Notes under the pieces: model-generated
Told to the model about the DNA's origin: nothing
Databases searched by the model: none
The model's input: only the letters and a program-made list of their open reading frames with translations
Position numbers and translations under genes: made by a program
Assembly: GCF_025753855.1 (NCBI RefSeq)
Contig: NZ_JAOWPT010000002.1
Span: 930,001 to 994,000, forward strand
Direction of reading: 5' to 3'
DNA: 64,000 nt
Source of the DNA: Mesorhizobium sp. ZC-5
GTDB lineage: Bacteria > Pseudomonadota > Alphaproteobacteria > Rhizobiales > Rhizobiaceae
In this document: in pieces, positions 1 through 64,000 of the stretch
How the letters are laid out: every line of letters starts with the position of its first letter
How positions within the stretch are numbered: the stretch's first letter is position 1

Positions 1-260
1 TTTTTCAGGCCGCTGGCGGCGAAATAAATTTAAAAAAAGTGCTTGACACATCCGCACTCTACACGGCCGGTGGATGACATGAACAACATGTGGATAACCA
101 CGTGTAAGCGCCTGAAGATATTGAATAAATAGTGCCAAGCGTCATTTGGACGACGATCCTGTGTGACGGCCTCAAATATCAGAAATCGCGCATGTGCCGG
201 CAAAGGATTTTTCCGCCCGGACCGGCTGCCGTTGGGTCAGTTTTGTAAGTGTTGTCCGGC
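1..260. other. Intergenic region left of rpsT, probably the dnaA upstream region
   Basis: No coding sequence is supported here. The stretch is AT-rich compared with the rest of the window (runs at about 20-40) and holds one perfect DnaA box. In Hyphomicrobiales rpsT commonly sits just upstream of dnaA on the same strand, so this is most likely the start of the dnaA regulatory region, with dnaA itself beyond the left edge. That placement is inference; dnaA is not in the window. I could not find a convincing promoter on the minus strand. Confidence 0.5.
89..97 (-). promoter_or_regulatory. DnaA box (perfect TTATCCACA)
   Basis: Read on the minus strand the nine bases are TTATCCACA, identical to the consensus DnaA-binding box. 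They lie in a partly palindromic context (CATGTGG at 87-93 opposite CCACGTG at 98-104, roughly). A degenerate copy with two mismatches lies at 69-77. The position next to rpsT suggests DnaA autoregulation or an origin-proximal site. Confidence 0.55.
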
Positions 261-292
261 AAACGAAAAAACCCGGCGGGTTAGGCCGGGTT
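261..292 (-). terminator. Rho-independent terminator of rpsT
   Basis: Perfect 8-bp stem AACCCGGC (270-277) and GCCGGGTT (285-292) with a 7-nt loop. On the minus strand it is followed by a T-rich tract (complement of 261-269). It lies 29 bases past the rpsT stop. Confidence 0.85.
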
Positions 293-320
293 CCTGAAAT
301 GGAAAATGCAAAAAGGACGT

Positions 321-587
321 TTAGACGCTCAGCGTCTTCAGCCGTTGCGCGAGGCGAGAAACCTTGCGCGAGGCTGTGTTCTTGTGGATGACGCCCTTGG
401 TGGCCGCGCGCATCAATTCAGGCTGAGCGGCCAGGAAGGCAGCCTCGGCTGCAGACTTGTCACCGGCTGCAAGAGCCTCCTCGACTTTGCGGACATAGGT
501 GCGCACGCGCGAGCGGCGGGTCTTGTTAGTCGCCGCACGGCGGGCGATCTTGCGCGTTGCCTTTTTGGCCGAAGAGGTGTTGGCCAT
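321..587 (-). CDS. rpsT: 30S ribosomal protein S20
   Basis: Small basic protein of 88 residues that binds 16S rRNA in the 30S subunit. The N-terminus ([17 protein letters not shown]) is the typical S20 start, and the whole chain is a Lys/Arg/Ala-rich helical protein of the family's usual length. A GAGAGG ribosome binding site precedes the ATG. It is a single-gene unit: its own promoter lies about 100 bases upstream and a strong terminator follows. Its place beside a DnaA-box region matches the rpsT-dnaA arrangement of related bacteria. Confidence 0.97.
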
Positions 588-685
588 GGTGCCTCTCTAT
601 CTGTCTATATTAGAACTGTGCTGCGATTAGCCGCAAAGCACAAAAAAACAAATGGGCAGCCGGAGGGCCACCTCAGTTGAGGCGG

Positions 686-714
686 CTTATAGTGTAGCTT
701 TTGCGGGGCGTCAA
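686..714 (-). promoter_or_regulatory. Sigma-70-type promoter of rpsT
   Basis: On the minus strand a -35 box TTGACG (709-714) and a -10 box TATAAG (686-691) are separated by exactly 17 bases. The predicted transcript would start near 679, leaving a leader of about 90 nt before rpsT. The close match to consensus fits a highly expressed ribosomal-protein gene. Confidence 0.75.
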
Positions 715-748
715 CGCCGCCTCATCTTCTTTTTCGGCCTGCCACGGA

Positions 749-1522
749 TCATCGGTTCTCGAATTTCGCTGCGCGTTTTTCGGTGAATGCCGTCATGCCT
801 TCTTTCTGGTCTTCCAGCGCGAACATCGAGTGGAAGACGCGGCGTTCGAAGCGCAGGCCTTCCGCCAGCGTCGTCTCGTAGGAGCGGTTGACGGCTTCCT
901 TCGTCATCATGACGGACGGTAGCGAGAAGTCCGCGATCTTGGATGCCGCCTTGAGCGCCTCGTCGACGATATCGGCCGTCGGAACCACCCGGGAGACGAG
1001 GCCAGAACGTTCGGCTTCCGCCGCATCCATCATGCGTCCGGTCAGACACATGTCCATCGCCTTCGACTTGCCGACAAAGCGCGTCAACCGCTGCGAGCCA
1101 CCCATGCCCGGCATGACGCCCAGCGTGATCTCGGGTTGACCGAATTTCGCGTTTTCGCCTGCAATGATGAAATCGCACATCATCGCCAGTTCGCAACCGC
1201 CGCCGAGCGCATAGCCTGCAACTGCAGCGATGATTGGTTTGCGGGTCCGGGTGAGACCTTCCCAGCCCGCGAAAAAATCCTCCAGATAGGCTTCGATATA
1301 GCTCTTGGCTTGCATCTCTCTAATGTCGGCGCCTGCTGCAAACGCCTTCTCAGAGCCGGTTATGACGATTGCGCCGACTTCCGTGTTGGCGTCGAACGCC
1401 TGCAGCGCGCCGACAACTTCTCCAAGCACCTGTGAATTGAGGGCGTTGAGTGCTTTGGGCCTGTTCAATGTAATCAGGCCGACCTTACCGCGCGTTTCAA
1501 CGATGATCGTTTCATAAGTCAT
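749..1522 (-). CDS. Enoyl-CoA hydratase (crotonase family)
   Basis: Short-chain enoyl-CoA hydratase of 257 residues, hydrating trans-2-enoyl-CoA to 3-hydroxyacyl-CoA in fatty-acid beta-oxidation. The crotonase features are present: the oxyanion-hole segments AFAAGAD (about 60-66) and ALGGG (about 105-109), and the two catalytic glutamates E111 (GGGCEL) and E131 (GQPE). GGAG lies about 8 bases before the ATG. It follows mutM with a gap of 38 bases, so co-transcription with deoB and mutM is plausible. The substrate range cannot be told from sequence. Confidence 0.92.
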
Positions 1523-1560
1523 GGCAAATCTCCGGGCAAACTGGATGCCAGTCGCTTAGC

Positions 1561-2454
1561 CTAGTGCTGGCAGGTCGGGCAATGAAAAGTGGAACGGCCG
1601 CTTTGCACGAAGCGGTGGATCGTCCCACCGCAGCCCGGCTTGAGGCAAGGTTGGCCTTCGCGGTCGTAGACGGAGAAGGAATGCTGGAAATAGCCAAGCG
1701 ACCCGTCCGTCCTGATGTGATCCCTGAGTGACGAGCCGCCCGCGTCGATCGCATCCGCGATCACATTGCGGATTGCCTCGGCAAGCCTGTTGCTGCGTTC
1801 CGACATCTTGCCAGGCGTAGCGGCGATCGTTCCGGCTATGCGGCGCGGCGACAGGCCGGCGCGCCATAGAGCTTCGGCGACGTAGATGTTGCCGAGCCCG
1901 GCGATAATGGTCTGGTCCAGGAGCGCGGCCTTCAGCGGCGCTTTCCTGCCGCGCATCAAATCGGCCAGCAGTGCGCCATCGAGCGTGTTTCCCGTTGGTT
2001 CGACGCCGAGATTGGCAAGCATGGGGTGCTGATCGAGTTCTCCATTCTCCGCAAAGAGCATGAACCCGAAGCGTCTCGGATCGTTGAAGACAACCCGAGA
2101 TTCCTCTCCACCGGAAGAGCGCACATGGAACACCACATGATCATGCGCGGCATCCTTGGAGCGCTCGTGATGAAAGACGCCCGGTGTATCCGAGTGGTTA
2201 TCGTTCTCGATGCGAAAGGATCCGGACATGCCGAGGTGGCAGATGAGGATAGGTCCTTCATTGGTATGAGCAGCCAGATATTTGGCCCGGCGGCCAAGTG
2301 CCGTGACCGTACGCCCGGTCAATCGCTCGGCAAACCGCTCCGGAAACGGAAAGCGCAGATCAGGGCGCCTCATTTCGACGCGCTCGATAAAAGCGTTCTC
2401 GAGGACCGGTTGCAGGCCGCGCCGGACGGTTTCCACCTCGGGAAGCTCAGGCAT
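1561..2454 (-). CDS. mutM: Formamidopyrimidine-DNA glycosylase
   Basis: Base-excision repair enzyme (Fpg) that removes 8-oxoguanine and nicks the abasic site. The protein of 297 residues starts MPELPEVET, giving the catalytic N-terminal proline and the adjacent glutamate. The helix-two-turn-helix [12 protein letters not shown] is present, and the C-terminus has the four-cysteine zinc finger (CLKPGC and CPTC). The frame stays open 44 codons upstream, but the catalytic Pro must follow the initiator Met, so 2454 is the start. The start overlaps the deoB stop by 8 bases, implying translational coupling. Confidence 0.97.
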
Positions 2455-3691
2455 TTGCAGCGATGGCCTGATAGAAGGAAGTGCCGTGGGGGCCGGGGGC
2501 AAGCACCAGATGCTGGGCGACCGTTTCACCGATGTCGGCGAAGGTAGAGCGCACCCCGATATCTCCACCGCGCAGGCCTGGCCCAATACCTATGACCGGA
2601 ACGCGCTCCCGTGTGTGATCCGTGCCTTTCCAGGAAGGATCGCAGCCGTGATCTGCCGTCAGCAGAAGGATGTCGCCTTTGCGAAGCCTGGAAATCGCCT
2701 CCGGTAGCCGCTGGTCGAAGGCCTCAAGTGCGGCGGCGTATCCGGCAATATCCCGGCGATGGCCGAAAAGCGTGTCGAAATCGACAAAATTCGCGAATAC
2801 CAGATCGCCATCTTCGGCATCGTCGATACCACCAAGCGCGGCATCGAACATCGCCATGTTTCCAGCGGCCTTGCGCACTTCGGAAACCCCGCGATGGGCG
2901 AATATGTCACCGATCTTGCCGATACCGATCACCCGGCTTCCACGTTCGACCAGCCGGTCGAGCAGCGTCGGCTCGGGCGGTGGCACGGCAAAATCACGCC
3001 GATTGGCGGTACGTTCGAAGGTTGCTGCCGTTTCGCCGATAAATGGCCGCGCGATGACCCGGCCAATATTCAGCGGATCGACCAGCTTGCGCACGATCCT
3101 GCAGAGCTCGTAAAGCCGCTCGAGGCCGAAACGGGTTTCATGCGCGGCGATCTGAAACACGGAATCGGCGGACGTATAGCAGATCGGCTTCCCCGTCCCG
3201 ATGTGTTCTTCCCCGAACCCCGCAATGACCTCCGTTCCGGAGGCGTGGCGGTCCCCGAGAATTCCCGGCAGTCCGGCCTGCTCCACGATAGCGGAGGTCA
3301 GGGATGCGGGGAAAGTCGGTATGGTTTGCGGAAAATAGCCCCAATCGAACCGGACTGGTACCGCGGCGATTTCCCAATGGCCGGATGGCGTATCTTTCCC
3401 ACTCGATATTTCATCCGCCGCTCCAAAGAACGCTGATTTGGCTACCGAGATCTCATCTAGGTTTCCAGAAATGTTTCCGTCCGCAATGCTGGCGGCCTTT
3501 GCAAGGCCCAGGGCCATCATGTTTGGCACTTTCAGCGGACCCGACCGCACGCCGTCCCTGTCCGCCTCACCGCTGCTGCACGCTTTCACGATGTGGCCGA
3601 AAGTATTTGAGCCCTGGTCGCCAAAACGCGCCGCATCAGCGGCTCCGCCAATGCCGAATGAATCCAGAACAAAAATAAAAGCGCGTGTCAT
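2447..3691 (-). CDS. deoB: Phosphopentomutase
   Basis: Interconverts (deoxy)ribose 1-phosphate and 5-phosphate in nucleoside salvage. The 414-residue protein belongs to the alkaline-phosphatase superfamily; it starts [17 protein letters not shown] with the metal-binding Asp10, has the phosphorylation-site segment [11 protein letters not shown] and the C-terminal metal site DHGCDPSW...TDHTRE. The frame is open 25 codons upstream, but family alignment favours the ATG at 3691, although its ribosome binding site is weak. It lies between the TadE genes and mutM, all leftward. Confidence 0.96.
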
Positions 3692-3831
3692 ATGTCCGGG
3701 TCGGGCTATTTGGAGACCTCCAGACATAGGATTGATCGATGTGATTGGCAATTCGAAAGCCGGCACTCTGCAATGAGAGCTGACATCTCACTGGCGCAGA
3801 TCGAGGCACGAGGACGAGAAGTATCCGCGCC

Positions 3832-4467
3832 TCACTTGGCGCAGTCGTCACAGGGGATCGTTTGGCTCACGCGTGGCCGGAGGTAGTAGGTTTCCCCCAT
3901 TGAGTACACCGGACGAGACGCCTTCAAGCCGAGCACGGCTTCCTTGCCACCCTCCCAGGAAATGACCGGCAGATAGTCCAGTATGCTATCCACGCGAATA
4001 ATAAAGCTGCCAGGGGTTCTGAGTTTTTCGGGGATGATTGTCGGGTCTCCCTCCAGCGTGCCGGAACCATATTTGTACGACCAGGCGACGTTGGTTTTTA
4101 TTGCCCCTGCGTCCTCCACTGTTTCGAGCGCTGTGACGACGATTGTCGGATCTGATCTGTTGTAGGGTTGAATGATCCCGCCGCCCATCTCCGTAATGCC
4201 TTCGAGCTCGGTTGGGCTCATCTTTGGCTGCTGGGCGATCAGATCGCCGATCGTGCTTCCCGCGCGCCCAACTTTCCTGCTGGTATCGATAGCGAGTGCC
4301 AGTTCCCAGGTGACAAGGCACATCGCCAGCATCAAGGGAACGACCAGCGCGAATTCAATCGCGGCGACACCTTGTCGGTCGTGAACAAGGCGCCCGATGC
4401 GGTTGTGTGCCAGGACACGGACCCGCATAGCCACTGCCTTCACCAGATTAGACAATACCTGAACCAT
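3832..4467 (-). CDS. TadE-like pilus assembly pseudopilin (second copy)
   Basis: Protein of about 211 residues with the TadE-like signature: a short basic N-terminus, then AAIEFALVVPLMLAMCL followed by a single hydrophobic helix, and a periplasmic C-terminal domain. Such minor pseudopilins are processed by the prepilin peptidase and needed for Flp pilus assembly. The ATG at 4467 is chosen because GGGGAG lies 9 bases before it; the ATG at 4488, overlapping the previous stop as ATGA, has no ribosome binding site. It could equally be named TadF. Confidence 0.85.
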   Translation of the reverse strand: MVQVLSNLVKAVAMRVRVLAHNRIGRLVHDRQGVAAIEFALVVPLMLAMCLVTWELALAIDTSRKVGRAGSTIGDLIAQQPKMSPTELEGITEMGGGIIQPYNRSDPTIVVTALETVEDAGAIKTNVAWSYKYGSGTLEGDPTIIPEKLRTPGSFIIRVDSILDYLPVISWEGGKEAVLGLKASRPVYSMGETYYLRPRVSQTIPCDDCAK

Positions 4468-4484
4468 ATCCGTTCGCTCCCCGT

Positions 4485-5081
4485 TCATTCGTTAAACGGT
4501 TCGTTTTGCCAAATGGCGGTGGCGAGAAGCAGTATTTTGTTGTCCTTCAAGGTCGACAGGCTTTTCTGCATGAGGTTGGTCATGATCGGCCATGGGTAGA
4601 GCACGCGCAGCCTGTTCTTTTGCGTATTTTTACCCGGGTCGAAATCAGCCAAACTGTCATCGATCTCCCTGTCGAGACGATTGGTGCCCTTGAGAGGCAT
4701 TTTGAATTCTGCCAGTTCGTCAAAAGTGTCCGCATGCCTGAGATCGATCACCAGACCGGGGCAATTGCTTGCGACCATTACCTCCAGCCTTCCACAGATG
4801 AAGTCGCGTACCTTTGTGTCGGTCTTCAAGTCGTCGCCCTTGAGCTGGCCAGTTCGTATCTGCCGCGAGATATCATCGACGGCATTCGCCATCACTTGCT
4901 GAGCCGCAAAGGAAATGCAGGTCTCAAGAATAGCGAAAAGCAGAAGCAGAAACGGCAGCGCCAGCATGCTGAACTCGATTGCGGTGGTGCCGTCGCGGTC
5001 GCGGTAAAATCGCGAGAAAATACGAAAACGTCGCCTCGCAGCGTTTTGCCGCTTACGATCGGGTCTGCGTTCAGTGCCCAT
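4485..5081 (-). CDS. TadE-like pilus assembly pseudopilin (first copy)
   Basis: About 198 residues. A very basic N-terminal stretch is followed by the TadE motif TTAIEFSMLALPFLLLLFA, one membrane helix and a periplasmic domain with two cysteines (CGRLEVMVASNC). The ATG at 5081 with GGGG upstream is preferred over an in-frame TTG at 5129. It is the first gene of a leftward tadE-tadE pair that is probably translated in a coupled way. The pair presumably supplies minor subunits to the pilus encoded by the rightward cpa genes. Confidence 0.85.
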   Translation of the reverse strand: MGTERRPDRKRQNAARRRFRIFSRFYRDRDGTTAIEFSMLALPFLLLLFAILETCISFAAQQVMANAVDDISRQIRTGQLKGDDLKTDTKVRDFICGRLEVMVASNCPGLVIDLRHADTFDELAEFKMPLKGTNRLDREIDDSLADFDPGKNTQKNRLRVLYPWPIMTNLMQKSLSTLKDNKILLLATAIWQNEPFNE

Positions 5082-5235
5082 TTTCAGCCCCAGCCAACAT
5101 CGAGCAGTAAGGCCAGGACGATATCGCAAACCTGTTGCGTTCCGGTTTGGATGATCTCTAAAAGATTAGCCGTCAGATTTACTGGCGACTAACCAAAAAG
5201 CTGACCAAAGATATCCGTATATATAGAGCATCGTG

Positions 5236-5664
5236 TCACTGGCCGATTTCGGCTTCGGACATCCTCTCGGCATCGCTCTTGTATGAGCCTTCGCAATAAG
5301 GCGTGCAGGACAATGTCTGAATATCCGCGCGTCTATAGATGCGCACGGATTGGGCCGTTTGCCGCACGACCGTCACCTGTTCATCTATGACGGCTGCTCC
5401 ATCGCTGTCCAGGACGACGAGGTTGGTAACGCCAAAACCCCTGCCCGTGAGGATGATAGTGTTGGCATCCTGCACCGAAGCATCGGCGATGGCCGGATTA
5501 CCCACGACGATCGTGTCCGCAGCGCGCGCGAGCTTCACGATCCTTGCCTGGTTCATGATCACTTCGATGCCCGGCTCCGCCTGGGCGCCGGTAGCCGCAG
5601 CCAATGCAGCAACGGAAATCGCGGCATGCAGAAAGAAGACTTTGAAAGATTGGGTCAGGCGCAT
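5236..5664 (-). CDS. Secreted stand-alone secretin N-domain (CpaC-like) protein
   Basis: 142 residues with a clear signal peptide (hydrophobic core, AAATGAQA cleavage region near residue 29). The mature part matches the pilus-assembly N-terminal domain of CpaC secretins: IVVGNPAIADASV followed by GFGVTNLVVLD. The channel-forming secretin domain is absent; the protein ends with a short tail containing two cysteines (CTPYC). It is a paralogue of the N-domain of CpaC encoded at 7808. It may be a periplasmic accessory of the pilus channel; that role is inference. Confidence 0.8.
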   Translation of the reverse strand: MRLTQSFKVFFLHAAISVAALAAATGAQAEPGIEVIMNQARIVKLARAADTIVVGNPAIADASVQDANTIILTGRGFGVTNLVVLDSDGAAVIDEQVTVVRQTAQSVRIYRRADIQTLSCTPYCEGSYKSDAERMSEAEIGQ

Positions 5665-5975
5665 ACTACTTTTCCCCGCAGAAAGTGTTCAGGGAAAATG
5701 AACGATATTGGTGAACCAACGGTTAAGCACGGAATTGTCGGTCGCTGGATTCAATCTCCATTCGGTCCATGTGGGAGACCGAGAACTGAAACTCGCAAAC
5801 GATTGGCATTTTAGGATACGCTTAACCAACAGTCGTCGAACATTCTGGAAAGAATTCGGTAAGGCTATTTCTTAAGCCGAATGAAAGAGCTCTCTCATAA
5901 ATTGGCCACATCCGATCGGCGCATGCAGAACAGTCGACGGAAGTGCTGTTAACATGTGGAGTAAGGAGCTCTCGT
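5665..5975. promoter_or_regulatory. Divergent intergenic region ahead of pilA
   Basis: 311 bases between the leftward secretin-domain gene and rightward pilA. No coding sequence is supported. It must carry promoters for both directions. Several TTAAC/GTTAA half-sites (about 5721, 5821, 5949) recall CtrA half-sites, but no copy has the full spacing, so I do not call an operator. Confidence 0.4.
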
Positions 5976-6158
5976 ATGACTAAGCTTTTCGCACGTTTTC
6001 TGAAAGACGAATCCGGCGCCACCGCCATCGAATACGGCCTCATCGCCGCCCTCATCGCCTTGGCGATCATGGCTGGTGCAACTCAGATCGGTAGCGCGCT
6101 CGACCTGACCTTTACGAGTATTGGTTCGACGCTCGACACCGCAAACGAGGCTAATTAA
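5976..6158 (+). CDS. pilA: Flp-family type IVb pilin
   Basis: Major pilin of 60 residues. After a short basic leader the sequence reads ESG-ATAIEYGLIAALIALA: the prepilin peptidase should cut after Gly14, placing Glu19 at position +5 and Tyr20 at +6, the Flp hallmark. A hydrophobic helix follows and the protein ends soon after. The frame is open 11 codons earlier, but AGGAG at 5964 fits the ATG at 5976. A strong terminator follows the stop, so pilA can be made in excess over the assembly genes. Confidence 0.95.
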   Translation: MTKLFARFLKDESGATAIEYGLIAALIALAIMAGATQIGSALDLTFTSIGSTLDTANEAN

Positions 6159-6186
6159 CGATGTAGATTCCGGTTAGTCCGGAACG

Positions 6187-6217
6187 AAAAAGGCCGCTCA
6201 GTTTGGGCGGCCTTTTT
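6187..6217 (+). terminator. Rho-independent terminator after pilA
   Basis: Eleven-base stem AAAAAGGCCGC (6187-6197) with GCGGCCTTTTT (6207-6217) and a 9-nt loop, ending in a T-run. It separates the abundant pilin message from the downstream cpa genes. Confidence 0.9.
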
Positions 6218-6303
6218 CAATTTTCTAGAACGATAAATGCTTCACCGTTGCTTAAGCGTGGCGCCTTAGGATGCGGTTGTTCAGCATTGCTACAGGACAA
6301 ATC

Positions 6304-6825
6304 ATGCTTGAAGCGCTCATCTTCGTCGTCTTTCCGTTCTGCATGGTTTACGCGGCACTCTCCGACATAGTGTCGATGACGATCGCCAACCGGATTTCGG
6401 CAATTTTGTTGCTGACATTTGCGGTTGTCGCCCCTTTCACCGGAATGGAATGGTCAACTTATGCCTGGCATTTCGCGGCAGGCGGTGTCGTGCTCCTGGT
6501 AGCGTTCGGCCTTTTTGCTCTAGGCGGCATGGGAGGCGGAGACGCGAAATTGCTTGCCGCCACCTCCGTCTGGATGGGTTTCGATCAACAGCTCCTGGGG
6601 TACCTGATCAATTCAGCCTTCCTGGGAGGGCTGCTGACGCTTTTCATCCTCTTGTACCGCTGGTCGCCCTTGTCGGCCCGTACGGGAGGAAACATATTCC
6701 TTCGGCACTTCGCAGATGAAAAGTCGGGCGTCCCCTATGGGATTGCCTTGGGTATTGGCGGGTTGATGGCGTATCCGAACTCTCCGATGATGCTCTGGGC
6801 CGTCAGCCGCTTATCAGTCGACTGA
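6304..6825 (+). CDS. cpaA: Prepilin peptidase CpaA (A24 family)
   Basis: Integral membrane aspartyl protease of 173 residues that removes the leader of Flp pilin and TadE-like proteins. The two catalytic aspartates are visible: Asp21 in AALSD and Asp80 in GMGGGDAK, the GxGD motif. About five to six hydrophobic segments span the protein. It lacks the N-terminal methylase domain of PilD, as is usual for CpaA/TadV. The ATG at 6304 has AGGA 8 bases upstream; another in-frame ATG at 6271 is poorly placed. Confidence 0.93.
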   Translation: MLEALIFVVFPFCMVYAALSDIVSMTIANRISAILLLTFAVVAPFTGMEWSTYAWHFAAGGVVLLVAFGLFALGGMGGGDAKLLAATSVWMGFDQQLLGYLINSAFLGGLLTLFILLYRWSPLSARTGGNIFLRHFADEKSGVPYGIALGIGGLMAYPNSPMMLWAVSRLSVD

Positions 6826-7001
6826 TCTCCTACTCATCAAGTTCTGTTAATGCGGCAGCCGGCAGCAATGCCGATCGTTAAGTCGAACGTATTTGCATAA
6901 ACTTTAAATTAATCACGATCGTAAGGATTGCATTAACCGTAATTTGACGATTGGCGCTGCAATCTCCCCCTGGGCTAGGTGGTCGGAGCAAGGATCCGGG
7001 G

Positions 7002-7811
7002 ATGGCGGCGTCACGACTGATAATCTTGAGTGTTGCGGTGGCTGCGGCCGGCGGGGCCGGCTACATCGCAAAGAACATGGCAGGCACGCCTCAGCAGGAG
7101 GCATCCGTCGTCGCGGCGGAACCGGCGCTTGCTCTGACGGAAGTCCTCGTCCTGTCTGGCGACGTACCGCTGGGGGCGACGGTCGACGGCCAGATCCGCT
7201 GGCAGCAGTGGCCCACCGACGCGGTCGGCGAGAATTTCATAACACGCGACGGCGAAGCTGACGCGATGGACAAGCTCAAGGGATCCATTGCCCGCATCGC
7301 GATGTTCAAAGGTGAGCCGCTTCGTCGCTCGAAGCTGATTGGTGACGGCCAAAGTTTCATGTCGTCCATTCTGCCGTCCGGCAAACGGGCTATTGCCACC
7401 CAGATAGCGGCCGACACCTCCGCGGGCGGCTTCATCCTTCCCAACGACTATGTCGACGTGATCATGACGCGCCGCTCGCAGGCGACGGGTGGCGGTGAAG
7501 GTTTCATCACCGAAACCATACTGAAGAACATACGGGTCCTGGCGATCGACCAGGCGATCCAGGAAGACGAAGAAGGTCGCAAGGTCAAGGTGGGCGAAAC
7601 GGCCACGTTGGAACTTACACCGCAGCAGGCCGAGATCATCACGGTTGCGCAGCAAATGGCTGACCGGTTGACACTCGCCCTTCGCCCGATCGCCGACGCC
7701 CAGGAGAAGTCCGACGGTGAAGCCGACTATCTGGTTTCAGGTAATGGTCGCCGGGGCACTGTTCGGCTGATCAAATCCGGCGAAGTTTCCGAAGTGGGGG
7801 CAAGGAAATGA
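7002..7811 (+). CDS. cpaB: Flp pilus assembly protein CpaB (RcpC)
   Basis: About 269 residues. An N-terminal membrane anchor (LIILSVAVAAAGGAGYIA) is followed by a SAF-type domain (residues about 45-110) and the RcpC domain with GFILPNDYVDVIMTRR. It acts in the periplasm with the secretin CpaC. The ATG at 7002 is preferred to 6951 because AGGA and GGGG lie just upstream. The stop overlaps the cpaC start (ATGA). The 176-base gap upstream probably carries the promoter of the assembly operon. Confidence 0.93.
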   Translation: MAASRLIILSVAVAAAGGAGYIAKNMAGTPQQEASVVAAEPALALTEVLVLSGDVPLGATVDGQIRWQQWPTDAVGENFITRDGEADAMDKLKGSIARIAMFKGEPLRRSKLIGDGQSFMSSILPSGKRAIATQIAADTSAGGFILPNDYVDVIMTRRSQATGGGEGFITETILKNIRVLAIDQAIQEDEEGRKVKVGETATLELTPQQAEIITVAQQMADRLTLALRPIADAQEKSDGEADYLVSGNGRRGTVRLIKSGEVSEVGARK

Positions 7812-9358
7812 TGTCAAAGACCCGCCAGGACGCGGTTACGTCAGACGACAGGGAACAACGCCGTGCGTTTCGCTGGACGACCGCACTCGCGACCGCGGCC
7901 TTTCTCGCACTGACGACCGTTGTTGGTGGCAATGGTGCTGCCGCAGCAGGCACCACACAGATCGGGACGACGGCGGGAGCGCAACGCATCAAGCTCGGCC
8001 TCAACAAATCCGTGGTCATCGACCTGCCAAGCGACGCCTACGACATCCTGGTTGCAAACCCCGGTGTAGCCGATGCCGTCACCCGCTCGGCGCGACGTAT
8101 CTATCTGTTCGGCAAACAGGTGGGCGAAACCAACATCTTCGTCTTCGGTCCAAACGGCGAGCAGGTGGCCAGTCTCGACCTTGCCATCGAGCGGGATGTC
8201 GCCGGTCTCGAAGATTACCTGAAGCGGTTCATACCGAATTCCGACATCACCGTCGAACTTCTGAACGACAACGTCGTCCTGACCGGCACGGTCGAGACGC
8301 CGCTCGATGCGTCGCGTGCCGCTCAACTGGCAACCGCCTTCGTGACGGGCGGCGAAGCGACCACCGGCCAGTATTCACAGACCGCCGCCGGCGGTTCCAG
8401 CGACAGCGGCGTCGCTATCGACAACCCTGACCAGGTGCGGCAGCAAAGCGCGATCATCAACCTGATACAAATCATCGGCGAGGATCAGGTTACACTGAAA
8501 GTGACGGTGGCCGAGGTGAGCCGCTCGGTCATGAAACAGCTCGGCGTCAGCATGATCGCATCGGGCGACAGCAACGGCATCAGCTGGAGCGCTATCAGCG
8601 AAACGTTCGCAGGCCTCGGCAAGCCGATATCAGGCTCCGGCGGGCACATAGGCACCTCCATGCTCGACACCTACCTCAATGCGATGGAGCAGTCAGGGGT
8701 CATGAAGACGCTCGCCGAGCCGACGCTGACGGCGGTTTCGGGCGAAAAGGCGACATTCAAGGTAGGCGGCGAATTCAACCTCATCACCGGGGTTTCGGAA
8801 GCCGTCTCCGACGAAAACCAGACCGGTCTAAGAACGTACGAGATGACCAAGCTCGAGTACGGCATCGGCCTGGAGTTTCAACCTGTGGTGCTTTCGCCCG
8901 GACGCATCAGCCTCAAGGTCAGGACGTCCGTTTCCGAACCGACCACCGAGGGCTCGGTCGCCATCGGTAACACCAACATGCTGTCCATACGCAAGCGCCT
9001 GGCCGACACCACCGTGGAACTGCCGTCCGGCGGCTCCATGATGATTGCCGGGCTTGTCAGGGATGACATCAGGCAGGCCGTCAACGGACTTCCAGGCCTG
9101 TCCAAGGTTCCCGTGCTCGGGACGCTTTTCCGCAGCCGTGACTTCGTGCGCAACGAGACGGAACTCGTCATCATCGTGACGCCGTATCTATCCAAGCCGG
9201 TGGCGCGCAATGCGCTGGCCAAGCCCGATGACAATTTCAACGCGGCCAGCGATGGCGCCGGAATGTTCCTTGGCCGGGTCAACCGCGTCTACGGCACCAT
9301 GCAGACTGACAAACCAAACGGCCGCTACCACGGTGTGGTCGGCTACATCTACAAATGA
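7808..9358 (+). CDS. cpaC: Flp pilus outer-membrane secretin CpaC (RcpA)
   Basis: Outer-membrane channel subunit of 516 residues. A signal peptide lies near residues 22-47, followed by the pilus N-terminal domain (ILVANPGVADAV; VGETNIFVFG), a BON-like segment and the secretin domain (GGEFNLITG; VELPSGGSMMIAGL; PVLGTLFRS; ELVIIVTPYL). The length is typical. AAGGA precedes the start, which overlaps cpaB by 4 bases. Downstream cpaD starts within a few bases, so this is one tightly packed operon. Confidence 0.95.
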   Translation: MMSKTRQDAVTSDDREQRRAFRWTTALATAAFLALTTVVGGNGAAAAGTTQIGTTAGAQRIKLGLNKSVVIDLPSDAYDILVANPGVADAVTRSARRIYLFGKQVGETNIFVFGPNGEQVASLDLAIERDVAGLEDYLKRFIPNSDITVELLNDNVVLTGTVETPLDASRAAQLATAFVTGGEATTGQYSQTAAGGSSDSGVAIDNPDQVRQQSAIINLIQIIGEDQVTLKVTVAEVSRSVMKQLGVSMIASGDSNGISWSAISETFAGLGKPISGSGGHIGTSMLDTYLNAMEQSGVMKTLAEPTLTAVSGEKATFKVGGEFNLITGVSEAVSDENQTGLRTYEMTKLEYGIGLEFQPVVLSPGRISLKVRTSVSEPTTEGSVAIGNTNMLSIRKRLADTTVELPSGGSMMIAGLVRDDIRQAVNGLPGLSKVPVLGTLFRSRDFVRNETELVIIVTPYLSKPVARNALAKPDDNFNAASDGAGMFLGRVNRVYGTMQTDKPNGRYHGVVGYIYK

Positions 9359-9372
9359 TCGAGGGTGGTGGC

Positions 9373-10098
9373 ATGTTCGACCTTTTCAAGAATGCTGCGG
9401 GAGCCTCCAGCTCTGGCCGCCAGCCCTCTTTGCGCACCGTCTCGGTGCTCGCGATCGTAGCGGCCGCCCTCCTGGCGGGGTGCGCGAAGCGCGACAGCAT
9501 CACGGTGGGATCTGTTCCCGACGATTACCGCACGAACCACCCGATCGTCATCGCCGAGAAAGAGGAAGTACTCGATCTGCCGGTGAGCGCCAGCGATCGC
9601 GGCATGACCAAGCAGCAGCGGGAGACGCTCGAGGGCTTTCTTTCCGGTTACGACAGGAGCGCGTCGCCGGTGCTCAGGATCATGACGCCGTCCGGGGCGG
9701 CAAATGAAGTAGCGGCATCCTACGCCGCCGATGATTTTGCCCGGATGGCAAAGCGGGCCGGCGTTCCCGCATCCAGGGTGATGATCACCTCGTACCAGGC
9801 GGGTTCGCCCGACGTGTCGGCGCCGGTCAGGGTATCGTTCACCGCAATGAAGGCGCAGACCGACAAGTGCGGCCGCTGGCCGGAAGACATCCTCAACAAC
9901 AGCGCAGACAACAAGCACTACGCCAATTTCGGCTGCTCCTATCAGAACAACCTTGCCGCCCAGATAGCCAATCCGGCGGATCTGCTTGGTCCGCGCAAGG
10001 AGACGACCATCGATGCCGAACGGCGTGGACAGGTCATCGACGAATACCGGAATGCACCGGTGTTCGTGGCGGTACCGAGCCAAGAAGTTGATTACTAA
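9373..10098 (+). CDS. cpaD: Flp pilus assembly lipoprotein CpaD
   Basis: 241 residues with a lipoprotein signal peptide (LLAGC, lipid-carrying Cys37). The body carries the CpaD features: NHPIVIAEKEE near the mature start and a C-terminal region with paired cysteines (KCGRWPED and FGCSYQNNLAAQI). CpaD assists the secretin. The ATG at 9373 follows GAGGGTGG; an in-frame ATG at 9355 overlaps the cpaC stop and is the alternative. Confidence 0.92.
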   Translation: MFDLFKNAAGASSSGRQPSLRTVSVLAIVAAALLAGCAKRDSITVGSVPDDYRTNHPIVIAEKEEVLDLPVSASDRGMTKQQRETLEGFLSGYDRSASPVLRIMTPSGAANEVAASYAADDFARMAKRAGVPASRVMITSYQAGSPDVSAPVRVSFTAMKAQTDKCGRWPEDILNNSADNKHYANFGCSYQNNLAAQIANPADLLGPRKETTIDAERRGQVIDEYRNAPVFVAVPSQEVDY

Positions 10099-10119
10099 CC
10101 GCCGCCTCACGGGGGGTAA

Positions 10120-11412
10120 ATGAACATGACGAACCTGGCTTACGATACCGATCCGGAAAACGGCGAGGCCGCGCGGCAGCAGGACGTTGCCGCGATGAAT
10201 GCCCTGCGGCCGATTCCCCGGATCTCCATACAGGCCTTCTGCGAGACGGAAAGCGTTGCCAATCCGATCGAACGCGCTGGCGAAGACCGCCGCATGGCAA
10301 AGGCTCACCTCAAGGTGCACATGGGCGGCGTTGTGACCGCGCTGGAGTTCTATCAGACCGCGCCGACGCCCAATCTGATCATTCTGGAATCGCGCCGCGA
10401 GCCGCGGGAACTGATCGAGGCGCTCCGCCAACTGGCCGAGTATTGCGATCCAAGCACCAAAGTGGTGGTCATCGGCCACTACAATGACGTCTGGCTCTAC
10501 CGGGAACTTATCCGGTCGGGCATTTCCGAATATGTCGTGGCGCCGATATCGATGGCCGACATCGTCGGTGTCATCTCCTCCATCTTCATAGATCCCGAAG
10601 CTGAACCGATCGGCCGCTCCATCGCTTTCATAGGAGCGAAGGGCGGCGTCGGCTCCTCGACGATCGCTCACAATTTGGCATGGAGCATGTCGACACTGTT
10701 CGGATCCGAGGTGGTCGTTGCAGATCTCGACCTTCCGTTCGGCACTGCCAATATCAATTTCGACCAGGATCCGGCGCAAGGCATAGCCGAAGCAGTTTTT
10801 GCACCCGAGCGGATCGATGAAGTCTATCTCGACCGGTTGCTCGCTCAATGCGCTCAGCATCTGTCACTGCTCGCCGCGCCATCGACACTCGACCGCGTTT
10901 ACGACTTTGACGCCGATGCGTTTGCCCATCTTATCGACACGGCACAACGCAGCGCGCCATTGCTGGTCCTTGACGTTCCTCATGCCTGGAACGGCTGGAC
11001 GAAGAGCACGCTGACGCGAGCCGATGAAATCGTCATCACCGCGACACCGGAACTCGCCAATCTGCGCAATACGAAGAATTTGGTCGATATGCTCAAAAAG
11101 CTGCGGCCGAACGACGGTCCTCCAAAACTGGTCATCAATCAGGCGGGTATTCCCAAGCGCCCTGAAATCACCGCGGTCGATTTCGCAGAACCGCTCGGAA
11201 TTCAGCCGATGGCCGTGATCCCTTTCGATCCCCAGCTGTTCGGAAATTCCTCGAACAATGGACGCATGCTCGGCGAGATGGATGCCAAACATCCCATCGT
11301 GCAGATGGTCAACGAGATGGCGCACGTATTGACGGGCCGAAGCGAGATCAAGGTGAAGAAAAAGCCGGGCCTGGGAAGCCTCCTCGGCAAGCTGAAGCTG
11401 AAAAAGAAATAA
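10120..11412 (+). CDS. cpaE: Pilus localisation ATPase CpaE (TadZ)
   Basis: 430 residues: an N-terminal receiver-like domain (about 55-160, with ILESRREPRELIEALRQLA) and a MinD/ParA-like P-loop domain with the deviant Walker A motif AKGGVGSST at about residues 173-181. Family members place the pilus machinery at the cell pole. A basic tail (KKKPGLG...LKLKKK) ends the protein. GGGGG lies 5-9 bases before the ATG. cpaF follows within 25 bases. Confidence 0.94.
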   Translation: MNMTNLAYDTDPENGEAARQQDVAAMNALRPIPRISIQAFCETESVANPIERAGEDRRMAKAHLKVHMGGVVTALEFYQTAPTPNLIILESRREPRELIEALRQLAEYCDPSTKVVVIGHYNDVWLYRELIRSGISEYVVAPISMADIVGVISSIFIDPEAEPIGRSIAFIGAKGGVGSSTIAHNLAWSMSTLFGSEVVVADLDLPFGTANINFDQDPAQGIAEAVFAPERIDEVYLDRLLAQCAQHLSLLAAPSTLDRVYDFDADAFAHLIDTAQRSAPLLVLDVPHAWNGWTKSTLTRADEIVITATPELANLRNTKNLVDMLKKLRPNDGPPKLVINQAGIPKRPEITAVDFAEPLGIQPMAVIPFDPQLFGNSSNNGRMLGEMDAKHPIVQMVNEMAHVLTGRSEIKVKKKPGLGSLLGKLKLKKK

Positions 11413-11436
11413 CGGTTCCGGGGCGGGTAATCGAGC

Positions 11437-12933
11437 ATGTTTGGCAAACGAGGCAACGACAGCGGAAGCCGGGGTACGCCGGAGTTCCGGCCACCGACGC
11501 CATCGGCGCCGATCGATCCGGCGCCCGCCGAAACAGCGACTCTGTCGCGAACCGCAAGTCCGCCACCGTCCCAGGCTCCTGTTCAACCGCGCAAGGCGGT
11601 TTCATCCCCGCCTTTGGCGCCCGAGCCCCGCACGGCGCAGCGCGAACGCAGCGAAACCTACTACGATACCAAGTCGCAGGTTTTCTCCGCGCTGATCGAC
11701 ACGATCGATCTCTCGCAACTCGCCAAGCTCGAGCCGGAAAGTGCTCGGGAGGAAATCCGCGACATCGTCAACGACATCATCGCGATCAAGAACTTCGCGA
11801 TGTCGATTGCCGAGCAGGAAGAGCTTCTCGAGGATATCTGCAACGACGTTCTTGGCTACGGCCCATTGGAACCGCTGCTGGCGCGCGACGACATCGCCGA
11901 TATCATGGTGAATGGGTCGAGGCAGGTCTTCATCGAGGTCAACGGCAAGGTCGAGCAGACCGGAATCCGCTTCCGGGACAACCAGCAGCTTTTGAACATC
12001 TGCCAGAGAATTGTCAGCCAGGTCGGCCGGCGTGTCGACGAATCAAGTCCGATCTGCGACGCGCGTCTGCCGGACGGCTCGCGTGTCAACGTGATTGCGC
12101 CGCCGCTCGCAATCGATGGAACGGCACTCACCATCAGAAAGTTCAAGAAGGACAAGCTCACGCTCGACCAGATCGTCAAATTCGGCGCGATTTCCCCTGA
12201 AGGTGCCGAGATACTGAAGATCATCGGCCGCGTCCGCTGCAACATCGTCATTTCCGGCGGCACGGGCTCCGGCAAGACCACCTTGCTGAACTGCCTGACC
12301 AACTACATCGATCGCGACGAACGCGTCATCACCTGCGAGGATTCCGCGGAACTGCAGCTGCAGCAACCGCACGTGGTGCGTCTGGAAACCCGTCCGCCGA
12401 ACCTCGAAGGTGAGGGCGAGGTCACGATGCGGGATCTGGTCAAGAACTGCCTGCGTATGCGTCCCGAGCGCATCATCGTCGGCGAAGTTCGCGGACCTGA
12501 GGTGTTCGATCTATTGCAGGCGATGAATACAGGCCATGACGGCTCGATGGGCACGATCCACTCGAATTCGCCGCGCGAATGCCTCAACCGCATTGAATCG
12601 ATGATCGCCATGGGCGGCTATTCGCTACCGCAGAAAACCGTTCGCGAAATTGTCGTCGGATCTGTCGATATCATCATCCAGGCGGCCCGTCTTCGTGACG
12701 GCTCGCGTCGCATCACGCACATAACCGAAGTGATCGGCATGGAAGGCGATGTGGTCATCACCCAGGACCTCGTTCTTTACAATATCAAGGGCGAGGACGC
12801 CTCGGGCCGACTGATTGGCGAGCACATTTCGACAGGCATTGGACGTCCGCAATTCTGGGACCGTGCCCGCTACTACGGCGAGGAGCAGCGGCTCGCCGCT
12901 GCACTCGAAGCGATGGAGAAACGCGTCCAGTAG
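11437..12933 (+). CDS. cpaF: Pilus assembly/secretion ATPase CpaF (TadA)
   Basis: Type II/IV secretion-type hexameric ATPase of 498 residues that powers pilus extension (and retraction in Caulobacter). A proline-rich disordered N-terminus (about 1-65) is followed by the N-domain and the motor domain with Walker [10 protein letters not shown] at about 274-282, an Asp box and the Walker B/His box region RIIVGEVRG and [15 protein letters not shown]. It stands between cpaE and tadB in the operon. Confidence 0.96.
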
Positions 12934-13018
12934 AACAACGTTTTGGGCATTGGAAACGGGAATTGGAGCGAGATGACGACCCGGCGAAAAATTCGTCGCG
13001 CTCTAGGGGTTTGCGGGC

Positions 13019-14032
13019 ATGTTCGGTATCGATAATTCGATTTTGGCATTCATTCTGCTGGCAGGCGGCAGCGCCGGCGCGGTCGCTTATGCATTCTTGT
13101 TCAACACCATCGCCGACGAAAAAAATGTCGGAAAACGGCTGGAAGTAGTCAAGAGATCCGAAGCCGACCGGGCATTGATAAAGTCCTCTCGGGACAAGGT
13201 TGCCGAAGTCGCCAAGCGCCGTAAATCCGTTCAGGACACGTTGAAGGAACTGGACGAGAAGCAGAAGTCCAAGGACCGCAACATCAAGAAACCGCCACTC
13301 CGGATGCAGATCCGCCAGGCAGGCCTTCAGATTTCGGTCGAGCGGTTCTACGTTTATTCGGTGATCTGCGGGATACTGGTGACCGTGCTCGCTTATTTCG
13401 GTGGCGCGCCGCTGCTTGTGCTTCCGGGTGCACTGATCGCCGGCACTGTCGGCTTGCCGCGCTGGATCATCAGCTTCATGCGATCGCGACGGGTAAAGGC
13501 ATTTCTGAACGAGTTTCCCAACGCGCTCGATGTCATCGTGCGCGCCGTCAAGTCAGGCTTGCCGCTGAATGATGGCATCCGCCTCATCGCTGTAGAGTCC
13601 GCCGAGCCGGTTCGCTCGGAATTTCGCCGCATAGTCGAAGCTCAGCAGCTGGGTCTATCGATCCCCGAAGCCGCGCTGCGCATGGGCGAAACAATGCCAT
13701 GTCCGGAGGCAAGTTTCTTCGGCATCGTCATCCAGATTCAGCAGCAGGCGGGCGGCAATCTTTCCGAAGCGCTCGGCAATCTTTCCCGCGTCATTCGTGA
13801 TCGTAAGAAGATGAAGGCAAGGGTGCAGGCGCTGTCGATGGAAGCAAAGGCTTCGGCGGTAATCATCGGCGCATTGCCGTTCATCGTGGCGTGCCTCGTC
13901 TATTTGTCGAGCCCGAACTACATCATGCCTCTCTTCACGACGAGTACGGGCAACCTGATCCTCGGCTGCTCCGGGGTGTGGATGCTGATAGGCGTCCTCG
14001 TGATGCGCAAGATGATGAACTTCGAAGTTTAG
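13019..14032 (+). CDS. tadB: Pilus inner-membrane platform protein TadB
   Basis: 337 residues with a type II secretion F domain (about 160-290; FPNALDVIVRAVKSGLPL and GGNLSEALGNLSRVIRDR) and membrane helices at the N-terminus, near residue 110-140 and at the C-terminus. With TadC it forms the inner-membrane platform driven by CpaF. An 85-base gap without a convincing gene separates it from cpaF. GGGG lies upstream of the ATG. Confidence 0.93.
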   Translation: MFGIDNSILAFILLAGGSAGAVAYAFLFNTIADEKNVGKRLEVVKRSEADRALIKSSRDKVAEVAKRRKSVQDTLKELDEKQKSKDRNIKKPPLRMQIRQAGLQISVERFYVYSVICGILVTVLAYFGGAPLLVLPGALIAGTVGLPRWIISFMRSRRVKAFLNEFPNALDVIVRAVKSGLPLNDGIRLIAVESAEPVRSEFRRIVEAQQLGLSIPEAALRMGETMPCPEASFFGIVIQIQQQAGGNLSEALGNLSRVIRDRKKMKARVQALSMEAKASAVIIGALPFIVACLVYLSSPNYIMPLFTTSTGNLILGCSGVWMLIGVLVMRKMMNFEV

Positions 14033-14041
14033 GAATTCGGA

Positions 14042-15031
14042 ATGACCGACCAGGTTGTAAACTCGCTCATAGATCCGTCTTTCCTGATAGCGATGCTTGT
14101 CGCCATTGCCGTCTTCGCAACGGTTTTCACGGTGCTGCCTGCCCTGAGCGGAGATCCGATGAAGGCGCGTATGAAGGCGGTGGCGATCGAGCGCGACGAG
14201 TTGCGCGCCAAGCAGCGCGCGCGTCTGGCCGCGGAATCCGACCGCCGCCGAAAAGGATTGCGGGAAGAGGAGTCGGTCGGCATGCGCAGCATCGTCGACA
14301 AGCTCGACCTGCGTCGTGCGCTCGTTGACGAGGGTACGCTCAACAAGTTGAAAACGGCGGGCTTCCGTGGCCAGAATCCACTGACGAAGTTTCTTTTCTT
14401 TCGATTGGTGCTGCCGTTCGTGGGGTTTGCACTCGCCGTAGCCTACCTCTTTGTGCTGGGAGGATTGCCCGAGCAATCGTCGTTCGTGAAGCTGCTTGTA
14501 TGCATCTTTGCCGCCTACGCGGGATTCTACGCGCCTATTCTCTATGTCACCAACCGCGCGACGAAGCGGAAGAAGTCGATCCAGCTGGCCTGGCCGGATG
14601 CACTCGACCTTTTACTGATCTGCGTGGAATCCGGCATGTCGGTGGAGGCGGCGTTTCGCAAGGTCTCCGAAGAGATCGGGTCTCAGTCGGCGGAACTGGC
14701 GGAAGAATTCGTGCTGACCAATGCCGAACTGTCCTTCCTGCAGGAACGCAAGGCAGCCTACGAAAATCTCGCCAGCCGGACCGGGCTGGAAACGGTCAAG
14801 TCGGTCACCCAGGCGTTGATCCAGGCCGAGCGCTACGGAACGCCGGTCGCCACGGCGTTACGCGTGTTGGCCGATGAAAGCCGTGAAATGCGCATGAACG
14901 AGGCCGAGAAGAAGGCTGCCGCATTGCCGCCGAAGCTCACCGTTCCGATGATCCTGTTCTTCCTGCCTGTGCTGTTCGCGGTTATTCTCGGACCGGCCAT
15001 CATGCAGGCCCTGGCGCTCAAGAACGGCTGA
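14042..15031 (+). CDS. tadC: Pilus inner-membrane platform protein TadC
   Basis: 329 residues with a second type II secretion F domain (WPDALDLLLICVESGMSVEA; about 185-300) and helices near the N-terminus, residues 120-170 and the C-terminus. It begins 9 bases after tadB with AGGA upstream and is the partner of TadB. It is the last gene of the rightward operon; a hairpin follows. Confidence 0.93.
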   Translation: MTDQVVNSLIDPSFLIAMLVAIAVFATVFTVLPALSGDPMKARMKAVAIERDELRAKQRARLAAESDRRRKGLREEESVGMRSIVDKLDLRRALVDEGTLNKLKTAGFRGQNPLTKFLFFRLVLPFVGFALAVAYLFVLGGLPEQSSFVKLLVCIFAAYAGFYAPILYVTNRATKRKKSIQLAWPDALDLLLICVESGMSVEAAFRKVSEEIGSQSAELAEEFVLTNAELSFLQERKAAYENLASRTGLETVKSVTQALIQAERYGTPVATALRVLADESREMRMNEAEKKAAALPPKLTVPMILFFLPVLFAVILGPAIMQALALKNG

Positions 15032-15053
15032 CAGGCTCAAGCCGAAAATGGAA

Positions 15054-15075
15054 AAGCGCCGCGGGAGCGGCGCTT
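15054..15075. terminator. Bidirectional hairpin between tadC and tadD
   Basis: Nine-base stem AAGCGCCGC (15054-15062) and GCGGCGCTT (15067-15075) with a GGGA loop, between two converging genes. On the minus strand it is followed by a T-rich stretch; on the plus strand the T-run is short. Confidence 0.7.
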
Positions 15076-15103
15076 AATTCGAAACGTCCTTGGCGCTTGC
15101 GCG

Positions 15104-15919
15104 TTAATTCTTCTTCTTCTTGTCGTCGTCCTTGAGCTGGTTCCATGCGTTCTGCTGGGAAAGCATCGAGCGCAGATAGGCGACGTTGGCCCCCGCCTGT
15201 TCGGGCGCGAGTTCCTGGCTGGCAATCTGTTCAGCTTCCGGGAAACGGCCCTGCAATCCCACGACAAGCGCCAGATTCTGGCGCACGCGGCTGTCGGCGC
15301 CGGGCTGCTGCGCGGCCGAGCGCATGTAGGTCTCGGCAGTCTTCAGGTCGCCTTCGAGCACATAGGACATGCCGAGATTGGACAGCACCGACGGTTCGTT
15401 GGGCTTCAGGTCGAGGGCCTTGCGATAAAGCTCGCGGGCCTGCGGCGCCTGGTTGAGCTGGTCGAGGATAGCGCCCTCCGCGGAAAGCAGCTTCCAATCC
15501 GGGTATTCCGGTGTCTGGGCGCGGCGGACCGCGTCGAGAGCCGGTTCGAACTGGCCCGTCGCGGCAAGTGCCTTGCCGTAGGCTGCGAGCACTGAGCGGT
15601 CCTTGGGTTGCGCGATCGCAAGCTTGCGCATCACGGCGAGTGCCTGGTCCGAATTGCCGTTCATCTGCAGCACGTTGGCGTAGCGAAGTGCCGTCAGCTT
15701 GTCGTTGGGGTTGCGCGTGTAGGCTTCGCCGAGCGAATTCGCCGCGCTGTGCAGTTCGCCACTCGACATCTGGTCGATCCGCTTGCCGTCCGCGCGCGAA
15801 AGCGACCCTGTGGTCATGCGGTCCTTCGCGCAGCCGGCAACGCTTGCTGCGAGCAGGAGTGCCAGCGATACCGTGAGCAGGCGTTTTCCGGTTGCGTTCA
15901 CATGACGGTTGGTCAACAT
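15104..15919 (-). CDS. tadD: TPR lipoprotein TadD
   Basis: About 271 residues. The lipoprotein signal peptide ends in VAGC (lipid-carrying Cys30); the rest is tetratricopeptide repeats, for example NPNDKLTALRYANVLQMNG and KPNEPSVLSNLGMSYVLEG, ending in a Lys-rich tail. TadD is the pilotin-like accessory of Flp pili. The ATG at 15919 fits the signal peptide; the open frame to 15970 would add 17 residues ahead of it. It converges on tadC, unlike the rest of the assembly genes. Confidence 0.9.
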   Translation of the reverse strand: MLTNRHVNATGKRLLTVSLALLLAASVAGCAKDRMTTGSLSRADGKRIDQMSSGELHSAANSLGEAYTRNPNDKLTALRYANVLQMNGNSDQALAVMRKLAIAQPKDRSVLAAYGKALAATGQFEPALDAVRRAQTPEYPDWKLLSAEGAILDQLNQAPQARELYRKALDLKPNEPSVLSNLGMSYVLEGDLKTAETYMRSAAQQPGADSRVRQNLALVVGLQGRFPEAEQIASQELAPEQAGANVAYLRSMLSQQNAWNQLKDDDKKKKN

Positions 15920-16053
15920 CGGAACCGGGTCTCCAATTTCCCCAAGCGGCTTTTGCAGCCATCTACCCACCCGGAGAAATATTCTGTTAACCCTAACGGA
16001 TGGTTAAGAAGCGATTCTCGATACCTCCCAGTCGCCATAGGAAATGACGTCGC

Positions 16054-17427
16054 ATGCCTGTCGAATTCACCGATAAGAAACCCGGCAACGCCAAGCCTGT
16101 TTATCTGGTTGCCAAGGATGGGCTGAACGACGCGGGCGTCGACGACGCCACAAAGGCGTGGGCGAGCGCCAACGACTTCAAGGGGCAGGCTGACCGGGTC
16201 CTGATCGTGCCGGGGGAGAACGGCGTCGTTGCGGGTGCCTTGCTCGGTACCGGCGCCGGCGATGAAGGCTACGGAACCCTGGCGACCGGCACGCTTGCCC
16301 GCAAATTGCCCGAGGGCGACTGGTTCTTCGCAACCCGGCCCGGTGATGCGGACCAGGCGGCGATCGGGCTGGCGCTCGGCGGCTACAGTTTCACGCGCTA
16401 CGGCAAGAAGCCCGGCACGAAACTGCGTTTCACGCTGCCGGAAGGCGCCGACGGCGCCCGTGTGAACCGCATCGCCGAAGGCGTTTTCCTGACCCGGGAT
16501 CTCGTCAACACGCCAACCAACGACCTGGGGCCGGATGGGCTGGAAGCCGCGGTTCGGGCGCTCGGCAAGCTTCACAACGCGGAAATCACTGTCACCAAGG
16601 GCGACGACCTTCTCGCTAACAACTTCCCGATGATCCACGCGGTTGGCCGGGCATCGGCAGAGGCGCCGCGGCTGATCGACATGGCCTGGGGGCCGAAGGA
16701 TGCGCCGCGGATCACGCTGGTCGGCAAGGGCGTCTGCTTCGACACCGGCGGCCTCGATATCAAGCCGGCATCGGGCATGCTTTTGATGAAGAAGGACATG
16801 GGCGGCGCGGCCAACGTGCTTGGGCTTGCCTCGATGATCATGGCGGCAAAATTGCCGGTGAGGCTGCGGGTCCTCGTCCCGGCGGTTGAGAACGCCATTT
16901 CGGCAAATGCCTTCCGGCCGGGCGACGTGCTGCAGAGCCGCAAGGGCATCACGGTTGAAATCGGCAATACCGATGCCGAGGGCCGGCTGGTGCTGGCCGA
17001 TGCGCTGGCGCTGGCCGATGACGAGCAGCCGCAATTGCTGATCGACATGGCGACGCTGACCGGCGCCGCGCGGGTGGCGCTCGGACCGGACCTGCCGCCC
17101 TTCTACACTGACGACGACAATTTCGCCGCCGAACTGGCCGACGCAGCGCTGGCGACCGCCGATCCGCTGTGGCGCATGCCGCTGTGGAAACCCTATGACG
17201 CCAAGCTCTCGTCCAAGATCGCCGACGTGAACAATGTCACCACGGACGGCTTTGCCGGGTCGATCACGGCGGCGCTTTTCCTGAAGCGCTTTGTGGAAAA
17301 GACATCCGCCTGGGCGCATTTCGACATTTTTGCCTGGAGCCCCGCCGAGCGGCCGCATTGCCCCGTGGGCGGCGAAGCCCAGGCGATCCGCGCCATCGAG
17401 CGGGTCTTGTCAAAGCGCTACGTCTAG
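16054..17427 (+). CDS. Leucyl aminopeptidase family protein (M17)
   Basis: 457-residue M17 metallo-aminopeptidase that removes N-terminal residues from peptides. The signature NTDAEGRL lies at about 305-312 and the metal-binding segment KGVCFDTGGLDIK at about 226-238; the two-metal, bicarbonate-bound active site is therefore intact. The N-terminal domain (1-150) is the divergent one typical of alphaproteobacterial PepA/PepB-like enzymes. It leads an apparent operon with a MarR regulator and an NlpC/P60 hydrolase. Confidence 0.93.
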   Translation: MPVEFTDKKPGNAKPVYLVAKDGLNDAGVDDATKAWASANDFKGQADRVLIVPGENGVVAGALLGTGAGDEGYGTLATGTLARKLPEGDWFFATRPGDADQAAIGLALGGYSFTRYGKKPGTKLRFTLPEGADGARVNRIAEGVFLTRDLVNTPTNDLGPDGLEAAVRALGKLHNAEITVTKGDDLLANNFPMIHAVGRASAEAPRLIDMAWGPKDAPRITLVGKGVCFDTGGLDIKPASGMLLMKKDMGGAANVLGLASMIMAAKLPVRLRVLVPAVENAISANAFRPGDVLQSRKGITVEIGNTDAEGRLVLADALALADDEQPQLLIDMATLTGAARVALGPDLPPFYTDDDNFAAELADAALATADPLWRMPLWKPYDAKLSSKIADVNNVTTDGFAGSITAALFLKRFVEKTSAWAHFDIFAWSPAERPHCPVGGEAQAIRAIERVLSKRYV

Positions 17428-17436
17428 GAGATTGCC

Positions 17437-17850
17437 GTGTTCTACCATTCCACAGTGGATGAAACGGAACCGAAACAATTTTCGGAGATCATGGGACCCA
17501 TGGCGGTTCACATGCGTCCCAGCCAGGCCTTGCGGCTTTGGCAACAGGTAGCCCTGAGCGAGGTGCGCAGCGACGTGCCCGATCTCACCATGCGCCAGAT
17601 GGCGATCCTCCTGATCATCTATCTCGACCCTCCGCCTCATACTGTCCGCGGCCTTGCTGAGAAACTGGGGGTGACGAAGCCGGTGATCACGCGGGCGCTG
17701 GACACGATGGGCGCCTTGAAGCTTGTCTCGCGGCATCGCGACGAGCGCGACAAGCGCAACGTGCTGGTCAAGCGCACGGTCGAAGGCGCCCTGTTTGTCG
17801 AGCGCTTTGGCGATGCTATCATCGCCAAAGGTGGAGAATTGCCGATATGA
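17437..17850 (+). CDS. MarR-family winged-helix regulator
   Basis: 137 residues with the MarR winged helix at about 45-120: LTMRQMAILLIIYL, then the recognition helix TKPVITRALDTMGALKL and the wing SRHRDERDKRNVLV. It starts 9 bases after the aminopeptidase gene and overlaps the next gene by 4 bases (ATGA). Being inside the operon, it may autoregulate it or act elsewhere; the ligand is unknown. Confidence 0.85.
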   Translation: MFYHSTVDETEPKQFSEIMGPMAVHMRPSQALRLWQQVALSEVRSDVPDLTMRQMAILLIIYLDPPPHTVRGLAEKLGVTKPVITRALDTMGALKLVSRHRDERDKRNVLVKRTVEGALFVERFGDAIIAKGGELPI

Positions 17851-18707
17851 GTGTTCACGACAGCCGGCTGCATGCCTTCCGCGCCGATCTCGCGGACGAG
17901 CGGTTGCGCGGCAGCGTTGAAGCCGAGCGTTTCGTGCCGGGACGCCCGGCCCGCATCGCGGCTTCCATCGCCGATCTGCGCAGGGCACCTCGCCCGGACG
18001 CCGAGATGGATTCGCAATTGCTTTTTGGCGAAGGCATTCGCGTTTTCGAGGAGAGCGAAGGCTGGGCCTGGGTGCAGGCCGAGCGCGACGGCTATGTCGG
18101 TTACGTCGCCGGCACGGCGGTTGCGCCGATCGCCACCGACGCGACACATGTGGTCAGCGCACCGCGGACCTTCATCTACCCCGGTCCCGACATGAAATTG
18201 CCTCGCAGCGGTGAATTGTCGATGGGATCGCGGATCACCGTGACCGGCCATGCCGAAACGCGCGGCACGAAATATGCGGTCCTGGCTTCGGGCGAAGCGA
18301 TCGTTGCACGACATCTGGCGGCGAAGGATGTCTTCGCGGGGGATTACGTGGCGGTGGCCGAAACGCTGCTGAACACGCCTTATCTGTGGGGCGGCAGCAG
18401 CGGCTTCGGCATCGACTGTTCCGGCCTGGTGCAGCTTGCCCTGCGCATGGCGGGCCGCGCGGTGCTGCGCGACGCCGACCAGCAGGGCGAAACCGCCGGG
18501 GTCGCGATCGACGCCGGGCCGGCCTACGAGAACCTGCAGCGGGGCGACCTGGTGTTCTGGAAGGGCCATGTGGCGATCATGACCGATGCCGCAAACATGG
18601 TTCACGCCAACGGCCACACCATGCTGGTCTCGCGCGAGCCGCTCGATGCGGCGGTCGAGCGTATCGGCTATCTCTACGGCAAGCCGACAGGATTTCGCAG
18701 ACCGTAA
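17847..18707 (+). CDS. NlpC/P60 peptidoglycan endopeptidase with SH3-like domains
   Basis: 286 residues. Two bacterial SH3-like segments (about 25-85 and 95-145) precede an NlpC/P60 domain with catalytic Cys191 (GIDCSGLVQL) and His241 (KGHVAIM). Such enzymes cut the gamma-D-Glu-diaminopimelate bond or related bonds in muropeptides. No signal peptide is visible, which fits cytoplasmic muropeptide recycling. Together with the aminopeptidase the operon looks like a peptide/muropeptide degradation unit (inference). Confidence 0.9.
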   Translation: MSVHDSRLHAFRADLADERLRGSVEAERFVPGRPARIAASIADLRRAPRPDAEMDSQLLFGEGIRVFEESEGWAWVQAERDGYVGYVAGTAVAPIATDATHVVSAPRTFIYPGPDMKLPRSGELSMGSRITVTGHAETRGTKYAVLASGEAIVARHLAAKDVFAGDYVAVAETLLNTPYLWGGSSGFGIDCSGLVQLALRMAGRAVLRDADQQGETAGVAIDAGPAYENLQRGDLVFWKGHVAIMTDAANMVHANGHTMLVSREPLDAAVERIGYLYGKPTGFRRP

Positions 18708-18815
18708 CGTCAAGTCTGCCCTGCAAAACAAAGGCGCTCGCGCCATCGTCGCCACGCCCGGACTTTTTCGCCGGCCTGGCTCGATATTGCGGATTTTGAG
18801 ACAGGCAGCGCCAGG

Positions 18816-19553
18816 TCATGACGTGTCGAGGCGCGCCAGAGCGTCCCGGGCGAGCGCGTGGGTTTCGGACAAAAGGTCGTGCTCTTCGCGGCGCTCCCGT
18901 TTCGGAGCCCGGCGCGGCAGCGAGCCCGGCGGAATTCCGGGCCTGAGCGGCGACAGGGCTCTGGCCTTGCCCGCAGCGCGGGCAGCCATGCGCCGGAGCC
19001 GCCAGCGCGCCAGACGATCGGCCTGTGCCGGCAAATCGTCGAGCGCCCGCGCCAGCGCTGCGATGCGGCGCAAGATGCCGGCGGCGTCGAGTTCGTCGTT
19101 ACCGGGCAGGGCCGGCGACGGACCTTTCCAGCCCGCGCCATGCGGTTTTCCCGAAAAGAACCACTCGTAGCGCTTGGGCCGGTCGGCCAGCGCGAAGACC
19201 GGCAGACGTGCATCGGAAGTTTTGCTGTCGCCGGGCGGAGCGGTTGGCTCGGCGACGCGTTGCACCTGGATCGGCGCCTCGCCGGCGCCCGGCGCCGGGC
19301 GTTCGGCGGCTGCGGCGCGCGGGTTCAGGATGGGCAGGCCGCTCGCCAGAACGACGATCAGGCGGCGCGTCGCGGCCTCGACGGGCCTCAGCAGCAGAAG
19401 CAGCCTGCGGCAGGCCCGGCGCGACAGCGTCCAGGCCTCGCGGCTTGCTTCAAAAGCGCGGCCGGCGCGGCCGGCGCGGCCTGTGTCGGCGGCGGCGGAA
19501 TGCGTGTCGTCGGCCAGCCCGGCATAGACGAAGATAAAGGCGAGAAGGCGCAT
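18816..19553 (-). CDS. Conserved-looking protein of unknown function, Arg/Ala-rich
   Basis: 245 residues from the ATG at 19553. I do not recognise the family. A short hydrophobic N-terminus (MRLLAFIFVYAGLA) could be a weak signal or anchor; a second hydrophobic patch (LIVVLASGLPIL) lies near 65. The middle has YEWFFSGKPHGAGWKG and the C-terminal half is a charged helical region (RIAALARALDDLPAQADRLARW). Codon use looks like the neighbouring genes. The frame is open 52 codons further upstream. It converges on the NlpC gene and no terminator is visible between them. Confidence 0.55.
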   Translation of the reverse strand: MRLLAFIFVYAGLADDTHSAAADTGRAGRAGRAFEASREAWTLSRRACRRLLLLLRPVEAATRRLIVVLASGLPILNPRAAAAERPAPGAGEAPIQVQRVAEPTAPPGDSKTSDARLPVFALADRPKRYEWFFSGKPHGAGWKGPSPALPGNDELDAAGILRRIAALARALDDLPAQADRLARWRLRRMAARAAGKARALSPLRPGIPPGSLPRRAPKRERREEHDLLSETHALARDALARLDTS

Positions 19554-20103
19554 CAGTGTTGCGCGATGGCGTTCCGTCTCCCTGTCCTGCCAATCCTGCT
19601 TTTCCACCACGCCTCGCCTCGAAAAATGAGAATAGGCAAAAGGGTAAAGCGGGGCCGGAGGGGCGTGGACAAAAAAAGGATGAGATTTTTGCAGGAATCG
19701 TACAAGCAATTGAAATCGCTGCGGAAGAATCTTCGATGGCGGAGGAAAATGGCGCGAAACCGGGGGATCTGTTCACATCCCAGCAGGGCGAACGCCTGAC
19801 AGGTCACGTTTGAATATCTCCGAAGTACCCCCACCCGGCGGCCTTCGACCGCCGACCTCCCCTCAACGGGGAGGTGAGGGGCCGCGCCTGCACTGCCTTG
19901 CGCTTCCGCACCGTGAGGTCGATGAGAGCAGAGACGGACCAGGAAACCGTTCGGTGAGACGACCCAAGGACCATGTATTGCACCGCAACTGCGCTGCTGG
20001 ACAGTCACGGCATGGATCCTCGGGTCTCCGCGACGGCCTACGGCCTGCTTCGCCCGAGGATGACGAAGGGAAGGATGTTGCGGCCAATCGGCCCGTGCGG
20101 TGC
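19554..20103. other. Intergenic region with a GC-rich inverted repeat
   Basis: About 550 bases with no supported gene. Short frames exist on both strands but lack good starts or coding character. A perfect hairpin ACCTCCCC (19855-19862) with GGGGAGGT (19868-19875) belongs to the CTCCCC-type repeats seen elsewhere in the window. Confidence 0.5.
19855..19875. repeat. Short GC-rich palindrome of the CTCCCC family
   Basis: Arms ACCTCCCC and GGGGAGGT with a 5-nt loop, followed by a further GAGGGGC. Similar in core sequence to the repeats at 20576, 25487, 42231 and 43621. Confidence 0.6.
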
Positions 20104-20523
20104 CTACAACTGGTATTCGTACATGACGAAGGTTTCCGCCTCGCTCCCGAGACCTTCGTAGAGGTGGCGGGCCGGATCATTGTCAATCTCCGTGCCGACC
20201 CAAGCCTCGCCGCAGCCCAGCGAGCGGCCGAGCGCGAACATTTCATCCAGCATCGTCCGGGCGATGCCCTGGCGTTGCCATTTTGGCGAGACGCCAACCT
20301 CGTCAATATAGAGTTCGGTCGCCTTGTCGGGATGACGGTGGATGACGGCGGCGCATTGCGCAACGATCTGGCCGTTATCGATGGCGACCAGCATGAGGTG
20401 ACCGGGCTCGGCGAGATAGGCAGCAAGGCGCGGCGGGTCGACAGGCTCGTCGAAGACCTCGACGGCGATGCGTTCGAAAAGCGCCTCGTCTCGAGGGCCG
20501 ACTTGCCTGATCTCGATGGGCAT
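20104..20523 (-). CDS. GNAT-family N-acetyltransferase, AAC(3)-I-like
   Basis: 139 residues with a single GNAT fold. The acetyl-CoA binding motif is VGVSPKWQRQGIARTMLDE (about 77-95), preceded by ELYIDEV, and the C-terminus has ARHLYEGLGSEAETFVMYE. The early FDEPVDPPRL segment and the overall length recall AAC(3)-I aminoglycoside acetyltransferases, but chromosomal homologues of this type are common and the substrate is unknown. A strong GGAAGGA site precedes the ATG. Confidence 0.8.
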   Translation of the reverse strand: MPIEIRQVGPRDEALFERIAVEVFDEPVDPPRLAAYLAEPGHLMLVAIDNGQIVAQCAAVIHRHPDKATELYIDEVGVSPKWQRQGIARTMLDEMFALGRSLGCGEAWVGTEIDNDPARHLYEGLGSEAETFVMYEYQL

Positions 20524-20575
20524 CGTTCGTTTCCTTCCTAGGTATCGACGTGGCCCAAGCTGCCCCTCACCCTTA

Positions 20576-20601
20576 CCCTCTCCCCGTGAACGGGGAGAGG
20601 G
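20576..20601. repeat. GC-rich palindrome of the CTCCCC family
   Basis: Perfect 11-bp arms CCCTCTCCCCG and CGGGGAGAGGG around a TGAA loop, between two leftward genes. It could act as a weak terminator or mRNA stabiliser for ghrA; there is no T-run. Confidence 0.7.
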
Positions 20602-20641
20602 GGCGTCAGCGTAGCATCAAGTTCCTGCCAGGGCGGAAGCG

Positions 20642-21583
20642 CTAGTAACCAGCCGCCCTGTCGACCAGGTTCAGCAGCGGCTCACCGCGCTCGAACGCGC
20701 TCATCTGGTCGAGCATCGGCTTGACCAGGTGCGCCGGATCCGAGGTCGCGGCGGCGTGCGGGGTGACGAACACCTTCGGGTGGTTCCACAGCGGGCTGGT
20801 CTCGGGCAGCGGCTCGGTCTCGAACACATCGAGGCTCGCCTCCTTCAGCGTGCCGTCGTCCAGTGCACGCAGAATGTCGGCGTCGCGCTGCAGTTTTCCG
20901 CGACCGGCGTTGATGAGCACCGCGCCGCCGAGCCCGTTGCGGCGGCGCAACTCGCGCAGGAGGTCGTAGCTGACGATGCCCTGCGTATCGGGCGTCAGCG
21001 GCAAAAGCACGACGAGAATGTCGGTGGCGTTGAGGAACGGGATCAGGCCGGCTTCGCCGTGGAAGGTCGAAACTCCTTCAACGCGGGTCTCGCGCCGGGT
21101 CCAGCCGTTGACGCAGAAGCCGAGCCCAAGCAGGGCATTTGCCGCGGCCCGGCCAAGCTGGCCGAGGCCCATGATGCCGACGGAAATATCGTGGGCGACG
21201 CGCTGCTGCGGCTCGTGCCAGACTTTCCTGGCCTGCTGCGCCCGGTAGAGAGCGCCTTGGCGATGGTGGTCGAGCACACGCCAGACGACATACTCGGTCA
21301 TGTGGCGGGACAAATTGTCGGCGACGACGCGCACGATCGGCACGTCCGGCACGCTCGGGTCCTGGAACAGGTGATCGACCCCGGCGCCGATCGAGAAGAT
21401 GGCGCGCAGGTTCGGCAGGCCGGTCAGCAGATTGGGGCGCTGTTTCCACACCACCGCGTAGTTGATCGAAGGATCGTTCGGCCCGTCGGGTTCGAGCACG
21501 ACGTCGCGCTCGGCCGACAGAAGCTCGTGCCAGCGCTGCGGGTGAAATCCGGTCACCGCCAGGAGGATACGGCCTTTGTCCAT
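20642..21583 (-). CDS. ghrA: Glyoxylate/hydroxypyruvate reductase A-type dehydrogenase
   Basis: 313-residue member of the D-isomer-specific 2-hydroxyacid dehydrogenases, reducing glyoxylate and hydroxypyruvate with NAD(P)H. Visible are the Rossmann motif GIMGLGQLGRAAANAL (about 136-151), the catalytic Arg in NAGRGKLQRD, the Glu in DVFETEPLP and the His in TPHAAATS. It starts 15 bases after yejF, so it is probably co-transcribed with the peptide transporter; the metabolic link is not evident. Confidence 0.9.
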   Translation of the reverse strand: MDKGRILLAVTGFHPQRWHELLSAERDVVLEPDGPNDPSINYAVVWKQRPNLLTGLPNLRAIFSIGAGVDHLFQDPSVPDVPIVRVVADNLSRHMTEYVVWRVLDHHRQGALYRAQQARKVWHEPQQRVAHDISVGIMGLGQLGRAAANALLGLGFCVNGWTRRETRVEGVSTFHGEAGLIPFLNATDILVVLLPLTPDTQGIVSYDLLRELRRRNGLGGAVLINAGRGKLQRDADILRALDDGTLKEASLDVFETEPLPETSPLWNHPKVFVTPHAAATSDPAHLVKPMLDQMSAFERGEPLLNLVDRAAGY

Positions 21584-21598
21584 GATGATTTTCCCGGA

Positions 21599-23230
21599 TT
21601 ACTGGCTGACGACGTTTGCCGGCGCCGTCTCGATGCGGAAGGCAGCCGAGAGCAGCGCCTTGGTGTAGTCGCTCTCGGGCCGTTCGAAAATCTGTTCGGA
21701 AGGACCGTATTCGACGATCTTGCCGTTGCGCATGACGATGACGTCGTTGGCCAGCGCGCGGACGACCTTCAGGTCGTGGCTGATGAAGAGATAGGCGAGG
21801 TTATGCTTGGCCTGCAGGCCGCGCAGCAGGTCGACCACCTGCGCCTGCACGCTCATGTCGAGCGCCGAGGTGGGCTCGTCCAGCATGACGAAGCGGGGGT
21901 TGAGCACCATGGCGCGGGCAATCGCGATGCGCTGGCGCTGGCCGCCGGAGAATTCATGCGGATAGCGGTGGCGGGTTTCCGCGTCGAGCCCGACTTCGCG
22001 CAACACGTCGACGACGCGCTTGTCGCGCTCGGTGGCGGACAGGTTGGGCTCGTGGATGCCGAGCCCCTCGGCGATGATTTCGCTGATCGACATACGTGGT
22101 GAGAGCGAGCCGAACGGATCCTGAAAGACGATCTGCAATTCGCGCCGGAGCGGCCGCATCTCGTTAAAGGAGAGACGGTCGATGTCGCGGCCGTTGAAAT
22201 GGATTTTCCCCTCCGACGAAATCATGCGCGACAGCGCCAAGCCGAGCGTCGTCTTGCCCGAGCCGGATTCGCCGACGACGCCCAGCGTCTGGCCGGCGCG
22301 CACGGTGACGTCGATGCCGTCGACCGCCTTCACATGGTCGACGGTGGTGCGGAAGAAACCCTGTTTGATCGGGAACCAGACCTTGATGTCCTCGCCCTGC
22401 ATCACGGTTGCAGCCGACAGATCGGCCCTCGGCGGCTTGCCCTTGGGCTCGGCCGCAAGCAGGTGGCGCGTGTATTCATGCTGCGGGTTGGCGAATATCT
22501 CCTTCGTCGGGCCGGTTTCGACGATCTTGCCCTTGGTCATCACGCAGACCCGGTCGGCGATCTTGCGGACAATGCCGAGGTCATGGGTGATGAACAGCAT
22601 CGACATGCCGTTCTTCGTCTTGAGGTTGGCCAAGAGCTCGAGGATCTGCGCCTGCACGGTGACGTCGAGCGCGGTGGTCGGCTCGTCGGCGATCAGAAGC
22701 TCGGGCTCGTTGGCGAGCGCCATGGCGATCATGACGCGCTGGCGCTGGCCGCCGGAAAGCTGGTGCGGATAGGCCTGCAGGCGCTTCTCCGGCTCGCGGA
22801 TACCGACTTCATTCAGGAGTTCGAGCGTGCGCTTGCGCGCCGCCGCATCGCGCAGGCCCTGGTGCAGCTTGAGCACCTCGCCGACCTGCTGCTCGATCGT
22901 GTGCAGCGGATTGAGCGAGGTCATCGGCTCCTGGAAGATCATGGTGATCCTGTTGCCGCGCACCTTGCGCAACTCCTTCTCGCTCTTGGCGAGCAGGTCG
23001 TCCCCCTTGAACAGGATCTGGCCGGACGGGTGGCTGGCCGGCGGGTAGGGCAACAGCTTGAGCACCGACAGCGCCGACACCGACTTGCCGGAGCCGGACT
23101 CGCCGACCAGCGCCACCGTCTCGCCCTTGGCGATGTCGAAGGAGATGTGGTCGACGGCGGTGGAGAGCTTGCCGCCCTGTTCGAAGGCGACGGAAAGATC
23201 GCGGACCGAGAGGAGGGGGGTGTCGCTCAT
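21599..23230 (-). CDS. yejF: Peptide ABC transporter ATPase with two nucleotide-binding domains (YejF)
   Basis: 543 residues containing two fused ABC ATPase domains. Each has Walker A (GESGSGKS and GESGSGKT) and a signature (LSGGQRQRV and FSGGQRQRI), plus Walker B regions LLIADEPTTALD and FVMLDEPTSALD. It energises the YejBE permease. The start at 23230 overlaps the yejE stop by 4 bases; the frame is open far upstream only because it runs opposite yejE codons. The length equals that of YejF in other bacteria. Confidence 0.95.
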   Translation of the reverse strand: MSDTPLLSVRDLSVAFEQGGKLSTAVDHISFDIAKGETVALVGESGSGKSVSALSVLKLLPYPPASHPSGQILFKGDDLLAKSEKELRKVRGNRITMIFQEPMTSLNPLHTIEQQVGEVLKLHQGLRDAAARKRTLELLNEVGIREPEKRLQAYPHQLSGGQRQRVMIAMALANEPELLIADEPTTALDVTVQAQILELLANLKTKNGMSMLFITHDLGIVRKIADRVCVMTKGKIVETGPTKEIFANPQHEYTRHLLAAEPKGKPPRADLSAATVMQGEDIKVWFPIKQGFFRTTVDHVKAVDGIDVTVRAGQTLGVVGESGSGKTTLGLALSRMISSEGKIHFNGRDIDRLSFNEMRPLRRELQIVFQDPFGSLSPRMSISEIIAEGLGIHEPNLSATERDKRVVDVLREVGLDAETRHRYPHEFSGGQRQRIAIARAMVLNPRFVMLDEPTSALDMSVQAQVVDLLRGLQAKHNLAYLFISHDLKVVRALANDVIVMRNGKIVEYGPSEQIFERPESDYTKALLSAAFRIETAPANVVSQ

Positions 23231-24387
23231 TTGAACGTCTTCCGCGGATCGAAGGCGTCGCGGGTCGCCTCGCCGATGAAGATCAGCAGCGACAGCATGA
23301 TCGACAGCGTGAAGAAGCCGGTCATGGCGAGCCATGGCGCGTTGAGGTTGCGCTGGCCCTGCTTCAGGAGTTCGCCGAGCGAGGCGGAACCGGGCGGAAG
23401 GCCGAAACCGAGGAAATCCAGCGCCGTCAGCGTCGAGATCGAGCCGTTGAGGATAAACGGCAGGAAGGTGAGCGTCGCCACCATGGCGTTGGGCAGCAGA
23501 TGGCGCAGCATGATGGTGCGGTTGGGCACGCCCAGCGCACGGGCGGCGTTGACGTACTCGAAGTTGCGGGCGCGCAGGAATTCGGCCCGCACGACGCCGA
23601 CAAGCGCCACCCAGGAGAAGGCCAGCATGATGCCGAGCAGGATGAAGAAACCGGGCGGCAGCACGGCCGAAATAATGAGGATCAGGTAGAGCACGGGGAT
23701 CGCCGACCAGATCTCGATGAAGCGCTGGAAGAGAAGGTCGGTCCAGCCGCCGAAATAGCCTTGCACGGCGCCGGCGGCGACGCCGATGACCGTCGAGGCG
23801 AGCGTCAGGATCAGCCCGAACAGCACCGAGATGCGGAAACCGTAGATGACGCGGGCGAGCACGTCGCGCGCCTGGTCGTCGGTGCCGAGCCAGTTCCAGT
23901 TGCCGACGACGCAGTTGGGATCGTCGGCGCCCTGCGGATAACGCTCGCAACGCTTCGCCCTGTCGTAGAGCCAGGAGGGTTTTGCGGGCGCGGCGTCGGG
24001 AATCTCGTTGTTGGTGGTGCGGTAGGAATAGCGTATCGGCGGCCAGATCATCCATCCGTTTGCGGCGATCGCATCCTGGATGATCGGCATGCGGTAGTCG
24101 GCGACCGGCAGGAAGCCTTCGTCGCCCAGGAAGGTCGCCTCGTCATAGTCGGTGACGATGGGCGAATAGAAATTGCCGTTGAAGCGGATCAGCAGCGGCT
24201 TGTCGTTGGCGACGAGTTCGGAGCCGAGCGACAGGACGAACAGGACAAGGAATATCCACAGGGACCAGTAGCCGCGCCGGTTCGCCTTGAAATTCTGCCA
24301 CCGCCGCTGGTTGATCGGCGACAGCCACGGCCGCGCTGCTGTGTTGCGCGCCGCTTCGACTTCCGAGGCCGTCTGCATGTCGGGCAT
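23227..24387 (-). CDS. yejE: Peptide ABC transporter permease YejE
   Basis: 386 residues. An N-terminal cytoplasmic stretch and first helix (WSLWIFLVLFVLSLGSELV) are followed by a periplasmic insert and the binding-protein-dependent transport domain with about five helices and the EAA loop (NAARALGVPNRTIMLRHLLPN). It is of the DppC/OppC type. Its start abuts the yejB stop (TGATG) and its stop overlaps yejF. Confidence 0.95.
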   Translation of the reverse strand: MPDMQTASEVEAARNTAARPWLSPINQRRWQNFKANRRGYWSLWIFLVLFVLSLGSELVANDKPLLIRFNGNFYSPIVTDYDEATFLGDEGFLPVADYRMPIIQDAIAANGWMIWPPIRYSYRTTNNEIPDAAPAKPSWLYDRAKRCERYPQGADDPNCVVGNWNWLGTDDQARDVLARVIYGFRISVLFGLILTLASTVIGVAAGAVQGYFGGWTDLLFQRFIEIWSAIPVLYLILIISAVLPPGFFILLGIMLAFSWVALVGVVRAEFLRARNFEYVNAARALGVPNRTIMLRHLLPNAMVATLTFLPFILNGSISTLTALDFLGFGLPPGSASLGELLKQGQRNLNAPWLAMTGFFTLSIMLSLLIFIGEATRDAFDPRKTFK

Positions 24388-25481
24388 CAGACGTCTCTCC
24401 GCTCGAAATCGATGCGCGGATCGATCCAGGTATAGATGAGGTCGGAGATCAGGCTGACGATCAACCCCATCAGGGAGAAGATGAAGAGTGTGGCAAATAC
24501 AACCGGATAGTCGCGATCGAGGATAGACTTGTAGCCGAGGAGGCCCAGTCCATCGAGAGAGAAGATGTTCTCGATCAGCAGCGAGCCGGTGAAGAACGCG
24601 GAGATGAAGGCGGCCGGGAAGCCGGCGATGACGATCAGCATGGCGTTGCGGAAGACGTGGCCGTAGAGCACGCGCCGTTCCGACAGGCCTTTCGCACGCG
24701 CCGTCACCACATACTGTTTGCGGATCTCGTCGAGAAACGAATTCTTGGTGAGCAGGGTGGTGGTGGCGAAGGCTGACAGCACCATGGCCGTCAGCGGCAA
24801 TGCCAGGTGCCAGAAATAGTCGATGATCTTCTCATACCAGGAAAGCTGGCTGAAGTTCTCCGAGACGAGGCCGCGCAACGGGAACCAGTCGTAGAAGGAG
24901 CCGCCGGCGAACAGCACCATCAGCATGATGGCGAACAGGAAGCCGGGGATGGCGTAGCCGACGATGACGACACCGCTGGTCCAGACGTCGAAGGATGAGC
25001 CGTCCCGTACCGCCTTGCGGATGCCGAGCGGAATCGAGATCAGGTAGGAAAGCAGCGTGATCCAGAGACCGATCGAGATGGAGACTGGCATCTTTTCTAT
25101 GATCAGGTCGAGCACCGAGATCTTGCGGAAGAAGCTCTCGCCGAAGTCGAAGCGCACATAATCCCAGAGCATGCCGAAAAAGCGCTGCAGCGGCGGCTTG
25201 TCGAAGCCGAACTGCTTTTCGAGCTTGGCGATGAATTCCGGGTCCAGGCCCTGCGCGCCGCGGTACCTGGACGAAGCGCCGCCACCTGCATCGAAGTTGG
25301 CGGCCACATCGCTACCACCGCCTGAAAGCACATCCCCGCCGCCACCTGGATTTTGCAGCCTGGAGATGATCTGCTCCACCGGACCGCCCGGAGCGAATTG
25401 GATCACCGCGAAGGACACCGCCATGATGCCGAACAGCGTCGGGATCATCAAAAGGATGCGGCGGAGGATATAGGCGCCCAT
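24387..25481 (-). CDS. yejB: Peptide ABC transporter permease YejB
   Basis: About 364 residues from the ATG at 25481, which follows GGGAGAG; the frame upstream is non-coding repeat sequence. The first helix is [20 protein letters not shown], with the DppB-like segment [10 protein letters not shown], a Gly-rich periplasmic insert (about 47-75), and the transport domain with five more helices and EAA loop [22 protein letters not shown]. It pairs with YejE. Confidence 0.95.
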
Positions 25482-25486
25482 CAGAC

Positions 25487-25617
25487 TCTCCCTTCTCCCC
25501 GTGAACGGGAAGAAGGTGCCCGAAGGGGGGATGAGGGGCAGCATTCAACCCGGGCCAGTTCGCGCTGCCCCTCACCTACCTGCCGGCATCCTCTCACCGC
25601 GAGCCGGGAGAGGAAAG
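25487..25617. repeat. GC-rich inverted repeat between the yejA and yejB genes
   Basis: Two nested structures: CTTCTCCCCGT...ACGGGAAGAAGG near 25492-25516 and a perfect 11-bp pair TGAGGGGCAGC (532-542) with GCTGCCCCTCA (564-574), followed by another CTCTC...GAGAGG arm. It is in the middle of an operon and could set message stability between the binding proteins and the permeases. Confidence 0.65.
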
Positions 25618-25622
25618 CTGCT

Positions 25623-27488
25623 TCACCCCTTGCCAATTGCCTTCGCCTTGTCTTTGTCGAACCACCACAGCGCCTCGACGGGGAAACCGTAATCGGGCTT
25701 GGGCTCCTTGAAACCGAACATGTCCCAGAACGCCGCCAAGTGATTCGCGGAATGCCAATTTGGAATCCAGTCCATGCGCGCACGCAAGACCCGATCGAGC
25801 GCGCGCATGGCCGCAATAAGCGCCGGGCGGTCCTGTGCCCGCCCGACCGCGTCAATGAGCGCATCGACCCCGGGATCCTTGATACCCGGGTAATTTCGCG
25901 CGCTGGGGCTCGCCGCGGCGCGGGAGTGGAAGAAAAGCTCCATCGTGTCGCGTGTCGGCGTCGCCTCGAAGGAGAACGCTGCCGAGACCAGGTCGAAGTC
26001 GAACTCGTTCTGGCGCAAATTATACTGGGCGGAATCGACCTGGCGGATGGTAGCGTCGATGCCGATGACGCGCATGTTTTCGACGAAAGGGCTGAAAACG
26101 CGAACCAGCGCGTCCTCTTCGGCGAGAATCTCCAGCGAAAGCTTTTCGCCCTTCTCGTTTTGCAGGGTGTTGCCGACACGCTTCCAGCCTGCCTCGGCCA
26201 GCAGTTTCGTAGCCGCTCCGAGCAGCTTGCGGTCGCGGCCGGAGCCGTCGGAGGATGGCTGAAGTGCCGCCTCGCCGAATGCTTCGTCAGGTATCTTGCC
26301 GCGCAACGGTTCGAGAATGGCCAGTTCATCCGGCGACGGCAGGCCTTCGGCCCGATAGTCGGATTTTTCGAAGGTCGAATGCGAGCGCACATAGACGCCG
26401 TAGAACAGATTGCGGTTGGTCCATTCGAAGTCGAAGCAGAGCGCGATGGCTCGGCGAACACGCGGATCGCGGAAGCGCTCGCGGCGCTGGTTGAGCGTCA
26501 TCGCCTGCATAGTGGGGCGCTTGTCTCCGGGAAAGGTGCGCTTGACGACCTTCTTCTCATTCACCGCCGGGAAATCATAACCGGTCGCCCAGGTTTTGGA
26601 GACGGCCTCCTGCCGGAAGGTTATGTCGCCCTTCTTGAAGGCCTCGAAGCTGGCCTGCCGTTCGCGGTAGAATTCGATGCGGATGCGGTCGAAATTGTAG
26701 AGGCCGCGGCTGACGCCGAGATCATGGGCCCAATAGTCGGCGACGCGTTCATATTCGATCGTCTGCCCGGCGACCACGCGTCCGACCTTGTAGGGGCCTG
26801 ACCCGAGCGGCGGTGTCATGATCGCGTCCTCGAAGGGATGCGCCTCGAAAAACGCCTTCGAGACGATCGGGAATTCTACCACCGACAAGATCGTGCGTTC
26901 CGAATGCTTGCCGGTGAATGTCAGCTTGACTGTCTGCGGGTTGACGGCTTCGGCCGAAACAAGCTCCAGCAGCGGCAACTGCAGATCGTAGTGACCCTTT
27001 TCCTTGTAGGTCAAAAATGTGAAGGCGACGTCGGCGGCGGTAACGGGGCTGCCGTCATGGAACCGTGCCTCCGGCCGCAGCCTGAACTCGAAGCTGTTTC
27101 GGTCCTCGGAAATGGTGACGGTTTCAGCCAGAAGGCCGTAGACGGCGTCCGGCTCGTCCAAGGCGTCCATCATCAATGCATCGAAACACATCTCCATGCG
27201 CGGCGGCGCATCGCTCTTGGGCGTGAAGGAATTCAATGTGTTGAAGGTGAGCGGGCTCTGGTTGTACACCCAGCTCGGCACCGAAAGATTGAACGTGCCG
27301 CCCTTCGGTGCGTCCGGGTTCACATAGTCGAAATGCTTGAAGCCGGCCGGGTATTTCAGGTCGCCGAAAGCCGAGAGGCCGTGCAGCGGCTTGCCGGTGG
27401 GGCTGGCGGCGAAGGCAGGCAGCAGCGGTGCAGCCGCCGCCGCGCCGGCCAGCGCCAGGAAGTCACGTCGCGGAAGACGCGTACTCAA
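25623..27488 (-). CDS. yejA: Peptide-binding protein YejA, second paralogue (Tat signal)
   Basis: Periplasmic solute-binding protein of family 5 (SBP_bac_5), about 621 residues. The N-terminus LPRRDFLALAGAAAAAPLLPAFA is a twin-arginine signal with AFA cleavage. The mature protein has the YejA hallmark FKHFDYVNPDAPKGG. No ATG lies close to the signal: the best start is TTG at 27488, overlapping the previous stop as TTGA with AAGAG upstream. A start at 27542 would add 18 residues that overlap the preceding gene. Confidence 0.88.
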   Translation of the reverse strand: MSTRLPRRDFLALAGAAAAAPLLPAFAASPTGKPLHGLSAFGDLKYPAGFKHFDYVNPDAPKGGTFNLSVPSWVYNQSPLTFNTLNSFTPKSDAPPRMEMCFDALMMDALDEPDAVYGLLAETVTISEDRNSFEFRLRPEARFHDGSPVTAADVAFTFLTYKEKGHYDLQLPLLELVSAEAVNPQTVKLTFTGKHSERTILSVVEFPIVSKAFFEAHPFEDAIMTPPLGSGPYKVGRVVAGQTIEYERVADYWAHDLGVSRGLYNFDRIRIEFYRERQASFEAFKKGDITFRQEAVSKTWATGYDFPAVNEKKVVKRTFPGDKRPTMQAMTLNQRRERFRDPRVRRAIALCFDFEWTNRNLFYGVYVRSHSTFEKSDYRAEGLPSPDELAILEPLRGKIPDEAFGEAALQPSSDGSGRDRKLLGAATKLLAEAGWKRVGNTLQNEKGEKLSLEILAEEDALVRVFSPFVENMRVIGIDATIRQVDSAQYNLRQNEFDFDLVSAAFSFEATPTRDTMELFFHSRAAASPSARNYPGIKDPGVDALIDAVGRAQDRPALIAAMRALDRVLRARMDWIPNWHSANHLAAFWDMFGFKEPKPDYGFPVEALWWFDKDKAKAIGKG

Positions 27489-29371
27489 TTGACGCTCTTG
27501 TATTTGGCGGCCAGCGCCTTTTCCTTTTCCGGATCGATCCACCAGGACTCGGTGTCCGCGCCGATATAGTCAGGCTGCTTTTCCGGGATGCCGAACTTGT
27601 TCCAGTAGGCGAGCCATTCCACATCGCGGGTGAACTGGGGCACGACATAGAAATTCCACAACAGAACCCGGTCGAGCGCGCGTGTCGCCACCACGAGATC
27701 CTCGCGGTCGGTGGTGAAGATGACTCGCTCCACCAAAGCATCGACGACCGGATTCTTGATGCCGGAATAGTTGCGGGAACCAGGCGAGTCGGCGGCCTTC
27801 GAACTCCAGAAGTCGCGCTGTTCGTTACCGGGCGATTCCGACTGCGCCAATGAGAGCATGATCATGTCGTAGTCGAAGTTGTTGACGCGCTCGACATATT
27901 GGCTGGGGTCGACGACGCGCAGCCGCACCGTCACGCCGATCTTGCGCAGCGAGTTGATGTAGGAATTCGCCATCGTCTCGATCGAGTCACTGTTGCTGAG
28001 AATCTCGAACTCGAGTGGCCGACCGGTCTTGTCGTTGGTCATCTTGCCGTCCTTGAGGTGCCAGCCGGCCTCGCTGAACAGCTTCACCACCTCGCGCAGA
28101 TGCACGCGTTCGTCCTGCGGCGTTGCGTAGACCGGCAGCTTGAATTCCTGGGTGAACAGTTCGGGCGGCAACTGGTCCTTGAACGGCGTCAGGAGTTCCA
28201 GTTCCTTGCCTTCCGGCAAACCGCGTGAGGCGAGATCGCCTCCCACGAAGTAGCTGTTGACGCGTTTGTTGAGGCCAAACGACATCGTGCGATTGATGGT
28301 TTCGAAGTCATAGGCCAGCGTCAGCGCACGGCGGACGTTGCGGTCGGCGAAGATCGGACGCCGCGAGTTCATGATCCAGCCCTGAAAGTTGGCACGGCCG
28401 GTCGCCTTGAATTCCTTCTTGATGACATCCCCGGCATCCAGCGCCGGAAACTTGTATTTGGTCATCCAGTCGCGGGCACTGGCCTCCGATTCGATGTCCT
28501 GGAACCCACCTTTGGTGAAGGCCTGCCAGGCGGCGTTGTTATCGAGGAAATAGAGATAGCGGCGTGTGTCGACGTTCTCGCGTCCGATTTTAACAGGCAG
28601 CTTGGCGCCCCAGTAGTCGGGCACGCGTTCCCAGACGATTTCGGAGCCAGGTTTGAAGCTCTTGATCTTGTAGGCGGCCGAACCCAGCGGCGGCTCCAGC
28701 GTCGGCTGAGTGATGTCACGCTTGTTGCCCGAGGCGTCGGTGCCTTCCCACCAGTGTTTCGGCAGCACGGCCATGTCGCCGATGATCTGCGGCAGTTCGC
28801 GGTTGCCTTTCTGGTTGAAGCGGAACTCCACTTCACGGTCGTTGACGGCGACCGCCTCGGTGACATTGGCGTAATAGCGCCCGTACATCGGACTGTTGGC
28901 TTTCAGGGTATTGAACGTCCAGATCACATCATCCACGGTGATCGGCTTGCCGTCATGCCACCGGGCGTTGGGGTTGAGCCGGTAGGTGGCCGAGGAATAG
29001 TCGTCCGGATATTTGTACGCGTCGGCGACCAGCGGATGGCTGACGCCCGACTCGTCGAACGCCTGTTCCATCAGCGTGTCGTAGAGGTGGCCGCCGCCGA
29101 ATCCCACCAGGCCGGCTGCCGGCGTGCCGCGGACGATATAGGGGTTGAAACTGTCGAAGGTGCCGACGACCGTGGAATTCAACGTGCCGCCTTTCGGTGC
29201 GTCGGGATTGACGTAGTCGTAATGTTTGAAGTCCTCGCCGTATTTGGATTCGCCCATCAACGAGGATGTCGTGTGCCATTTGTCCTCGGCGCGGATGGTG
29301 AGGGTTGCCGCCGAGAGAAAAACCGCGGCAAGGCCTGCAATTCCAAAAAACCTGCTGAAGCGCACCGTCAT
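27485..29371 (-). CDS. yejA: Peptide-binding protein YejA, first paralogue (Sec signal)
   Basis: Family-5 solute-binding protein, about 628 residues, paralogous to the next gene and sharing FKHYDYVNPDAPKGGTLN near the mature N-terminus. The signal peptide is of the Sec type (FGIAGLAAVFLSAATLTIRA). The ATG at 29371 follows GAGG; an ATG at 29401 is less well placed. Two YejA genes ahead of yejBEF are also known in Sinorhizobium, where the transporter takes up peptides and affects tolerance to antimicrobial nodule peptides. Confidence 0.92.
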   Translation of the reverse strand: MTVRFSRFFGIAGLAAVFLSAATLTIRAEDKWHTTSSLMGESKYGEDFKHYDYVNPDAPKGGTLNSTVVGTFDSFNPYIVRGTPAAGLVGFGGGHLYDTLMEQAFDESGVSHPLVADAYKYPDDYSSATYRLNPNARWHDGKPITVDDVIWTFNTLKANSPMYGRYYANVTEAVAVNDREVEFRFNQKGNRELPQIIGDMAVLPKHWWEGTDASGNKRDITQPTLEPPLGSAAYKIKSFKPGSEIVWERVPDYWGAKLPVKIGRENVDTRRYLYFLDNNAAWQAFTKGGFQDIESEASARDWMTKYKFPALDAGDVIKKEFKATGRANFQGWIMNSRRPIFADRNVRRALTLAYDFETINRTMSFGLNKRVNSYFVGGDLASRGLPEGKELELLTPFKDQLPPELFTQEFKLPVYATPQDERVHLREVVKLFSEAGWHLKDGKMTNDKTGRPLEFEILSNSDSIETMANSYINSLRKIGVTVRLRVVDPSQYVERVNNFDYDMIMLSLAQSESPGNEQRDFWSSKAADSPGSRNYSGIKNPVVDALVERVIFTTDREDLVVATRALDRVLLWNFYVVPQFTRDVEWLAYWNKFGIPEKQPDYIGADTESWWIDPEKEKALAAKYKSVN

Positions 29372-29471
29372 CCAAACCTCGTTGCCGTTCTGCCCGGCCA
29401 ATGTAGTTCATTCGCCCGGCATGGAAACCGGTCGCCGCCGATTTCCAGCCTCATATGCATCAGTTCTAACA

Positions 29472-29498
29472 AAAAAGCCGGGTAGAACCCGGCTTTTT
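29472..29498 (-). terminator. Terminator after cycM
   Basis: Twelve-base stem AAAAAGCCGGGT (72-83) and ACCCGGCTTTTT (87-98) with a 3-nt loop, T-runs on both strands. It follows the cycM stop by about 25 bases and insulates the yej operon. Confidence 0.92.
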
Positions 29499-29523
29499 CG
29501 TGATCGTGACGATTACAATTTTG

Positions 29524-30267
29524 TCATTGAGCGGGCGCTGGGGCCGGTTCGGCGGGCTTTGCCTCGCCTGCCGGAGCGGCACCTTCCGTCGCAGGTGCGG
29601 CAGCACCGCCCTCAGCCGGCTTTTCTTCGCCTGCGGGGGCAGCCGCGGGAGCGGCACCATCGGCGGGCTTGGCAGCACCATCGGCCGGAGCCGAAGCATT
29701 TTCCGGAGCGGGTGCGGCGGCTTCCGGCAACGGCGCCGGGCTGTCGGACAGGGTGCGCAGATAGGCGATCAGGTTGGCGCGCTCGTCGTCCTTCTTGACG
29801 CCGGCGAAACCCATCGCGGTACCCTTGATGTAGGCCTTGGGGCCGGCAAGGAAGTGGTTGAGGTGATCGAAATCCCAGACCACCGAGCCGCCCTGCGCGA
29901 ACTCCTTCATCGGGCCGGAATAGGAGAAGCCCTCATGCGAGGCGATGGGGCGGTTGACGATGTTCCAGAGATTCGGGCCGGTCTTGTTGGCGCCGCCATT
30001 GTCATGGGTGTGGCAGGTGGCGCACTTCTTGAACACGGCTTCGCCGGCGGTTGCGTCGGCCGTGGCAAGCAGCGTCGCGATCGGAACCGCGGCCGGCGCC
30101 TCGGCGCCACCTTCCGCGCCTTCCTCTTCCGCGGCCTCGATGATGAAGCCCGGCTTTTCGGGGACGGGAGCGGCAAATATCGCGTCGCCGATGAGGTTGA
30201 CCGAGAACACGACAAAAACCACGCCAAGCAGCGCACCGATCAACTTGTTGAATTCAAAAGAGTCCAT
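29524..30267 (-). CDS. cycM: Membrane-anchored c-type cytochrome CycM
   Basis: 247 residues. An uncleaved N-terminal helix (about 8-32) anchors a class I cytochrome c domain with haem site C82-ATC85-H86 and the Met ligand in GTAMGFAG. CycM carries electrons from the bc1 complex to the aa3 oxidase in Bradyrhizobium. About 70 residues at the C-terminus (from about 178) are Ala/Pro/Glu-rich, with repeated PADGAAK- and PAGE-like units, longer than I expect for the family; a further acidic linker lies at 44-62. Confidence 0.9.
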
Positions 30268-30466
30268 ACGCCTGAGGCTCCCTATCGGCTGGCTTGAGGA
30301 AGCAACGCTTCATCAAACCGCGTCCACTGTCCCATCCCCGGACAGTGCCGGTCAAATCGCGCGGAAACTAGGTCTTTTGCTATCCGGTTGCAACACATAT
30401 AAGGGCGGTTCCAGTGAGACCTTTTGACACTTTCCAGCCACCCATTTCAGCCTGTTTTCACCGCTC

Positions 30467-31198
30467 ATGTCGACCCTTGTCCTGATCCCCGCCCGCATGG
30501 CCTCTACCCGGCTCCCGGGCAAGCCGCTGGCCGATATCGCCGGCAAGCCGATGATCGTCCATGTCGCCGCCCGCGCAGCGGAAAGCGGGCTCGGCCGTGT
30601 CGTCGTGGCGACCGACACGGAAGCGGTCGCGGATGCGGTGCGTTCCAACGGCTTCGAGGCGGTGATGACGCGGGCCGACCACGAATCGGGCTCGGACCGC
30701 ATTTTCGAGGCATTGGAGAAGCTCGATCCGCGCGGCGAGGTGGAGGTCGTGGTCAATGTGCAGGGCGACCTGCCGACGATCGACCCGGAGACCATCCGCG
30801 CCGCTCTGCGGCCGCTCGACGATGCCGCGGTCGATATCGCGACGCTCGGGGTGGAAATCACCCGCGAGGACGAAAAGAAAAATCCGAACGTGGTGAAGAT
30901 CGTCGGCTCGCCGCTCTCGCAGGTCCGGCTGCGGGCGCTCTATTTCACGCGGGCGACGGCGCCTTGGGGCGACGGGCCGCTCTATCATCATATCGGGCTT
31001 TATGCCTATCGCCGGGCAGCGCTCGAGCGCTTCGTCTCGCTGCGGCCATCGCCGCTGGAGAAGCGCGAACGGCTGGAACAGTTGCGGGCACTGGAGGCCG
31101 GCATGCGCATCGACGCCGAAATCGTCGCGGCGGTGCCGCTTGGCGTCGACACGCCGGAAGATCTGGAGCGGGCGTGGACCCTGCTCGACAAAGCCTGA
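30467..31198 (+). CDS. kdsB: 3-deoxy-manno-octulosonate cytidylyltransferase
   Basis: 243 residues; activates Kdo with CTP for lipopolysaccharide inner-core synthesis in the cytosol. It begins [20 protein letters not shown], the nucleotide-binding loop of the family, and has VVNVQGDLP with the metal-binding Asp, and HIGLYAYRR near 185. Length is typical. It is divergent from cycM and 13 bases ahead of pheA. Confidence 0.96.
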
Positions 31199-31211
31199 CA
31201 GGACAAACGAC

Positions 31212-32075
31212 ATGGCATCGAACACCAACAGGATTTCCTACCAGGGCGAGCCGGGCGCCAATTCCGACACCGCCTGCCGCAACATGTTTCCCGACATGGA
31301 GCCGCTGCCCTGCGCGACCTTCGAGGATGCCTTCAACGCGGTGGAGACCGGCAAGGCCGATCTTGCCATGATCCCGATCGAGAACACGATTGCCGGCCGC
31401 GTCGCCGACATCCACCATTTGCTGCCGGAATCGAAGCTGCACATCATCGGCGAATATTTCCTGCCGATCCATTTTCACCTGATGGTGCTGCCGGGCGTGG
31501 ACCGGAAGGAGATAAAGACCGTCCACAGCCACATCCACGCGCTCGGCCAGTGCCGCAAATACATCCGCAAGAACGGCTGGAAGCCGATCGTGGCCGGCGA
31601 TACCGCCGGTGCCGCGAAGCTCGTCGCCGAGCTGAACGACCGGACGATGGCGGCGCTGGCGCCGCGCCTGGCCGCCTCGCTCTACGGCCTCGACATCCTC
31701 GAGGAGAATGTCGAGGACACCGACAGCAACGTCACCCGCTTCGTCGTCTTGACCAAGAATAAGGAGTGGATCGCGCGGCCGAGCGCGGAGACGAAGATGA
31801 TGACGACCTTCATCTTCCGCGTGCGCAACGTGCCGGCGGCGCTCTACAAGGCGATGGGCGGCTTCGCTACCAATGGCGTCAACATGACCAAGTTGGAGAG
31901 CTACCAACTCGGCGCCTTCACCGCGACGCTGTTTTACGCCGACATCGAAGGCCATCCCGACGATCCCGGCGTCAGGAATGCACTGGAAGAGTTGCGCTTC
32001 TTCTCCAAGGAAGTGCGCATCCTCGGTGTGTATCCAGCAAGCGACTCGCGCGACGAGTGGAAGGTCGCGGATTAG
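31212..32075 (+). CDS. pheA: Prephenate dehydratase
   Basis: 287 residues, monofunctional: a dehydratase domain (RISYQGEPGANSD at the start; LAMIPIENTIAGRV; DSNVTRFVVL at the end of the domain) followed by an ACT regulatory domain (about 190-275; NMTKLESYQLGAF carrying the ESRP-like site). It converts prephenate to phenylpyruvate for phenylalanine synthesis and is presumably inhibited by phenylalanine. There is no chorismate mutase domain. AGGA precedes the ATG. Confidence 0.96.
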   Translation: MASNTNRISYQGEPGANSDTACRNMFPDMEPLPCATFEDAFNAVETGKADLAMIPIENTIAGRVADIHHLLPESKLHIIGEYFLPIHFHLMVLPGVDRKEIKTVHSHIHALGQCRKYIRKNGWKPIVAGDTAGAAKLVAELNDRTMAALAPRLAASLYGLDILEENVEDTDSNVTRFVVLTKNKEWIARPSAETKMMTTFIFRVRNVPAALYKAMGGFATNGVNMTKLESYQLGAFTATLFYADIEGHPDDPGVRNALEELRFFSKEVRILGVYPASDSRDEWKVAD

Positions 32076-32105
32076 GAAACTGAACGGCGCTGCACAAGGC
32101 TTCCG

Positions 32106-33146
32106 CTAGGCTTCGACGATATCGTGTGCGGCAAGCCTGCCGAGATATGGCGCCAGGATCACTCCGGGATGGGCAACGACGGTGTAGAGCCCGGCTATGC
32201 CCGGCAAAAACGTCCGCAGCGGCAGTCCGTCGCCTGTCAACGGACGATACGCCGCGTTGACCGAAAGCAGGGACAGGTCTGGAACCGGCGCGAACTGTCC
32301 CGCGATTTTCCCGGTGGTGCGCTCGGCAAGCCCTGTGAGCCCGCTCTCTCCCTCGTCCGGGAAGCTGGCAGCCGAAACCAGGCCGCCCGACAGGCCGGGG
32401 CGAAGCTCCAGCCCGCGCCCGCAGAGCAGATGATGTACAAGCCCTGGCTCGGCTGCAAAACGCATCAGCACGGCGGGCTCTTCCCTGATGGGAAGGCTAA
32501 TTCCGAGAGCCGCCGCGAGCGGAAGCGCCGACGCCCCGCTGGCGAGGACCACCGTGTCGGCCGCAAATCTGTTCTCGCCGGCGCGCACTCCCACGACACG
32601 GCCACCCCGCGTTTCAATGGCATCCACGGTGGTGTTGCAGACGACCTCGACTCCGGCGGCTTGCGCACCTGCTAGAAGTTGAAGGGTCAAGTCGACCGGC
32701 TCGACGGCGAAGTCATCCAGTGCGAAAGCAGCCAATGCGGGCGGCACGGCAACACGCGGCTCCTTTTCGGCAAACCGCGTGGAGCTCAAGGCCTCGATGC
32801 GCACGCCTGCCGTTTGCTGCTCAGAGATCAGCGTCGAGGTTTCTTCCTCCGTGTCCAGCCAGACGAGAGCGCCCCGCGCCGCGATGGGCAGGGAACCAAG
32901 CTGGCTTCGCAAGCGTGCGAACTCGGCCACGGCTTCGGTTTCCAGCGCGAAATACGAGGCGTCTCCCGACGGCAGCGAACCGCCGGTGCCCACCCATCCG
33001 AAAGACCAGTGGGTGACGCCGCCGGCAGGCGCGGACAGCTTCTCGAGAACCGTGACGCGGGCGCCCGTCCGCGCAAGGTGCCATGCGATCGAGGCGCCCA
33101 TGATGCCTGCGCCAACCACAACGACACGAAGTTCGCTTCTCGCCAT
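32106..33146 (-). CDS. FAD-dependent amino-acid oxidase-like protein (DAO family)
   Basis: 346 residues with an N-terminal dinucleotide-binding motif VVGAGIMGASIAWHLARTG and a second one-carbon/amine-oxidase type C-terminus (VNAAYRPLTGDGLPLRTFLPG; VVAHPGVILAPYLGRLAAHDI). It resembles glycine/D-amino-acid deaminating oxidases of the DadA/ThiO group; the substrate cannot be assigned. It is the last of five leftward genes. Confidence 0.85.
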   Translation of the reverse strand: MARSELRVVVVGAGIMGASIAWHLARTGARVTVLEKLSAPAGGVTHWSFGWVGTGGSLPSGDASYFALETEAVAEFARLRSQLGSLPIAARGALVWLDTEEETSTLISEQQTAGVRIEALSSTRFAEKEPRVAVPPALAAFALDDFAVEPVDLTLQLLAGAQAAGVEVVCNTTVDAIETRGGRVVGVRAGENRFAADTVVLASGASALPLAAALGISLPIREEPAVLMRFAAEPGLVHHLLCGRGLELRPGLSGGLVSAASFPDEGESGLTGLAERTTGKIAGQFAPVPDLSLLSVNAAYRPLTGDGLPLRTFLPGIAGLYTVVAHPGVILAPYLGRLAAHDIVEA

Positions 33147-33204
33147 GATTCGACCACCTCCCGATAATCAAAATTTCCAGTGGCTCGACGATGGTTTAGA
33201 TGGA

Positions 33205-33654
33205 TCATCGAGGCGCATGCTCGGCTGGCAGCCGCAGCTCTTTCAAAGGTGAACCGCCGTCGATGAACAGCCTGCCGCCGGGCACCAGCGCGGCGGCAAT
33301 ACGTTTGAGTGCCAGGGCGCCGGCGGCGGGGTGGCGTCCGTCGAGCGCGCCCACCCTGACCGCGAAGGCGATGTCGAACGGCGCTTCGCCGGCTTCAAGG
33401 ACGAAATCTTCCGCGGCCACGCACCGCAAGCTGAGCTTGCCGGCGGCAATGAGTCCGGCCGATCCTTCGCGCGCCTGGGCGATGGCCTTGGCGGAGCGGT
33501 CGATGGCCAGGACATGGCCATTGCCGATCCTCTCCGCGACGGCGCGGGCAGCAGCACCGGGACCACAGCCGATCTCCAGTACGCGCAGCCCGTCGCGCAA
33601 CGGCAAGGCATCGACGATGGCGGCCAGGCGGGAGGAGAGGTCGGCGCTTGCCAT
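33205..33654 (-). CDS. Class I SAM-dependent methyltransferase
   Basis: 149 residues forming a minimal Rossmann methyltransferase: motif I VLEIGCGPGAAARAVAERIG at about 24-43, motif II VLAIDRSAKAI, and a C-terminal segment ALVPGGRLFIDGG. No substrate-recognition extension is visible, so the target is unknown. It starts 8 bases before the end of spacing to the Dabb gene (stop at 33663) and is probably co-transcribed. Confidence 0.85.
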   Translation of the reverse strand: MASADLSSRLAAIVDALPLRDGLRVLEIGCGPGAAARAVAERIGNGHVLAIDRSAKAIAQAREGSAGLIAAGKLSLRCVAAEDFVLEAGEAPFDIAFAVRVGALDGRHPAAGALALKRIAAALVPGGRLFIDGGSPLKELRLPAEHAPR

Positions 33655-33662
33655 CCCTGATC

Positions 33663-33956
33663 CTAGCCGAGCGGCGCGTAGTCGATTTCCATGAAGGCTG
33701 CGACTTCCGGCACCCAGCGGTCGCGCACGAAGGCGACGTGGTCGGGATGGTCGTTGTAGCCGGAATAGGCGGCCTGGTCGGCGAATTCCATCGAGAAGCC
33801 GAAACGATAGTCGTTCTTGGGGCTGACCTGGCGCAGCTGCTCGAACTTTTCGACGCCGGGGATTTTTGCCAGGATTTTCGCTTTGTCGAGGAAAGCGGCT
33901 TCCTCCGGCGAGCCTTCCGGGTGTTTGAGCGTGAAAACGACGGTGTGGCGGATCAT
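33663..33956 (-). CDS. Dabb-domain (stress-responsive A/B barrel) protein
   Basis: 97 residues matching the dimeric A/B-barrel (Dabb) fold: MIRHTVVFTLKHPEGS at the start, the PGVEKFEQLRQVSPKNDY strand-loop, and the family pattern YNDHPDHVAFV near residue 70. GAGAG lies upstream of the ATG at 33956. The biochemical role of bacterial Dabb proteins is mostly unknown. A much longer open frame upstream is a shadow of nudC. Confidence 0.88.
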   Translation of the reverse strand: MIRHTVVFTLKHPEGSPEEAAFLDKAKILAKIPGVEKFEQLRQVSPKNDYRFGFSMEFADQAAYSGYNDHPDHVAFVRDRWVPEVAAFMEIDYAPLG

Positions 33957-33982
33957 GGTTTCTCTCGCTGGAATATACGGTG

Positions 33983-34921
33983 TCAGGCGCTTTCGGCCCA
34001 GGCGCGGATGAGCGTGTGGGCGATGGCGCCCTTCGGCGGCGTGAAGATGCCGTCCGGATGCGTGCCGGCGAGCGCCGCCAGCACCTCGTCGCGCGAGAAC
34101 CAGCGGCAGGCTTCCAACTCGGCGTCGATGGTGATGTCCTCGTTCAGCGCCTCGCCGAAGCAGCCGATCATCAGCGAATAGGGAAACGGCCAGGGCTGGC
34201 TGGCATGATAGACGACGCGGCCGAGGCGGATGCCGGCTTCCTCGAATGTCTCGCGGCGCACCGCATTCTCGATGGTCTCGCCGGGCTCGATGAAGCCGGC
34301 GAGCGCGGAATACATGCCGGGGCCGAAATGCGGACCGCGGCCGAGCAGGCATCGATCCTTCGTCACCGTCAGCATGATGGCGACCGGGTCGGTGCGTGGA
34401 AAATGCAGGGTACCGCAGCCCGGGCACAGGCGCTTGTAGCCGCCGGCGCGCATTTCCGACTGCTGCCCGCATTTGCTGCAGAAGCGGTGCGAACTGTGCC
34501 AGGCGAGCAACGATGCGCCTTGCGCCAGAATGCCGAGGTCCGGCGCTTCGAGCAGACCCTGTATATAGACGGAGCGATAGTCGATCGCCTTGATGCCTTC
34601 CGGCAGTTCTTCAGGGTCGAGCCCGGCGGGTGCGGCAAGCACCGGACCCTGCGGCGTGAAGCCGAGCAGGACGGCGTGTTCGAGCCGGGCCGCCAGAGCC
34701 GAGGTGGCGGTGACGGTATAATAAGAACTGAAGCCCGTGCCGTTGGCTTTCAGGTAGACGCGCCCAGCGCGCACGAGAAGAACGCGCGCGCTGGGATCGG
34801 CGAGCGCTTTTTCGACGGAATCGTCGGCCCGCTGCTCGGACTGCCGGTCGATCGGATTGCCGGCGAAGCCGACGAACTGGCTGGGCTCGTGCGGCGGCGC
34901 ATCGAATAGGGAAAAACTCAT
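33983..34921 (-). CDS. nudC: NAD(+) diphosphatase / NAD-cap RNA decapping hydrolase
   Basis: 312 residues. After an N-terminal domain comes the four-cysteine zinc ribbon (FCSKCGQ and CPGCG), the RTDPVAIML strand and the Nudix box GFIEPGETIENAVRRETFEE followed by AGI. The SQPWPFPYSLM segment is the NudC-specific SQPWPFPxS motif. Such enzymes hydrolyse NAD(H) to NMN and AMP and remove NAD caps from RNA. The ATG at 34921 begins MSFSLFDAPP; the open frame beyond overlaps the HIT gene and is not used. Confidence 0.95.
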   Translation of the reverse strand: MSFSLFDAPPHEPSQFVGFAGNPIDRQSEQRADDSVEKALADPSARVLLVRAGRVYLKANGTGFSSYYTVTATSALAARLEHAVLLGFTPQGPVLAAPAGLDPEELPEGIKAIDYRSVYIQGLLEAPDLGILAQGASLLAWHSSHRFCSKCGQQSEMRAGGYKRLCPGCGTLHFPRTDPVAIMLTVTKDRCLLGRGPHFGPGMYSALAGFIEPGETIENAVRRETFEEAGIRLGRVVYHASQPWPFPYSLMIGCFGEALNEDITIDAELEACRWFSRDEVLAALAGTHPDGIFTPPKGAIAHTLIRAWAESA

Positions 34922-34974
34922 GCAATCCTCTCGGAAACCATTCTCACGGTTTCTCAATCTGAAAATCTGGCAGT

Positions 34975-35394
34975 TTACAGCGCCTTGCGAACCTGGTCGG
35001 CAAAGCGGTGCAGGTCCTCGCGGCGGTAGGGTTCGCGGATGCCGTGCCCCCACACAGGGCCCGGCCAGCCTGCATCGCCCTCGTTGCGCGCGATGACGTG
35101 GACATGCAGCTGGCGCACGATATTGCCAAGGGCGGCCGAATTGATCTTGGTGCAGCCGGTGACTTTTTTCAGGCCCTGGGCGACCATGTTGGTTTCGAAG
35201 GTGAGCATGGCCTGGTCGAGCGGGGTGAGGTCGTGGATTTCTTCCGCGCCCGGCCGCTGCGGCACCAGCATCAGCCACGGCCAGCGGCGGTCGTTCATGA
35301 CGCGCAGCTCGCAAAGACCCAGCCACATGACCTGCTCGCTGTCGGCTTCCAGCCTGCGGTCGAGCTCGAATCCGGCCTTCTGGCCCGGCAGCAT
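34975..35394 (-). CDS. HIT-family protein
   Basis: 139 residues ending with the histidine-triad motif QLHVHVIARN (about 98-107). HIT proteins hydrolyse or transfer nucleotide phosphates; this divergent bacterial form is of the diadenosine-tetraphosphate hydrolase type. The segment WPWLMLVPQRPGAEEIHDL precedes it. The ATG at 35394 is preferred over an upstream one at 35457. It is the first gene of the leftward HIT-nudC-Dabb-methyltransferase-oxidase cluster. Confidence 0.92.
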   Translation of the reverse strand: MLPGQKAGFELDRRLEADSEQVMWLGLCELRVMNDRRWPWLMLVPQRPGAEEIHDLTPLDQAMLTFETNMVAQGLKKVTGCTKINSAALGNIVRQLHVHVIARNEGDAGWPGPVWGHGIREPYRREDLHRFADQVRKAL

Positions 35395-35497
35395 GGCGTT
35401 TCCTCTCGAATTTTGATTGAGGCTAGAGTGCCGGCCCTTTGCCTGCAAGGGAATCATTGGAAGCGGCGGGACGGTCGCGCGGTTTCGGTGACGGGAC

Positions 35498-35526
35498 TTG
35501 CAATTCCCGGCGCAATTGCCGATATG
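35498..35526 (+). promoter_or_regulatory. Candidate promoter of the 4.5S RNA gene
   Basis: A -35-like TTGCAA (35498-35503) and a -10-like GATATG (35521-35526) are separated by 17 bases. The predicted start, about 7 bases downstream, falls on the first base of the closing stem of the RNA (35533), which supports the call despite the poor -10 match. Confidence 0.5.
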
Positions 35527-35532
35527 AAAACC

Positions 35533-35628
35533 GGGAGGTTGGTGGTGGACGATCCACTCGCCAACCGGGTCAGGTCCGGAAGGAAGCAGCCCTAACGAGC
35601 CCGGAACGGGTCATTGTTCCAGCCTCCC
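35533..35628 (+). ncRNA. ffs: Signal recognition particle 4.5S RNA
   Basis: About 96 nt. The universally conserved SRP RNA tip lies at 35569-35590 (GTCAGGTCCGGAAGGAAGC followed by AGCC). The ends pair: GGGAGGTTGG (35533-35542) with CCAGCCTCCC (35619-35628), one G-U pair. This RNA binds Ffh to target membrane proteins. The ffs-dnaX arrangement is usual in this bacterial group. The exact 3' end is not defined by sequence alone. Confidence 0.93.
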
Positions 35629-35742
35629 ACCTCTTCCCATTCGCCCCGACAGCCCGCCGCGTCATTGACGGGGCCGGACGATGCGGGTGAAACTCTTTTC
35701 GAGGAATCGGCCACCGACGCGGCCACTGGAGCAGACGGGCGG

Positions 35743-37551
35743 ATGAGCGAAGCCGGAAATTCCGAGAAGGGCAAAGCTGGCGGCGCCTACCGGGTGCTCG
35801 CCCGCAAATACCGCCCCTCCGACTTTTCCGGACTGATCGGCCAGGAGCCGATGGTCCGCACATTGACCAACGCCTTTGCCGCAGGCCGGATCGCACAGGC
35901 CTGGATGCTGACCGGCGTGCGCGGCGTCGGCAAGACGACGACCGCCCGCATCCTTGCTCGTGCGCTGAACTACAGGACTGCCGAAGTGAACCAGCCTTCC
36001 GTCGATCTGTCGATCGAAGGTGAGCACTGCCGTGCCATCATGGAAGGTCGCCATCCCGACGTTATCGAGATGGATGCTGCCTCGCACACCGGCATCGACG
36101 ACATCCGCGACATCATTGAGCAGGTGCGTTACGCGCCCGTATCGGCCCGCTACAAGGTCTATATCATCGACGAGGTGCACATGCTTTCCACGCAGGCCTT
36201 CAACGGCCTGCTGAAGACGCTGGAAGAGCCGCCGCCGCATGTGAAGTTCATCTTCGCCACCACCGAAATTCGCAAGGTGCCGATCACCGTCCTGTCGCGC
36301 TGCCAGCGCTTCGACCTGCGTCGCATCGATGCTGCGGTCATCAAGGGAGATCTCGCACGCATAGCCGGGCTGGAAGGCATCGACGTCGAGGATGAAGCGC
36401 TGGCAATGATTGCGCGCGCCGCCGAAGGCTCGATGCGCGACGCCCAGTCGATCTTCGACCAGTCGATCGCCCACGGCGCCGGCACGGTGACGGCGGAAGC
36501 CGTGCGCGCCATGCTCGGCCTTGCCGACCGCGCCCGCATCATCGACCTGTTCGAAAACCTGATGAAGGGCGAAGTCGGGGCCGCGCTCGACGAATTCCGG
36601 GCGCAGTACGACACCGGCGCCGACCCGGCAACGGTGCTTACCGATCTCGCCGAATTCAACCATCTGGTGACCAGGCTGCGCTTCGTGCCGTCGGCCGCCG
36701 ACGATGCGTCGCTGTCGGAAGACGAGCGCCGCCGCGGGCTCGAGTTTGCGCAATCATTGTCGGTCCGTGTGCTGTCGCGCACCTGGCAGATGCTGCTGAA
36801 AGGCATTCCCGAGGTGCAGGCTTCGAACCGGCCGGTCAGCGCCGGCGAGATGGTGCTGATCCGCATCGCCCACGCCGCCGACCTGCCGACGCTGGACGAG
36901 GCGCTGAAGTCGCTCGACCAGTCCGGCAACGGGCAGGGCTCACGCGCCCCGGCGCGTCCGTCCGTCTCCGCGCCTGCCGGTAATGGCGGCGGCGCCAGTG
37001 CTGTGGCGCAGACGCGCGTCGCGGCGAGTTCGGCCGGCGGCCAGACGATGCGGCTGGTGGAAACGCAACCTGCGCCGGAAATGATTGCGCAGCCGGAGCC
37101 GGTCGCCGAGGCGCCTGAGGTGGCGATACGCTCGCTGGCCGACATCGCGGCACTCGCCGACCAGCATCGCGACATGGCATTCAAGGTGCTGCTCAAGCGC
37201 TGCGTGCGGCCGGTGAAGATCGAGAACGGCCGCATCGACATCAGCCTGACGGCCGAGGCGCCGAAGACGCTGATCACTGATCTCAACGCCAATCTGCAGA
37301 AATGGACCGGTCGCCGCTGGATCGTTTCGGTGTCGCGCGAGGAGGGCGGCCAGACGCTGTCCGAGATGGAGACGAGCCGCCGCGAGACGGCTTTCAGCGA
37401 TGCGCGCAACGACCCGACGGTGGCGGCGATCCTCGCCCGCTTCCCCGGTTCCAAGATCATCGACGTGCGCATTCCCGACGCGCCGGAAGCGGTTGAGGAA
37501 GACCAGCAGGTGCCGGTCGAGCCGGCCACCGACGATGACGACGAAATTTAA
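35743..37551 (+). CDS. dnaX: DNA polymerase III subunits gamma/tau
   Basis: Clamp-loader ATPase of 602 residues. It starts near YRVLARKYRPSDFSGLIGQ, has Walker A GVRGVGKTT (about 62-70), Walker B VYIIDEVHMLS and sensor 1 FIFATTEIRKVP with SRC. The region that carries a four-cysteine zinc site in E. coli DnaX retains only one cysteine here (EHCRAIMEGRHPD). Domain III and a tau-like C-terminal domain (about 505-602) follow a Pro/Ala linker. The ATG at 35743 is used; the open frame upstream overlaps ffs. ybaB follows 25 bases later. Confidence 0.95.
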   Translation: MSEAGNSEKGKAGGAYRVLARKYRPSDFSGLIGQEPMVRTLTNAFAAGRIAQAWMLTGVRGVGKTTTARILARALNYRTAEVNQPSVDLSIEGEHCRAIMEGRHPDVIEMDAASHTGIDDIRDIIEQVRYAPVSARYKVYIIDEVHMLSTQAFNGLLKTLEEPPPHVKFIFATTEIRKVPITVLSRCQRFDLRRIDAAVIKGDLARIAGLEGIDVEDEALAMIARAAEGSMRDAQSIFDQSIAHGAGTVTAEAVRAMLGLADRARIIDLFENLMKGEVGAALDEFRAQYDTGADPATVLTDLAEFNHLVTRLRFVPSAADDASLSEDERRRGLEFAQSLSVRVLSRTWQMLLKGIPEVQASNRPVSAGEMVLIRIAHAADLPTLDEALKSLDQSGNGQGSRAPARPSVSAPAGNGGGASAVAQTRVAASSAGGQTMRLVETQPAPEMIAQPEPVAEAPEVAIRSLADIAALADQHRDMAFKVLLKRCVRPVKIENGRIDISLTAEAPKTLITDLNANLQKWTGRRWIVSVSREEGGQTLSEMETSRRETAFSDARNDPTVAAILARFPGSKIIDVRIPDAPEAVEEDQQVPVEPATDDDDEI

Positions 37552-37576
37552 GATTGTTCCCGCGTAGGAGACGACC

Positions 37577-37900
37577 ATGAAAGATCTGCTCGGCCTGATG
37601 GGCAAGGCGAAAGAGATGCAGGCCAAGTTTCAGGCCATGCAGGAAGAAATCGCGACGCTCGAGGCGACCGGGCAGGCGGGTGGCGGCCTGGTGCAGGTGA
37701 CGCTTACCGGCAAGTTCGAAATGAAATCGCTGAAGATCGACCCGTCGCTGTTCAAGGAAGACGATGTCGAGATCCTCGAGGACCTGCTGCTCGCCGCCCA
37801 CAACGACGCCAAGGTCAAGGTCGAGACGGTCATGCAGGAGAAGACCAAGGCGCTGACCGCCGGCCTGCCGATCCCGCCCGGGATGAAGTTGCCGTTCTGA
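37577..37900 (+). CDS. YbaB/EbfC-family nucleoid-associated protein
   Basis: 107 residues with the family pattern: [24 protein letters not shown] helix, the [23 protein letters not shown] sheet and a C-terminal helix ending [12 protein letters not shown]. It binds DNA as a dimer. The dnaX-ybaB-recR linkage of bacteria is broken here: recR lies 3.7 kb away on the same strand with three other genes between. GGAG precedes the ATG. Confidence 0.95.
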
Positions 37901-37969
37901 GTTGAGGGAATAGGGAAATAGGGGAGGCAGTCGGAGAGGCTTGCGTCCGAGGCAGCTGCGATAGATCAG

Positions 37970-37998
37970 TCTACTCTCTACTCTCTACTCTCTACTCT

Positions 37999-38000
<2 letters not shown>
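37970..38000. repeat. Heptamer tandem repeat (TCTACTC), 4.4 copies
   Basis: Four perfect copies of TCTACTC plus TCT run from 37970 to 38000 and touch the stop codon of the alcohol dehydrogenase gene (37999-38001, minus strand). It is a simple-sequence repeat in the 3' region between two converging genes and likely to vary in copy number. Confidence 0.9.
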
Positions 38001-39084
<1,084 letters not shown>

Positions 39085-39494
39085 ACCACAATCCTCACGG
39101 AGAGCAGCCGCCGGAAGTGACCCTGGGCCAACGCGTTGCGCGTGGACGCTGAGCCATTTGCGCGAGTCGGCTTCTTTGGATCGGGCACTCGAGAGAACGC
39201 CGCGGTCTTTTGCGTATTTGTCTCCAGCGTTAATCAAAGTTGATCCTGCTGGATTTTCAGCACTGGTGCCGAAAATGGCATGCCGCCAAAGCGGTTTGTG
39301 TGGCCGCGGCGGGGGGAAAACGCTTCGCTTCGGCTTTTCCGGTGTGGCAAGGCCCGCAATCCAGGGAGGTAAAGGTTGGTAAACGCTTTCTATCTAGACT
39401 GGCAGAGGGATTGTTTTGGCCATCTTTTCGCCTGAAAGTGTCCCATTCTCGCCGCAACGGAAACTGCCACCGGAGAGATGATGAGGGGTTGTTC
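39085..39494. other. Divergent intergenic region, alcohol dehydrogenase / SleB hydrolase
   Basis: About 410 bases without a supported gene. Open frames run through it on both strands but have no start signals or recognisable protein. A good ribosome binding site for the rightward gene lies at its end (GAGGGG near 39484). No clear promoter was identified. Confidence 0.4.
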
Positions 39495-40328
39495 GTGATC
39501 GCCGGGAGATGGAAGACGCCGCTTTTGCTCGTCGTCGCTGCCTCCCCGTTCCTGCTGGCCGGCTGCACTCAGAGCACCGGCAAGCTGACGGATGCGATTT
39601 CCCTTTCCAGCAGCACCACGAAACCCTACGCCGCTACGACCAAGGACAAGGAGTGCATGGCGCGGGCGATGTTCTTCGAATCCAACCGCTCGAGCCGCGA
39701 CGGGCTGGTTGCTGTCGGCTCGGTGGTGATGAACCGGCTGAAGTCCGGCAAATACGGCGACGACGTGTGCGATGTCGTCGGCGCCAAGGGCCAGTTCGCG
39801 CCGGGCGTTATGACCCGCAAGATGAATTCCAAGGCGTTGCCTGACGTGACCGCGGCCGCCGACGCGGTGCTCAAGGGCGAGCGCCATCCCAAGGTGAAGG
39901 AAGAAGTCATGTTCTTCCACACCGCCGGGCTGAAATTCCCCTACAAGAACATGCATTACGTGACGGTCGCCGGCGGCAACGCCTTCTACGAGAAGCGCAG
40001 CCGTCGCAAGGTAACGCAGCCGACGGCGCCGGAAGCCGCCGAGACGATGGTTGCGTCGGCCGAGCAGGCGCCGCAGAAATTGCCGAAAGCGGCACCCCTG
40101 CCGGCATCGGCGAAGCCTTCGGCGGAATCGCAATCGACCCAGCTTGCCTCGGCCGAGCCGAACAGCGACCGGTTTGCAGCCGCGCCCATGCGGGCAACGC
40201 TGCCGGCGGACTTCCAGGCAAGCAGCCTGTCGGCGCCGCAGGAGCCGGTGATGTCCTATGAAGCCAGCGCCGAGTCGGCAGACGCCATCGGCGCCTTGCT
40301 CATGACGCAGGACCGGCCGTTCGAATAG
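39495..40328 (+). CDS. Cell-wall hydrolase lipoprotein, SleB/CwlJ family
   Basis: 277 residues starting with GTG at 39495 after GAGGGG. A lipoprotein signal ends in FLLAGC (Cys at about 29). The hydrolase_2 domain (about 55-165) has CMARAMFFESNRSSRDGL with its conserved Glu, VVMNRLKSGKYGDDVCDVV and FFHTAGLKFPY. The remaining 110 residues are low-complexity Ala/Pro/Ser. Homologues remodel peptidoglycan. The open frame upstream of 39495 is unlikely to be translated because it precedes the lipoprotein signal. Confidence 0.87.
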   Translation: MIAGRWKTPLLLVVAASPFLLAGCTQSTGKLTDAISLSSSTTKPYAATTKDKECMARAMFFESNRSSRDGLVAVGSVVMNRLKSGKYGDDVCDVVGAKGQFAPGVMTRKMNSKALPDVTAAADAVLKGERHPKVKEEVMFFHTAGLKFPYKNMHYVTVAGGNAFYEKRSRRKVTQPTAPEAAETMVASAEQAPQKLPKAAPLPASAKPSAESQSTQLASAEPNSDRFAAAPMRATLPADFQASSLSAPQEPVMSYEASAESADAIGALLMTQDRPFE

Positions 40329-40619
40329 ATCTCTGCGCCTGACGGCTGGCCGAAATGCTCTTGGGCCGGCAATCTCATAAGTAGTCTTGCCACGGCCGCC
40401 GTTCCGGCTTGCGAAGTAGGCCGAGATCGTCGTGCAGAAATGCAGGTGGTGTTCTACACCGCTCGCTTGCACGCGATCCGAGGCTTGTTCGCGCAATCCT
40501 CCAGGCTCTAGCGATTTTCTTCATGAATGTTGACCGGCGTCCTTTCATGGAAGGCAGTTTGCTGGCAAGCTTGAGCGGCGTAAAACGAACGTTCGTCACC
40601 TAATGCATGAGGAAAATTC

Positions 40620-41525
40620 ATGCAGACCTTGCCTTCGGGATTGCCGCCATTGCAGACGCTGCGCGCCTTCACGGCTGTCGCGCGCCTGAAAAGTTTCACG
40701 ATGGCCGCCGACGACCTGGCTGTCACCCAAACGGCGGTCAGCCATCAGATCGCGCAGCTCGAGGACTGGATCGGCGGACGGCTGTTCGTACGCGACCGGC
40801 GTGGCGTTGAACTGACGCCGCTCGGGCAGGGGCTTCTTCCGGATGTTGTGGGGGCTCTTGAAAACCTGGAACAGGCACTGGGCCGCGCGCGCCGGTCGCT
40901 GGGCAGTCCGAAGCTCCGTATCTCGACGTCTCCGGAGTTTGCGACGCAGTGGCTGACGCCACGACTGACCGGCTTTTGCGATGCGCATCCGGAGGTTGAT
41001 GTCAGCGTGACGGTGCAGTATCGGCGCGCCCTTGTCGTCAACGACGATATCGACGTTGCCATATGGCTGTCGGGCGGAATGCTGGAACGGGGCGCCGAGC
41101 GACTGACGGCGGACGAGGAGTTCGCTGTCTGCGCGCCGGAACTTGCGCGCGAGCTGCCGCGCAGGGAAGGGATGCGAACGGCACCGCTGCTGCGCTATGA
41201 GGGTGCCCGCTATACGGTGCTCGACTGGCGCCGCTGGCATGGCCAGATCTACGGTGACAGCGACAAGCACGATTTCGATGGCGGTCCCTCATACCGTACG
41301 TTCCCGGAAATGCTGGATGCCTGCCGTAGCGGTGCCGGCTTCGCTCTTGTGCGAAGCTCGCTGGTCACGGACGACCTGGCGGCCGGCCGGCTGGTGAGAT
41401 GCTTCACGGAGAGCGTCGTTTCCGATTTGCAATATCAACTGGTCATCATGCCAAGCCGCCGGGAGGAGGCACAGATTCGCGCATTCAGGCATTGGATACT
41501 CGAACAGGCGAAGCCTGCCGCCTGA
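40620..41525 (+). CDS. LysR-family transcriptional regulator (GcvA-like)
   Basis: 301 residues: a winged helix at about 10-68 (LQTLRAFTAVARLKSFTMAA; TQTAVSHQIAQLEDWIGGRL) and a periplasmic-binding-like effector domain from about 95. The LPPLQTLRAF start and substitution pattern are like the GcvA group. AGGAAA precedes the ATG. No divergent partner gene lies directly upstream (291 bases without a gene), so the target is unclear. Confidence 0.9.
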   Translation: MQTLPSGLPPLQTLRAFTAVARLKSFTMAADDLAVTQTAVSHQIAQLEDWIGGRLFVRDRRGVELTPLGQGLLPDVVGALENLEQALGRARRSLGSPKLRISTSPEFATQWLTPRLTGFCDAHPEVDVSVTVQYRRALVVNDDIDVAIWLSGGMLERGAERLTADEEFAVCAPELARELPRREGMRTAPLLRYEGARYTVLDWRRWHGQIYGDSDKHDFDGGPSYRTFPEMLDACRSGAGFALVRSSLVTDDLAAGRLVRCFTESVVSDLQYQLVIMPSRREEAQIRAFRHWILEQAKPAA

Positions 41526-41579
41526 ATGCACGAGCGGCGGGCAATTCCCTTCGTGCCGGAAAAATCATAAACCGGACCG

Positions 41580-42185
41580 ATGTCGAAGCGAGTCGCCGGT
41601 CCCGAAATCGAACGTCTGATCCAGCTGCTGGCCAAGGTGCCGGGGCTCGGGCCGCGCTCGGCGCGGCGCGCAGCATTGCACATGATCAAGAAGAAGGACC
41701 AACTCATGGTGCCGCTCGCCGGCGCCATGGCCGAGGCGGTGGACAAGGTGCGGGTGTGCTCAACCTGCGGCAATGTCGATACGATCGACCCTTGCACCAT
41801 CTGCACCGATCCGCGTCGCGACAGCACTATCCTGATCGTCGTCGAGGACGTTTCCGACCTGTGGGCGCTGGAACGCGCAGGCACCATGAATGTCCGGTAT
41901 CATGTGCTCGGCGGCACGCTGTCGCCGCTCGACGGGATCGGTCCCGACCAGCTCAACATCAAGCAACTGGTGGCGCGGGCCGCCGAGGGCGATGTCGCGG
42001 AAGTGATCCTCGCCGTCAATGCCACCGTCGAGGGCCAGACCACGGCGCATTACCTGACAGACCAGCTGGAAGGTTTCGAGATCAAGGTGACGCGACTGGC
42101 GCATGGCGTGCCTGTGGGTGGCGAACTGGATTACCTCGACGAAGGAACCTTGGCGGCAGCGCTGCGGTCGCGGACGGCGTTTTGA
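41580..42185 (+). CDS. recR: Recombination protein RecR
   Basis: 201 residues: helix-hairpin-helix [18 protein letters not shown], a four-cysteine zinc finger (CSTCGN and CTIC), the Toprim core ([18 protein letters not shown] with its Glu and Asp) and the C-terminal [17 protein letters not shown]. It loads RecA with RecF/RecO during gap repair. It is separated from dnaX-ybaB, the usual neighbours, by 3.7 kb of inserted or rearranged genes. Confidence 0.96.
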
Positions 42186-42211
42186 CGTATTTCATGGGCA
42201 AAGAGGCCTTC

Positions 42212-43615
42212 ATGAACAGCACTCTACGGCGCCCCCCTCTGTCCTGCCGGACATCTCCCCCACAAGGGGGGAGATTGGCAGCTTCGGCGTTGCCGCCCTT
42301 TCTGCGATCTTGGCGATTGGCGAAAGCGAAATTTCGAGCCAGTCTCCCCCCTTGTGGGGGAGATGTCCGGCAGGACAGAGGGGGGCAACGTGGGGTACTG
42401 CCGCTGATCATGCTCGCGTGCCTGTCGCTGGTTTTCGCCTATCCCGCCTCGGCAGCAAAAATCGACGACCAGTTCCGCGCCTGGCTTGCCAACGATTTGT
42501 GGCCGGAGGCGAAGACCAAGGGAATTTCCAAGGCCACGTTCGACACGGCATTCGCCGGCGTGAAGCCCAATTTGAAACTGCCGGACCTGGTGATGCCGGG
42601 CGCCAAGCCGACGACGCCGAAGAAGCAGCATCAGGCGGAGTTCGGTTCGCCCGGCAGTTATTTCGGCAAGATCGGCGGCGTCACCGGCGGCGGCAGGGCA
42701 CGGGCGGGGCAGAATGCGAGGACACTCGCGGCGATCGAGAAAAGATACGGCGTACCGGGCAGCGTGGTGCTGGCGATCTGGGGTCGCGAATCCGGCTTCG
42801 GCGCCGCGAAGATCCCCTACGACGCATTCGAGGTGCTCGGCACCAAGGCGTTTCTCGCCACGCGCAAGGACATGTTCCGGACCGAGGTGTTGGCTGCACT
42901 GGAGATGGTGGAACGCGGGCTGGCGAGCCCCAAGGCGATGAAGTCGTCATGGGCGGGTGCGCTTGGCCAGCCGCAGTTCTTGCCGACCTCATTCCTGAAA
43001 CACGCCGTCGATTTCGACGGAGACGGCCGCGCCGACATCTGGAACTCCACACCCGACACACTGGCCTCGATCGCCAATTATCTGGTCGACTATGGCTGGG
43101 TGAAAGGCCGCGACTGGGGTTTCGAGGTGGCGGTGCCGGAGAACGTTTCCTGTGCGCTGGAAGGTCCGGACCAGGGCAAGCGGATCTCGGAATGGGCGGC
43201 GATGGGCATCTCGCGCGTCAACGGCAAGCCGTTTCCGGCCAACGAGGCACGCGCCGAGGGGTTCCTGCTGATGCCGGCCGGACGCAGCGGTCCCGCCTTC
43301 ATCGTGACGCCGAATTTCTACGTGCTGAAGGAGTACAACGAGAGCGATCTCTACGCGCTGTTCATCGGCCACGGCGCCGACCGTATTGCGCATGGCGACA
43401 GGAATTTTGCCGGCTCGTGGGGCAAGGTCGGCGGGCTTTACCGGTCGGATGTCGCGGCCCTGCAACGGGGGCTGGAAAAGCTCGGCTACGATGTCGGCGG
43501 CGCCGACGGTCTGCCCGGCTTCAAGACCCGCCGCTCGATCGGCGCATGGCAGGCGAAGAACGGTAAGGCGGCGACGTGTTTTCCGGACAAGGGTTTGGTG
43601 GAGGCGGTGCGGTAG
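42212..43615 (+). CDS. Lytic murein transglycosylase (MltB type) with in-frame repeat insertion
   Basis: 467 residues. The SLT_2 domain (about 90-385) has the catalytic Glu193 in IWGRESGFG and ALGQPQFLPTSF; a peptidoglycan-binding domain follows (about 400-460; VAALQRGLEKLGYDVGGADG). The N-terminus is unusual: MNSTLR, then about 52 residues encoded by a palindromic repeat (42231-42386), then a signal core VLPLIMLACLSLVFAYPASA. Removing the 156 bp rejoins MNSTLRQRGVLPLIM in frame. The ATG at 42212 follows AGAGG. It cuts the MurNAc-GlcNAc bond in the periplasm. Confidence 0.92.
   Translation: MNSTLRRPPLSCRTSPPQGGRLAASALPPFLRSWRLAKAKFRASLPPCGGDVRQDRGGQRGVLPLIMLACLSLVFAYPASAAKIDDQFRAWLANDLWPEAKTKGISKATFDTAFAGVKPNLKLPDLVMPGAKPTTPKKQHQAEFGSPGSYFGKIGGVTGGGRARAGQNARTLAAIEKRYGVPGSVVLAIWGRESGFGAAKIPYDAFEVLGTKAFLATRKDMFRTEVLAALEMVERGLASPKAMKSSWAGALGQPQFLPTSFLKHAVDFDGDGRADIWNSTPDTLASIANYLVDYGWVKGRDWGFEVAVPENVSCALEGPDQGKRISEWAAMGISRVNGKPFPANEARAEGFLLMPAGRSGPAFIVTPNFYVLKEYNESDLYALFIGHGADRIAHGDRNFAGSWGKVGGLYRSDVAALQRGLEKLGYDVGGADGLPGFKTRRSIGAWQAKNGKAATCFPDKGLVEAVR
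42231..42386. repeat. 156-bp palindromic repeat inserted in a coding sequence
   Basis: Perfect 44-bp inverted arms (42231-42274 and 42343-42386) around a 68-bp centre. The arms contain GTCCTGCCGGACATCTCCCC and its complement. The element is 52 codons long and the reading frame stays open through it on the plus strand. Its CTCCCC core relates it to the other repeats in the window, which are intergenic. Confidence 0.95.
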
Positions 43616-43620
43616 CTTTT

Positions 43621-43782
43621 GCCTCTCCCCTTGTGGGAGAGGTCGGATTGCCCGAACTTGCGAAGCAAGTCGATGGCAATCCGGGTGAGGGGTATCTGCG
43701 GCAAACCCCTCATCCGTCTTGGCGCTGCGCGCCAATCCACCTTCTCCCACAAGGGGAGAAGGGAAGAGGCGGCGCCTCAAGC
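43621..43782. repeat. Large imperfect inverted repeat after the transglycosylase gene
   Basis: The left arm (from 43621, GCCTCTCCCCTTGTGGGAGA) and right arm (ending near 43773-43776, TCTCCCACAAGGGGAGA) pair imperfectly. The centre holds two smaller palindromes (AACTTGCGAAGCAAGT and TTGGCGCTGCGCGCCAA) and a GTGAGGGGT / AACCCCTCAT pair. It lies between converging genes. Confidence 0.8.
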
Positions 43783-44778
43783 CGCCTTGGCCAACTCCCG
43801 ATGCACATCGGCGAGAATTTCGAACGAGCGAACCCGGGCCGCGTGGTCGTGTATCTGCGCGGTGACCATCAGCTCGTCGGCGCCGGTGCGGCGGATGAAG
43901 GCGTCGAGGCCGCTGCGCACGGTTTCCGGCGAGCCGATGATGGCGCAGGAGAGAGCGTACTCGAGCATGACCTTGGCGGCGGTATCAATCTGCGTGTCAT
44001 AACCTTCCACCGGCGGCGGCAGCTTGCCGGGGCGCCCGGTGCGCAGGTTGACGAAGGCCTGTTGCAGCGACGTGAACAGCAGCTTCGCCTCGGCGTCCGT
44101 CGCGGCGGCGAAGACGTTGAGGCCGAGCATCAGGTAAGGCTTGTCGAGATGTTCAGACGGCTGGAAACGCGAGCGGTAGATGTCGATCGCGTGCTCCAGT
44201 TCGGCCGGCGCGAAATGCGAGGCGAAGGCATAGGGCAGGCCGAGAATGGCGGCGAGCTGGGCGCCGTAGGTCGACGAGCCGAGTATCCAGACCGGCACGT
44301 TCTGGCCCTCGCCAGGAACGGCGCGCAGCCGCTGGCCGGGTTCGGCCGGGCGGAAATAGTCGATCAGTTCGACGACATCCTGCGGGAAGCTGTCGACGCC
44401 GGCGTCCATGTTGCGGCGAAGAGCGCGCGCCGTGCCCATGTCCGTACCGGGTGCGCGGCCGAGGCCGAGGTCGATGCGGCCGGGATGGAGGGCGTTGAGC
44501 GTACCGAACTGCTCGGCGATCACCAACGGCGCATGATTGGGCAGCATGATGCCGCCGGCGCCGACGCGGATGGTCGAGGTGCCGCCAGCGACATGCCCGA
44601 TGACAACGGAGGTGGCCGCACTTGCGATGCCGGGCATATTGTGGTGTTCGGCGAGCCAGTAGCGCTTGTAGCCGAGACGCTCGGCATGACGGGCGAGGTC
44701 GAGCGTGTTCTTCAGTGATTGGCTGACATCGCTGCCTTCGCCGACCGGTGACAGATCGAGAACGGAAAGGGGGATCAT
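43777..44778 (-). CDS. LLM-class flavin-dependent oxidoreductase (first)
   Basis: 333 residues of the bacterial-luciferase-like superfamily (MsnO8-type). Typical segments are [41 protein letters not shown] and [15 protein letters not shown]. These enzymes use reduced FMN and oxygen; substrate unknown. The ATG at 44778 overlaps the arylamine N-acetyltransferase stop by 4 bases with AGGA upstream, so the two are coupled. The open frame upstream is a shadow of the NAT gene. Confidence 0.92.
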
Positions 44779-45608
44779 ATCCTGGTCTCCAAGATGTTGG
44801 CGGCCTGAACCTTCGCTTCGAAGGCGGCGCGGTCGGGAATTTCGATGTCGAACAGGGTTTCCAGCGTTTCGGCGAGTTCCGCGGCAGTTTCGATCTCGCG
44901 CTGTTCGGAGCGGCTGCCGGTGTGATGGACTGAAAGCCGGTTGTTGCGCAGCGCATAGCGCTTGCCGGGGACCGCGCGGGCGGCGGCGACAGACGATCGG
45001 AAATGCGAGTCCGGGCTGCTCGACAGGAAATAGTTGGCCGCGATATAGTCGACTTCGTATTGCCGTTGCAGGTCGAAGCGATAGAGCGTGCGCCATTCGC
45101 CGCCGGCGCTGGCCTGGATCCGGAAATGATCGCCGGTCTCCGCGATGCGGAACGGCTCGTGCGGGGTTTCCTGCTCGAGATCTGGCACCAGGAGCAGCGG
45201 GCCTGTCTGCGTCAGCGCACCGAAGCCGGCGTCGGCGAGATAGGTTCTGCCGTCGAGTTCGATGCGCAGCAGCATGTGGCCGCGCGGCGTGATCGCGTCA
45301 TCCGGCTGCCCCCACAACACACGCGCGGCGAGGCCGGTTACCGAAAACCCCAGCGCCTCCAGTGCGCGCATGAACAAAAGATTGTGCTCGAAGCAGTAGC
45401 CGCCGCGCCGGCTATCGACCAGTTTCGCCTGGAGCGAAGCAATGTCGAGCTTTACCGGCAGCCCGAGAAACGGGTTTAGATTTTCGAACGGGATAGCCTG
45501 CGGATGCAGCAGATGAAGCGCTTGCAACACCTCCAGCGATGCTTCGCGCGGACCGTCGTAGCCGATGCGGGCGCAATAGACGTCGAGGTCGAAGGAAGCG
45601 TCAGTCAT
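44775..45608 (-). CDS. Arylamine N-acetyltransferase
   Basis: 277 residues; transfers acetyl from acetyl-CoA to arylamines or hydrazines. The catalytic triad is Cys72 ([10 protein letters not shown]), His111 (PRGHMLL) and Asp126 (YLADAGFG), spaced as in characterised bacterial NATs. The FENLNPFLG segment near 41 is also typical. It is coupled by ATGA to an LLM oxidoreductase, with another LLM gene just upstream, which suggests a xenobiotic or secondary-compound pathway (inference). Confidence 0.95.
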
Positions 45609-45701
45609 GCGTGGATTATCCGAAGGGTGACCCGTCCGATATAGGGACGGGTCACCGCCTCCGCAACGAAGCGGTACAATGCACTCCAGCCTGACGAAGA
45701 C

Positions 45702-46754
45702 TTATTGCGCGGCGACGGCTGGCATACCTGCCGTCGCCTTGCGGACGATCGGCGCAACCTTGGTGCCATAGAGTTCGATCGCCTTCATGACCTTGTCGTG
45801 CGGCATGATGCCGATCGCCATCTGCAGCAGGAAGCGATCGTTCTTGAAGATCTTGTGCTGTGCCACGATCTTCTCGGCCACCGTCTCCGGGTCGCCGACG
45901 AACAGCGCGCCGGCGGGCGACCGCGCCTGGTCGAAATGTGCGCGGTTGGTCGGACCCCAGCCACGTTCGCGGCCGATGCGGTTCATCACCTCGGCCTGCG
46001 GTCCGTAGAAATCGTCGGCCGCCTTGTCGGTGGTTTCGGCGACGAAGCCGTGCACGTTGATGCTGGTCGCCAGCTTTTGCGGATCCTGCCCGGCGCGTCT
46101 GGCGGCTTCGCGGTAGAGATCGAACAACGGCGCGAAACGTGCCGGCTCGCCGCCGATGATGGCAAGTGCCAAGGGCAGGCCGAGGGCGCCTGCGCGCGCA
46201 ACGGACTGCGGCGTGCCGCCGACGGCGATCCAGATCGGCAGGGTGCCGTTATGGGGGCGGGGATAGACGCCACGGTCGTTGATTGGCGCACGATGCGTGC
46301 CCGACCAGGTGACACGTTCGCTTTCGTTGAGGCCGAGAAGCAGGTCCAGCTTCTCGGCGAAAAGCTCGTCGTAGTCTTCCAGATTGTAGCCGAACAACGG
46401 GAACGATTCGATGAACGAGCCGCGACCAGCCATGATCTCGGCGCGGCCGCCGGACAGGAGGTCCAGCGTCGCGAACTGCTGGAAGACACGCACCGGGTCG
46501 TCGGAGGAAAGCACGGTGACGGCGCTGGTGAGCTTGATGCGCTTGGTGCGTTCAGCCGCCGCGGCGAGAGCCACGACAGGCGCCGAGGCGGAATAGTCCG
46601 GGCGGTGATGCTCGCCGAGGCCGAACACGTCGAGGCCGACCTGGTCGGCGAGTTCGATCTCCTCGATCAGGTTGCGCAAGCGCTGATGCGGGCCGATCGC
46701 GCCCGGGCCGGGCACCGGACTGACATCGGCGAAGGTGTAGAGGCCGAGTTCCAT
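45702..46754 (-). CDS. LLM-class flavin-dependent oxidoreductase (second)
   Basis: 350 residues of the luciferase-like superfamily: [40 protein letters not shown] and [20 protein letters not shown]. It is of the group with the putative-FMN-reductase annotation (MupA/Atu2307-like). It shares fold but little detail with the LLM protein at 43777. The stop lies 94 bases before the NAT start region, so co-transcription is possible. Confidence 0.92.
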
Positions 46755-46922
46755 GGGATCATCCTGAAATGGTTGTTGCCACTACAGGTAGCGACGGTGG
46801 GGTCAAGCCGCCAGAGGCAAGCGAGTGAACAGTGTATTTCGACTTATGGCCTGTTGCGCTGCCACCTGCGTTTCCTTACGGCAACACGGTCGGAAATCAT
46901 GGCAGCTGTGCTGATTTGGCGC

Positions 46923-46950
46923 TTGAACTCTCGATTTCCACGCGTATGTA
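46923..46950 (+). promoter_or_regulatory. Weak promoter candidate ahead of the DUF6481 gene
   Basis: TTGAAC (46923-46928) and TATGTA (46945-46950) are 16 bases apart, 30 bases before the coding start. The -10 match is partial. Confidence 0.3.
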
Positions 46951-46982
46951 AGCGTCGCGACATGACTCCAGGGAAGTGAGAT

Positions 46983-47411
46983 TTGGCTATCTACCGAGAA
47001 AAAGACATTTTCGAACGCCGTGGTGCGGCGAACGAAGCGAAGCGGGCAATGCTCGAAAAATTCAAGGCCAAGCCGGCAGCCGACGATCCGGCGGTACTGG
47101 CAAGGCAGGCCGAGCGCAAGGCGATCCTCGAGGCACGCGCCATCCGCGAGGCCGAGAGGGAAAAGCAGAAGCAGGAACGACTGGCTCGCGAGGCAAAGGA
47201 ACGCGCCGAGCGTGAGGCGGCTGCCGAGGCAGCACGCCTTGCCGCCGAAGAGGCCGCCCAGGCCGAGGCCAAGCAGCGCGAAGCCGAGGAAAACGAGCGC
47301 ATCGCGCGCCTGCTGGCCGACGAGGCCGAACGCAAGGCCAAGCGCGACGCGCGTTACGCGGCACGCAAGTCGCGTGTCGGCCGCGTCCCTCCGGGTTTCG
47401 GCGGCAAGTAA
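46983..47411 (+). CDS. DUF6481-type coiled-coil protein
   Basis: 142 residues, TTG start at 46983 followed by AIYREKDIFERRGAANEAKR. The middle (about 45-125) is an almost uninterrupted charged helix rich in Ala, Glu, Arg and Lys, predicted as a coiled coil; the end is VGRVPPGFGGK. I match it to DUF6481, whose function is unknown. It stands alone between an LLM gene and the converging gdx. Confidence 0.8.
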   Translation: MAIYREKDIFERRGAANEAKRAMLEKFKAKPAADDPAVLARQAERKAILEARAIREAEREKQKQERLAREAKERAEREAAAEAARLAAEEAAQAEAKQREAEENERIARLLADEAERKAKRDARYAARKSRVGRVPPGFGGK

Positions 47412-47449
47412 AGTTGTCCGGCATCGCCGGGCATTCCTTATGCAGGATG

Positions 47450-47480
47450 AAACACCGCGACCCGTTCGGCCGCGGTGTTT
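47450..47480. terminator. Bidirectional terminator between DUF6481 and gdx
   Basis: Ten-base stem AAACACCGCG (47450-47459) and CGCGGTGTTT (47471-47480) with an 11-nt loop, between two converging genes; short T-runs follow on both strands. Confidence 0.8.
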
Positions 47481-47486
47481 GCTGCG

Positions 47487-47801
47487 TCACGCGACCAGTT
47501 TCAATCCGACGATACCGGAAACGATGAGCGCGATGCAGGCGAGGCGCGCCGCGGTCGCCGGCTCGCCGAGCAGCCAGATGCCGAGCAGGGCGGTGCCCAC
47601 CGTACCGATGCCGGTCCATATCGCGTAGGCGGTGCCGACAGGAAGTGTCTTCAGCGCCAAGCCGAGCAGGCCGAGGCTCACGATCATGCTGGCGACGGTG
47701 AGCAATGTGGGCATGAGGCGGGTGAAGCCGACCGTGTATTTGAGACCGATGGCCCAGCCGATTTCGAAGATGCCTGCGAAGAACAGATAAATCCAAGCCA
47801 T
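47487..47801 (-). CDS. gdx: Guanidinium exporter Gdx (SugE subtype of SMR family)
   Basis: 104 residues, four membrane helices. The residues that define guanidinium exporters are present: Glu13 and Trp16 in helix 1 ([11 protein letters not shown]), Ser42, Tyr59 and Trp62 ([10 protein letters not shown]). Family members exchange guanidinium for protons as antiparallel dimers. A guanidine-II riboswitch lies in its leader, which independently supports the substrate. It is a single-gene unit with its own promoter and terminator. Confidence 0.93.
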
Positions 47802-47820
47802 GATCAGGACTCGCTTTCTT

Positions 47821-47869
47821 GGCGGGTCGTCCCGGCCGGGGCTATGGCAAACGCAAGGCCGTCCTTGCG
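47821..47869 (-). promoter_or_regulatory. Guanidine-II (mini-ykkC) riboswitch ahead of gdx
   Basis: Two hairpins with ACGR loops on the minus strand, the hallmark of this class. P1: 7-bp stem CGCAAGG-ACGG-CCTTGCG (47852-47869). P2: CGGG-ACGA-CCCG (47823-47834), extended by two G-C pairs with one bulge. The linker is about 17 nt and P2 ends 20-22 nt before the gdx ATG, so ligand binding can control access to the ribosome binding site. Guanidine binding joins the two loops in known examples. Confidence 0.85.
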
Positions 47870-47876
47870 CGTCTGA

Positions 47877-47904
47877 TATATAGGCTTTGTCTCCGGCCGT
47901 TCAA
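47877..47904 (-). promoter_or_regulatory. Promoter of the gdx riboswitch transcript
   Basis: Minus strand: -35 TTGAAC (47899-47904) and -10 TATATA (47877-47882), 16-base spacer. The expected start near 47870 is the first base before riboswitch hairpin P1. Confidence 0.65.
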
Positions 47905-47936
47905 CAAAAGTCCGGTCGCGGGTCTCGCGACCGGAC
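47905..47936 (-). terminator. Terminator of the small basic protein gene
   Basis: Perfect 11-bp stem GTCCGGTCGCG (47910-47920) and CGCGACCGGAC (47926-47936), 5-nt loop, followed on the minus strand by TTTTG. It ends the transcript of the 37-residue gene just before the gdx promoter. Confidence 0.85.
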
Positions 47937-47965
47937 GAGACTGTTTTCCGTTTGGATGCCCGGCT

Positions 47966-48079
47966 CTACTTCGCCTTCTTGGCAGCCGCTGCAGGAGCCG
48001 CTTTCGCCGCTGCCGGCTTCTTGGCGTCCTTCTTCGGCTTCTTGGCTTCCTTGTTCGGTCTCATCGCACCTTTTGCCAT
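47966..48079 (-). CDS. Small Lys/Ala-rich basic protein (37 residues)
   Basis: The peptide begins MAKGAMRPNKEAKKPKK and continues with Ala/Lys/Pro-rich sequence ending AAAAKKAK. It has about 14 lysines or arginines, two acidic residues and no hydrophobic core, like the tails of histone H1-type or AlgP-type proteins. A near-perfect GGAGG lies 7-8 bases before the ATG and a strong terminator follows, which is good evidence for expression. Function unknown; nucleic-acid binding or stress-related roles are guesses. Confidence 0.8.
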   Translation of the reverse strand: MAKGAMRPNKEAKKPKKDAKKPAAAKAAPAAAAKKAK

Positions 48080-48256
48080 GATTCGTCCTCCGATTGGCGA
48101 CGCGAATCATGCCGAATATATTCGCCGGTTCAAGAGGCTTTACCGGCCATCCCCCAAAAGGGGAGAAATGACGGCGGCGAACCGCAGCCTGGCCGTCGGC
48201 AAGTTGCTGGACTACCAGTGGCGGAAGATTAAGTTCCGGAGAGCTCGGAGACGCCA

Positions 48257-49222
48257 GTGGCCGCACATTCAGGTTCCAAAAAGGTCATCTATGCTGCAGT
48301 GGCGGGCAACCTGCTGATCGCGGCGACGAAGTTCGCCGCGGCCTTCTTCACGGGCAGCTCCGCCATGCTGTCCGAAGGCGTTCACTCGCTCGTCGACACC
48401 GGCAACGGGCTGCTGCTGCTCTACGGTCTGCGCCGCGCGGCACGCCCCGCCGACCGGACGCATCCGCTCGGCCACGGTCGCGAACTGTACTTCTGGAGCT
48501 TCATCGTCGCGCTGCTGGTGTTCGCGCTCGGCGCCGGCGTTTCTTTCTACGAGGGCGTTCTTCATATCCTGGAACCTGAGCCGGTCACCAATCCGATGGT
48601 GAACTATGTCGTGCTCGGGCTTTCCATGCTTTTCGAGGGCGGTTCCTGGTGGGTGGCGCTGAAGGAATTCCGCAAGTCCAAGGGCGGGCTCGGCTATTTC
48701 GCGGCGGTGCGCCGGAGCAAGGATCCAAGCGTCTACACGGTGCTGTTCGAAGACAGCGCCGCATTGCTTGGTCTCTTCATCGCCTTTGCAGGCATTCTCG
48801 CAGCCGACCTGCTGGCAATGCCGGAATTCGACGGCATCGCATCGATCGGCATCAGCCTGATCCTCGCTTCGACGGCCATCTTCCTGGCACGAGAGAGCAA
48901 GGGCCTGCTGATGGGCGAGCCGGCCCTGCCGGAGGTTGAGGCCGCGGTGCTGGCGATCGTGCAAGGCGATCCGGATGTGCAGCGGGCGAACGGCATCCTG
49001 ACCGTCCATATGGGTCCCGAAGAAATCGTCGCGGCGCTGAGCATAGAATTCGAGGATAGGCTTACCGCGCCGGAAATCGAAACCTGCGTCGAGCGGCTGG
49101 AGGCCGGGATACGCGCGGCCAGGCCGGAAATCTCCGCGCTGTTCATCAAGCCGCAGACGACCGGGACATGGCAAAAGCGCAAGATGAAGGTCGTGGCGCC
49201 GCCGTCCGGAGCCGACGTCTGA
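48257..49222 (+). CDS. Cation diffusion facilitator transporter
   Basis: 321 residues with a GTG start (GGAG about 7 bases upstream). Six membrane helices; metal-binding patterns in helix 2 (SEGVHSLVDTGN) and helix 5 (FEDSAALLGLF), and HPLGHGRELYFW between helices 2 and 3. A cytoplasmic C-terminal domain (about 215-300) carries HMGPEEI. It exports divalent cations such as zinc, iron or manganese by proton antiport; the metal is not assignable. Confidence 0.92.
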   Translation: MAAHSGSKKVIYAAVAGNLLIAATKFAAAFFTGSSAMLSEGVHSLVDTGNGLLLLYGLRRAARPADRTHPLGHGRELYFWSFIVALLVFALGAGVSFYEGVLHILEPEPVTNPMVNYVVLGLSMLFEGGSWWVALKEFRKSKGGLGYFAAVRRSKDPSVYTVLFEDSAALLGLFIAFAGILAADLLAMPEFDGIASIGISLILASTAIFLARESKGLLMGEPALPEVEAAVLAIVQGDPDVQRANGILTVHMGPEEIVAALSIEFEDRLTAPEIETCVERLEAGIRAARPEISALFIKPQTTGTWQKRKMKVVAPPSGADV

Positions 49223-49231
49223 TCGCGCCGG

Positions 49232-50497
49232 TCAGGCGTCGCCTTCTTCCACCACGCGCAAGCGCAGTTGGCCTGTCTTGGAATCGGCGATGCGGACGGC
49301 ATCCGGCTTTGCGTTGTTTCGCCCCGCCGTGTCGCCCTCGGCCTCCGCCGGCGCGGCGCCGAACTCGAGCGCTTCAATCTTCTGGCCGCGCTTTGTGACC
49401 TTGGACGACGAGACGAGGATGTCGTCGATGTCGCGTGTCGCCTGGCCGAAATGGTTCTGCAGTTTCCGTACCCGTTCATCGAGGCGGGTGACATCTTCCA
49501 TCAGGCGGATGACTTCGCCCTGGATCAGGTGCGCCTGTTCGCGCATGCGGGCGTCCTTCAGGATCGACTGGATGACCTGGATCGACAGCATCAACAGCGA
49601 TGGCGAGACGATGACGATGCGGGCGCGGTGGGCGCGCTGGACCAGCGCCTCGAAATTCTCGTGGATCTCGGCGAACACCGATTCCGACGGCACGAACATG
49701 AAGGCGGTGTCCTGCGTCTCGCCGGAGATGAGGTACTTGTCGGCGATGTCGCGAATGTGAACTTCGATATCGCGCCGGAAGGATTGCGCGGCGAACTTCT
49801 GCGCAGCCTCGCCTTCCGCCGCGCGGATAGCATTCCACGCTTCCAAGGGAAACTTGGCGTCAACCACCAGCGAAGGCGTGTCGTTCGGCATCCGGACCAG
49901 GCAATCGGGTCGGCTGCCGTTCGACAACGTCGCCTGGAATTCGTAGGCGCCGTGCGGCAGCCCGTCGGCGACGATCGCCTCCATGCGCGACTGGCCGAAG
50001 GCGCCGCGCGTCTGCTTGTTGGAGAGGATCGCCTGCAATTGCACCACCTGGCCGGCGAGCGACTGGATGTTGGTCTGCGCTGTGTCGATGACGGCCAGCC
50101 GCTCCTGCAGCTTGGCCAGGCTCTCGTGGGTCGAGCGGGTCTGCTCGGTCATCGTCTGGCCGAGCCGTCCAGTCATCGCGTCGAGGCGCTGACCGATCGA
50201 CTGCGTCAGTTCCGCCTGCCGCGCGCCGAAGACGTCGGCGACCGCGCCGAGCCTGCCCTGCATTTCCGCCTGCGACTGCAGGATGCCCGCCATGCGCGCT
50301 TCGGTGTCGCGGGCGTGATCGGCTGCCTCCGCCGCCGCGACCGCGCGCGCCTTGGCCGAGCGCCAGAGCGACACGACCAGCGCGATGAGAAGCGCGACAA
50401 AAAGCACCGCGATAAAGCTCAGCACCTGGCCGAGTGTTATCGTGGTGGCGCCGAGGCGGGCGACGGGTTCGGCGAGGATCGTGAAAAGATCGTTCAT
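49232..50497 (-). CDS. rmuC: DNA recombination protein RmuC
   Basis: 421 residues: an N-terminal membrane helix (about 20-42, FIAVLFVALLIALVVSLW), a coiled-coil region (50-150), and the RmuC nuclease-like domain (about 165-360) with LPNG-like GLPHGAYEFQATL, VDAKFPLEAW and TAFMFVPSESVFAEIHE. RmuC limits sequence inversions between short repeats. It is divergent from def. The C-terminal 50 residues are acidic and variable. Confidence 0.94.
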   Translation of the reverse strand: MNDLFTILAEPVARLGATTITLGQVLSFIAVLFVALLIALVVSLWRSAKARAVAAAEAADHARDTEARMAGILQSQAEMQGRLGAVADVFGARQAELTQSIGQRLDAMTGRLGQTMTEQTRSTHESLAKLQERLAVIDTAQTNIQSLAGQVVQLQAILSNKQTRGAFGQSRMEAIVADGLPHGAYEFQATLSNGSRPDCLVRMPNDTPSLVVDAKFPLEAWNAIRAAEGEAAQKFAAQSFRRDIEVHIRDIADKYLISGETQDTAFMFVPSESVFAEIHENFEALVQRAHRARIVIVSPSLLMLSIQVIQSILKDARMREQAHLIQGEVIRLMEDVTRLDERVRKLQNHFGQATRDIDDILVSSSKVTKRGQKIEALEFGAAPAEAEGDTAGRNNAKPDAVRIADSKTGQLRLRVVEEGDA

Positions 50498-50599
50498 CGC
50501 GCGAGCATAGCCGATTCGGCCTGCCGTGACAGATCAAAACGAGAACAGTGAACATCCGTTCCGGTTGACGCTTTTGCCGAGAAACCTTAGGTGAGCGTG

Positions 50600-51130
50600 A
50601 TGTCGATCAAGCCGCTCATCATTCTTCCCGATCCGATCCTGCGCCAGGTTTCCAAGCCGGTGGAGCGGGTCGATGCGCAATTGCGAAAATTCGCCGGCGA
50701 CATGCTGGATACGATGTACGACGCGCCCGGCATCGGGCTGGCCGCGATCCAGGTCGGCGAACCCTTGCGTATGCTGGTGATCGATCTCGCCAAGGAGGGC
50801 GAGGAGCCGGCACCTCAGGTATTCATCAACCCGGAAGTCCTCGCAAGCTCGGACGAGCGTTCGGTCTACGAGGAAGGCTGCCTGTCGATCCCCGACTATT
50901 ATGCCGAAGTCGAGCGCCCGGCGTCGGTGCGGGTGAAATATCTCGACCGCGATGGCAAACAGCAGGAAGTAGCGGCGGAAGGTCTGCTAGCGACCTGCCT
51001 GCAGCACGAGATCGACCACCTCAACGGCGTGCTGTTCATCGACCATATCTCGAAGCTGAAACGCGACATGGTGATGAAGAAGTTCAAGAAGCTCGCCAAG
51101 GACAAGCCGCCCACGCGCATGGTGGGATAA
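50600..51130 (+). CDS. def: Peptide deformylase
   Basis: 176 residues; removes the N-formyl group of nascent proteins. All three motifs are present: [13 protein letters not shown] and HEIDH, giving one Cys and two His metal ligands and the catalytic Glu. AGGTGAG lies upstream of the ATG at 50600; a GTG at 50591 is an alternative. It leads the def-fmt-GNAT-truA operon. Confidence 0.96.
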
Positions 51131-51136
51131 GGGAAA

Positions 51137-52072
51137 ATGCCCCTGCGCGTCATCTTCATGGGAACGCCGGACTTTTCGGTGCCGATGCTGCGCGCCGTTG
51201 CCGACGCGGGTCACGAGATCGTTGCCGTCTACACGCAGCCGCCACGGCCGGCAGGACGGCGCGGGCTTGAGCTGACGCCGTCGCCGGTGCAGCGCGAGGC
51301 CGAAAGGCTGGGCGTGGAGGTGCGGACGCCGATCTCGCTGAAGGGTGAGGCAGAACAGGCGGCGTTCCGCGAGTTGAATGCCGACGTCGCGGTGGTGGTG
51401 GCTTACGGACTGCTGCTGCCAAAAGCCATTCTCGAAGGCACGCGGCTTGGCTGTTACAACGGCCATGCCTCGCTGCTGCCGCGCTGGCGTGGTGCCGCAC
51501 CCATCCAGCGGGCGATCATGGCGGGCGATACCGAGACCGGCATGATGATCATGAAGATGGAGAAAGGCCTCGATACCGGGCCGGTGGCACTGACCAGCCG
51601 CGTCGCCATCGGACCGGACATGACGGCCGGCGAGTTGCACGACGCGCTGATGGAGACGGGTGCGCCCTTGATGGTCGAGGCGTTGAAAGCGCTGGAGGGA
51701 GGCGAGGTGACGCTGGCACCACAAAAGGCCGATGGCCTTACCTACGCCAAAAAGATCGACAAAGCGGAGACGCGGATCGACTGGAGCCTTCCATCAAAGG
51801 ATGTGCATAACCATATCCGCGGGCTGTCGCCCTTTCCCGGCGCGTGGTCTGAAATGGAAGCCGGCGGCAAAATGGAACGGTTGAAGCTGCTGCGTTCCGC
51901 GCTGGCCGATGGGAACGGGAATCCCGGGAGGATACTCGACGACCGGCTGACAATCGCCTGTGGAGACGGTGCGGTCAGGCTGGTCGAAGTTCAACGGGCA
52001 GGCGGAAAGCCTGCGGGCGCGGAAGAATTCCTGCGCGGTACGAAACTGGAAAAAGGAATGAAACTGTCATGA
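51137..52072 (+). CDS. fmt: Methionyl-tRNA formyltransferase
   Basis: 311 residues; formylates initiator Met-tRNA. The formyltransferase core has [35 protein letters not shown] (catalytic His and Asn) and DTGPVALT; a C-terminal OB-like domain follows from about 205. It begins 6 bases after def, forming the usual def-fmt pair, and overlaps the next gene by 4 bases. Confidence 0.96.
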
Positions 52073-52578
52073 GCATGATGTCGATAAGGGCGGCAACGCC
52101 CAGGGATCGCGCTGCGATCCGCCTCGTCGAAGAGCATGCGTTCGGGCAAAAGTCGGAAGCCGGGCTGGTCGATGCGCTGATCACAGATGGCGACGCGGTC
52201 GTCGAACTGGTGGCCGAAGAAGAAGGCCAGGTCGTCGGCCACATCCTGTTCTCGCGGCTCTACGTGGCTGAGGGTCGCAAGAAGTTCGCAGCGGTCGCGC
52301 TGGCGCCGCTGGCGGTCGAGCCGTCGTTTCACGGCACGGGCATTGGCGGCGCGCTGATCCGCGAGGCACATCTCAAGCTGAAGGATGCCGGCGAGACACT
52401 GTCGGTCGTGCTTGGTGATCCCGCCTATTATGGCCGCTTCGGCTACACGCATCAGCGTGCGGGAAAATTCCAGAGCGACTATCAGGGCGAAGCGCTGCAA
52501 GCGCTGGCCTGGGGCGAGGCACCTGAGACCGGCCGGCTCGACTACGCCCCGGCCTTCGGTTCCGCGCTCGCAGCCTGA
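52069..52578 (+). CDS. GNAT-family N-acetyltransferase
   Basis: 169 residues with a GNAT fold: [20 protein letters not shown] (motif A, acetyl-CoA loop) and [15 protein letters not shown] near 120. It belongs to the YhbS-like group seen between fmt and truA in several alphaproteobacteria (from memory). The substrate is unknown. It overlaps fmt as ATGA and precedes truA by 19 bases. Confidence 0.88.
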
Positions 52579-52597
52579 TCGGCACACTGGCTCCGGA

Positions 52598-53350
52598 ATG
52601 CCGCGCTATCGTCTCGACATCGAATATGACGGCAGCGCCTATGCCGGCTGGCAGTGGCAGGCCGACCAGCCCTCCGTGCAGGCGGCGATCGAGCGGGCAT
52701 TCCTGAGCTTTTGCGGCGAGCAGGTGTCGCTGCGTGGTGCCGGCCGCACCGATGCCGGCGTGCATGCGACGGGCCAGGTCGCGCATGTCGACCTCGCAAA
52801 GGAGTGGCCGGCGCAGAAGGTGCGCGATGCCGTCAACGCGCATTTGCAGGTTGCGAAGGAGACTGTGGCGATCACCGCCGTTTCGCTCGCGGCCGACGAT
52901 TTCGATGCGCGGTTTTCAGCAACCGGACGTCATTATCTCTATCGCATCGTCAACCGCCGCGCGCCGCTCACGTTGGAGCAGAAGAAGGCCTGGTGGGTGC
53001 CGAAGCGGCTCGACCACGCAGCCATGCATGACGCCGCGCAATTGCTGATCGGCAAGCACGATTTCACTACGTTCCGTTCGACGCAATGCCAGGCAGTTTC
53101 TCCGGTGAGGACGCTCGACCGGCTCGACGTGACACGCTCCGGCGATGCGATCGAGGTGCGGGCGTCGGCGCGCTCCTTCCTGCACAACCAGGTCCGCTCG
53201 ATGGTCGGCTCGCTGAAGCGGGTAGGTGAAGGCGGCTGGACGGCCGCGGACCTGGAAAAGGCGCTGGCGGCGCGCGACCGCGCGGCCTGCGGCCAGGTAG
53301 CGCCGCCCGACGGGCTCTACCTGGTCAAGGTCGACTACCCGGAAGCCTGA
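52598..53350 (+). CDS. truA: tRNA pseudouridine(38-40) synthase
   Basis: 250 residues; forms pseudouridine in the anticodon stem-loop. The catalytic Asp52 lies in [11 protein letters not shown]; other family segments are [23 protein letters not shown] and [12 protein letters not shown]. It is the last gene of the def operon; the ribosome binding site is weak, in keeping with translational coupling. Confidence 0.96.
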
Positions 53351-53358
53351 GAAGCAAA

Positions 53359-53898
53359 TCAATAGATCGGCTGCGCCATGTGACGCGGCGCCGGCCATTC
53401 CTTCGTGCTTCCGGGTTGTACCGTGCGCTCGAGATAGGTCGACAGCACGACATAGCTGCGGGTCGTCACCACGCCCGGCGTTTCGTAAAGACGCGACAGC
53501 AGACCCTCGAGTGCGCGGGTGTCTTCGGTGCGTACCTTGAGCAGCATGCAGGTGTCGCCGGCGACCGAATGGATCTCCTCGACTTCCGGACATTCCGAGA
53601 TCGCCATCAGTTCGGGCGTCTTGCCCCAGCCCCGCGTATCGACGTGGACGAAGGCGAGCAGCGGCTTGTGGATCGCCTTCGGATCGATGATCGCGGCGGT
53701 GCGACGGATGGCGCCGGAGCGGCGCAGACGCTTAACACGTTCATGCGCGGCGGGTGCGGAAAGTCCGGCCCGCTCGCCGAGCTCGGCATAGCTGACGGTC
53801 GCGTCCTCGACCAGAACGCCTAACAATCTTCGGTCGGCGGCGTCGAGTTCCCGGCTCGGAAGCCTGCTCTGCCGAATGCTATCTGTTTCTTGATCCAT
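53359..53898 (-). CDS. Lrp/AsnC-family transcriptional regulator
   Basis: 179 residues: helix-turn-helix at about 20-70 (LDAADRRLLGVLVEDATVSY; LSAPAAHERVKRLRRSGAI) and an RAM ligand-binding domain (about 85-160; ECPEVEEIHSVAGDTCMLLKV). It has a C-terminal extension of about 20 residues. It is divergent from an MFS exporter gene only 48 bases away, so it probably controls that gene. Confidence 0.92.
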   Translation of the reverse strand: MDQETDSIRQSRLPSRELDAADRRLLGVLVEDATVSYAELGERAGLSAPAAHERVKRLRRSGAIRRTAAIIDPKAIHKPLLAFVHVDTRGWGKTPELMAISECPEVEEIHSVAGDTCMLLKVRTEDTRALEGLLSRLYETPGVVTTRSYVVLSTYLERTVQPGSTKEWPAPRHMAQPIY

Positions 53899-53946
53899 AG
53901 TCGGATTCCTTCTTGTCGCCGAATGTCATTCTGCCATCATGCAGAT

Positions 53947-55116
53947 ATGGCGAAGATAGATCAACCATTCGACAACTATGCCGCGGAACAGGGCGGCATC
54001 CCCCGCGCTGCCTATGTGCTGACCGGCTGTATCGGCGTCATCGGCTCGAACTCACTGGTGCTCGGGCCGATCGCGCCGGAAGTGGCGCAATCGCTTGGCG
54101 CGGGAGTCCCAGCCGTGATGATGGCGTCGGCAGCCTTCGGCCTCGGCACGGCGGCAAGCGCGCTGTTTCTTGCCCGCCATGTCGACCGCCTCGGCGCGCG
54201 CCGTGTCTTGCGGCTCGTCATGGCATTGCTGGCTGCCGCGATGCTGCTCAGCGCCGCGGCTCCGGTTGTGTCGGCACTGATTGCCGCACAGCTCGTCGCC
54301 GGCATCGCCTCGGGCGTCGCCTTGCCGGCGATTTATGCCAGCGCTGCCGCCATCGCGCCGCCCGGCCGCGAAAGCCGCACCATCGGCGTGGTGCTGACTG
54401 GTTGGACCTTGAGCATGATCGCCGGCGTATCGCTGTCGGCGGTGCTCGCCGACTTCATCCATTGGCGCGCCGTTTATGTCGCCGTCGCGCTGCTGTCGGT
54501 TGTCGCGATTGCCGGGTTGTCACTGCTGCCGCATGGAAGGGAGCAGGCCGCCGGAGCGGCGCCGTCCCCCTTCGCGGCATTGGCGATAACCGGGGTGAAG
54601 CCGCTGCTGCTGGCGTGCGGCGCCTTCATGGCGGCGTTCTACGGTGTCTACGGATATCTTGGCGCCCATCTCCACAACGACCTGGGCGAGCCGGTCAGCG
54701 CCAACGGGCTGGTCGCCCTCGTCTACGGCCTGGGTTTTGGCGGTGCGGCTTTTCTGGACGGCTTCGCCGACCGGGTGGGGGCGCGTCGCCTGATGCCGAT
54801 CGCCTTTATGGCCGTGGCGGCCGTCTATCTTCTCTTCGCGCTGACCGGCGACAGTTTCGCGGCGGTTCTGGTGATGGTTTTCCTGTGGGGCTTGTTCAAC
54901 CATTTCGGCCTCAACCTGCTGATCATGCGGCTGACGGCAATCGATCCGTCGCAGCGCGGCACGATCATGGGCCTGAACAGCGCCGTCACCTATTTGGCGG
55001 TGTTCGTCGGGACCAGTTCCTTTGGCCCGCTTTATGCCAACCATGGCTTTGCCGCGGTTGCTTTCGTAGCCATGGCGCTGACCCTGGTTGCAGCGCTGGC
55101 GGGTGCTTTTCGCTAA
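53947..55116 (+). CDS. MFS transporter
   Basis: 389 residues with 12 predicted membrane helices; the loop between helices 2 and 3 reads ARHVDRLGARRVLR, and the matching loop in the second half is DRVGARRLMP. It resembles AraJ/PbuE-type drug or metabolite exporters. The ATG at 53947 starts MAKIDQPFDNYAAEQ. The divergent Lrp regulator suggests an amino-acid or related effector (inference). Confidence 0.9.
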   Translation: MAKIDQPFDNYAAEQGGIPRAAYVLTGCIGVIGSNSLVLGPIAPEVAQSLGAGVPAVMMASAAFGLGTAASALFLARHVDRLGARRVLRLVMALLAAAMLLSAAAPVVSALIAAQLVAGIASGVALPAIYASAAAIAPPGRESRTIGVVLTGWTLSMIAGVSLSAVLADFIHWRAVYVAVALLSVVAIAGLSLLPHGREQAAGAAPSPFAALAITGVKPLLLACGAFMAAFYGVYGYLGAHLHNDLGEPVSANGLVALVYGLGFGGAAFLDGFADRVGARRLMPIAFMAVAAVYLLFALTGDSFAAVLVMVFLWGLFNHFGLNLLIMRLTAIDPSQRGTIMGLNSAVTYLAVFVGTSSFGPLYANHGFAAVAFVAMALTLVAALAGAFR

Positions 55117-55703
55117 CCGGCGAGGCCAAACATCGCCTGCAGCCCGAACAGCACGGCGAGCGATACGGCAAACATGCCGGCGAACACGGCGGAGGCGATC
55201 GCCGGTCCCCGGCCCAATGCCATGTTGGTGAGCCGCCACGACAGCACCAGTGAAAGCACGAAGAGCACCAGTGAAATGACCGATGCCGTGTCGCTTGCGG
55301 ACGGGAAAAACAGCCGCAGCAATGCCGGCGGCAGCATCGACCAGACGATCAGCGCCGAACCCCAGTTGGTGGCCACCACATAATGGACGAAGCGGCCGCC
55401 GATGCCGGCAGGTTTTGCCACCAGAGCAAGTGCGGCGAGCGGCAGCACCCATGCGCCGATGTCGACCAGGCCGAGCCGCAGGAAGATCGAAAAGCGCCCG
55501 CCGGCGATGTCCGGGTCCTGGCTGAGTTCGTTGGCGACCGCGACCCAGCCCACGACAAGGGCCGGCAGCGAGACGACGATCGCGAAGAACGAGTTCCAGA
55601 AGCCGTCGGCGGAGATGTCGAGCAGCCGGATGCCGTCGGGCTTGCCCATCATTAGGCGCCAGGCGCCGGTCAGATATTGCTGGATATCTTCGGCGGGCGG
55701 CAT
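55113..55703 (-). CDS. Integral membrane protein of unknown function
   Basis: 196 residues with about five hydrophobic segments (for example NSFFAIVVSLPALVVGWVAV and VLPLAALALVAKPAGI). I do not recognise a characterised family; homologues are probably annotated as transporters or hypothetical. It begins 8 bases after dapE and its stop overlaps the converging MFS stop by 4 bases. Confidence 0.75.
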   Translation of the reverse strand: MPPAEDIQQYLTGAWRLMMGKPDGIRLLDISADGFWNSFFAIVVSLPALVVGWVAVANELSQDPDIAGGRFSIFLRLGLVDIGAWVLPLAALALVAKPAGIGGRFVHYVVATNWGSALIVWSMLPPALLRLFFPSASDTASVISLVLFVLSLVLSWRLTNMALGRGPAIASAVFAGMFAVSLAVLFGLQAMFGLAG

Positions 55704-55711
55704 CTGGTTGC

Positions 55712-56899
55712 TCAGCCGAACCAGTCTTCGAGAAAGCGCTCGTAGATCTGCGTCAGGGTTTCGAGGTCGGCGAGTGCTACCCGTTCGTCGACCATATGCA
55801 TGGTCTGCCCGACCAGACCGAATTCCACCACCGGGCAATAATCCTTGATGAAGCGCGCGTCGGAAGTGCCGCCGGAGGTGGAGAGCGCCGGCGTCCTGCC
55901 GATGACTGCCTCGACCGAGCCGGTAAGCGTCTCGATCAGCCGGTCGTCACGTGTCAGGAAGACATGGCTCGGCCGGTCGCGCCAGACGATCTCATAGTCG
56001 ATCGGTTGCTTGCGGCCGGGCCTCAACTTGCGGCGGCCGGCGGCGCGGTCGAGACGATTGTGAATTTCGGCCTGGACGGTCTCGGCGGTCCACGTGTCGT
56101 TGAAGCGGATGTTGAACGCTGCGGTTGCCTTCGCCGCAATGACGTTGGTTGCCGGGTTGCCGATGTCGATCGACGTCACCTCGAGATTGGTCGGTTGGAA
56201 ATCCCCGGTGCCCTTGTCGAAGGCCGGCGACAGCAGCGCCTCGACCAGCGTGACGATGCCGCGCGCCGGATTGTCGGCCAGATGCGGATAGGCCACATGG
56301 CCCTGGCGGCCATTGACGGTGACAATGCCCGAGATAGAGCCGCGCCGGCCGATCTTGATCATGTCGCCGAGCTTTTCGGGATTTGTCGGTTCGCCGACGA
56401 TCGAGGCGTCCCATTTCTCGCCCTTACCGGCAGCCCATTCGAGCAGTTTCACCGTGCCGTTGATCGCCGGTCCCTCCTCGTCGCCGGTGATGAGGAAAGA
56501 AACCGAGCCCTTCAGCTTGCCGTGCTTTTCGATGTGGCGGGCCACGGCCGCGACAAAGCAGGCTATGCCGCCCTTCATGTCGACGGCGCCGCGCCCGTAC
56601 ATTTCGCCGTTGGCGATCTCCGCCGCAAAGGGCGGATGCGTCCAGGAGGCTGCATCGCCGACCGGTACCACGTCGGTGTGCCCGGCGAACATCAGGTGCG
56701 GGCCGTTGCCCGACAGGCGCGCATAGAGGTTCTCGATATCCGGCGTGCCGTCTTCGGAGAAGACAGGGCGTTCGACCGCGAAGCCCGCCGGCTTCAACAT
56801 GTCCTCGAGAGCCGAAAGGGCACCGCCTTCGGCGGGCGTGACCGACGGGCAGCGGATCAGGGTGGCCAGATTGGCGGCAGGATCGGTGGGCAGACTCAT
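55712..56899 (-). CDS. dapE: Succinyl-diaminopimelate desuccinylase
   Basis: 395-residue M20-type zinc hydrolase of the succinylase branch of lysine and diaminopimelate synthesis. Metal-site segments [23 protein letters not shown] and GDEEGPA are visible, as is the dimerisation domain (about 180-295) and the late GGTSDARF. It acts on the product chain started by DapD, encoded 1.7 kb away on the same strand. Confidence 0.96.
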
Positions 56900-57026
56900 G
56901 GAGCGGAGAATTATCGGAAAGCGAAAGGACTGTCACCGGGATGCGGCGTTCGGAGAGAAGCACTTTTGGTAAATGAGCGACAGGCTTAACAGTCCGTTCG
57001 CACTGGGCCAGGTGAGGTCGGGATCG

Positions 57027-57779
57027 TCATCCCGTCTTCGGGTTGGACCTGAGCCGCCCCGACGTCTCGATCATGGTGATTTTCTGCCAGATCTTCCGCG
57101 ACAGGTTCGAGCCGAGTTCCTCGACGCTGTTGACGGCGTCGACGACGACATCGTCGTTGACCGATTGGGCAAAGAGCGCGGCAAGCTTGCCAGTTATCGA
57201 CAGCATCTCCGAACAATAATCGAGATAGCGGGCGAGATCGGCGCTGTTGGTGATGCGCTGCGGCGAATTCCTGGTCGGCTTGAAGTTAGTGGACAGAGCC
57301 GCCGGATCCTTGGTCAGCTGATGCATGTCGATGACATGGATGAGCGAGCGCAGGCTATGCAGTTCCTCGAAGACCCGCTTGCGCTTGATCCGTTCTTCGG
57401 CGCGCACCAGGGCCAGGAAGCCAAGCCCGGCAAGCAGGAATGTGTTGAGCGACGCCTCGATGCCCTGCACGAAATCAAACGCGCCGGTCGAGATGCGATC
57501 GAAGGAAAGCAGGGTGCCGACAAACAAGAAGACCGCTCCGCCGCCGGCGATCACGATGCCGATGAGGATGCGGAGCCACCAGATCGGCGTTTCCAGCGCC
57601 TTGGCCGATTTCGCCATGTCGTGCGCGAGGCTGACCAGCTCGGTAGCGACCTTGCGCAGTCCTGAATCCGGAAAACGCTCCGACACCCGCTGCTGCAGCA
57701 GTTCGGCCGTGGCCAGGATGAGCTCCGGGTTCAGCGCCCGGTAATGCATCATCCTTTCATCACGCGCCGTGCTCGTCAT
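57027..57779 (-). CDS. Membrane protein of unknown function next to the dap genes
   Basis: 250 residues. Two hydrophobic helices (WWLRILIGIVIAGGGAVFLFV at about 68-87 and FLLAGLGFLALV at about 113-124) are flanked by long charged helical regions; the second half (130-250) is soluble and probably helical. I do not recognise the family. It lies between dapE and dapD on the same strand. Confidence 0.7.
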   Translation of the reverse strand: MTSTARDERMMHYRALNPELILATAELLQQRVSERFPDSGLRKVATELVSLAHDMAKSAKALETPIWWLRILIGIVIAGGGAVFLFVGTLLSFDRISTGAFDFVQGIEASLNTFLLAGLGFLALVRAEERIKRKRVFEELHSLRSLIHVIDMHQLTKDPAALSTNFKPTRNSPQRITNSADLARYLDYCSEMLSITGKLAALFAQSVNDDVVVDAVNSVEELGSNLSRKIWQKITMIETSGRLRSNPKTG

Positions 57780-57782
57780 GGT

Positions 57783-58187
57783 CTAATCAGACGAAGGGGC
57801 GTTGGTCCTGGCGCCGTACTGATTGGCGCCCCTGTCGCCGGGAAGGAAGCACAGGACCAGAAACGCGACCATCGAAACGACCGGTATGAACAAGGAGAGG
57901 GCGAGGATGCCTGGCTTGCCGAAATCGTGCAGGCGCTTCACGGCGAGCGCCACGTTGCACCACAACGACGCGAAGAAGACCAGGCCGAAGATGACCGCCC
58001 ACATCTGACCCTGCGGACTGTCCTCCGGCACCAGCATGAAGCGGTAGAGCGGCAGCGCCTGCGCAATTGCCAGAAGCAGCCCGGCAAGAAAATAGGCCGC
58101 GCGGCTGACGCGGCCAGAAAGACTGAAGAAAAGCCATGTTAATTGTGAACTGTCAGGCAAGAGGATCCGGTCCGTATTGATTGGCAC
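57783..58187 (-). CDS. DUF805 membrane protein (second copy)
   Basis: About 134 residues: WLFFSLSGRVSRAAYFLAG at the start, four hydrophobic segments, and KRLHDFGKPGI and PGDRGANQYGA near the end, all DUF805 hallmarks. The start is uncertain: GTG at 58187 overlaps the upstream gene by 35 bases, while TTG at 58160 overlaps by 8 and fits the family length better (125 residues). It is a tandem paralogue of the next gene. Confidence 0.78.
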   Translation of the reverse strand: MPINTDRILLPDSSQLTWLFFSLSGRVSRAAYFLAGLLLAIAQALPLYRFMLVPEDSPQGQMWAVIFGLVFFASLWCNVALAVKRLHDFGKPGILALSLFIPVVSMVAFLVLCFLPGDRGANQYGARTNAPSSD

Positions 58188-58503
58188 CCCTGGTGCCTTC
58201 GAGAATGCCGAGTTCGACGAGCAGCCAGACAGCCCCGATCAGCGGTATCAATGCAATCAGGCTCCACCAGCCCGACTTGTCGCGGTCGTGCCAGCGTTTT
58301 GCGTAGAGTGCAAGCGCCGGATAGATCGATGCGAGCATGACGATGACCCCGACGATGCCCAATCCGCTCTCACCCGTGGTTCCGAGCAAGGCGTCGATGA
58401 TCTGAGCGACGATACCGATCGCGAAAAGAACGCCGACGCCGGCCCAGAACTTGGCACGATTGATACGACCGTCGAAACTCGTGAAGAGATATTTCCAGTC
58501 CAT
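58153..58503 (-). CDS. DUF805 membrane protein (first copy)
   Basis: 116 residues: MDWKYLFTSFDGRINRAKFW, four membrane segments, KRWHDRDKSGWW and a C-terminal GTRGANQYGPDP. DUF805 proteins are small inner-membrane proteins of unknown function. GGAGG lies 7 bases before the ATG at 58503. The shared GANQYG ends and the overlap show that the pair arose by duplication and is translated together. Confidence 0.9.
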   Translation of the reverse strand: MDWKYLFTSFDGRINRAKFWAGVGVLFAIGIVAQIIDALLGTTGESGLGIVGVIVMLASIYPALALYAKRWHDRDKSGWWSLIALIPLIGAVWLLVELGILEGTRGANQYGPDPLA

Positions 58504-58575
58504 GTCACCCCTCCGTTGAAATATTGCGCGGTTCCCGCCGCGCGTGTGGGAAGGTGCGACCGATTCACCCAAAGA

Positions 58576-59430
58576 TCAATCTCTGAGGAGTTCATTGATC
58601 GAGGTTTTCGACCGGGTTTTTTCATCGACACGTTTTACGATCACCGCACAATACAGGCTCGGACTTGGTTCGTTGTTTGGATTAAGCTTTCCGGGCAGCG
58701 AACCGGCGACCACCACCGAATGCGGCGGAACCTCGCCGTAGAAAACCTCGCCGGTGGCGCGGTCGACGATCTTGGTCGACTGGCCGATGAAGACGCCCAT
58801 GCCAAGTACCGAACCTTCGCGGACGATGCAGCCTTCGACGACTTCCGAGCGCGCGCCGATGAAACAATTGTCCTCGATGATGGTCGGTCCGGCCTGCATC
58901 GGCTCCAGCACGCCGCCGATGCCGACACCGCCGGAAAGATGCACGTTCTTGCCAATCTGAGCGCAGGAGCCGACCGAAGCCCAGGTGTCGACCATGGTGC
59001 CGCTATCGACATAGGCTCCGACATTGACGAAGGACGGCATCAACACGGCGCCCGGCGCGACATAGGCCGAGCGCCGCACGATCGATGAAGGCACGGCGCG
59101 AAAGCCGGCTTTTTCGAACTCGTTGGCGCTCCAGCCGTCGAATTTCGACGGCACTTTGTCCCACCAGACAGCGTCGCCGGGGCCGCCCTTGATGATTTCC
59201 ATCGGATTGAGCCGGAAGGACAGAAGGACGGCCTTCTTCAGCCACTGGTTCACCTGCCATTTGCCATCCGGCTGGCGTTCGGCGACACGTGCCTGACCGC
59301 GGTCGAGAAGATCGAGCGCAGCCTCTATGGCTTCGCGCACTTCGCCGCGGGTCGACGTGGAAATGCTATCGCGCTCGTCGAATGCCTTCTCGACCGTCTT
59401 TTCAAGGCTGGTCAGATCGGTCTTCGGCAT
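58576..59430 (-). CDS. dapD: 2,3,4,5-tetrahydropyridine-2,6-dicarboxylate N-succinyltransferase
   Basis: 284 residues; first committed succinylation step to diaminopimelate and lysine. The left-handed beta-helix hexapeptide region (about 100-235) includes [20 protein letters not shown] and [34 protein letters not shown] precedes it. Length is typical. With dapE it supplies the cell wall cross-linking amino acid. Confidence 0.96.
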
Positions 59431-59578
59431 GGCAAGAGGCTCCGCTACACGTGCTGTTAAGGCCGAGGGCCTTAGGCTGTTGGAAAATCGCGCGGACCCT
59501 ATGTCAAGGCTTGGTGGGGGTCAATCGCGCCATGCGTCACGGGACGCCGCATGAGACAAGATCGGACGGGACCTGAAT

Positions 59579-60418
59579 ATGAATCCCATGGAGAAGGCGG
59601 GTTGGTCCCCGCTGCCGCATTCGGACGAGGATCTGGAAAGGGCGAAAAACGCGCCGGATACGCCGCAGACGCGCGCGCCGACCTATCGGCTTGCCTGGAC
59701 CGACGACGAGTTCATGACCCGGCGCGAACTGCGCGCGGTGCGCCTGCAACTCGAACTTCTGAAACCGGAGATGATTCTTGCCGAGCGGGGCATCCGCTCG
59801 ACGGTGGTGATGTTCGGCGGCGCGCGCATACCAGAGCCGGGCGGTGAAGCCTGGGCCGCGAAGGACGAAACACAAAAGAAGAACCTCGAGAAAAACAGCA
59901 AATATTACGAGGAAGCACGCAAGTTCGCGCGGCTCTGCTCGCAGCAGTCGGCGGCATCCTATTACCGCGAATATGTCGTGGTGACCGGCGGCGGGCCGGG
60001 TGTCATGGAGGCCGGAAACCGAGGTGCCGACGACGTCGGAGCCCCGTCGATCGGCCTCAACATCGTCCTGCCGCACGAACAGGCGCCGAACGCCTATGTG
60101 ACGCCGGAGCTGTGCTTCAATTTCCACTATTTCGCGATCCGCAAGATGCATTTCGTCATGCGCGCCAAGGCGGTCGCGGTGTTTCCCGGCGGCTTCGGCA
60201 CCATGGACGAGTTCTTCGAGACGCTGACGCTGATCCAGACCGGCCGCATGGAACGGGTGCCTATCATTCTTTTCGGCAAGGCGTTCTGGGAACGCGCAAT
60301 AGATCTCGATTTCCTGGCCGAGCAGGGCACCATATCGCCAGGCGACCAGGACATCATCGACTATGCCGAAACCGCCGACGAAGCGTGGGGCATCATCAGC
60401 CGTTTCTACGACATATGA
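59579..60418 (+). CDS. LOG-family protein (TIGR00730 type)
   Basis: 279 residues. The signature motifs GGGPGVMEAGNRG (about 138-150) and PGGFGTMDEFFETL (about 200-213) are present. LOG-family enzymes release cytokinin bases from nucleoside monophosphates or act as general nucleotide 5'-monophosphate phosphoribohydrolases (PpnN-like). The N-terminal 80 residues are an extension over the minimal LOG domain. It is divergent from dapD. Confidence 0.9.
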   Translation: MNPMEKAGWSPLPHSDEDLERAKNAPDTPQTRAPTYRLAWTDDEFMTRRELRAVRLQLELLKPEMILAERGIRSTVVMFGGARIPEPGGEAWAAKDETQKKNLEKNSKYYEEARKFARLCSQQSAASYYREYVVVTGGGPGVMEAGNRGADDVGAPSIGLNIVLPHEQAPNAYVTPELCFNFHYFAIRKMHFVMRAKAVAVFPGGFGTMDEFFETLTLIQTGRMERVPIILFGKAFWERAIDLDFLAEQGTISPGDQDIIDYAETADEAWGIISRFYDI

Positions 60419-60512
60419 GCCCAGCCCACGCCAGGGCCTGATGGCCGGCGGTCGCCGATGCCGCAGGCCACGAAGCTGGAAAGAGCGCGCCGTTTGGGCT
60501 AACGCTTTACCC

Positions 60513-60926
60513 ATGGGACATCGGCAGAAAGCAAAAGGATGGTTTGCGGCGCTGCGGCGTGACCGCGTGCTGTTCGCGTTCGTCTGTGCATTTGTCCTGC
60601 TCTCCCATGCTTTCCAGCCCTTGGCTGCCGCACACGCCGCAAGCACCGCGAACGGCTGGGTGATCTGCACCACGCTTGGCATGGAGACGGTTTCGCCGGA
60701 CGGCAAGAACCTGCCGGCACCCGGAACCGCCGATCATTGCCCGCAATGCATCGGCGCCTGCGGCGGAATTGCCGTCAAGCAAAAGCTGCCGTCGGCGATC
60801 GAGTTCGCGTTTCCGGCGCCGGTCGCCTTTCGCCACACGATCGCTTCGGTCTTCAGTGACGACATACCCCCCGGTCGGCTGAACGAGCCGCCGCCGGCAA
60901 TACGCGCGCCGCCCTTCATCGCCTGA
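60513..60926 (+). CDS. DUF2946-type secreted protein
   Basis: 137 residues. A signal-like hydrophobic helix (RVLFAFVCAFVLLSHAFQPL, about 19-38) is followed by a short periplasmic region with DHCPQCIGACGG, a Cys-x-x-Cys-x-x-x-Cys cluster typical of DUF2946. Such proteins often sit next to copper genes, as here. The start at 60513 has a weak ribosome binding site; the open frame upstream is not supported. Confidence 0.75.
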   Translation: MGHRQKAKGWFAALRRDRVLFAFVCAFVLLSHAFQPLAAAHAASTANGWVICTTLGMETVSPDGKNLPAPGTADHCPQCIGACGGIAVKQKLPSAIEFAFPAPVAFRHTIASVFSDDIPPGRLNEPPPAIRAPPFIA

Positions 60927-60986
60927 ACCGGACCGGTCCTGCCACGCGGGGCCTGAATTCTGTTTCGGACGCTGAAAGGAAAAACC

Positions 60987-61946
60987 ATGCGCCGACTTTT
61001 TCTGCAATTTGCCGCGGCCTCTGTGCTGACGGCTGCTTCGATCGTCACGGCCTTTGCCCACGCTTCGCTTGAGACGGGCGAAACCGCCGCTGGTTCCTAC
61101 AAGGCCGTACTCAAGATTCCGCACGGCTGCGACGGCAAGGCCACCAATCTGGTGCGGGTGGAAATTCCGGAAGGCTATATCGGCGTGAAGCCGATGCCCA
61201 AGGCAGGCTGGACGCTGGAAACCAAGAAGGGCGACTATGCCAAGAAATACGATCTTCACGGCGAGGAGGTGGCCTCTGGCGTGACCTTGGTCACCTGGAG
61301 CGGCGGTTCCCTGCCGGACGAATTCTACGACGAATTCGCGCTGAGCGGCACGCTCGCCGGAGTGGAAGCGGGCCAGACGCTGTTCTTCAAGACGCTTCAG
61401 CAATGCGATGGTGCCGAGGTCGCCTGGACCGAGGAACCTGCCGAGGGACAGAACCCGCATTCGCTGGAGCATCCGGCGCCGTCGCTCACCATCCTGGCTG
61501 CCGAGAGTGGCGGTCACGAAGGTCACGGGGCCGCGCCGCAAGCGGTGACGGCCGGCGACCTGGCCATCACCAGCGGGTGGGCGCGCGCCATGCTTCCGGG
61601 ACAACCGACCGGCGGCGGCTACCTGACCGTCACCAACAACGGCCAGACCGCCGACAAGCTCGTTTCGGCGGCGTCTGCGAACGCCGGCAAGGTCGAGGTT
61701 CACACGATGGAGGTCGTCAACGACGTCATGGTGATGCGGCCGGTCGAGGGTGGCCTCGACATTCCCGCCGGGGCGACGGTGGAACTGAAGCCCGGCGGCC
61801 TGCACCTGATGTTCATGGCGGTGAAGGAGCCTTTCAAGGAAGGCGGTTCGGTGCCGGTGACGCTCGAGTTCGAGAAGGCCGGCAAGGTCGACGTCATGTT
61901 GCCGGTGCAGGCCAAACCAGGCGGCGAGGACCATTCGCAGCATTGA
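60987..61946 (+). CDS. YcnI domain fused to PCuAC copper chaperone domain
   Basis: 319 residues. After a signal peptide ending TAFA, the mature chain should start with His25 (HASLE), as in YcnI (DUF1775) proteins whose N-terminal His binds copper; the YcnI domain spans about 25-165. A His/Gly linker (GGHEGHGAA) leads to a PCuAC domain (about 188-310) with the copper ligands His239, Met250, His273 and Met275. It probably delivers copper in the periplasm. AAAGGA precedes the ATG. Confidence 0.92.
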   Translation: MRRLFLQFAAASVLTAASIVTAFAHASLETGETAAGSYKAVLKIPHGCDGKATNLVRVEIPEGYIGVKPMPKAGWTLETKKGDYAKKYDLHGEEVASGVTLVTWSGGSLPDEFYDEFALSGTLAGVEAGQTLFFKTLQQCDGAEVAWTEEPAEGQNPHSLEHPAPSLTILAAESGGHEGHGAAPQAVTAGDLAITSGWARAMLPGQPTGGGYLTVTNNGQTADKLVSAASANAGKVEVHTMEVVNDVMVMRPVEGGLDIPAGATVELKPGGLHLMFMAVKEPFKEGGSVPVTLEFEKAGKVDVMLPVQAKPGGEDHSQH

Positions 61947-61955
61947 CACGGCCGT

Positions 61956-61986
61956 ATTGACGGCCGGTCCTGTGTCGGCCGTCAAT
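61956..61986 (+). terminator. Terminator after the YcnI-PCuAC gene
   Basis: Eleven-base stem ATTGACGGCCG (61956-61966) and CGGCCGTCAAT (61976-61986), 9-nt loop, followed by TTTATC. It overlaps the stop codon of the converging DUF817 gene. Confidence 0.8.
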
Positions 61987-62887
61987 TTATCTCGCGCGCC
62001 TGAGAGCTAAGGCGTTCGGTGCCGGCTGGGTCCTCGCCCTCTGCCAGGGGCCTTGGCCGGTGCACCAACGTTACCAGCACGAAGGAAATGATCATCAGGA
62101 GATACCATGCGCCGAGTTTCTGGATCGATACCGGCGTCCAGCTTTCGTCCTGGCTGGGATAAATCCAGGCGCGCGACCACGTGCCGATGTTCTCGGCGAA
62201 CCAGATGAACAACGCGATCAGCAGGAAACCGAGCAGCAACGGCATTTTGTGGCGGAAGCGGAAGACGCGGTAGTGTACCGTGGTGCGCAGATAGATGAAT
62301 GCCGTTGCCACGAACAAGCCGTAGCGGATATCGATGACGAAATGATGAGCGAAGAAATTGACATAGACGGCGACGCACAGAAGGATCGTCACCCATAGAG
62401 GCGGATAGTTCGAGTAGCGCATGTCGAAGATGCGGCTAATCCGGGCAAGATAGGAGCCTACGGCCGCATACATGAAGCCGGAGAAAAGTGGCACGCCGCC
62501 GATGTGAAAGAGGCTCTCCTCCGGGTATATCCACGAGCCGGCCGAAGTTTTGAACAATTCCATCGCCGTGCCGACGACGTGGAAGATCAGTATGACCTTG
62601 GCCTCCGACAATGTTTCAAGCCGGAACGCCAGCATGGCGATTTGGATCGCCAAAATCGCCAGGAACAGAAAATCATAGCGCGCTAAAGCGATGCCGTCGG
62701 GCCACAGTAGTCTGGTCGCTATCATCAAGGCCAGGATGACGCCGCCGAACAGGCAGGCCCAGGCTTGCTTCAGCCCGAACACGAGGAATTCGATAAGCCC
62801 GCCATACAGACCGCCAGCGGGTAGGCGATCGAGCACGCCATGCGCGGCTGCGTCGATGCGAGCTTCGAGAGAGGTAAATCGTCTCAA
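61982..62887 (-). CDS. DUF817 integral membrane protein
   Basis: 301 residues, about eight membrane helices. Typical segments are FLVFGLKQAWACLFGG, TAMELFKTSAGSWIYPE and WFAENIGTWSRAWIYP, the two halves sharing a WIYP element. The function of DUF817 is not known. Its stop lies in the preceding terminator and its start overlaps the stop of the HAD gene (62884-62887), so the two are coupled. Confidence 0.88.
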   Translation of the reverse strand: MRRFTSLEARIDAAAHGVLDRLPAGGLYGGLIEFLVFGLKQAWACLFGGVILALMIATRLLWPDGIALARYDFLFLAILAIQIAMLAFRLETLSEAKVILIFHVVGTAMELFKTSAGSWIYPEESLFHIGGVPLFSGFMYAAVGSYLARISRIFDMRYSNYPPLWVTILLCVAVYVNFFAHHFVIDIRYGLFVATAFIYLRTTVHYRVFRFRHKMPLLLGFLLIALFIWFAENIGTWSRAWIYPSQDESWTPVSIQKLGAWYLLMIISFVLVTLVHRPRPLAEGEDPAGTERLSSQAREIN

Positions 62888-63594
62888 ACGGTAGGAGCCT
62901 TGACGATGCTCGTCAGGAAAGTCGCCAGATCGTCTGTGACGAAATCGACATCGTCGTCGAATTTCGGGTCGCGTTCCCAGATTTCCGAGAATGTCGGCTC
63001 GAAATTGCGTGGCACGATGAGCACGGTCGTCATGCCCAGCGCCTTGGGGACGCTGAGATTGCGCGCCAGGTCTTCGAACATCACCGCGTTCGGCCCGGTG
63101 ATGGCATGAAGCTCGGCGAATTTCTCATAGGTCTGGCGCGCCGGTTTCGGCGTCAGGCCGGCCGCGACAATATCGAAGATGTCGTCGAAATCATCGAGGA
63201 TGCCAAGCTGCCGCGCTGTGCGTTCGGCATGGCCACGGTCGCCATTGGTGAAGATGAACTTGCGGCCGGGCAATTGGCGGATCGCCACGCCGAGAACCGG
63301 ATCGGGCACCAGCCACGAATAATCGATATCGTGGACCTTCTCGAGAAAATCGTCCGGATCGATCTGATGGCGCTCCATCAGTCCATTCAGCGTGGTGCCG
63401 TACTCCAGATAGAGTTCCTTCTGCAGCTTGCGCGCCTCTTCGCGCGGCAATTGCAACAGCTCCGACACATATGACGTCATCTTCACATCGATCTGCGAGA
63501 ACAGGTTCGAGTGATGCGGATAAAGCGTATTGTCGAGATCGAATACCCAGTCGGTGACGTGGGCGAAGCGGTCCGGATTTGCGTGCTCGGTCAT
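62884..63594 (-). CDS. HAD-family pyrimidine 5'-nucleotidase-like hydrolase
   Basis: 236 residues. HAD motif I VFDLDNTLYP (nucleophile Asp19, acid/base Asp21), motif II IFTNGD, motif III region TPKPARQTYEKF and motif IV MFEDLARNL. It belongs to the SDT1-like pyrimidine 5'-nucleotidase group that dephosphorylates nucleoside monophosphates. It is the first gene of a coupled pair with DUF817. GC content and codon use match the neighbours. Confidence 0.9.
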   Translation of the reverse strand: MTEHANPDRFAHVTDWVFDLDNTLYPHHSNLFSQIDVKMTSYVSELLQLPREEARKLQKELYLEYGTTLNGLMERHQIDPDDFLEKVHDIDYSWLVPDPVLGVAIRQLPGRKFIFTNGDRGHAERTARQLGILDDFDDIFDIVAAGLTPKPARQTYEKFAELHAITGPNAVMFEDLARNLSVPKALGMTTVLIVPRNFEPTFSEIWERDPKFDDDVDFVTDDLATFLTSIVKAPTV

Positions 63595-63756
63595 GGGCGT
63601 CTTATCGCATGGAACGGCGCTATGTGAACGGCCTTCCTTGCTGTTGTTCGTCGAGGCAGCTGTGGAAAACCGGAAGAAGATTCAAATTTTAACGGCCGCC
63701 GAAAGGAGACGTTCAAGGCTCTCGGCCATGTTCCGCGCGGGGCATGGGAGTAGCAG

Positions 63757-64000
63757 ATGATTCGTGTAATTCTAAAGTCTACCTTGGTCGCCCTCTTTGC
63801 AATTTTCGCATATTCTTCGGTCGCCGCGTCGATCGCCCCGACGCTTGGTGGGATGGTGGACGGCAATGCCTGGCTGATCCTTGCGATCGTCTTGCCGTGC
63901 AGCGCTTATACTTTCTTGCAGAAAGAGAAGCTGGCCAAAGCGCTGGGCGAACTGGAAACCACGCACGCCGAGCTTGCCACCACCCACAGGAAACTGGCGG
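63757..64000 (+). CDS. N-terminal part of a membrane/coiled-coil protein, cut by the window edge
   Basis: 81 codons are visible. The protein starts MIRVILKSTLVALFAIFAYS with two membrane helices (about 5-27 and 36-56), then a charged coiled coil with the repeated ETTHAELATTHRKLA. This layout is common in diguanylate cyclases with a GGDEF domain after the coiled coil, but that domain would lie beyond the window, so the function is a guess. GGGAG lies 8 bases before the ATG. Confidence 0.7.
   Translation, partial: MIRVILKSTLVALFAIFAYSSVAASIAPTLGGMVDGNAWLILAIVLPCSAYTFLQKEKLAKALGELETTHAELATTHRKLA

Follow-up and report, generated by a model that had tools for sequence, protein, structure and literature searches.

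A palindromic repeat lies in frame in the signal peptide region of a rhizobial lytic transglycosylase, a probable recurrent landing site of its family

Rickettsia palindromic elements (RPEs) are dispersed repeats that lie in frame in protein genes, as described in sections of PMC10969869 and PMC3733652, and protein-coding palindromes of Wolbachia are reported by a title in the reference list of PMC2229807. According to the relevant part of PMC3733652, the REP-type elements of other families lie for the most part directly downstream of genes; it also describes intragenic REPs in several species, including some in tRNA synthetases, and a recB gene in which two Xanthomonas species carry a REP at approximately one and the same position. 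Rhizobium-specific intergenic mosaic elements (RIMEs) are dispersed, repeated and intergenic in the account given in PMC2573895, while a portion of PMC2229807 reports that Yersinia palindromic sequence (RU-2) forms part of a predicted signal peptide in YPO1552. In the open-licence literature no in-frame palindromes were found in Mesorhizobium or in a lytic transglycosylase (LT) gene, and neither a rhizobial case nor the occupation of one signal peptide in several frames, orientations and families was found there. Di Nocera and colleagues reportedly argued that many N-terminal REPs in three species are non-coding, and in the same open-licence literature no comparative evidence was found for truly coding N-terminal copies.

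The window, by which is meant the whole 64,000-nt stretch of DNA that was analysed, comes from Mesorhizobium sp. ZC-5 (contig NZ_JAOWPT010000002.1, positions 930,001 to 994,000), whose 6.34-Mb genome is termed G000. It contains an LT gene whose product matches PF13406 (SLT_2, E 9.4e-91) and PF01471 (PG_binding_1, E 5.2e-08), and whose 5' end carries a long palindrome. The features of the locus are these.

41580..42185, plus strand: the upstream gene, an ORF that we take to be recR and that serves as synteny anchor
42202..42206, plus strand: possible Shine-Dalgarno sequence AGAGG for ATG 42212 (anti-SD -5.8 kcal/mol)
42212..42214, plus strand: likely LT start ATG, judged from the sequence and from upstream ATGs of orthologues, nearly all of which are in frame
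42212..43615, plus strand: LT gene, a lytic transglycosylase with SLT_2 and PG_binding_1; 467 codons including the element
42217..42279, plus strand: extended left arm including the variable outer end, 63 nt, 90% complementary
42231..42386, plus strand: palindromic element, 156 nt, in frame
42231..42274, plus strand: left arm, 44 nt
42338..42400, plus strand: extended right arm including the variable outer end, 63 nt, 90% complementary
42343..42386, plus strand: right arm, exact reverse complement of the left arm
42392..42457, plus strand: hydrophobic core and AxA-type cleavage region of a Sec-type signal peptide, by eye

The element starts 45 nt after the recR stop and 19 nt past the A of ATG 42212. 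Its arms are complementary at 44 of 44 positions, whereas the longest comparable arm among 20 shuffled windows was 14 bp. Since its length is divisible by three, it adds 52 residues in frame, and the LT frame from ATG 42212 is open across it to the stop at 43615. The description of a 156-bp, stop-free, in-frame element with perfect 44-bp arms given in a preliminary account of this DNA is thus borne out. Its view that removing the element restores a normal signal peptide agrees with the look of the flanks joined without it, which read MNSTLRQRGVLPLIMLACLSLVFAYPASAAK, by eye an ordinary-seeming signal peptide. The positive n-region, hydrophobic core and AxA site of that peptide were likewise recognized by eye from the translation. 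Weaker complementarity widens the arms to the 63-nt extended forms, in agreement with the extended ends of other family members, which reach ∼13 nt past the core. Each arm also folds by itself into small hairpins (-21.7 kcal/mol for one arm and -22.3 for the other), those of the left arm being two and REP-like; as the arms fold alone and are inverted copies, the element appears to be built as a pair of inverted REP units. The RNA from 42190 to 42420 has a predicted fold of -165.4 kcal/mol (z -13.5), which may, as the preliminary account proposed, lower translation.

A model of the family recovers only one copy in the window, that in LT. The other palindromes of the window, at 20576-20604, 25491-25519 and 43624-43759, are other REP-like repeats that look intergenic. 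The earlier statement that related repeats are all intergenic therefore stands for the look of these neighbours; they are different repeats, however, and outside the window the family itself also occurs inside coding genes of the same genome (see below). The palindrome at 43624-43759, just 3' of LT, forms a further inverted pair (27 nt, 89%) and belongs to a different REP-like type. That at 25491-25519 is a REP-like hairpin in the first codons of the longest ORF at 24387-25544 (minus strand), and probably lies upstream of the true start of this permease-like gene, function and start being judged by eye. A search of 41500-44500 against Rfam gave three matches below the gathering thresholds (mir-5881, 33.8 of 87; RUF6-5, 26.4 of 70; whalefall-1, 23.3 of 37), which were taken as chance matches to hairpin-rich DNA; the whalefall-1 match is placed at 43619-43692.

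The family is abundant in G000, where 66 matches to the element, merged by hand into ∼32 places, include 16 full-length copies, the LT copy among them. A relative, G001, whose LT locus is that of M. albiziae DSM 21822 (L090 and L009, merged), has 84 matches, and G002, of the same genus, has none at E 0.001. The outer ends differ between copies, being of GCGCTCTACGTTG, GCGTTCCTTCGCG and GGCGGGACAGCG types. At E 1e-10 the family was found in 50 of 60 further genomes; a full LT copy is present in 17 of these 60, and in none of the ten that lack the family. Among plasmids, 166 records match, mainly from Sinorhizobium (69) and Rhizobium (59), and no listed gene lies beneath 39 of the 40 best places, a count that rests on an incomplete gene table and in which one record is unannotated. 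A RAYT transposase was considered as the mover and rejected, as PF01797 (Y1-type transposase) had no match in any of five genomes, compared with 5 of 14 control genomes that were positive. Comparison of G000 with G001 showed that 4 of 30 non-LT regions of G000 match, by both flanks, one of 30 G001 loci, several of these being one copy on two strands; with so few shared sites, most sites appear to turn over. The loops of three full copies shared by the two genomes are 61, 72 and 85% alike against a background of 60%.

The distribution of the element at LT was followed through the recR-LT orthologues. The survey combined named loci (the best 80 of 321, plus three more) with the 120 best-scoring loci, after G000, G001 and G002, from a search of 395 genomes of the same taxonomic family, 352 of which gave an LT match; merging reduced the 203 loci so gathered to 167 that are distinct. 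LT is preceded by a recR match in 201 of the 203; L207 and L280, without a usable recR match, were retained without a recR distance. Full copies, defined by a span of more than 120 of the 154 positions of the element model, occupy the LT spot in 35 of the 167 distinct loci, and partial copies in eight, of which five are firm and three weak (L021, E 0.53; L063, E 0.016; L058, E 0.0025), that of L063 being possibly another REP type. The remaining 124 loci are without a recognizable element. The expectation that the 52 residues would be absent from most orthologues was thus correct as to the majority, although the insertion is not private to this strain. L032 and L067 have N inside the element and were both counted, the length and phase of L032 being unreliable for this reason. 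Judged from record titles, the hosts of full copies include Mesorhizobium, Aminobacter, Pseudaminobacter, Aquamicrobium, Aliihoeflea and Aquibium, among others.

Full copies are placed 38-69 nt past the end of recR. The distance from recR to mature LT is mostly 68-178 or 256-317 nt; a few loci fall between these two clusters (198-235 nt) or above them (422-665 nt). The LT copies show both loop orientations, weakly supported (<10 bits) in 5 of the 35 full copies, and at least two reading frames. At least 40 of the 44 arm pairs are kept in 30 of the 35 full copies; the arms are worn or incomplete in the other five (L018, L019, L020, L032 and L082). Several partial copies have lost one arm, and all eight run in frame into LT. 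The LT signal peptide of G002 carries a different palindromic repeat, also in frame (L091:1328-1462), with 82 matches in that genome. As separate observations, several copies of this G002 repeat elsewhere in its genome are closely clustered, L206 has another clear palindrome in frame in its LT signal peptide, and a weaker one was seen by eye in L198.

Comparison of the orthologues strongly supports the view, already put forward in the preliminary description, that translation passes through the element. Thirty-four of the 35 full copies are open from upstream through into LT. The rate of openness in the corresponding frame among 37 other copies (a set that includes L158, itself in cobN) would predict 21.0, and none of 200,000 simulations reached 34. 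Of the 40 ATGs in the stretch from recR to the element, 37 share the LT frame (p 7e-15, kinship ignored), and the length class 154+3k holds for 33 of the 35 LT copies versus 18 of the 37 others (Fisher p 1.8e-5). As the LT copies are related these p-values overstate the case; if nine independent placements are assumed (the eight phase changes described below plus one), the probability that all would be in frame is (1/3)^9, or ∼5e-5. Neither L180 nor L193 has an ATG, GTG or TTG from the element start to the mature protein. It could be argued that the element is instead a 5' leader, LT translation beginning inside or after it and the upstream open frame being incidental. Starts within or downstream of the element are indeed present in many loci: some Mesorhizobium loci have a good alternative start directly after the element (GTG-AAG-GAA-CGC), and most phase-2 copies have an ATG within the right arm. 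In the window the anti-SD score of ATG 42212 (-5.8 kcal/mol) is at least matched by those of the downstream ATG 42410 (-6.1) and of an in-element TTG (-9.7). Median anti-SD values are -8.4 upstream (34 loci), -6.1 within the element (31) and -3.9 downstream (21), and the upstream start has the best value in only 20 of the 35 loci, the window not being among these. L016, which has a full copy, a stop in the loop and upstream ATG and GTG codons only out of frame, counts against read-through and fits a leader; its LT may start at a GTG after the element. An in-frame upstream ATG is absent from 5 of the 35 loci, namely L016, L032, L065, L067 and L223, of which L065 and L067 have an in-frame upstream GTG, and L223 and L032 an in-frame upstream TTG. 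Part of PMC3733652, moreover, argues that many N-terminal REPs of P. putida, C. koseri and S. maltophilia are non-coding. A leader is nevertheless difficult to reconcile with the frame of the upstream ATGs, the preferred length class and the excess of open copies, with the two loci that offer no usual start within the element or beyond it, and with the partial copies, which remain in frame. In the window, initiation at the downstream ATG would give a signal peptide of ∼15 residues that, by eye, has no positive n-region. We therefore give the leader little credence. As the stop-free frame continues upstream over recR, and a second in-frame ATG lies at 42194, the LT start in this strain is something we infer, and ATG 42212 is the likely start codon.

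Whether the copies at LT represent one arrival or several was assessed with a quickly made tree of mature LT proteins, in which 51 of 164 inner branches are open. Over the 167 tips the full state requires no fewer than 25 changes (mean of the shuffles 32.2, with none of 300 shuffles as low), while among the 35 full loci phase requires 8 changes (shuffles 12.9) and orientation 7 (shuffles 11.6). These counts indicate that copies are partly inherited and partly turned over. L193 and L220, sisters on this tree (branch support 100), have copies that differ in phase as well as in orientation. Over the first 30 nt of the core, LT copies have a median likeness of 93% across 595 pairs (minimum 47%), compared with 58% at the four-fold sites of their LT genes and 61% in the loops, indicating that the arms are either recent or held alike by conversion. 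These features bear on the view that a single ancient in-frame insertion was lost in most lineages, differences in orientation and frame having arisen through loop inversion and paired small indels. Consistent with such a history, clustering on the tree exceeds that in almost all of the 300 shuffles for the full state, for phase and for orientation, partial copies persist in eight loci, and 14 of the 124 seemingly empty loci have exact matches of at least 12 nt to the ends or flanks of LT copies (shuffles, 0.7 per set), although two of the 14 (L041 and L048) match a flank type and not an element end. By eye, 16 nt of flank extend the inverted repeat exactly in L080, and 17 of 18 nt do so in L010; these extensions point to template switching at the hairpin, by which arms could be rewritten in place. 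The LT loops of G000 and G001, 67% alike compared with the 60% background, are compatible with either shared descent or separate insertion. Against a single ancient insertion, the cores are too similar for old copies unless homogenized, the changes in phase and orientation all have to be accommodated, and a different family occupies the same spot in G002; we consider this history unlikely, though the strongest of the alternatives. Finally, the hairpin might be kept as a regulator of LT, as a stable stem after the start codon or as a processing or attenuation site that parts recR from LT. The predicted stability of the fold, the high pairing of the arms in most full LT copies and recurrence at the same place are what such a function would lead one to expect. 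The lack of a recognizable element in 124 of 167 loci, the differences between close relatives, the worn or incomplete arms in 5 of 35 full copies and the loss of an arm in several partial copies are not, and a regulatory role is in our view very unlikely.

The preliminary description had proposed a genome search for arm copies inside coding frames, and such copies were found in three further genes of G000: cobN (a single arm), glyS (two arms) and PDH-E2 (two arms, located between the lipoyl and E3-binding domains). In the cobN-like gene, G000 has one arm (L135, C10:62470-64923) and G001 a full in-frame copy at the same place (L158), the frame of which was read directly. A codon-usage scan meant to detect copies within genes, home-made and noisy (off-frame 95th percentile 5.5, true-frame median 9.3), served only as a source of candidates, three of which were then checked by Pfam. 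cobN, glyS and PDH-E2 were each searched in 30 genomes, with matches in 28, 28 and 26, respectively. Eighty-eight loci were entered and hits were scored where the flanks aligned on both sides. All 27 sites scored, which lie in 21 loci (24 sites without same-genome duplicates), are in frame. L358, L385 and L386 are duplicates from a genome that had been counted before, and L352 matches another REP type weakly. Unscored hits, among them L329, L330, L334, L335, L338, L341, L359, L368 and L379, are left out of this count, and the statement that no gene is disrupted thus holds for the scored sites only. The glyS genes in L138, L360, L362, L363, L378, L382 and L383 have one to three in-frame sites, two of them having three; depending on the genome, the listed glyS open frames are 766 to 940 aa long. 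By eye, GlyS of G000 has an apparent second, different repeat-like insert near residues 37-71. In-frame copies in PDH-E2 or an E2 paralogue occur in L139, L301, L316, L325 and L328. The glyS product is the beta subunit of glycyl-tRNA synthetase, and CobN, GlyS and PDH-E2 are not exported; as they nonetheless carry in-frame copies, removal of the signal peptide is not needed for tolerance. The earlier suggestion that the extra residues in LT are tolerated since they are removed after export consequently fails as the whole reason.

We consider it probable, on the evidence of the sequences, that the element is a non-autonomous, REP/RIME-like repeat of the Rhizobiaceae that has landed repeatedly in LT, in-frame arrivals being kept and translated. 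What the sequences show directly is the insertion, its occurrence across many species, the upkeep of its frame, its remnants and the further in-frame sites. On this explanation one copy of the repeat would have inserted immediately 3' of recR, 19 nt into the LT coding region. Ribosomes that initiate upstream would translate the element, giving a signal peptide with an n-region ∼52 residues longer, and the exported, mature enzyme would be unchanged once signal peptidase cleaves. The LT spot would represent a recurrent landing site that has received several arrivals, in either orientation and in different frames. Arrivals out of frame would have been lost because LT is needed, while those in frame would lengthen an unconserved n-region and persist until deletion shortens them, deletions between the arms giving short in-frame remnants. 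As the gap between recR and LT is so short, a repeat that tends to land 3' of a gene, as this one may do at recR, would fall on the first LT codons. It is also possible, and we hold this wider view tentatively, that the LT signal peptide is a landing pad shared across the Rhizobiaceae by different palindrome families, which survive there only in frame. This would go together with a general and active process like that of the RPEs, affecting LT, CobN, GlyS (at up to three sites) and PDH-E2, with template switching that keeps the arms alike and with in-frame remnants that become ordinary protein.

In-frame palindromes are known above all from Rickettsia, and intragenic REPs are known as well; the rhizobial case shows a comparable process in bacteria that live free in soil or in root nodules. 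One locus is met here in filled, partly deleted and empty form, which makes the conversion of a repeat into protein testable in culturable strains. The rate at which the element is lost without harm can be tested, as can the idea that signal peptides and linkers are entry gates for repeats. There is also a practical aspect, as gene callers that set starts after such elements, or split genes at them, may be wrong.

How the family compares with the described systems depends on the feature considered. The two inverted REP-like hairpins of the element are an arrangement found in REPINs, and the family resembles intragenic REPs and REP dimers of the GTAG and CGTC families in having inverted REP-like units that are mostly intergenic, with some within genes. 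Unlike those families, its 44-nt arm contains neither GTAG nor CGTC; many copies do have the letters GTAG in their outer ends (CAACGTAGAGC), as a plain string match. The family also differs from RAYT-mobilized REPs in that the five genomes searched gave no PF01797 transposase. N-terminal copies are mostly non-coding in three species according to the relevant part of PMC3733652, whereas those in rhizobial LT look coding. As with RIMEs, compared here by description, this is a rhizobial, dispersed and mainly intergenic repeat, although it also lies inside genes whereas RIMEs are described as intergenic. The parallel with YPO1552 is that there, too, part of a predicted signal peptide is encoded in frame by a mobile palindromic repeat; that case, however, is one fusion locus thought to have produced a new exported protein, while LT is an established enzyme with copies in many species. 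The family further resembles the palindromic elements of Rickettsia, which are likewise dispersed, ∼150 bp long and in frame in unrelated conserved genes, here LT, cobN, glyS and PDH-E2, and, going by the title cited above, the protein-coding palindromes of Wolbachia. The family departs from RPEs in that its hosts have genomes of 4-7 Mb, and in that one signal-peptide site is filled across many species, frames and orientations and, in G002, by another family. The resemblance to RPEs that the preliminary description had noted is thus strengthened by the several unrelated genes with in-frame copies, and by analogy the element appears to work as RPEs do, a likeness in mode of working rather than membership of that group.
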